From: a virus
DNA length: 25,925 bases
Virus record (IMG/VR): IMGVR_UViG_3300006332_000025
Location: 1 to 25,925 of that record
Reading direction: 5' to 3' (one strand)
Every line of letters starts with the position of its first letter. The first letter of the stretch is position 1. Position numbers and translations under genes: made by a program. The notes under the pieces are model-generated. The model made no database searches, was not told where the DNA came from, and saw nothing but the letters and a program-made list of their open reading frames with translations. This document shows positions 1-25,925 of this stretch, piece after piece.

Positions 1-3000
1 TCTACTGTCATTGACAATAAACCAGTAGCAGCATCATATGTTGCAGCAGTAGGTGTATAACGAGTTCCTAAGATTACCAACTCAGGATATCTCTGTCTCA
101 TTTGATAAACAACTTCTTTCTTAATGAAGTCACTATTCTTAAGGATTAAATCAGCAGCATCTAAGTATCTGTGAGTCTTCTTAACAAATCCCTTAGAAGC
201 AATACCAACGTTAACAGTTACAGTTGTACCAGTTACAGCACTGATTGCTAAAACAGTTCCATATGCAGGGTCAGTAGTTCTTGGATAAGTATGTGATGTA
301 GCATTATTATCGAGAGTACAAGTAAAGGATAACTTATTAGCACCAATAGTAAGAGTATCACTTGTTGTAAAACTATGAGACCCAATTGTTAATACTAACT
401 CTCCTGTTTCATAATCATAAGTTGCGTCAGTTACGTCCTTATTAACACTACCAGCAGTAATTGTAATGGCATTAGATGAAGTACCGCCATCATAAGTGTG
501 TCTACCAATAGCACGAGTAGTTTCTAAGATAGAATCGTTATTAAATTCTTCTCCAGTAGTCAGAGATTCGCCACCAGACCAATCTTCAGTATAAGTTTGT
601 CCATCAGTACCATCAAAGTGGATAAGTAATTTTGCATCTGCATCACCCTGGAAAACTCCATCAGGAGCATTAAACGTTGTAGTATAGCGAGCAGTATTAG
701 AAACTCTAAACTCATCAACATATCCAGTAGTAATTGCAGAACCAGCATAATCTCCACCAATTCTAATTGGTTTTGTAGAACCATAGTTACTACTATCAGA
801 ATATGAGCTACCCTCTTGAGTACCATTTAAGAACAACTTGGTATCAGTACCACTTCTAGAAATAGCAACATGATACCAAGTACCAACTACAAGGTTTGTT
901 GCACCAGTAATAGTAACACTACCATTATTGAAATACTTAATATTTGCACCATCAACATACAGATAAGGAGCAAGTTCAGTTGCACCAGATCTCATGTCAA
1001 AGATAGTCTTACTACCAGCAGCAATAGTATTCAATTTAATCCAACATTCAATAGTAAATGCTCCTGTACCAAATCCAAATTCGGTAGAAGTTGGGACAGT
1101 TAGATATCCATCGATAGCAACTGCACCAACATTAACTGTAATTGTAGTATCTGTCTCTGCTGTAATTGTGAGAGCAAGACCAGATGAAGGATCAGTTGCT
1201 CTAGGATATGCTTTATTTGCAGTGTTGCCATCTTGAGCACAAGTAAATACAACACCACTATCAAGGATAGTTACTTTATTTGATGTAGTGAGAGTGTGAG
1301 TACCAATCTCAATTACCATATCACCTGTAAATGGGTTATATGTAGTTCCTGTAGCAGCAGTAAATGATCCTGTAGCACCGTTACTAGCAATAATGGCATT
1401 CGTAACACCACTTACAAAAGTATGTGCTGATGCACCAGGAGATAGTGCTAGACATGCAGTACCATATTTTTTATTACTAGTGTTAATTTGAGAACTTCCA
1501 ACAAATTTAGCTGTGTGGTAATCATTTCCATCATATGAAGATCTACCGATCTTACCAAGAAACGCAGTTTTTTGTGATGCATTATATCCAACAATCTCTG
1601 CCTTAGTATCAGTTGTTCTGATAACTTGACCACGAGATAAGAATCCACTTCCAACAGAATCTTTAAAGGTTAATTTATTAACATTAATCTTATCACTATT
1701 TCCAAATTCACCACCAGAATTTCCACCATAATCAAGTTTATAATTTCTAATAAATTCTTCGTCAGTGAAATTACCACTTTCGTTATCATAAATTAGGATA
1801 TTATTACTAATTGCTTCACTAGGTGGGAATGAAGAATCAAAAGCAGTTAAATTATCAGTAAAATCAACAATACTTACTTGAGATTCGGAAATATTATCAA
1901 GAACTTTGTTTGGATAACTAATAGAAGCCAATCTATTGAATAGTAGTCCAAAGAAAGAAGATCCTTCAGAAATATTAACTTGTTCAATAAATTCATTAGT
2001 TACTGGATCTTGATACGCACTAGTTGCAGTAATCTTAGCAACTACTCCAGACTTAGCACCAATAATATAATCATTTAATTGAATATCATATAATCCTGGA
2101 GTTGACTGATATGTACCTGTAGTCTTACTTAAAGTGAGAGTATCGGTAACAGAAATTTCTGTTGAATAAATCGGAGTATTTTCTTGTTGAGAAACTTGAG
2201 TAGTACCAGAAACTCCTCTGGTCACAGTAATAGTTGTTGAATCAGAACCATTTACAACTTGAGTAACAGTAACAATTTCAGAACCAATCTGATAATCATC
2301 ATTAAGTGTAAATGATCCAGCAGGAACTGCACCACCAGCATCTGTAATTGCTACTAACTCAATATCAGTTGTTGCAGCACCGATACTATAACGAAGTTTT
2401 GCTACGGGTGTTTCTTGTCCAGTTTCAAGGTTCGATGTTTCTACTTTTGCTGTATCTCCACTTAAATTAGTAACTTTCTCATTGAATAAGAATAAACCAG
2501 TGCTAGTTACGTCTGTAACCGAACTAAGAGTACCAGAGAATCCTGTCGCACCTACTTGACAATTCTCTCCAATAATAAAGGTACCCTGAGTAACAAATCC
2601 ACTGATTACATTACCACTGACACTAGTTACTGTAAGTCTAGCAGTAGAAACAACACCAACAAGACTATTACCAATATTAGGGAAAATACCACTAGTAAAT
2701 GAAAGTTCGAAATCCTTAGTTGCCTGTGCAGCTATAGTGACACTTACATATTTCACACTTGCAGGTGGTTTAGGTGGTTCTGCAAATACAATAGAATCAC
2801 CCTGAACTTCAAAAGAAGTATTTGGAGTTTGTGCTACACCATTAAGAACAATTAGAAGTTGATCTCCACTAGCAATAACATTCTCACCACTGTTAACAGT
2901 AAGTGGGAATTGAGTCTTAACACCGTCAAATTGACCAGAAATATCATCTAATCTTTGAACAACAGAAGTTAAGATATTCTCAGATGATGTAAGTCTCTTT

Positions 3001-6000
3001 TGACGGAATAATACTTCAGTATTATTAAATTCAGAATAAATGGGTTCTGCTAAAGCAAAGTTTTGAATATTTGGTACAACTGCTTCTCTAGTAAGTTCAA
3101 CTGACTTAGTAAGTTCAAAATCAATTTCTTTATTTGCAATATAACCATAATCTTCTAGATTCAGTTCACCAAATACCTTAAATGATGCAGGGTGAACGTT
3201 CTTAATAAGAATATCTTTCCAATCACCGATGGATACAGAAGACTTAACAGCATAAGAGAAGTCCTGATAGTAGTAAGAGTCTTGAATCTTTTGAATAATT
3301 TCGGAAGGTTTACCAACATCATCAATAAATTGTCCTGTAGTTTTGGTGATAGGACCAATTTCAAGAACACCTTTAGCGATATTAAGGTCACTAATAACAC
3401 CAGAAGACTTAGAAATAACACCAGTTATACTTTCACCTTTAGTAAACGTATTATCATAATTTACAATTTTAAGAATTCTAGGACCAATCTGCCATCCTTC
3501 ATTAGTAGACACATATCCAGTAGCAGTTGCTGTATCTAAAGAACTACCTTGATATACAAGTTCACCCTCTAAGAAAGTTGATGTAACAACATTTGCTTCT
3601 GCTGTAGCACCAAAAGCTTTGGTTAATACTTGCTGTCTTCCTTCACCAGCGTTTACAAAGGCAAGACCATCACCCAACTCAGCATTTGCTGCAGTAATCG
3701 CCAACTTCATTTGATCAGGTTCTAGAGAGTTAGCAGTACCAGTAATAGCATAATACGTTGTATTTCCATTCAATCTACCAGTAGCACCTGAAGATAATGG
3801 GAATTCTGTACCTTCTCCAGTATCAACTACATTTAATATAACTTCAGAACCATTTACAATTCCATGAGGGAAGGCAAATTGAAGAAGACCTAAGTCAAGG
3901 TTAACAACATAGTTAAAGGAAGATCTAAGTTCGACTGTAGGTGAAGAAGAATATCCAGCACCAGGATCTTTAATGATAATACTTTCAATTCTTCCATTTC
4001 TAATAGTTGCTTCTGCAATAGCACCAGATCCACCACCACCACTTAAAAGAACTGCAGGTGATTGAGAATATCCAGAACCAGGATCAGTAACGGTAATACT
4101 ATCGAGGATACTTGTAGAAGTTAACTGAGCATTGATTGGGAATGTAATTTCAGGACGAAGTGTGTAATCATGGGTATAATCATAACCAAAGTTATTGTTC
4201 TTAAGTTTCTTAATCTTACCAACATTTGTTCCTTTTGCAAAAATTACCGCACCAGTACCAAATGCAGGAATGACTACGTTAATAACTGCTCCAGATCCAG
4301 TTAAACCTGATCCAAGAATACCCTCAATAGATTCAATATCAATAGATGCAGTAGTATATCCTTTACCAGGAGATGTGATGTCTACAACTTGAATTTGACC
4401 AGGAATAGTCGTACCTTCTTCATCTTGACCATCAGCAACAGTAATTTGAACAAATCCACCTTCACCATCTCCAGAAATAGGAACAGAAGTATATACACCT
4501 GGAGCATACTCAGTTCCTGGTTCTTCAATTTCAATTCTTTCAATTTTTCTAGAAGATTGAATTCCTGTTACAATAGGTAATTTGGAATAGAATCCACCTG
4601 AATTAATTAATCTAATATCACCAATTGAACCAACAGCTTTCTTGGAACTTGTTGTATAGGTAGTTGTTATAATATTTGCACTACCCTCAGGTTCATTAGC
4701 TAAAAGGAATTTGAAGATATTTGGTCCTTGAGTAATAGTACCACCAGCAGTTGATGTAATATCAAATGTTCCCAAATATGGAGAATCAACAATATCCAAA
4801 TAACTATTACTATCGATAGGTGAATCAGTCCCTGTTCTAGATGGATCAAAATAATAGGAAATATTTGTAACAATACCTTTATCAACCTTTAACTTAATAG
4901 TTGGACTTGGTTGTCCTTGACCAGTAACACCAGGAGTTCCAACTCGTTCAATGGAGTTGAATGAATATTCCAATTTATACAAATTATCTCTAGAGAAAGA
5001 TAAATTCGTTCCTGCCATAGAAGAGTGAGAAACATCAAACAAATATTGATGCCCATAGTACATCTTCAGAACTGGAGACTTAGCAAAAATATTAACATTT
5101 CCAGCAGTAATAGATGGATCTGTTTGAGCTACAGCATCTAATTTATATGTAAATTCTTTATTACTTACAACAGTGTTAACGACAAAAGATCCATCATATT
5201 CATCATATACCGTTCCACCAAATTCTTGAGTAGGATTACCATCAATATTAATATTATCACCAACAGAGAAATAATGTCTGTCTGAAGTAATTATATAAAC
5301 TTCATCTGTATTTGATACTGCAGTTACTTGAAGAATTTTATCAAGTGTAGAGATCAGTGTTATCTTAGTTACACCAGTTAAATTAGTAATTTGTGCTGTT
5401 GATTTAGCAGTATTGAAAGAAATATCACTAGCAGTAATATCAACTACAGATCCAGGAATAAACGAGGAAGCACCAGCAATTGCAACAATTTTTACTTTAT
5501 AATCTTCAGTAGCAAATGGTTTAAATGTAGCATATTCATCAAGGTTTCCATTACCAGTAGTAGCAGCAGTTGTATCTAAATTATAATCAGCAAGATCAAA
5601 ATCAAATGTTCCAGGTGTAGTATTAATTTTATCAATAAAATTATAATCTGTAATAACATTAACATCATAAGGAATTGGTCCTACAATTCCATAACTACTA
5701 GATTCATCAAATTGTGCTGTAGACAAACGACCTGTGTTTAAATCATTTGACCAAGCATTATTATTTACTGCTACGTAAACTTTATTATTAATAGTATCTT
5801 CTCTTAAAACATAACCACTATTAACAAACGAACCAGAAGTATTGTTTAAAACAAGTTTCGATCCAATAGTAATATTAAAGTCTTGATTGAGTGTAAGTTC
5901 TTGGATATTATCAATTTTCAGAGTATTCGTCGTTTTCATGTAATAACGATTATTAATCTCTGCAGAAATATTAAGTTTCTTAGATCCAGGAGAAGGTACT

Positions 6001-9000
6001 GTTGCTGTTCTAGAACTCCATTCATCATTGGTATATGTAAGAGATTCAGTATTCTCTGTCATATTAATTGTAGCATCTTCATAATCAAGACCTTGAAGAC
6101 CAACACTTCCAAGAGCAAATGTTGTATTAGTTACGGTTAAAGCTGCTCCTGTAACTGGTGTAATTGCAGTTCTAACAAATCCAATTTGGGTATTAGTTTG
6201 TAAACCTTTATCCCCAAGTCTATCAGAATCAGAATCTTTATCAGATTTTAATCCAAAACCAACATAATCAATATAATCATATCTCTCAATATAATTCGTA
6301 AACCAAGCATCATCCGTCCAATCATATGCTAAAGCATAAGATGCTATAGGTGGAAGGGTAGTTACATCAGAAGGAACTGTAGGAGTTACTGCACGGTTCT
6401 TTAAACGAAGATTGTCAATGTATCCTTGGAACTGCTCATTCTTACGGAATTGAGCACCAGTACCACCTTTACCAGGAATATTACCAATATGAATATCTTT
6501 ACCACCAAGTGATGTGTTTGCAATACTACCAGTTAAAACAGAAATACCATTTACATATACAGTAAAGACATTAGCATCTTTTTTAACTGCAATGAACTGC
6601 CAAGAATTATCGGCATACATTGTTGTAAGTGTAGATTGAAGAGCACCACCAGCAGAATTAATTGCTGTTGCATTATTTGTAACTACTAATTCCAATCTAC
6701 CACTCGAATCATCATAATACAACCAAAGACCACCAGTAGCATCTGTTGCATCACCAATATTCAATAAAGTATATTGAGTTTGACTATGTGACTGATATTC
6801 AGATCCATTTTTATAAAGCATGAACTCAAGAGTCCAACTATCACTTAATATTGTTCCTAAACTTGCTGCAGGAATCTTAATAGCAGCATTTTCCCAAACA
6901 GTAGGAGATGCAGTTTGATATCCTTGAATAAATGCATAATCTGCAAGGAATCTTACAGAATCACCTGCTTGAAGAATAGTTGGAGTATAGTGACCAGTAA
7001 TATCTGTAGTTTGATTACCACCTGTAGTAAAATCAAACAGGAATTCATTTCTATTCCATTGTGTTTGACCAAATATGTAAGGATCTCCAGAATTGTCTAC
7101 AGTGATAGCATTAGCAGTAATACCTTCAATATTCTTTTGATCAAACGCAGTATTAGTATGCTTTTTAAGTTTACCATCATAACTAATTTTTACAGTATCA
7201 ACTGTCTTTAAATTAGTCGTAGTATTGGTTTTAGTAAAGGCAAGATTTAAATCACCAAAAATATCAATGGTGCTTCTAGAAGCAAGTTCAATACTATTAC
7301 CTGAAGCAACTGAATAACGATAATTCCAAATCAAATCACCAGAGGTATCAATTTTACCAACCCAGAAACCATCTTTAATATTATTATCAGTTTTTAAAGC
7401 AAGAGTTGATGTGATATAAAACTCATCAAATTCATCAACAACTAAACTAGTATCTCTAAAGGAATATGCAGCATTATCAATTTCTTTAATCCACTCAATT
7501 GTGATTTCAGAAGTACCAACAAGTGCCTTACCAAAAGCAAGTTTTGAATCTGCTGCACCATCAGTAGCAGAAACTTCCATAAGGAAATACACTGCATCAC
7601 TAAGAACAATCAGATCAGTAATTTTTTCCGATCCAGAAGCAGATGCTAGTTTTCTTTTTGCAGCAAAACTTCCTGCAGAATCAATAGATGCTATAAATGC
7701 ATCTTGAGGATTAGAAGAGTTGGTATTAGTATAACCACCAATAATATATCGAGTATCAGAATATTTCTTAATCGTAGTGATATTATCAGATCTAGTTGAA
7801 CCAGAGATACCTGCATACCCCTTCTGGAAACTAAGCGTTGCACTTAATCCATCATCTGCTTGAACATACTTACAAAGTATAATATCTGGATTATATGCAC
7901 TGAGTGAAATTATATTTGGTTTATTTTGACCAACTACCCAAATATTATTACCACTAACATCTAATTTTATAAATTCAGTATAATTAACTCCAGCAATACT
8001 TTCAATAGTTTTTTCCCATTCTTTAACACCAAGTTCAGAGAACTTAGCAACAAATGCAACTTCAAGACCACCTGCATCAAGAGTTTTTCCACAGAAGAAT
8101 ACTTCTTTTAGATCGTTTACAACTACATCATTAATCTTAACATAATTTTCATGACGAACTAAAGAAACATAATAATCAGCTCTCTTATACACCTGTGGAT
8201 GAGAAAGAATAACACGAGGGTTCTTAGTATATCCAGAACCAGAGTTTATAATATCAACAACGTTAATTGCACCAGTAGGAGTTACATTTGCTCTCAATTC
8301 ACCAGATTGTCCGTCACCATCAATAACAATAGTGGGAGGAATTTCAGAATCATATCCAGATCCTGCTTGATCAATCGTAATTTGTTCAATACCTTTAAAT
8401 TGTCTAACAACAAATGTTTTATTGGTTGAATCCATTACAGGAGTGTAATCAATAAAAACAGAATCTCCAGGAACTATGTTATGAGGATTAGATGTTGTTA
8501 GAACACCATAAAATTTATCTTCAACCGTTTCAAAAGTATACGCACTTACTGATTCACCTGTAATTTTAGAAATCCTAGCAGATACACCACTACCATCAGT
8601 GTCAGCATTATCAAAGACAAGAATATCATCAACCTGATAACTCGTACCAGCATCTTCAATAGTAAATCCAGTTACTGAAGCATCTTCAAACTTTGTTGTA
8701 GTTTCAACTTCAATATCAACCTTTGAATCAAATTTAACTTTAGGGAAATAATCAAATAACTGAAGAGGAGATTCTTCAAGCAATTGATCAGGATCATCAG
8801 TTTCTTCTTGAGATATTACACCATCTTTATTTTCATCTTCGATATCAAAAAGTAAAATATCACCATCTTCCGTTGTTATTGCATTTGTAGATACATTGGG
8901 AGCTCTCTCAACATCAATATCAACATTTTCATATGGATCACGATATCTTACAACTCCAGTAGGAATATTTTGTTGAATAGCATCCTTATTCAAATTCCAA

Positions 9001-12000
9001 GAATCTACAATAGAATTGAAGGTTGGTCCTAAAACATAAGGAAATTGTGCTAATCCTGCGTCAGAATTATCAATGGTAATGAAATAGCAATATCTTCCAC
9101 TTGGAAAATCTGGAGTTTTACAAAAACGACCATTATATTGATCTAAATCTCCAAGTCCAAAAGAATATTCATAATCTTCAATGAATTTTCCTGCAGGTTC
9201 TTCAGAAAGTAAAGGACCAGCAGTTCTAACTGGTGCTGGATTAGTACTTGCATCAAAAACTAAATTTGTTTTAAGTTTAAAAGACGTATTTAATTTTGCA
9301 ATTGTAGATGACTGATCTGTAGGATCCGAATACCCATATGGACCATAGATAGGATTTCCATCAAATGCCCAACCAATAATAGGAGAGTGTGTGAGTTGAT
9401 CCTCTTGTTCTAAAATATTTCCTGTGCCAACTTGCTCAAAAAGGTTATCACCAAGGATATATCTCAATCGTTGTGGATTTGAAATATGTGCATATTCACC
9501 ACCATATTGATTATTATATCCAGCAAATACAGAACCTTTAGCAGCATCTACTGTTGTAGTTTCTTGAAGATTATAGGTCCACTCAAATACATTAGGAGTA
9601 AAGGTTGCATTAGATCCAACAGAGGTCAGATTAATAACTGTTGTTCCTTGAATATAATTAATACCTCTATTAATAATCTCAACACTTGTTACTCTACCAG
9701 CATTTTCTCCGTCAAGATCGATATTAGCACGAGCAACTGCACCAAATCCATCACCCTGAATAGTTACTTCTGGTGCAGTTGTATACCCACTACCTGCAGA
9801 AATAATGGCGATAGAAATAATTCTACCATTATTTACAATAGCTTGTGCAACAGCACCAGAACCTGAATTAAGACTAACTGTAGGATTAGATGTATATGAA
9901 GCACCACCACTGGTTATAGCAATAGATTTAACTGGACCTCTTACCGAAGCAGTAGCAGTAGCACCTGTTCCACCACCACCAACAATTGTAATAGATGGTT
10001 GAGAAGTATATCCAGTTCCATTTGTATTCATAAGAATACTGGAGACAACACCTTTAGTAACAATGGCAGTTGCTGCAGCACCAGATCCACCACCACCAAC
10101 AATTGAAACCAGAGGTGAAGAAGTATAACCACTACCACCATCCGTAACAACAATTTCTGTAATAGAACCATTAACAGTTACAGAACCAGTAGCACCTGTT
10201 CCACCACCACCTGTAATCTCAATATTTGGAGGGTTTGAAGCATCATAATCAGTACCAGCATTTGTGATATCAATAGAGGTAACTGGTCCAAAAGTTTTTG
10301 TAACATCTGACTTATATGACCAAACAGATGTTCCATTAATCCAAGTACCAATGGCACCAGGAGTAATGTTATTTTTAACAGAAATAGTCTCAGGATTTAA
10401 TGGAAATCTATTAAGTTTACGTTGATTTCCTGGTAAAAGTGCTGATCCTGGAAAAGGACCAATTGAATAATTAGGAATACCAGTAGATGCAACATAAACA
10501 TAATCGTTACTAAAGAACGAGTTTTGAATATTTGTTGTATATGGACCAATAGAATTTAAAACAGCAGTAGTATCAGATTTACCTTTGTTAAGGTCGACTG
10601 AAACCAAAATGTTTCCTTGAGGAACAACTTCTGCTGGTTGAGGAAGTTGATATTGGAAAACAAGAGCATTATCTCTAGATCTTACTAAAAATGTTCCATT
10701 AAACAAAATTGGATTTGCACCATAAAGTGTTACCTGATCTCCAACTAAAAGTCCATGATTATTTTTACAAGTAACTGTAGCAAATTGATTATTAACACCA
10801 CCGTAAGTAATACTTTCTACTTCAATAAGTTTTTTAACATTATACAACCAAGTTGTTAATTCTGGAGCAACGGAAGTACCACCTAGTTTAGATACAGTAA
10901 GTTTATCACCCTTTAGATAGTATGAACCAGTATCTGTTAAACTGGTTTGTTGGGCATCAACAATACCAACAACACTTAAAACTACTTCTTGTGCAGTTCC
11001 CTTATTTACATAAACAAGAAGATTAGATGTGACTTCAGTTGCAGAATCCCAATCTTCTACAATGTTATTAACAGAACGAGTACATTCGATAAACTGGTTA
11101 AGAGACTTTTCTTTATATTGAATTAATTCTGAATCTCCAATTAAAAATTCACCATTTCTTTCTGGCCAACCAATAGTTGAGTCTACAGTGATAATACTAT
11201 CAGTTGTACCAAGAGGTTCTGCAAGTTTTGTTTTGTAAGGAACTACAAATGTTCCATCAATAGTTTCTTCAGAAAGAACAAGTTCAAAAAGTTCAACATC
11301 TGATGTTTTAATAGAAATATAATTTTCAATTAAAGCACTAGCTGCCCCAATATTAGCATCAGCAATACTCAACTCTTGAGTCAATAATCCATCTTTAATA
11401 TTCGTAGGATCGCCACTTACTAAAGTAGCACGAAGAATTGTATCAATAGACCAAGTTGCATTAGAAGGTTTAATAATCTGATCTTTTGGATAAGATACAG
11501 TTACTTGCTCACCATAAAGAAGTTTGAAGAGATATGCAATACTGAAAGAAGTTCCCTTTGTAGAATAAAAATCTTTTACAGATTTAATAGCATTTCTAAC
11601 GTCAATTTTACTATAATCAAGTTCTGGAACATCAGGAAGAAATTGTTCAGTATACTTGTCTAAAAGTCTCTTAACAAAAAGAGCATCAAGACATTTAACT
11701 TCTGCATTTTCAGCAGCAACTGCTGCTGTAGTATTATTTGAAAATACTGCATTTCCAGATGCAGTATACTCTACAATACCACTAACTGCTCTTGCACAAC
11801 CCTCAAATTTTGCTTTACTATACCCAGTTCCCTTTTTAGAGACTGTAAAACCAGTAACTTCATTTAATCCAATTTGAACAGAAGATCTTGCTTCTGGAGG
11901 ATTTTGAATAATGATTGAAGGAGGATTTGAAGAAGAATATCCACTACCAAAATTACTAATATTAATATCGGTAATTTTTCCATTAAATACAGAAGCTGTA

Positions 12001-13640
12001 GCAATTGCTCCAGTTCCACCATCTTCTCTATTATCTACAATATAAACTGATGGAACATCATCATATCCCAAACCACCACTTAAAAGTTCAATAGAAGTAA
12101 TTCTACCATTAGAATCAACTACAGTTTCTAAAATTTGAGCAGATGTTGGATCAATAATTGCAATTCGAGGAGTAGTTAGATATCCTTGACCACCATTATC
12201 AATAACAATTGAAGTAACCTTACCATCAGTTAGAACTGAACGTAAATTTGCTTTTACAGGATTATCTCCTAATGGTTCATCAATATAAACTTCTGGTGGT
12301 GTAGTATAACCCTGTCCACCGTCTAATACTTCAATAGTTCCTGCAACACTAGTGCTACTAAGAGTAACAGTACCAAGTTTTGCACCACCAGGTTGTAAAA
12401 AAGAAACTCTGGGAATAAATGTATATCCACTTCCAGAATTTGTAATATTTACACTAGATACCTGTCCATTTGTAACAACTGCTTTTAATTCTGCCTGAAC
12501 AGAACCAGAACTAGTTGGTGCTTGAATAACAACAGTTGGAGGATTGGTATCACTATAACCTTTACCACCATCCAATAAAATAGAGTCCTTAACACCGTTT
12601 ACTAACGCAGAAGCAGATGCTCCATCTCCACTTGCACTAGAAATAGATACTTGAGGTGGATATTTGTATTCATATCCACTTCCTGTTTTATTAATTTCAA
12701 TCGATGTTAATTTTCCATCATTACTAACACGTGCATAACCAATTGCTCCAGAACCAAAAGAAGGAATTGGTGCTTCAATAGAATAAAGAGATAATATTCT
12801 TCCGTTTAATGGTGCTTCATTAAAAATGAAGATATCTGAGTCAATAAAGAAATCTTTTTTTGGTTCAAGTAATTTATTATCATAAACTGCTAAAATATAC
12901 TCATCCGCAACAGGTTCGTACTTTTCTCCATTTCTTTGAATACGGAAATTAGTCTTAGAATCTCCGAAATCTGGAGAAATATCATCAATAGCAACAATAT
13001 TATTCTCAAGAAAACCGTTTAAAAATGTAATAGATGTTAGACTAGTATCATCACCCAATTCTCTTACTCTTGGAGCAGTTGTAAAGACAATATTATCTTG
13101 ATCAACAGTATAATCAACACCAGGAATTAAAACTTCGCCATATAGACTAACAATTAAATGTTGTGCTGTTGGTGGTGAAACTGGGGAAGATTGAGAAGTA
13201 AGAGGAAATCTATCTGTAGTTCCATCAAAAGAATTAATGATTTGAGCAAGACCAATCCACTTTAATTTTACCTGTTCATAAGAAACACCAGGACTTAAAG
13301 CAACGTTTGGTGATGATGTACTTGATTCATAATAAATTACCTCATCACCAATTAAAATAGAACCATTTTTATCTAAAAAAGTATCAACACTCTCAACAAC
13401 GATTTCATCACTTTCTGCTGTAATTGCTTCTACTACCTTCGTAGTACCACCCAAAATATTAATATCCAGTTTGTCAATATCGAGATATTGCAAAAAGTTA
13501 TTAATAATATTTTGACCCAATCCAGTTTTTTCTTGAGACCTGTAATAGTACTCAATAAACTTATTGAACAGTGGATATTCTGTCTTTAGGAACTCAGGAG
13601 ATTGAGAAGCAATCGACTGGGAAACTTTATTAATATTCAT
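1..13640 (-). CDS. Giant gp7-like baseplate wedge/adhesin protein, 3' end beyond window
   Basis: The frame starts at the ATG at 13640, six bases after the gp6 stop, and stays open to the left edge, giving at least 4,546 codons; T4 gp7 has about 1,030. Residues ~14-56 (SPEFLKTEYPLFNKFIEYYY) and ~686-713 (DFYSTKGTSFSIAYLFKLLY) resemble the gp7 C-terminal region as I recall it, and T4 order is also 25-6-7. Then follow, by rough residue: GSGY repeats ~317-607, ~1127-1334, ~1660-1808 and ~3023-3232; a YHYH-type segment ~1414-1520 (GWAFDGNPIYGPYGY); an EF-hand-like loop 1602-1613; a propeller-like stretch ~1824-2163; LamG-like domains ~2194-2414 and ~4174-4329; and a ~92-residue repeat near the end. 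The start has only a weak ribosome site, so coupling to gp6 is likely. Its role is inferred: joining the baseplate wedge to a long surface-binding or scaffolding extension. I saw no frameshift; the frame agrees at both ends. Confidence 0.85.
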   Translation of the reverse strand, partial: MNINKVSQSIASQSPEFLKTEYPLFNKFIEYYYRSQEKTGLGQNIINNFLQYLDIDKLDINILGGTTKVVEAITAESDEIVVESVDTFLDKNGSILIGDEVIYYESSTSSPNVALSPGVSYEQVKLKWIGLAQIINSFDGTTDRFPLTSQSSPVSPPTAQHLIVSLYGEVLIPGVDYTVDQDNIVFTTAPRVRELGDDTSLTSITFLNGFLENNIVAIDDISPDFGDSKTNFRIQRNGEKYEPVADEYILAVYDNKLLEPKKDFFIDSDIFIFNEAPLNGRILSLYSIEAPIPSFGSGAIGYARVSNDGKLTSIEINKTGSGYEYKYPPQVSISSASGDGASASALVNGVKDSILLDGGKGYSDTNPPTVVIQAPTSSGSVQAELKAVVTNGQVSSVNITNSGSGYTFIPRVSFLQPGGAKLGTVTLSSTSVAGTIEVLDGGQGYTTPPEVYIDEPLGDNPVKANLRSVLTDGKVTSIVIDNGGQGYLTTPRIAIIDPTSAQILETVVDSNGRITSIELLSGGLGYDDVPSVYIVDNREDGGTGAIATASVFNGKITDINISNFGSGYSSSNPPSIIIQNPPEARSSVQIGLNEVTGFTVSKKGTGYSKAKFEGCARAVSGIVEYTASGNAVFSNNTTAAVAAENAEVKCLDALFVKRLLDKYTEQFLPDVPELDYSKIDVRNAIKSVKDFYSTKGTSFSIAYLFKLLYGEQVTVSYPKDQIIKPSNATWSIDTILRATLVSGDPTNIKDGLLTQELSIADANIGAASALIENYISIKTSDVELFELVLSEETIDGTFVVPYKTKLAEPLGTTDSIITVDSTIGWPERNGEFLIGDSELIQYKEKSLNQFIECTRSVNNIVEDWDSATEVTSNLLVYVNKGTAQEVVLSVVGIVDAQQTSLTDTGSYYLKGDKLTVSKLGGTSVAPELTTWLYNVKKLIEVESITYGGVNNQFATVTCKNNHGLLVGDQVTLYGANPILFNGTFLVRSRDNALVFQYQLPQPAEVVPQGNILVSVDLNKGKSDTTAVLNSIGPYTTNIQNSFFSNDYVYVASTGIPNYSIGPFPGSALLPGNQRKLNRFPLNPETISVKNNITPGAIGTWINGTSVWSYKSDVTKTFGPVTSIDITNAGTDYDASNPPNIEITGGGGTGATGSVTVNGSITEIVVTDGGSGYTSSPLVSIVGGGGSGAAATAIVTKGVVSSILMNTNGTGYTSQPSITIVGGGGTGATATASVRGPVKSIAITSGGASYTSNPTVSLNSGSGAVAQAIVNNGRIISIAIISAGSGYTTAPEVTIQGDGFGAVARANIDLDGENAGRVTSVEIINRGINYIQGTTVINLTSVGSNATFTPNVFEWTYNLQETTTVDAAKGSVFAGYNNQYGGEYAHISNPQRLRYILGDNLFEQVGTGNILEQEDQLTHSPIIGWAFDGNPIYGPYGYSDPTDQSSTIAKLNTSFKLKTNLVFDASTNPAPVRTAGPLLSEEPAGKFIEDYEYSFGLGDLDQYNGRFCKTPDFPSGRYCYFITIDNSDAGLAQFPYVLGPTFNSIVDSWNLNKDAIQQNIPTGVVRYRDPYENVDIDVERAPNVSTNAITTEDGDILLFDIEDENKDGVISQEETDDPDQLLEESPLQLFDYFPKVKFDSKVDIEVETTTKFEDASVTGFTIEDAGTSYQVDDILVFDNADTDGSGVSARISKITGESVSAYTFETVEDKFYGVLTTSNPHNIVPGDSVFIDYTPVMDSTNKTFVVRQFKGIEQITIDQAGSGYDSEIPPTIVIDGDGQSGELRANVTPTGAINVVDIINSGSGYTKNPRVILSHPQVYKRADYYVSLVRHENYVKINDVVVNDLKEVFFCGKTLDAGGLEVAFVAKFSELGVKEWEKTIESIAGVNYTEFIKLDVSGNNIWVVGQNKPNIISLSAYNPDIILCKYVQADDGLSATLSFQKGYAGISGSTRSDNITTIKKYSDTRYIIGGYTNTNSSNPQDAFIASIDSAGSFAAKRKLASASGSEKITDLIVLSDAVYFLMEVSATDGAADSKLAFGKALVGTSEITIEWIKEIDNAAYSFRDTSLVVDEFDEFYITSTLALKTDNNIKDGFWVGKIDTSGDLIWNYRYSVASGNSIELASRSTIDIFGDLNLAFTKTNTTTNLKTVDTVKISYDGKLKKHTNTAFDQKNIEGITANAITVDNSGDPYIFGQTQWNRNEFLFDFTTGGNQTTDITGHYTPTILQAGDSVRFLADYAFIQGYQTASPTVWENAAIKIPAASLGTILSDSWTLEFMLYKNGSEYQSHSQTQYTLLNIGDATDATGGLWLYYDDSSGRLELVVTNNATAINSAGGALQSTLTTMYADNSWQFIAVKKDANVFTVYVNGISVLTGSIANTSLGGKDIHIGNIPGKGGTGAQFRKNEQFQGYIDNLRLKNRAVTPTVPSDVTTLPPIASYALAYDWTDDAWFTNYIERYDYIDYVGFGLKSDKDSDSDRLGDKGLQTNTQIGFVRTAITPVTGAALTVTNTTFALGSVGLQGLDYEDATINMTENTESLTYTNDEWSSRTATVPSPGSKKLNISAEINNRYYMKTTNTLKIDNIQELTLNQDFNITIGSKLVLNNTSGSFVNSGYVLREDTINNKVYVAVNNNAWSNDLNTGRLSTAQFDESSSYGIVGPIPYDVNVITDYNFIDKINTTPGTFDFDLADYNLDTTAATTGNGNLDEYATFKPFATEDYKVKIVAIAGASSFIPGSVVDITASDISFNTAKSTAQITNLTGVTKITLISTLDKILQVTAVSNTDEVYIITSDRHYFSVGDNINIDGNPTQEFGGTVYDEYDGSFVVNTVVSNKEFTYKLDAVAQTDPSITAGNVNIFAKSPVLKMYYGHQYLFDVSHSSMAGTNLSFSRDNLYKLEYSFNSIERVGTPGVTGQGQPSPTIKLKVDKGIVTNISYYFDPSRTGTDSPIDSNSYLDIVDSPYLGTFDITSTAGGTITQGPNIFKFLLANEPEGSANIITTTYTTSSKKAVGSIGDIRLINSGGFYSKLPIVTGIQSSRKIERIEIEEPGTEYAPGVYTSVPISGDGEGGFVQITVADGQDEEGTTIPGQIQVVDITSPGKGYTTASIDIESIEGILGSGLTGSGAVINVVIPAFGTGAVIFAKGTNVGKIKKLKNNNFGYDYTHDYTLRPEITFPINAQLTSTSILDSITVTDPGSGYSQSPAVLLSGGGGSGAIAEATIRNGRIESIIIKDPGAGYSSSPTVELRSSFNYVVNLDLGLLQFAFPHGIVNGSEVILNVVDTGEGTEFPLSSGATGRLNGNTTYYAITGTANSLEPDQMKLAITAANAELGDGLAFVNAGEGRQQVLTKAFGATAEANVVTSTFLEGELVYQGSSLDTATATGYVSTNEGWQIGPRILKIVNYDNTFTKGESITGVISKSSGVISDLNIAKGVLEIGPITKTTGQFIDDVGKPSEIIQKIQDSYYYQDFSYAVKSSVSIGDWKDILIKNVHPASFKVFGELNLEDYGYIANKEIDFELTKSVELTREAVVPNIQNFALAEPIYSEFNNTEVLFRQKRLTSSENILTSVVQRLDDISGQFDGVKTQFPLTVNSGENVIASGDQLLIVLNGVAQTPNTSFEVQGDSIVFAEPPKPPASVKYVSVTIAAQATKDFELSFTSGIFPNIGNSLVGVVSTARLTVTSVSGNVISGFVTQGTFIIGENCQVGATGFSGTLSSVTDVTSTGLFLFNEKVTNLSGDTAKVETSNLETGQETPVAKLRYSIGAATTDIELVAITDAGGAVPAGSFTLNDDYQIGSEIVTVTQVVNGSDSTTITVTRGVSGTTQVSQQENTPIYSTEISVTDTLTLSKTTGTYQSTPGLYDIQLNDYIIGAKSGVVAKITATSAYQDPVTNEFIEQVNISEGSSFFGLLFNRLASISYPNKVLDNISESQVSIVDFTDNLTAFDSSFPPSEAISNNILIYDNESGNFTDEEFIRNYKLDYGGNSGGEFGNSDKINVNKLTFKDSVGSGFLSRGQVIRTTDTKAEIVGYNASQKTAFLGKIGRSSYDGNDYHTAKFVGSSQINTSNKKYGTACLALSPGASAHTFVSGVTNAIIASNGATGSFTAATGTTYNPFTGDMVIEIGTHTLTTSNKVTILDSGVVFTCAQDGNTANKAYPRATDPSSGLALTITAETDTTITVNVGAVAIDGYLTVPTSTEFGFGTGAFTIECWIKLNTIAAGSKTIFDMRSGATELAPYLYVDGANIKYFNNGSVTITGATNLVVGTWYHVAISRSGTDTKLFLNGTQEGSSYSDSSNYGSTKPIRIGGDYAGSAITTGYVDEFRVSNTARYTTTFNAPDGVFQGDADAKLLIHFDGTDGQTYTEDWSGGESLTTGEEFNNDSILETTRAIGRHTYDGGTSSNAITITAGSVNKDVTDATYDYETGELVLTIGSHSFTTSDTLTIGANKLSFTCTLDNNATSHTYPRTTDPAYGTVLAISAVTGTTVTVNVGIASKGFVKKTHRYLDAADLILKNSDFIKKEVVYQMRQRYPELVILGTRYTPTAATYDAATGLLSMTV
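205..480 (-). repeat. ~92-residue protein repeat, copy 2
   Basis: This is the second copy of a ~276-base coding repeat in the giant protein. It contains YDYETGELVLTIGSH, then FTCTLDN, YPRTTDP and a TVTVNVG end. The copies match in protein pattern rather than base by base. A third copy begins at the left edge (positions 1-57, with the same Y-D-x-x-T-G-x-L-x-x-T-V pattern) and is cut by the window, so more copies may follow. Confidence 0.7.
655..1120 (-). other. LamG/concanavalin-like domain in giant protein
   Basis: The translated stretch (residues ~4174-4329) has the usual LamG-like jelly-roll landmarks in order: FTIECWIKLNT, a WYHVAISRSG strand, KLFLNGTQEG, RIGGD and a closing GYVDEFRVSNTARY. 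Such domains bind sugars or surfaces in many phage and bacterial adhesins. It lies between copies 1 and 2 of the ~92-residue repeat. Boundaries are approximate. Confidence 0.7.
1127..1402 (-). repeat. ~92-residue protein repeat, copy 1
   Basis: This is the first copy of the repeat described at 205-480, with the same length of about 276 bases. Shared landmarks are Y-x-x-x-T-G-[DE]-[LM]-V, IGTHTLTTS, FTCAQDGNTA, YPRATDP and TTITVNVG. It directly precedes the second LamG-like domain. Confidence 0.7.
3945..4570 (-). repeat. GSGY repeat cluster 4 in giant protein
   Basis: About five copies of a 25-40-residue repeat lie here. Its core is [DNS]-x-G-x-G-Y-[ST]-x-x-P-x-[VI]-x-[IL], usually followed by GGGG[ST]GA and a hydrophobic strand. 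Clear members are DPGSGYSQSPAVLLSGGGGS and DPGAGYSSSPTVEL. Limits are approximate. Confidence 0.7.
6400..7060 (-). other. LamG-like domain in giant protein (first)
   Basis: Residues ~2194-2414 hold a LamG-like pattern: SWTLEFMLYKNGS, NSWQFIAVKKDANVFTVYVN, HIGNIPG and the closing FQGYIDNLRLKNRAVTP. This is the same architecture as the domain at 655-1120 but diverged. The role is inferred to be surface or glycan binding. Confidence 0.6.
7150..8170 (-). other. Propeller-like repeat region in giant protein
   Basis: Residues ~1824-2163 read as a run of short blade-like units. The recurring pattern is a hydrophobic strand, D-x-x-G, then a W or K strand, for example AFVAKFSELGVKEWEKTI, IWVVGQNKP, YIIGGYTNT and VGKIDTSGDLIWNYRYS. 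This resembles SBBP/PQQ-type beta-propeller blades. The call rests on pattern only, and the blade count is not resolved. Confidence 0.45.
8218..8660 (-). repeat. GSGY repeat cluster 3 in giant protein
   Basis: Three diverged copies of the GSGY repeat lie here: DAGTSYQVDDILVF, QAGSGYDSEIPPTIVIDGDG and NSGSGYTKNPRVIL. They lie between the EF-hand-like loop and the propeller-like stretch. Confidence 0.6.
8802..8837 (-). other. EF-hand-type calcium-binding loop
   Basis: Residues 1602-1613 read DENKDGVISQEE. This matches the canonical 12-residue EF-hand or dockerin loop at every ligand position: D1, N3, D5, G6, I8, S9 and E12. Only one loop is visible and flanking helices are not obvious, so it may be a lone structural calcium site of the kind found in adhesins. 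Confidence 0.55.
9080..9400 (-). other. YHYH-type domain in giant protein
   Basis: Residues ~1414-1520 begin with HSPIIGWAFDGNPIYGPYGY, the hallmark of the YHYH family, and end with FPSGRYCYFITID, which fits the family's closing aromatic strand. YHYH domains occur in secreted proteins of bacteria and algae and in marine phage structural proteins. Their function is poorly defined. Confidence 0.65.
9655..10262 (-). repeat. GSGY repeat cluster 2 in giant protein
   Basis: This is the most regular cluster, with five clear copies plus one diverged one. Examples are DGGSGYTSSPLVSIVGGGGS, TNGTGYTSQPSITIVGGGGT and SAGSGYTTAPEVTIQGDG. The spacing is about 34 residues per unit. The GGGG runs are encoded by the ccaccaccacc tracts near 9,970, 10,090 and 10,200. 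Confidence 0.75.
11820..12695 (-). repeat. GSGY repeat cluster 1 in giant protein
   Basis: About eight copies occupy residues ~317-607, between the two gp7-like segments. They include KTGSGYEYKYPPQVSI, DGGKGYSDTNPPTVVI, NSGSGYTFIPRVSF, DGGQGYTTPPEVYI and NFGSGYSSSNPPSIII. The repeats therefore seem to be inserted into the wedge portion as well as the extension. Confidence 0.7.
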
Positions 13641-13646
13641 CTAACT

Positions 13647-15677
13647 TTAGAAGCAACTAGAATCGTTGATTGAACCAGGGTTTGATATAGCAGGAATATC
13701 AAGAATAGCAGGAATTACATTGAAATCCGTTGGTGTCAAACTATTTAGTGGGACTGTAGGAGGTACAACTGTTCCAACAGGAGCAACTGTAACTGCTGGA
13801 TTAACTATATTGATAATAGTTCCAGGAGTTGTTGCTGGAATAGTCGAATTATTAGCAGGAATAAATTGAACTGGAATTTGAAGATCTGTTGGTAACAGTG
13901 TACTATCAGTAACTTCACCAATTCCAGTTACATCATCAGTAATAGTTACTGCACCAGCAAGAAAAATTCCTCCTCCAGCATTGATAACATTAACTGGACC
14001 AAAGCAAATCTCACCAGTTTCATAATTTACTGTTCCTGCAGTATCACTTGTATAAATTTTACGAATACCAGTATTGTAGAACGTTCTCAAGTTTCCATAA
14101 CCATCATCTTCAAACTGTTGATCAACACCAGGTCTATCAGCAGTTCTAAATGTACCAGATAGGATTACAGGTTCCTTTTTACAACTTCCATCACCTTCAT
14201 CTTGACTAGGAGCACTATCATATAGATTACCTCCTGTAGAAACACAATATGTGTTTGTTTGGTTTGAATCTGGTTTTATATACTTCAAAATAGTTGTTTG
14301 AAGTGAAGTATCAGTAACACACTTATTAGAAAGTGTAATTGCCTTCTCAAGTTGTTGTGCTCTAAAAGTTGAATTAAAATTATTAATTTGTGTCTGTATT
14401 CCCCAATCACTAATTGCCTTACTAATATCGGTTTCAATTTCACTAGCATTTGATCCACAACCAGTATCATATAGTGCAAATACGTTTACATTGATATACA
14501 CATCATCAGGATCAGTTACAATAGGATCGATAGATGCCATTGCATATGGTCTCAAATCAGCAGCAATTTGCTTCTTAGTTGCATCATTAAGATTTGATCC
14601 TGTTTTTGTTTTAATAACAACATAGACCTTTCCATATACAGGAGGATTCAATGCATCTCCACCATAAGCAACTACAGAATCTGCATTATCATAAATGTTT
14701 TTAGTAATAATTGCATAATCCTGAGCAGTTACTGCTCTATATTGAGCAGAGTAATATCTTGGTGCATTATACTTAATGGATTCAACAGTCTCTGCACTAT
14801 CTCCCTGTTGAGATTTTTGCTTAGTAACTATGTTAACACTAGCAGTAGGATACACTTTACCAGTACTATCTTCTATTTTTCCAATAAAACTAAAAGTACC
14901 AACTTGATTACCATCAGGTCCTGATGTAACCAAATACTCAAGATCGACAACCTCTCCGTCTTTTACTGCTCTACCAACACTATCATCACCAAATCTTATC
15001 TCATACCTCATATCCTCAGTCTCAGACAAGAAATATGAACGAGTTGTGGGTGTTACTGTAGCAACGGTTTCTGCACGACTATAGAGGTCATACTGAGTGG
15101 ATGATTCGTTTGGTCTTATTTTTACAACTAATGTTGAAATATCAGCATCCTCTGAAGGAATTTTATATGATTGCTTTGCAAATGTATTAACAATATATGA
15201 GAAAGTAACCAAAGACCCTTCATATATGGTAACTTTATCAAGTATAGCCTCACCTGTAGTTTGATTTACACTAACTGTAATATCATTTAAAATATTCCAA
15301 AGATATGCACCACCTGATGCTACAGCACCCTTTTTCAAAGTAACTGACGTTGGATATGACCCATTTGTTTGATCCGTTGTTAAATTCAGTTTTAAACAAG
15401 ATTTAGATGCACTAATAGATCTAGGCACATAATTCAATAACTTAGCAATATTAACAACATTATCCCGTACTGTAGCAGAAGGCAAAAATGCCTCATTCAT
15501 TGCCATATTTGCATTAAAAGCGGTATAATACGTGTTATATGCTAATAGATCAATTAAATACGACAATGATGATCCATCAAAATCATAATCAGTAAACTCA
15601 TTACGAGTTCTTAAATATGACTTTATTGAAGATTTTACATCTTCGAAATCTAATGCTGTTAGGTTATTTGGTTGCAT
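13647..15677 (-). CDS. 6: Baseplate wedge protein gp6
   Basis: The 676-residue product matches T4 gp6 in size (660) and position. The N-terminus (DFDGSSLSYLIDLLAYNTYY, AFNANMAMNEAFLPSATVRD) is the typical conserved start of gp6/baseplate J-like proteins. In T4, gp6 dimerises and joins gp7 to form the wedge core that surrounds the hub and moves during sheath contraction. Its ATG overlaps the gp25 stop by one base (TAATG), implying coupled translation, and its stop lies six bases before the giant gp7-like frame. Gly-, Pro- and Val-rich sequence after residue ~600 looks like a low-complexity linker; I know of no such tail in T4 gp6. No missing segment was seen. Confidence 0.92.
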   Translation of the reverse strand: MQPNNLTALDFEDVKSSIKSYLRTRNEFTDYDFDGSSLSYLIDLLAYNTYYTAFNANMAMNEAFLPSATVRDNVVNIAKLLNYVPRSISASKSCLKLNLTTDQTNGSYPTSVTLKKGAVASGGAYLWNILNDITVSVNQTTGEAILDKVTIYEGSLVTFSYIVNTFAKQSYKIPSEDADISTLVVKIRPNESSTQYDLYSRAETVATVTPTTRSYFLSETEDMRYEIRFGDDSVGRAVKDGEVVDLEYLVTSGPDGNQVGTFSFIGKIEDSTGKVYPTASVNIVTKQKSQQGDSAETVESIKYNAPRYYSAQYRAVTAQDYAIITKNIYDNADSVVAYGGDALNPPVYGKVYVVIKTKTGSNLNDATKKQIAADLRPYAMASIDPIVTDPDDVYINVNVFALYDTGCGSNASEIETDISKAISDWGIQTQINNFNSTFRAQQLEKAITLSNKCVTDTSLQTTILKYIKPDSNQTNTYCVSTGGNLYDSAPSQDEGDGSCKKEPVILSGTFRTADRPGVDQQFEDDGYGNLRTFYNTGIRKIYTSDTAGTVNYETGEICFGPVNVINAGGGIFLAGAVTITDDVTGIGEVTDSTLLPTDLQIPVQFIPANNSTIPATTPGTIINIVNPAVTVAPVGTVVPPTVPLNSLTPTDFNVIPAILDIPAISNPGSINDSSCF

Positions 15678-16096
15678 TACTCTGGTCTCTGTAAAACAAA
15701 TTCTATTGTTTCAACAATGGGTAAACCAACTATTTTATATTCAAGTGATACATTTAATTTATTTCCCTCATTGATTGGAGTAACCTCTACATTCGTAAGT
15801 TTTACTCTTGGTTCATATTGATTGATTGTCGTCCTTATTTCTTCCGCAATAGTATCTGCAGTAAATGCATCTAGCGGTTCAAATAAAAGTCTGTTTACGG
15901 ACGAACCGACTAACGGTTGAAACGGTTTTTCTCCAGGAGAGGTCAAAATTATGTTTTTGACTGCTTGTTTAATGGAGTTATCATTATGTACGACAGAAAG
16001 ATCGTCAGTGAAAGGATTTCTAGCAAAATTAACCGAGAAGTCTTTAAAACTTCTCGATCTTTTTAAGTCAGAACCCCCTATTTTTTTTAAAGCCAT
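15677..16096 (-). CDS. 25: Baseplate wedge protein gp25 (gpW/gp25 family)
   Basis: The 139-residue product is close to T4 gp25 (132). It has the gpW/gp25 core: SIKQAVKNIILTSPGEKPFQ, then GSSVNRLLFEPLDAFTADTI and a beta-rich C-terminus ending in VETIEFVLQRPE. The T/SxxGEKPFxPxxGS motif is typical of the family. It sits in the inner wedge next to gp6 and helps start sheath polymerisation. The start is supported by homology in feel and by the Lys/Arg-rich leader, but the purine-rich GGGAG directly abuts the ATG, which is unusually tight for a Shine-Dalgarno site. A late-type promoter candidate lies about 30 bases upstream. Confidence 0.93.
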   Translation of the reverse strand: MALKKIGGSDLKRSRSFKDFSVNFARNPFTDDLSVVHNDNSIKQAVKNIILTSPGEKPFQPLVGSSVNRLLFEPLDAFTADTIAEEIRTTINQYEPRVKLTNVEVTPINEGNKLNVSLEYKIVGLPIVETIEFVLQRPE

Positions 16097-16122
16097 CTCC
16101 CTATCAGGACTTTATACAATTA

Positions 16123-16130
16123 TATTTATC
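16123..16130 (-). promoter_or_regulatory. Candidate T4-type late promoter for gp25-gp6-gp7
   Basis: On the minus strand the sequence reads GATAAATA, one mismatch from the T4/cyanophage late -10 box TATAAATA. It overlaps the stop codon of the 48-residue gene and leaves a leader of about 20 bases before gp25. Late promoters of this type have no -35 box. An 8-mer in AT-rich DNA could be chance, so position is the main support. Confidence 0.4.
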
Positions 16131-16272
16131 GTCCTTGTCCACGATAACGCTTTTTTGCTCCATTTCTGCTTGTAGCAGAGTATTTTGAGTGCTTTCCTCT
16201 TCCTTGTCTAGTCTTCTTTGGGATTGCCTCTACATAAGAGCCACCTAAAAGACTTTGCTTCATTTTTGCCAT
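16126..16272 (-). CDS. Small basic protein, 48 residues
   Basis: The protein starts MAKMKQSLLGGSYVEAIPKK and continues with a strongly basic, Gly/Ser/Arg-rich tail (TRQGRGKHSKYSATSRNG, then AKKRYRGQGR). It carries about 15 Lys/Arg and only one Glu. A good ribosome site, GAGG, lies six bases before the ATG, and the start is just two bases from the PAAR stop, so it is co-translated with the spike gene. I do not recognise a named family. The composition would fit binding to DNA, RNA or an acidic protein partner. Its place between the spike tip and gp25 suggests a role in virion assembly, but that is inference. Confidence 0.8.
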   Translation of the reverse strand: MAKMKQSLLGGSYVEAIPKKTRQGRGKHSKYSATSRNGAKKRYRGQGR

Positions 16273-16274
16273 AA

Positions 16275-16856
16275 TTAACCTCTAGTACAACCTAAAAAAA
16301 CGTTTTTGCTGCATCCAGTTACTACTGAATTGCATGGATATGCCACAGTATTAGTGCCAAATGGATCTCCAAATACACCTGCTCTTCTTCCGTTAATAAA
16401 AACGGTCTTAATAGTAGCTTGATGTTGACGAGCGTGTCCTACAGCAGCCTCACGACCACCTCTAATACCAACTGTACACCAATAAGCAGGATTGGGAGTA
16501 CAACCTGGCGGACATTTTTTTGGAATTCCAGTATAACATGCTTTATGCACAGTTGGTGTTGGATGTGGAATTAATTCATCTTGATCGATAATAGGAATAA
16601 TCCTATTAATTAGGACATTTCTTACTATCGGTGATAAAGGAGTCTGTGGGCATGGTGGCCATAAAGTCGTGGAATCCATGAGTTTTACAGGTTTCATCAC
16701 GATCTTTGGATCCTTCGGTGGTTTTATACAACCAGGAAGAGTACCTCCTCCTAGTCCTGGATGGTGAGTTGATCCACATCCTGTTCCGTGTCCACTGCAA
16801 GTTCCCATGAACAGTGCAGCTGCACCCATACTTATTGGTCTTGCTGCTAATGGCAT
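16275..16856 (-). CDS. PAAR-motif spike tip protein
   Basis: This 193-residue protein is rich in Cys, His, Gly and Pro. The N-terminus (residues ~1-45) has small hydrophobic residues and the metal-ligand-like set C20, H23, C27, H31 and H32. The middle and end contain QHQATIKTVFINGRRAGVFG, the core pattern of PAAR proteins (V-x-I-N-G-R-x-A-x-x-x-D), and a late Cys cluster. PAAR proteins form the sharp, metal-bound cone at the tip of contractile tail spikes; T4 gp5.4 is the counterpart at about 97 residues, so this one is roughly twice as long. An AGGGAGG ribosome site lies about nine bases upstream, and it follows the 981-residue gene by 17 bases. Confidence 0.8.
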   Translation of the reverse strand: MPLAARPISMGAAALFMGTCSGHGTGCGSTHHPGLGGGTLPGCIKPPKDPKIVMKPVKLMDSTTLWPPCPQTPLSPIVRNVLINRIIPIIDQDELIPHPTPTVHKACYTGIPKKCPPGCTPNPAYWCTVGIRGGREAAVGHARQHQATIKTVFINGRRAGVFGDPFGTNTVAYPCNSVVTGCSKNVFLGCTRG

Positions 16857-16873
16857 TCTATTGTCCTCCCTTT

Positions 16874-19819
16874 TTATTCATCATATGGATTACCATATGC
16901 CGCTGCTGCCCGTACCACCGTATTAGCATCTCTAGTAAGATTATGCCAGATCGACATTTCCCCACTTGCTGTCCAAGGTTGACAACCTGGTCCTCTTACA
17001 AGATTTCCAAAAGAGAATATATGCACTTCTTGAGTAGTTGTACCATCACCATTATTAATTACACCAGTATCTGTGTTTGGTGTTGCTGTTGGTTGATTAC
17101 ATACAAAATGTGATTTACCAATATTAACAGGTGTACAACCTAAAGTTACTGTCAACTTTTGAAGTTTTTGAGGATCGGGGCGGTACTGCCGCATAAGGTA
17201 TTTAGTATAAGTTGACGCATGTGGTAATTCTGTAAAACTACCTACATTAGTCTGTACCTTAGATTCGTCAAAATTAACAAATTCAGGATATACTTGTTGA
17301 GTAATATCGTCAATATTTTTTAAAACCGTTTCTTGTTCTTTTTTCTTATGGTCTATAATTTCTTGCTTATACTCTTCATCGATTGGAGTATCTTTTAGAA
17401 AATCCGTGTCATAATCTGGTATAATACGTGTTTTTAATGGATCTGTTTGAAATGTTTGTAATTTACGTTGACTACGTTGATGTACACGGTCTCTTTCAGG
17501 ATCCATTTTAATTTGCATAGGAGCATTTTTAAAAATATTGTCGGTTTCTGCAGGAACTTCAGCGTAAGAGTCCTCAATTGACTTTAAATCATCCGCAGAT
17601 GCACTTATATCGCCCTCTGGAAGGGTTTTTAACATATTATGATACTCATCAACCAAATCATCTCTTTTTGCTTCATTCTTAGTGTTCTCAATTGTCTCTT
17701 CATTTACATTAACAACAACTAACTGCGGTCTTATTTTTGCAGAATATCCCTTTCCTGGATTAAGAATGTCAACAGAAGTTAATGATCCACCACTAAAATT
17801 GCCTTTTATTTTTGCTGTTTCATTATTTCCACCAGAATCTGTAACAACTTCCAAATCAGTACCATTATCTTTTGTAACAACCTCAAATTTAAGGTTACTA
17901 TCAGTGGTTGTAAGAACAAAATCTGGGTTTCCGTCATCTGTAGACTTATTTGGTATGAAATTACCGTCATCATCAGGACTAGTAATATCTAATACAGGTG
18001 GTCCTGACAATTTGTCCAAATTTGCTCCTCCATTAGTGACTTCTTTCACTTGTATCTTTGCAGCACCACCCGAAATAGTGATTTTATCACCTACAGTGTA
18101 CCCAGTACCAGGTTGATTCACTGTTACACTAGAAATGCGGTCAACTAAAACGTTACTTGTATCATCAAGCATCGCACCAACTTCAATATCGACTGTTAAT
18201 CCGCTTCCAGTACCTCCAGTAGTCGCAATATCTTCACCACTAGCGTATCCAGTTAACTGAGCAGTGGGATTTAAGTCGTCCATATTTCCAGTATTGAACT
18301 GATAAACGCCTCCAGAGATGTTTATATCACTAATTCCGCCATTTTCATTAAGAGAAATCCATGCTGAAGGGTAAATTACGCTATTAAAGATGTCTGGAGC
18401 CTTCTGATTAACGTCTCCCGTAACATATTGAAGAGATTTATCCAAAAATTCGTATAAACCTAGCATAATTGCACGATCAACAATCCCAAAACCCGCTTTT
18501 ACGGTGATAACATGGTTCCTATCAGAGGTATATTGCGTATCTTTAGTAAAATTACTACCAGATCCGTCAACATACGCAACATGATACGGAAATAATCCTA
18601 CTTCAGTGTGAAAAGTGCGGGTAATTGTGTGTCCATTGATCTTATCACCCTTTCTCATAATATCAGTAACGTCACCACCAGAAAGAGTAGTACTAGGACC
18701 AACGGCAGTAACTTTCAAATTAATCGTCATAGTTGCCGTTCCACCGCCCACTAGAGCAACTACGGTAGATAATGGGAATACTTGACCTACAGTAAATCCT
18801 GTTCCATTGTTTAATATCTCAGTACATGTCCACTTAGTGCCAAGCATGACTGTATTTGATTCAGGTGGTGCGGCAGAATCGTCATATCTAGGCTCAATTC
18901 TAAACTTTATTCTAAAATCTGCTGCGTTTGCCCCATCATTAATATCAAAGATTTCAAAATCAGAAGCACCAGCATCTTGATATGTCCATGGATTTTGAGA
19001 TGAATTATAATCAATACCTTCTAACGTATTTGCATTCCATCCATCAGCATAGGTTACACCATCAAAACTAAGTTCGAAGTCTGTAACACCATTAGGTACT
19101 GTAGTTGCAAACTGATCATAACTAAATGCAATCTTCAGTGAGTCGGTATCAATAGCAAATAGTGTAGGATGTGGACAATCTGGGTCTCCAGTTAAATCTT
19201 CACATCCCTCATACTTTAATGTGGTTTTGGCGGGGGTACACGTGAAGTTAGTGCAAGGAATACAAGCAGTAACACCAGAATAAACATTAGTAGTACTACC
19301 TGGATCATAACCAGGTGTACCTGGCGTACCAGTAGGAAGTACTACAGTTGTAACAGTACCTTCATCATCCTCTAACCAATATGCTGCTGTGCCAATATGA
19401 CCTGCTTCATCAGACGTATCGTAGATATATGAAAACCAAGTATCAGAATATTGGAAGTCGAATGACAACATAGTTGGACAAAAATCCAAGTTAATTATAG
19501 TTGCATCAAATTCTGCCCGACCAAAAGTCCAACCTCCACTACAAGGGTCAGTCTTACTTGCCATTCCACAAGTTGCCGATGGTATATGTGGAGATTCGTA
19601 TTCAGTTAGGTAAAATGGATGCATAATAGCATCGTTATCCCTATCAGGTATGTTATAACTGTGGATAGCGTCGGGGTCACGGATGAAGGAATGTGGATAT
19701 TCCTTGTATTCAATCGTCACGCCCACAGAAGATCCTACCGTAGGAGGATTCGGTGCTGTGTAATTATAACAATGTACTCTCCCACAAATATCTGTAAATT
19801 GATTAGTTTTACATCCCAT
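16874..19819 (-). CDS. Large virion structural protein, possibly baseplate hub or spike associated
   Basis: The product has 981 residues and I do not recognise it as a named T4 protein. The N-terminal third (to ~400) is beta-rich and Cys-rich (GCKTNQFTDICGRVHCYNYT). Residues ~340-350, ~573 (PGTGYTVGDKITISGG) and ~690 (NPGKGYSAKIRP) carry GSGY-type repeats like those in the giant gp7-like protein. Residues ~700-845 are charged and probably helical (EEYKQEIIDHKKKEQETVLK). The C-terminus ends with SGEMSIWHNLTRDANTVVRA. Position just before the PAAR gene and gp25 suggests a tail-tip or baseplate role. It lacks the lysozyme domain and V-x-G beta-helix repeats expected of T4 gp5. Its start overlaps the upstream 91-residue gene by 11 bases. 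Confidence 0.8.
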   Translation of the reverse strand: MGCKTNQFTDICGRVHCYNYTAPNPPTVGSSVGVTIEYKEYPHSFIRDPDAIHSYNIPDRDNDAIMHPFYLTEYESPHIPSATCGMASKTDPCSGGWTFGRAEFDATIINLDFCPTMLSFDFQYSDTWFSYIYDTSDEAGHIGTAAYWLEDDEGTVTTVVLPTGTPGTPGYDPGSTTNVYSGVTACIPCTNFTCTPAKTTLKYEGCEDLTGDPDCPHPTLFAIDTDSLKIAFSYDQFATTVPNGVTDFELSFDGVTYADGWNANTLEGIDYNSSQNPWTYQDAGASDFEIFDINDGANAADFRIKFRIEPRYDDSAAPPESNTVMLGTKWTCTEILNNGTGFTVGQVFPLSTVVALVGGGTATMTINLKVTAVGPSTTLSGGDVTDIMRKGDKINGHTITRTFHTEVGLFPYHVAYVDGSGSNFTKDTQYTSDRNHVITVKAGFGIVDRAIMLGLYEFLDKSLQYVTGDVNQKAPDIFNSVIYPSAWISLNENGGISDINISGGVYQFNTGNMDDLNPTAQLTGYASGEDIATTGGTGSGLTVDIEVGAMLDDTSNVLVDRISSVTVNQPGTGYTVGDKITISGGAAKIQVKEVTNGGANLDKLSGPPVLDITSPDDDGNFIPNKSTDDGNPDFVLTTTDSNLKFEVVTKDNGTDLEVVTDSGGNNETAKIKGNFSGGSLTSVDILNPGKGYSAKIRPQLVVVNVNEETIENTKNEAKRDDLVDEYHNMLKTLPEGDISASADDLKSIEDSYAEVPAETDNIFKNAPMQIKMDPERDRVHQRSQRKLQTFQTDPLKTRIIPDYDTDFLKDTPIDEEYKQEIIDHKKKEQETVLKNIDDITQQVYPEFVNFDESKVQTNVGSFTELPHASTYTKYLMRQYRPDPQKLQKLTVTLGCTPVNIGKSHFVCNQPTATPNTDTGVINNGDGTTTQEVHIFSFGNLVRGPGCQPWTASGEMSIWHNLTRDANTVVRAAAAYGNPYDE

Positions 19820-20084
19820 TTTCTATCTTGTCTAACCTCTTATAGATTTCGGTAAAATTTCCTGCTAAGTTCATATAGTCGTCATACCCCTCTGGTTTGT
19901 AATAAGTCTTGGCGGGGGTAGGTAGTTCGGAAACATATCCTTCTACCTCTTTGAGGCGATTTCCGAGCAGTTTCAGGCACTCATTAATATTCTTTATAGC
20001 CTCTCCTATCTGTTCTCCAGTGACACCAGAAACTTCAGCAGTTTCTTCTACTGGTTCAGTTATGTTTGGGGTTTCGTCAATCAT
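19809..20084 (-). CDS. Small coiled-coil protein, 91 residues
   Basis: No family recognised. Residues ~22-55 (GEQIGEAIKNINECLKLLGN, then RLKEVEGYVSEL) have heptad-like spacing of I, L and V and should form a coiled coil. A second helix lies near the end (IYKRLDKIENGM). The N-terminus is Thr/Glu-rich and acidic. It overlaps the 55-residue gene by eight bases and the 981-residue gene by 11, so the three are translationally coupled. Such short coiled-coil proteins next to large fibre or tail proteins are sometimes assembly helpers; here that is only a suggestion. Confidence 0.75.
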   Translation of the reverse strand: MIDETPNITEPVEETAEVSGVTGEQIGEAIKNINECLKLLGNRLKEVEGYVSELPTPAKTYYKPEGYDDYMNLAGNFTEIYKRLDKIENGM

Positions 20085-20244
20085 TTGTTTTCTTCAGTGT
20101 GAATGCAGTACCGTCATCTGTAATATCATAATCTAACTCTTGGTTGAGATCCCATCCCAGTTCTTCACAAACTTCATAAGGTATCGTGACAATTAAATCA
20201 CCGAAATCATCTTCTTCGAGTTTGGTTGTGAATCTATGGGACAT
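20077..20244 (-). CDS. AbrB/MazE-like small DNA-binding-fold protein
   Basis: The 55-residue frame runs from the ATG at 20244 to a TGA at 20077. The pattern DLIVTIPYEVCEELGWDLNQ followed by ELDYDITDDGTAFTL fits the AbrB/MazE/SpoVT swapped-hairpin fold: a short strand, I/V-P as the turn, a helix ending in L-G-W, then two strands. Members are transition-state regulators or antitoxins. No toxin partner is visible beside it, so a regulator or a structural reuse of the fold is equally possible. It begins five bases after the upstream stop and overlaps the next gene by eight bases (ATGATTGA). Confidence 0.75.
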   Translation of the reverse strand: MSHRFTTKLEEDDFGDLIVTIPYEVCEELGWDLNQELDYDITDDGTAFTLKKTND

Positions 20245-20248
20245 ATCT

Positions 20249-20473
20249 CTATAGGCGGTTAATTACTTGGGGATTGTCTGTGGGATTATTCGCTTTCCAC
20301 TCCATCCATAGTGTATATAGATCATTCTCTACTTGAGAGACGAATGTAGATGCATAACAATCAGCACAGGCATACATCCTAGGGTCTAGAAAGGACTCCT
20401 TTCTTATCAATTGTTCCATTGCCCATGTACGTGTATCTTGCATATCTATTTCCACCTTGGACCAACAACCCAT
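20249..20473 (-). CDS. Hypothetical protein, 74 residues
   Basis: No family recognised. The sequence is mostly helical by composition and rich in aromatics (five Trp, four of them in TRTWAM, DLYTLWMEW and GCWSK). It has four Cys in all, including a C-x-x-C pair in YACADCYAST. Its ATG lies inside the end of the upstream oxygenase gene, overlapping by 28 bases, which supports it as part of the same coupled transcript. The C-x-x-C could bind metal or be redox active, but it is a lone pair. Confidence 0.7.
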   Translation of the reverse strand: MGCWSKVEIDMQDTRTWAMEQLIRKESFLDPRMYACADCYASTFVSQVENDLYTLWMEWKANNPTDNPQVINRL

Positions 20474-21114
20474 CCAACTAAACTTTTACGAACACCAGAT
20501 TTAACTTCACATACCCTATGTTTTACTCTCGAATCAAATATAATTACACTACCTTTTTTATTTGGTGCAGAAATAGTTTCATCTAAAGTAAAATCTCCTC
20601 GCTTCCGAGAATTAAAATTGTTTACTTGAAATTCTAATTCCCCACCTTCATAATCTTCTGGATCTGAAAGTTGAATTGAAAATGATAACTTTCTTACATA
20701 TTGACCATTAAGTATCGCTAAATTTTCTCCATGATTATCAGCACTACTTAATACCTTATCATTTATCATTAATCTGTTTATATTATCATCAATATGCCAA
20801 TTATAATATTCCCCCTTCTGATACTCGGTATATTGAAGTTCATTACTATCAATACCTTCTATGTCATACATGAAATTTTCATGATTTGCTTTCATAATAT
20901 AATACCATACAAATCCAGCTACCCAGTTACTACCATCAATCCACGCATTCCCACTTTTTCTTATACTCTCAGATTTTTCTAGTGAAGGATTTCCATCCTT
21001 ATCTCGTACTACTGAGTCTGCTATTGCTTCATCATATTTTTTTAAATCTTTAACTAAAACATCAACCATCTCTGAAGGTATCTCGGAGAATGTCCAATAA
21101 ACTAAATGTGCCAT
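20446..21114 (-). CDS. 2OG-Fe(II) oxygenase, prolyl 4-hydroxylase-like
   Basis: The 222-residue product has the double-stranded beta-helix pattern of the P4H-like 2OG-Fe(II) oxygenases. The iron ligands appear to be H107 and D109 (NWHIDD) and H199 (VKHRV), with R209 (GVRKSLVGW) placed to bind 2-oxoglutarate. GGELEF and the KGSVIIFDS strand before the distal His are typical. Such enzymes hydroxylate proteins or nucleic-acid bases using O2, 2-oxoglutarate and iron. The substrate is unknown; position in the structural operon suggests a virion or host protein. It starts six bases after the stop of a second, different 2OG oxygenase and has no clear ribosome site, so it is probably coupled. Confidence 0.88.
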   Translation of the reverse strand: MAHLVYWTFSEIPSEMVDVLVKDLKKYDEAIADSVVRDKDGNPSLEKSESIRKSGNAWIDGSNWVAGFVWYYIMKANHENFMYDIEGIDSNELQYTEYQKGEYYNWHIDDNINRLMINDKVLSSADNHGENLAILNGQYVRKLSFSIQLSDPEDYEGGELEFQVNNFNSRKRGDFTLDETISAPNKKGSVIIFDSRVKHRVCEVKSGVRKSLVGWVVGPRWK

Positions 21115-21120
21115 GAATTG

Positions 21121-21699
21121 TTATACTGTTGTTAGATTGAAGTTAACTGAAAACGTTTTTCTAACCTCATCACTCTTATGAGGAGTAACACCATGTAACA
21201 TATGACCAGGAAAGAAAATGACCTCACCTGCTTTATAATCAACATGATGGTTATTGCTATATTGTAGCAGTCGTTTCGTATTTTCGTCAAGGCATGTGTT
21301 GTTTCTGTCATAAAAGTAAAAACTTGAAAAGTCTGGACCTTTATTAAAAAACATAACACACACTAAAGAATTTTCAACATGATTGTGAATTTCTTGATAT
21401 TGATTACGTCGATAAAAATTTATCCAAGGATTAAGCATCCTATAATCATAAGGGAACTTCTCATATCTAAAATTTCTACAAATATCCTCACTTAATATAT
21501 CTAAACTGGGTTGTATTAAACTTTGCCAATCTTCAGGTGCTAAGAGTATTTTATCACTCTCACAACTATTACCCCAATTAAATTTTGTATTATCAACATC
21601 CTTCTCAGTATAAGTTTCTATTTTAGAAAGAAACTCATCAAAATTGGGAATCTCATATCTCCAATAGAAGTAAGATCCCCAAACAATGTTAAAACTCAT
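21121..21699 (-). CDS. 2OG-Fe(II) oxygenase family protein (second type)
   Basis: The 192-residue product fits the group of 2OG-Fe(II) oxygenases common in marine phages. WINFYRRNQYQEIHNHVENS carries the first ligand site, and GEVIFFPGHMLHGVTPH carries the distal His (H169), followed by R180-K181 in VRKTFSVNFNL for 2-oxoglutarate. The first ligand site reads H105-N-H107 where classical enzymes have H-x-D/E, which may be a family variant or alter activity. It resembles its neighbour only in overall fold pattern, so the pair is probably not a recent duplication. The ribosome site (CAGG) lies inside one of two direct repeats upstream. Confidence 0.82.
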   Translation of the reverse strand: MSFNIVWGSYFYWRYEIPNFDEFLSKIETYTEKDVDNTKFNWGNSCESDKILLAPEDWQSLIQPSLDILSEDICRNFRYEKFPYDYRMLNPWINFYRRNQYQEIHNHVENSLVCVMFFNKGPDFSSFYFYDRNNTCLDENTKRLLQYSNNHHVDYKAGEVIFFPGHMLHGVTPHKSDEVRKTFSVNFNLTTV

Positions 21700-21703
21700 T
21701 TTT

Positions 21704-21737
21704 TACCTGTGGAAAATTTTTTAATACCTGTGGAAAA
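21704..21737 (-). repeat. Two direct repeats carrying TTTTCCACA boxes
   Basis: A 13-base unit (TTTTCCACAGGTA on the minus strand) occurs at 21704-21716 and 21725-21737. The start-to-start distance is exactly 21 bases, two helical turns. Each contains TTTTCCACA, which I recall as the cyanobacterial DnaA box. The copy next to the oxygenase start also supplies its AGG ribosome site, so a translational role is an alternative. Confidence 0.7.
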
Positions 21738-21926
21738 CTTTATTGGAATTATATATCAATCGCTCTGGGGAACCTTTGTAGGTTAGGGTAGTGGCTCGTT
21801 TTAATATTAACGGGGGGCAAATTAACTGTCCTATGTATCATTTAGCACTGTCACAGTTGTTATAACTTAGTGCATGTAATCTGTAGGCAATTGTTGTTAC
21901 ATAGTGGTTTCCCTCTTCATGTCTCT
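21738..21926. other. Intergenic stretch between accessory and structural regions
   Basis: This is the longest stretch without a convincing gene. It holds an AT-rich TATATAAT-like box on the minus strand (about 21748-21755), a small hairpin (AACCT-ACAA-AGGTT near 21772-21785) and a TTAATATTAA palindrome near 21801. It also has a 30-codon frame (21749-21841) without a ribosome site, which I do not call. I see no tRNA. Confidence 0.5.
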
Positions 21927-21956
21927 ATTATACCTCGGATGCTGCCACCTTGTCAA
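21927..21956 (-). promoter_or_regulatory. Consensus promoter inside gene end (TTGACA-N18-TATAAT)
   Basis: On the minus strand TTGACA (21951-21956) is followed by 18 bases and TATAAT (21927-21932), both perfect sigma-70 consensus boxes. The promoter lies within the final codons of the 72-residue gene, and the TAA stop is part of the -10 box. It would drive transcription across the intergenic stretch into the oxygenase operon. Confidence 0.8.
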
Positions 21957-22146
21957 CCCCATGATTGTCTGCTATCTCCCAGTACCAACCGATTGACTTC
22001 ACATAGTCAAACGGTGATGACCTCGGAGTATTGGGAAACTGTTCTCCACGTTCAATGCGGATGCCGTCAATGTACCTCTCCAAATCGTAGATTGATTTGA
22101 ATTGACCTCTCAGAATTTGTTGGTCATCGTAGATTGTATAGTGCAT
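21928..22146 (-). CDS. Hypothetical protein, 72 residues
   Basis: No family recognised. I start at the ATG at 22146 (MHYTIYDDQQILRGQFKSIY); a TTG two codons earlier (22152) is the alternative. Neither has a Shine-Dalgarno site. The sequence mixes short strands and one helix (SIYDLERYIDGIRIERG), then a Trp-rich end (SIGWYWEIADNHG). It has its own consensus promoter upstream at 22194-22223, and its last codons form the next promoter, which constrains the end VDKVAASEV. Leader length from the upstream promoter is about 40 bases. Confidence 0.7.
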   Translation of the reverse strand: MHYTIYDDQQILRGQFKSIYDLERYIDGIRIERGEQFPNTPRSSPFDYVKSIGWYWEIADNHGVDKVAASEV

Positions 22147-22193
22147 TGGCAACTGTTAGTAGATAGGATTTTTCTGAACCCCTCTCATGGTTC

Positions 22194-22223
22194 ATTATAC
22201 CACGACCTCGGAGTTATTGTCAA
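22194..22223 (-). promoter_or_regulatory. Consensus promoter inside small frame end (TTGACA-N18-TATAAT)
   Basis: TTGACA (22218-22223) and TATAAT (22194-22199) are again perfect and 18 bases apart, and the stop codon of the 33-codon frame is inside the -10 box. It resembles the promoter at 21927-21956, including a shared TCCGAGG in the spacer. It drives the 72-residue gene. Confidence 0.82.
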
Positions 22224-22296
22224 GGGTCTCGGAGATTGTTCGGAGTGACTTGACTTCTGTTAGGAGACGTGCTAAGAGTGCATCACCTGAACACAT
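22195..22296 (-). CDS. Possible 33-residue protein
   Basis: The frame runs from an ATG at 22296 to TAA at 22195 and reads MCSGDALLARLLTEVKSLRT followed by ISETLDNNSEVVV, an amphipathic helix by composition. Support is moderate: it fills the gap between two genes. Its end is arranged exactly like that of its neighbour, with TTGACA in the codons for Leu-Asp and TATAAT containing the stop. The ribosome site is weak (GGAA right before the ATG). Confidence 0.45.
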   Translation of the reverse strand: MCSGDALLARLLTEVKSLRTISETLDNNSEVVV

Positions 22297-22325
22297 TTCC
22301 AGAGAGATAAAACACACACCTAGAT

Positions 22326-22589
22326 TTATTTAATGTTTTCCACAATTTCCGTGTACTCTGTGGAAAACCTATTGTATGGTCTCTCAGGGTCTGGGAAAAT
22401 CTGATCCCAGTATATAGAGTTCACACATACATTCACTTGACGAATTGGAGATAAAGAGTGCTCCGCTTCTTCAGGTGGTTTCAAAGTTTCATGGGTGCAG
22501 ACCGTGACGTATTGGTCTGAAACGAAATTGATATAAGCAGAGCGTCCTTCATAGATGATGAACTGACCTCGCTTAAATCTGTTCTTCAT
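22326..22589 (-). CDS. Hypothetical protein, 87 residues
   Basis: No family recognised with certainty. The N-terminus (MKNRFKRGQFIIYEGRSAYI, then NFVSDQYVTV) looks like a small beta-barrel, comparable in style to short SH3/KOW-like domains: basic start, G-x-F-I-I-Y, then alternating hydrophobic strands. The C-terminal third is Pro-rich (IFPDPERPYNRFS). A strong purine ribosome site (GGGAGGAGG) runs into the ATG. It lies downstream of the 48-residue membrane protein gene and probably shares its transcript. Its last codons form a perfect 10-base inverted repeat containing TTTTCCACA on both arms. Confidence 0.75.
   Translation of the reverse strand: MKNRFKRGQFIIYEGRSAYINFVSDQYVTVCTHETLKPPEEAEHSLSPIRQVNVCVNSIYWDQIFPDPERPYNRFSTEYTEIVENIK
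22335..22368. repeat. Inverted repeat of TTTTCCACA boxes
   Basis: GTTTTCCACA (22335-22344) and TGTGGAAAAC (22359-22368) form a perfect 10-base inverted repeat with a 14-base loop. Both arms carry the TTTTCCACA 9-mer also found at 21708-21716 and 21729-21737. In RNA it could fold as a hairpin at the end of the 87-residue gene, but no U tract follows. Confidence 0.75.
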
Positions 22590-22609
22590 CCTCCTCCCTC
22601 ATAGTGTTT

Positions 22610-22756
22610 TTATTTAGTGTCAGGAGTACAAAAACTATAATCGATTTTACAAAGGCGATCTAGTTTGTCTTCCTGTATTTGCTTAACTGAGTTAATGGCG
22701 TTGATGCCTAGATTAGCACCAACGACCAAAACAACTGCGATTAAAAAAAATCTCAT
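22610..22756 (-). CDS. Small single-pass membrane protein, 48 residues
   Basis: The frame reads MRFFLIAVVLVVGANLGINA and then a charged tail (INSVKQIQEDKLDRLCKIDY, ending SFCTPDTK). Residues 3-20 form one hydrophobic segment that could be a membrane anchor or an uncleaved signal; two Cys are in the exported or cytoplasmic tail. The ATG lies one base after the stop of the 110-residue gene and has an AGGAG site six bases upstream, so it is clearly translated in an operon. Function unknown. Small membrane proteins in phage early regions often act on the host envelope, but nothing here shows that. Confidence 0.78.
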   Translation of the reverse strand: MRFFLIAVVLVVGANLGINAINSVKQIQEDKLDRLCKIDYSFCTPDTK

Positions 22757-22757
22757 C

Positions 22758-23090
22758 CTATGCTCCTACGGTTTGACCGTTGAAAAATTGTGAAGTGATA
22801 CCTGAAAGGCGATTAGATACGAACCAAGTCCAATTCTTTTGAAAGACTCCACAACCGTATGCAAACTCATCACATAAAGCATTTAGTCTAGACTTAGTTG
22901 TATTTGACTGCCAACCGCCATCAAAAAGTTGTAACTCTCTCTCAACGTGAAAATAGGTAGCAATGTGATTTCCATGTAGGAACACTTTAGAATGTAGACC
23001 ATTATCAGCAGTAAAAACAGTAGTGTTAGAACCCGCCCAATTTGACTGAGTTCTGATTGCTCTGTTCATCTGAGTTTCAATTTTACGCAT
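22758..23090 (-). CDS. Conserved-looking hypothetical protein, 110 residues
   Basis: The sequence opens MRKIETQMNRAIRTQSNWAG and contains the distinctive stretch FDGGWQSNTTKSRLNALCDE, a pattern I recall from small proteins of marine cyanophages, though I cannot verify that here. Strands around KVFLHGNHIATYFHV and a helix after the Ser-Arg-Leu motif suggest a compact alpha/beta fold. The end (FQKNWTWFVSNR) is Trp-rich. It is first in an operon with the membrane and 87-residue genes and follows a module promoter at 23134. The leader ends with CTTCTCACTATG, shared with two other genes here, and has no Shine-Dalgarno site. Confidence 0.82.
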   Translation of the reverse strand: MRKIETQMNRAIRTQSNWAGSNTTVFTADNGLHSKVFLHGNHIATYFHVERELQLFDGGWQSNTTKSRLNALCDEFAYGCGVFQKNWTWFVSNRLSGITSQFFNGQTVGA

Positions 23091-23133
23091 AGTGAGAAGA
23101 AATAATTTGGTGAGGTTTGTCCCTCATGTACCT

Positions 23134-23179
23134 ATTATAAGGCATACGAGGCACTTGTATATGCTTAGAGTGCCACTTA
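23134..23179 (-). promoter_or_regulatory. Module promoter (diverged upstream element)
   Basis: TATAAT lies at 23134-23139, followed by AGGTACAT. The upstream element at 23172-23179 reads TAAGTGGC on the minus strand and lies 32 bases from the -10, as in the other module promoters. It is the most diverged member and lacks the CCC tract near -35. It drives the 110-residue gene. Confidence 0.6.
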
Positions 23180-23191
23180 ATCGAGTGTCAC
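23170..23191 (-). terminator. Hairpin with stop codon in loop
   Basis: GTGACACT and AGTGGCAC pair with one mismatch around the loop CGATTA. The TAA stop of the 64-residue gene spans the end of the loop and the first base of the 3' arm. There is no U tract, so it may be an mRNA end stabiliser or weak terminator. It also overlaps the upstream element of the next promoter. Confidence 0.5.
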
Positions 23192-23371
23192 AGCATTTTG
23201 ATACGCAAGATAAAACTGATCGTATAATGCGTCATTAGATGCGAATGTAGGAAACCCGATTTGATCGGCAACCCAGTCGTATGCAAAATCTAGGTCAGCA
23301 CCAAAATCCTCTACAAAGGAAGGTAACTGGTTTAGAACTTCTTGAAATTCTGAATAAGTGAAAGATGACAT
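23177..23371 (-). CDS. Hypothetical acidic protein, 64 residues
   Basis: No family recognised. The sequence (MSSFTYSEFQEVLNQLPSFV, then EDFGADLDFAYDWVADQIGF) is strongly acidic, with about ten Asp/Glu and a single Lys or Arg at most, and rich in Phe and Tyr. It is probably a small helical protein. The leader has no clear ribosome site and no TATAAT box, so it is probably transcribed with the 59-residue gene 39 bases upstream. DNA-mimic proteins share such composition, but this is only a composition match. Confidence 0.72.
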   Translation of the reverse strand: MSSFTYSEFQEVLNQLPSFVEDFGADLDFAYDWVADQIGFPTFASNDALYDQFYLAYQNAVTLD

Positions 23372-23405
23372 AATTAAAAAATGAATAAAGGTTTGCTTTG
23401 GTGGG

Positions 23406-23425
23406 GATCTCTACTGGCAGAGATC
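23406..23425 (-). terminator. Hairpin overlapping stop codon
   Basis: GATCTCT and AGAGATC form a perfect seven-base stem with loop GCCAGT on the minus strand. The TAG stop of the 59-residue gene begins in the loop and enters the 3' arm. It is followed by CCCC rather than U residues. Transcription seems to continue into the 64-residue gene. Confidence 0.6.
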
Positions 23426-23590
23426 TTGAAACTTTTTGTATGCTAGGTTCTCAATCCAGTCAAGTGCATAAGGGTTGACTTTGATCCAGTCCTCCAAATC
23501 ATCACTTGATAAACCACTGATACGCATGTACTCTTCAAATGACTCGTCCATGCAAGTTTCGTAGAGTGCTTCATGATGTAGAACTGACAT
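23411..23590 (-). CDS. Hypothetical acidic protein, 59 residues
   Basis: The real frame starts at the ATG at 23590 and reads MSVLHHEALYETCMDESFEE, continuing through LSSDDLEDWIKVNPYALDWI to a TAG at 23411. A longer frame in another phase over the same bases (23443-23628) is a shadow. Support comes from an AAGGA ribosome site six to eight bases upstream, the module promoter at 23614 and the hairpin at the stop. It is acidic and helical with two Trp. No family recognised. Confidence 0.75.
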   Translation of the reverse strand: MSVLHHEALYETCMDESFEEYMRISGLSSDDLEDWIKVNPYALDWIENLAYKKFQDLCQ

Positions 23591-23613
23591 AATTTCCTTT
23601 CGTGTATATACCT

Positions 23614-23660
23614 ATTATACACACACAAGGGGGCATTTTGGGAGATTTATGTGACAGTTT
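23614..23660 (-). promoter_or_regulatory. Module promoter C
   Basis: TATAAT (23614-23619) is followed by AGGTATATAC. CCC lies at 23640-23642, and AAACTGTCAC at 23651-23660, with AAACTGTC 33 bases from the -10. There is no TTGACA-like -35. The upstream element is written inside the last codons of the 69-residue gene. It drives the 59- and 64-residue genes. Confidence 0.65.
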
Positions 23661-23856
23661 GTAGTTTGTCACTCTGTATAAGATCTCTGTGAATGTAGAG
23701 CAGTTTGTCTAGGTTTAATCCCTCTAGGTCAGTCCACTCTGACACATAATCCCAATGATCCAAATCTGGTGTACCATCTACGAATGTAGGGCAAGAGCAA
23801 AATTCTTGATCCTCATCTAACCAGAAGTGTCTTCCAAAATGTAGTGAAGCGAGCAT
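23647..23856 (-). CDS. Hypothetical acidic protein, 69 residues
   Basis: No family recognised. It begins MLASLHFGRHFWLDEDQEFC and contains a C-x-C pair (FCSCPTF), then acidic helices (DLEGLNLDKLLYIHRDLIQS). A clear ribosome site (GGAGG, eight bases upstream) fixes the start at 23856. It has its own module promoter at 23886. Its last codons (DKLQTVT) contain the next promoter's AAACTGTCAC element, within an imperfect GTGACA/TGTCAC inverted repeat. Confidence 0.75.
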   Translation of the reverse strand: MLASLHFGRHFWLDEDQEFCSCPTFVDGTPDLDHWDYVSEWTDLEGLNLDKLLYIHRDLIQSDKLQTVT

Positions 23857-23885
23857 TTAAAAAACCTCCATTTGTGTACTTACTT

Positions 23886-23931
23886 ATTATAGGGGCACAT
23901 GGTACACCCTAGGGAATTCGAGTGACAGTTT
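23886..23931 (-). promoter_or_regulatory. Module promoter B
   Basis: TATAAT (23886-23891) is followed by AAGTAAGTAC. CCC lies at 23912-23914, and AAACTGTCAC at 23922-23931, with AAACTGTC 32 bases from the -10. There is no -35 consensus. It drives the 69-residue gene. Confidence 0.68.
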
Positions 23932-23941
23932 ATATACTGTC
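23924..23941 (-). terminator. Hairpin directly after stop codon
   Basis: GACAGT-ATATAA-ACTGTC follows the TAG stop (23942-23944) without a gap. It is a six-base stem with an AT loop and no U tract. It is also the upstream element of module promoter B, so a symmetric protein-binding site is a competing reading. Confidence 0.5.
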
Positions 23942-24127
23942 CTACATTCCGTTCATAAAGTCGTGAAGTCCATCAAGATACTCATCATAAGTATCATAAC
24001 GAGACTTTGCCCAATCGGGCACTTCCTTAACCTCGGAAGTCTTAGAAGATCCCTGACGGATCTCTGAACAAGTGTATCCTTTTTGAAGGAGATTAGGATA
24101 GAACTCACGTATAACTGAATTATTCAT
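23942..24127 (-). CDS. Hypothetical protein, 61 residues
   Basis: No family recognised. I place the start at the ATG at 24127 (MNNSVIREFYPNLLQKGYTC). A GTG at 24184 in the same frame would add 19 residues but lies inside a strong terminator stem and upstream of a likely -10 box. The sequence has a helical start and a Tyr/Asp-rich end (SRYDTYDEYLDGLHDFMNGM). With a promoter at 24134-24162 the message would be nearly leaderless, which is unusual. A hairpin follows the stop directly. Confidence 0.68.
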   Translation of the reverse strand: MNNSVIREFYPNLLQKGYTCSEIRQGSSKTSEVKEVPDWAKSRYDTYDEYLDGLHDFMNGM

Positions 24128-24133
24128 ATGCGT

Positions 24134-24162
24134 AGCATAGCACAGATTAAGGCAAAAATCAA
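24134..24162 (-). promoter_or_regulatory. Possible promoter overlapping a terminator
   Basis: TTGATT (24157-24162), a 17-base spacer and TATGCT (24134-24139) give a fair sigma-70 promoter on the minus strand. The -35 box overlaps the U tract and last stem bases of the terminator at 24154-24204. Predicted start is at or next to the ATG of the 61-residue gene. Confidence 0.45.
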
Positions 24163-24204
24163 GCGACCTTGTACCACTTCTCACACTGGCACAAAATCGC
24201 TTGA
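24154..24204 (-). terminator. Rho-independent terminator with a long two-part stem
   Basis: On the minus strand TCAAGCGA pairs perfectly with TCGCTTGA. Inside it, after a two-base internal loop, TTGTGCCA pairs with TGGTACAA (one G-U pair) around a 10-base loop, and TTTTT follows. This is the best intrinsic terminator in the window. It ends the transcript of the 37-residue gene. Confidence 0.82.
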
Positions 24205-24222
24205 CTGCTGTTCTAATTCATT

Positions 24223-24336
24223 TTATAAATCAGATCCTCCTGTCTCTACTACTTCAACAATGTCATCAAGAACTGCTAGGATCTCGTTACCATTGTTGGC
24301 AGAGTCAAGCAGGAATTCAGCAAAGTTAGGTGACAT
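24223..24336 (-). CDS. Small acidic protein, 37 residues
   Basis: The frame reads MSPNFAEFLLDSANNGNEIL then AVLDDIVEVVETGGSDL, a short amphipathic helical protein with eight acidic residues and no Lys or Arg. It is followed by the strong terminator at 24154-24204, which supports it as a real transcribed unit. No Shine-Dalgarno site precedes the ATG. A weak TTGACT box lies about 60 bases upstream without a good -10, so its promoter is uncertain. I know of similar tiny proteins in marine phages but cannot name a family. Confidence 0.65.
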   Translation of the reverse strand: MSPNFAEFLLDSANNGNEILAVLDDIVEVVETGGSDL

Positions 24337-24433
24337 AATAATAAGAATGAATGAACAAAAACTGGACTTACATAGTAATCATATAAGAAGTCAATTCTTC
24401 AAAATGATTGAACCCTACTGCCAGTATTTAAAG

Positions 24434-24450
24434 TGCGGAACTATTCCGCA
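24434..24450 (-). terminator. Hairpin with stop codon as the whole loop
   Basis: TGCGGAA-TAG-TTCCGCA is a perfect seven-base stem whose three-base loop is exactly the TAG stop of the 85-residue gene. CTTTAAAT follows instead of a U tract, so termination would be weak. It probably protects the message end. Confidence 0.6.
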
Positions 24451-24698
24451 TCCTCTGTAAGATCAGGTAAAAATGTGAATACATAATTACCCTCTTCAGG
24501 GTCAACACCGTCAACACACCACTCCTCATAAATGCTTACAGCATCATCAGGTCTACCATCCTCAGCACAATTTGTCATGGCATGGTAGTAAGCATCACGC
24601 ATGGTCTCTATCTGGTGTTGATTATCGTCAACCACATCACTAAATGTGTCAATGTCTGGAGTGTGATTACAGAAAAGATCAAGAGTAGAATCGTGCAT
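24441..24698 (-). CDS. Hypothetical acidic protein, 85 residues
   Basis: No family recognised. It begins MHDSTLDLFCNHTPDIDTFS and is very acidic (about 20 Asp/Glu against three Arg and no Lys). A central helix (NQHQIETMRDAYYHAMTNCA) is followed by a Gly/Asp turn region and a short strand (NYVFTFLP). It is the last gene of a transcript beginning at module promoter A and follows the 49-residue gene by 14 bases. No ribosome site is evident. Its stop codon sits in a hairpin loop. Confidence 0.75.
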   Translation of the reverse strand: MHDSTLDLFCNHTPDIDTFSDVVDDNQHQIETMRDAYYHAMTNCAEDGRPDDAVSIYEEWCVDGVDPEEGNYVFTFLPDLTEDAE

Positions 24699-24712
24699 AG
24701 TAAAAAGAAAAG

Positions 24713-24862
24713 TTAGTGATCGCTAGGGAATGAAATAACATCAGTTGAACTGTCTTCAACTGCTACGATTTCACCAGTCATGTTATAATGAGTATCAGCA
24801 ATTTGACATGCCTCTTTATAACTTTTGGTGAACTTCTTTGGTTCGGTGAATACAATGAACAT
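24713..24862 (-). CDS. Hypothetical protein, 49 residues
   Basis: The frame runs from an ATG at 24862 to a TAA at 24713: MFIVFTEPKKFTKSYKEACQ then IADTHYNMTGEIVAVEDSST, ending DVISFPSDH. A textbook ribosome site (AAGGAGG, seven bases upstream) makes this one of the most secure small genes here. The pattern strand-helix-strand-strand suggests a tiny alpha/beta domain. No family recognised. It follows the 62-residue gene by 12 bases. Confidence 0.78.
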   Translation of the reverse strand: MFIVFTEPKKFTKSYKEACQIADTHYNMTGEIVAVEDSSTDVISFPSDH

Positions 24863-24874
24863 GTTAAATCCTCC

Positions 24875-25063
24875 TTAGTAGTTTGCAATGATGTCCCAGA
24901 TTTCGATGTAGTTTCTCAACCAATCTTTTTGATAATCTGTTAATTCAGTATCTGAAGCACCGAAGAGAATATCGTCAGCACTATGCAACTCTAGGTTATG
25001 CTTAGTGCAGAAGTCTTCCAATACATCTGATAGAGTGTCAAGTTGTGAAGTGATAACTGACAT
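24875..25063 (-). CDS. Hypothetical acidic protein, 62 residues
   Basis: No family recognised. It starts MSVITSQLDTLSDVLEDFCT and ends in two Trp-containing helices (YQKDWLRNYIEIWDIIANY). It is mostly helical and acidic. The start overlaps the preceding stop by one base (TAATG), and a GGAGG site lies nine bases upstream, so it is translated together with the 89-residue gene. Confidence 0.75.
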   Translation of the reverse strand: MSVITSQLDTLSDVLEDFCTKHNLELHSADDILFGASDTELTDYQKDWLRNYIEIWDIIANY

Positions 25064-25332
25064 TAGAATTGACCTCCAGTTTGGTTAATATCAAGGACAG
25101 TTGGGTTGTAGTTAGTGACATTATCAACCAAGTCATTCAATGTTTCCTCATCAAATGAAAGTCTGATCTCATCAATTAACTCATGCCTAGATTGAATTTG
25201 CTCAAAATCATCTGTTAGAGTCTGACGTACAAACTCTTCTAAAGAGTCATAGTCCATGCTATCAACACATAGATCAACATACTGGGAAATGAGTTCATCC
25301 CATTGTAGTGAGGTTAGATTTGGAACTGTCAT
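25063..25332 (-). CDS. Hypothetical acidic protein, 89 residues
   Basis: No family recognised. It begins MTVPNLTSLQWDELISQYVD and is an all-helix acidic protein (DYDSLEEFVRQTLTDDFEQI) with a Gly/Asn-rich end (NQTGGQF). It is first in a four-gene transcript from module promoter A. Its 35-base leader is nearly identical to that of the 72-residue gene at 25628 and ends CTTCTCACCATG without a Shine-Dalgarno site. Confidence 0.78.
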   Translation of the reverse strand: MTVPNLTSLQWDELISQYVDLCVDSMDYDSLEEFVRQTLTDDFEQIQSRHELIDEIRLSFDEETLNDLVDNVTNYNPTVLDINQTGGQF

Positions 25333-25333
25333 G

Positions 25334-25368
25334 GTGAGAAGGATTTGTTTGGTATGTACTTATTATAA
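25334..25368 (-). repeat. Leader repeat, copy A
   Basis: The 35 bases from the -10 box to just before the start codon match those at 25848-25882 at 34 of 35 positions. The shared block runs from TTATAAT through GTACATACCAAACAAATCC to CTTCTCAC. The genes that follow are not similar, so only the control region is duplicated. Confidence 0.85.
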
Positions 25369-25407
25369 GGGGTCAGAGATACGTTTGGGGAAACTGTGTG
25401 ACAGTTT
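25362..25407 (-). promoter_or_regulatory. Module promoter A
   Basis: TATAAT (25362-25367) is followed by AAGTACATAC. CCCC lies at 25387-25390, and AAACTGTCAC at 25398-25407, with AAACTGTC 32 bases from the -10. No TTGACA-like box is present at 16-18 bases. Confidence 0.7.
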
Positions 25408-25417
25408 CTAAACTGTC
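25400..25417 (-). terminator. Hairpin directly after stop codon
   Basis: GACAGTTT-AG-AAACTGTC follows the TGA stop (25418-25420) with no gap. The palindrome is nearly perfect, so it may be a terminator-like hairpin or a two-fold protein-binding site at module promoter A. No U tract follows. Confidence 0.6.
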
Positions 25418-25627
25418 TCATGTTAACCACTTTTCATCAGTTGTTTCTAGTAGTTTACCTACCTTGTATTCATATCCATCACAATACTCAACCTCTTCAT
25501 AATGTTGACAATGTTCAAAATCAGATGCAATTCTCTTTGCTTCTGTTTTATTCTCTGCACCAACTGTTACTGAATAGTAAACAATTTTCTTTGCTTCAAA
25601 TGTGTAACTGTTTAATAGTTCAGACAT
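25418..25627 (-). CDS. Hypothetical protein, 69 residues
   Basis: No named family. The sequence MSELLNSYTFEAKKIVYYSV then TVGAENKTEAKRIASDFEHC has the strand-helix-strand pattern of small alpha/beta proteins (a strand KKIVYYSVTV, a helix with EAKRIASDF, a strand EEVEYCDGYEYKV). It starts directly after the previous stop (TAA-ATG), with a GGGAGG site eight bases upstream. Confidence 0.77.
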   Translation of the reverse strand: MSELLNSYTFEAKKIVYYSVTVGAENKTEAKRIASDFEHCQHYEEVEYCDGYEYKVGKLLETTDEKWLT

Positions 25628-25846
25628 TTAAGCAACCTCCCTGATATATCCATTTTCAGATACCATGAAAGCATCTAGTCTAGTGATGTCTAGGTCAGTG
25701 TCATCAAAATCGATTTTAGCACATCCGTAAACACCCCACTCTGCTAACTCTTGACAGAATTCTGCCCAGTTAGCACATACACAGGCAACATTCTGAAAGT
25801 TTTCAACCTGTAGTATTCTTTGCATTATCTTTGAAGTTTTGTCCAT
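25628..25846 (-). CDS. Hypothetical acidic protein, 72 residues
   Basis: No family recognised. It begins MDKTSKIMQRILQVENFQNV, with an internal Met at residue 8 as a possible alternative start. The centre has two Cys close together and aromatic helices (ACVCANWAEFCQELAEWGVY), then an acidic stretch (KIDFDDTDLDITRLDAFMV). It is first in a two-gene transcript from the module promoter at 25876, with the duplicated leader and no Shine-Dalgarno site. Confidence 0.75.
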   Translation of the reverse strand: MDKTSKIMQRILQVENFQNVACVCANWAEFCQELAEWGVYGCAKIDFDDTDLDITRLDAFMVSENGYIREVA

Positions 25847-25847
25847 A

Positions 25848-25882
25848 GTGAGAAGGATTTGTTTGGTATGTACCTATTATAA
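25848..25882 (-). repeat. Leader repeat, copy B
   Basis: This is the second copy of the 35-base leader and -10 block described at 25334-25368; the single difference is G for A just after the -10 box. A partial third copy, sharing TATAATAGGTACAT and the final CTTCTCACTATG, precedes the 110-residue gene. Confidence 0.85.
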
Positions 25883-25921
25883 CCACTCAAATACCCCAAA
25901 TGGGGAATGAGTGGACACTTT
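25876..25921 (-). promoter_or_regulatory. Module promoter D
   Basis: TATAAT (25876-25881) is followed by AGGTACATAC. CCCC lies at 25902-25905, and AAAGTGTC at 25914-25921, 32 bases from the -10. It drives the 72- and 69-residue genes. Confidence 0.66.
25883..25914 (-). terminator. Long inverted repeat upstream of module promoter D
   Basis: CCACTCA/TGAGTGG encloses a second stem CCCC-ATTT-GGGG. It could end the transcript of a gene beyond the right edge, but only two T residues follow and it overlaps promoter D, so it may be regulatory. Confidence 0.5.
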
Positions 25922-25925
25922 AATG

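Follow-up and report, generated by a model that had tools for sequence, protein, structure and literature searches.

The 25.9-kb record analysed here (the window, that is the whole stretch of 25,925 nucleotides) derives from a T4-like marine cyanophage, of which it covers a fragment; its nearest named relative is Prochlorococcus phage P-SSM7 (86%, over 59% of the right end). Five promoters sit in a run of small genes on the minus strand that adjoins the baseplate genes gp25 and gp6. An initial annotation had placed their TATAAT boxes at 25876, 25362, 23886, 23614 and 23134, and they are indeed found there, each of them on the minus strand, so that the plus strand reads ATTATA; the spacing between the end of a proposed upstream element and TATAAT is, as had been claimed, 32, 32, 32, 33 and 32 bases respectively, and the continuation ARGTA follows TATAAT in all five. 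The features are listed below, the box being an inverted repeat upstream of each -10.

25914 to 25925, minus strand: promoter 1, proximal half of the box, AAGTGTC (25914-25920), and the bases between the halves
25883 to 25914, minus strand: promoter 1, inverted repeat CCACTCA..TGAGTGG with inner CCCC..GGGG (the CCC of the initial annotation), in the interval between box and -10
25876 to 25881, minus strand: promoter 1, -10 TATAAT, then AGGTACATAC
25628 to 25846, minus strand: gene after promoter 1, 72 aa, phrog_9580, unknown function
25400 to 25417, minus strand: promoter 2, box GACAGTTTAGAAACTGTC, a perfect inverted repeat
25362 to 25367, minus strand: promoter 2, -10 TATAAT, then AAGTACATAC; spacer 32
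25063 to 25332, minus strand: gene after promoter 2, 89 aa, DUF7326 / phrog_1352
24173 to 24190, minus strand: sixth, weaker candidate, box GCCAGTGTGAGAAGTGGT, missed in the initial annotation; identical sequence in P-SSM7
24134 to 24139, minus strand: sixth candidate, -10 TATGCT, conserved in P-SSM7; spacer 33
23924 to 23941, minus strand: promoter 3, box GACAGTATATAAACTGTC
23886 to 23891, minus strand: promoter 3, -10 TATAAT, then AAGTAAGTAC; spacer 32
23647 to 23856, minus strand: gene after promoter 3, 69 aa, phrog_13427
23653 to 23670, minus strand: promoter 4, box GACAAACTACAAACTGTC; P-SSM7 orthologue GACACCTTACTAAGTGGC
23614 to 23619, minus strand: promoter 4, -10 TATAAT, then AGGTATATAC; spacer 33
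23411 to 23590, minus strand: gene after promoter 4, 59 aa, phrog_14136
23172 to 23189, minus strand: promoter 5, box GACACTCGATTAAGTGGC
23134 to 23139, minus strand: promoter 5, -10 TATAAT, then AGGTACATG; spacer 32
22758 to 23090, minus strand: gene after promoter 5, 110 aa, Kyano_Gp96 / phrog_554

What had been taken for the whole upstream element, AAACTGTC or AAAGTGTC, is the promoter-proximal half only of an 18-bp inverted repeat, and a repeat finder revealed that three elements in the window form GTGACAGTTT..AAACTGTC-like palindromes. The consensus of the box is GMCASTT-N4-AASTGKC, with an extended form GMCASTT-N4-AASTGKC(AC)A, so that a single half-site underlies the variants AAACTGTC, AAAGTGTC and AAGTGGC; the supposedly weaker element TAAGTGGC is an ordinary variant too, the full box there being GACACTCGATTAAGTGGC. 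The distal half of the promoter 1 box, GACAGTT, falls past the end of the window, and the P-SSM7 orthologue of this promoter (25876) has a complete box with the far half GACAGTTCATTAAAGTGTC and 5 rather than 4 bases between the halves. For the sixth candidate the next ATG is at 24127, and its transcript would therefore be nearly leaderless.

In a first unbiased search viral contigs were selected by the -10 signature TATAATARGTACATAC alone, and the 108 distinct regions upstream of it contained one predominant inverted repeat, the box lying at 31-33 nt in 73 of the 102 distinct TATAATARGTACATAC training promoters (mode 32). The reverse search used the palindrome alone and required no -10; in the pool analysed, a mixed one that includes loci from other searches, TATAAT occurred at 31-33 nt in 41 of 119 distinct sequences as against a total of 10 over the other 97 distances, and relaxed -10 boxes averaged 25 per position at 31-33 compared to 1.9 elsewhere in that same mixed pool. 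When viral contigs are fetched by only one of the two parts, box or -10, that part predicts the presence of the other, whichever of them was used. The centre of the dyad is 41 bp before the -10, or at about -53 if transcription starts 7 bases after TATAAT, and on the same assumption the dyad covers approximately -62 to -45. No covariation between the arms is seen in 137 distinct boxes: positions 5 and 14 were paired 46 times compared to an expected 55, and an unpaired G-G was the commonest combination. The half-sites thus vary independently, which indicates that each half is recognised separately, as by a protein dimer, and that the box is a DNA site and not an RNA hairpin.

A matrix scan had been proposed in the initial annotation as a check on the promoter class, and it yielded matches far above dinucleotide shuffles in the window, P-SSM7 and Syn9. 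With a profile trained on other viruses there were 9 matches at a score of at least 18 in the window (0.04 per dinucleotide shuffle), and the corresponding figures were 21 for P-SSM7 (0.35 per shuffle) and 12 for Syn9 (0.25 per shuffle), all of these counts being made before collapsing, when one palindrome may score once on each strand. After collapsing, between 11 and 22 sites were found in each of seven marine T4-like cyanophages (P-SSM7, Syn9, S-PM2, P-HM2, P-SSM2, S-SSM7 and S-TIM5), all above control, compared to one site in HTVC008M against a background of 0.6. A start codon follows within 130 nt at 106 of the 119 collapsed sites in the seven phages, and 33 of the 119 fall within long ORFs even though such ORFs cover about 84%, so the sites tend to lie outside them. 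A pattern search allowing at most one mismatch gave 60 boxes in the seven cyanophages as against 3 for the reversed control; none was found in T4, Ma-LMM01, P-SSP7 or the pelagiphage HTVC008M, and in KVP40 the count was at the level of the reversed control. Among the phages tested the module is restricted to marine T4-like cyanophages. The promoters of HTVC008M look different from those of the box class. In the seven phages sites are concentrated in small-gene regions and are rare or absent in structural-gene regions: box density in Syn9 is highest in the small-gene region at 44-53 kb, and in P-SSM7 there is no site from 46 to 128 kb, which holds mostly structural genes. Several phages have extra sites before cobS and the adjoining "peptidase" gene. 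The earlier suggestion, that these promoters form a phage class of their own in which the upstream element is fixed and both a -35 and a MotA box are lacking, has strong support from the profile and pattern searches.

The -10 is that expected for host sigma70 (SigA), TATAAT being present in all five promoters of the window and the commonest form class-wide. The absence of a TTGACA-like -35 at 16-18 bp, which had been reported for all five, holds for four; at 23134 the hexamer TATACA matches at four of six positions. In several phages -35-like matches are slightly in excess, the best match averaging about 3.5 of 6 positions against 2.9, so that the class as a whole is not entirely devoid of a -35. 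The CCC that had been described near -35 is not conserved class-wide as a -35 substitute, nor does it stand as a separate box in the window, where two of the five promoters have it as the left arm of a CCC...GGG hairpin and it is elsewhere without conservation; it is thus in part the left arm of hairpins that lie between box and -10. This interval has a mean folding z of -2.14 (47% of intervals fold below z -2), compared to -0.30 for the upstream flank and 0.05 for the leader, and the stop codon of the upstream gene is usually at or inside the box, the gene ending a median of 2 nt into it. Since the interval folds and its flanks do not, and the stop is at the box, the best reading is that the hairpin forms the 3' end of the transcript from upstream, which it probably ends or protects. 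A T run is also present in 14 of 78 promoters, and this separate hairpin may well be an RNA terminator or processing element.

The explanation that we favour, and hold to be rather likely, is that these are activator-dependent promoters of the sigma70 type that serve small takeover-type genes, with a phage-specific dimeric activator at the dyad centred at about -53. A dyad at approximately -62 to -45, combined with a -10 that is good and a -35 that is poor, is typical of activator sites. In the mechanism envisaged, a phage-specific dimer would bind GMCASTT-N4-AASTGKC(AC)A, its centre 41 bp before the -10, and from one face of the helix would aid host RNA polymerase at promoters where the -10 (TATAATARGTAYATAC) is good but a reliable -35 is missing. 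The fixed spacing most probably reflects an activator bound to one face of the DNA, and the promoters would be early ones that are activated rather than repressed. The genes served are small and non-structural, and the module acts as punctuation as well, with the upstream stop often in the box, then the hairpin and then the next gene about 30 nt after the -10.

A different possibility, which we consider doubtful, is that the box is bound by a host dimeric regulator recruited at phage entry, the host's own sites being few or diverged. Early promoters must fire before phage proteins exist, and the box is common to Prochlorococcus and Synechococcus phages, both of which favour a host protein; a first-acting activator would indeed have to be supplied by the virion or by the host, and this counts against the explanation preferred above. 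However, ten picocyanobacterial genomes contained 15 box matches compared to 38 in the control, box plus TATAAT was at control level in the same ten, and with no box excess in host genomes a host regulon was rejected. A perfect extended box was present in only one of 151 picocyanobacterial genomes, that of Cyanobium sp. CH-040, where both boxes lie in one mobile island of low GC, and the dyad is unlike the NtcA site, GTA-N8-TAC. Near-absence from hosts, together with a single genome match in a mobile island, indicates that the putative binder is probably phage-encoded. As to candidates, phrog_385 ("transcriptional regulator") was rejected as it is also present in HTVC008M, which has no box; the P-SSM7 copy has zero cysteines and no Pfam match. 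The proteins that six phages with the box have in common and that HTVC008M lacks comprise an Sm-like protein, DUF3110, MazG and unknowns, with no convincing DNA-binding regulator among them.

It is less probable still that the box is an operator at which a phage repressor silences early genes later in infection, the promoters being otherwise host-like. Repressors typically act at dyad operators, and for a lytic phage a late shut-off of its early promoters may be necessary, but the box, at approximately -62 to -45, is clear of the -10 and the start, repressor operators seldom keep a single fixed distance upstream of polymerase, and the -35 elements are weak or absent. That the inverted repeat works at the RNA level, as part of a hairpin that terminates or processes the transcript from upstream, is very improbable and was rejected for want of covariation, for although 7-bp arms with a 4-base gap resemble a tetraloop hairpin and the repeat often overlaps the upstream stop codon, the commonest combination at positions 5 and 14 is the unpaired G-G, the distance from box to -10 is fixed whereas that from box to stop is variable, and Rfam gave no match to the box.

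The activator-dependent class set out above can be placed beside several known systems. For the early genes of Syn9 and P-TIM40, Doron and colleagues reportedly described in 2016 a novel regulatory element that is conserved among T4-like cyanophages, the middle promoters being host-like. The phage group is the same, the element would likewise lie upstream of early genes, the arrangement is unlike the T4 scheme, the box is present in Syn9, and an upstream element is conserved, above control, across seven T4-like cyanophages. The present class is probably, in outline, the same one, and the initial description of the class as undescribed is probably wrong; the papers citing that 2016 study give no sequence for its early motif. 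If so, the sites in the window are new members, and the dyad geometry, the stop-codon overlap, the hairpin, the absence from hosts, the second box class considered below and the island may be new relative to that work. The late promoters of P2 Ogr/P4 Delta, with a site centred near -55, are similar in having a dyad about five turns upstream, no good -35 and a small phage activator of their own. Their site is TGT-N12-ACA and Ogr is a zinc-finger protein (PMC3931495). A dyad of that form was not found here, where the consensus is GMCASTT-N4-AASTGKC; half-sites and spacing differ, and theirs serve late genes of temperate phages. T4 middle promoters likewise have a good -10, no -35 and an upstream element in its place, but the MotA box is centred at -30 rather than at about -53, and neither MotA (PF09114) nor AsiA (PF09010) was detected in the seven cyanophages, whilst both were in T4. 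The general view is that MotA and/or AsiA are missing from T4-like cyanophages (PMC5780444). Ma-LMM01, a freshwater Microcystis phage, is a cyanophage with host-type promoters, the early and middle ones having SigA-like -35 and -10 elements and the late ones being similar (PMC5780444), but it has no box at one mismatch or fewer.

There may be a second box class, TGTAAACAATTGTTTCAG, at two distances that are one helical turn apart. In HTVC008M this second box was at control level, and that phage was dropped as a carrier of it. We put forward, tentatively and as something rather improbable, that marine T4-like cyanophages encode a new family of dimeric activators, which the virion may deliver and which would read two or more box codes (GMCASTT-N4-AASTGKC and TGTAAACAATTGTTTCAG being two of them), and that some host mobile islands carry the box in order to sense infection. 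Among marine viruses the T4-like cyanophages rank with the commonest, and yet they are without the MotA/AsiA switch of T4. An 18-bp dyad at a fixed distance and absent from hosts offers a bait for the putative activator, a means of marking early genes when uncultured viruses are annotated, and a probe with which to look for islands possibly sensing infection.

On the plus strand, 33 nt separate a TATAAT from the opposite side of the promoter-5 early box, and P-SSM7 also has a plus-strand TATAAT beyond this box. It is possible that the one in the window is a divergent, antisense promoter using the box in common with promoter 5. Promoters 1 and 2 have in common a 39-nt leader (ACATACCAAACAAATCCTTCTCACYATG, 95% identity) that lacks a clear Shine-Dalgarno sequence at either position, and leaders resembling it are present in other cyanophages.

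23172-23189, minus strand, promoter-5 early box
23223-23228, plus strand, TATAAT
25330-25368 and 25844-25882, 39-nt leader
25418-25629, 69-aa gene

The 69-aa gene appears to be a single small gene exchanged recently: its copies in P-SSM2, P-SSM5 and single-cell marine viruses match it at 93-96% identity, yet it lies in otherwise P-SSM7-like surroundings.

Four Syn9 sites have a downstream signature of their own, TATTCT or CATACT followed by ATARGAGTSRAAG in place of TATAATARGTACATAC.

47207, 48561, 51003 and 52999 (sequence pieces L129, L130), Syn9 sites

A second inverted-repeat box, TGTAAACAATTGTTTCAG, was found 5' of a hairpin and TATAAT in marine viral contigs, with either 28 or 38-39 nt (a difference of one helical turn) between the end of the 13-mer and TATAAT. 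Both box classes occur together in 14 of these contigs, and a one-mismatch copy of the second was present in one of 61 host genomes.

L317, L319, L326, L377, L407, L424, L633, L649, L655, L669, L677 and others, sequence pieces carrying TGTAAACAATTGTTTCAG

Among 151 picocyanobacterial genomes only two perfect cyanophage early boxes were found, both in a low-GC island at a tRNA-Ser gene of Cyanobium sp. CH-040.

L515:13553-20000 and L516:1-10200 (genome G010, contig 1, ~113.6-130 kb), 16-kb island

The island encodes an integrase, with one of the perfect boxes ~195 nt ahead of its gene, AlpA, a type ISP restriction-modification system and possibly a Sak-like annealase. A related element in G115 has one strong early box (L703:12364). 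The Cyanobium island may be a phage-sensing satellite or defence island.
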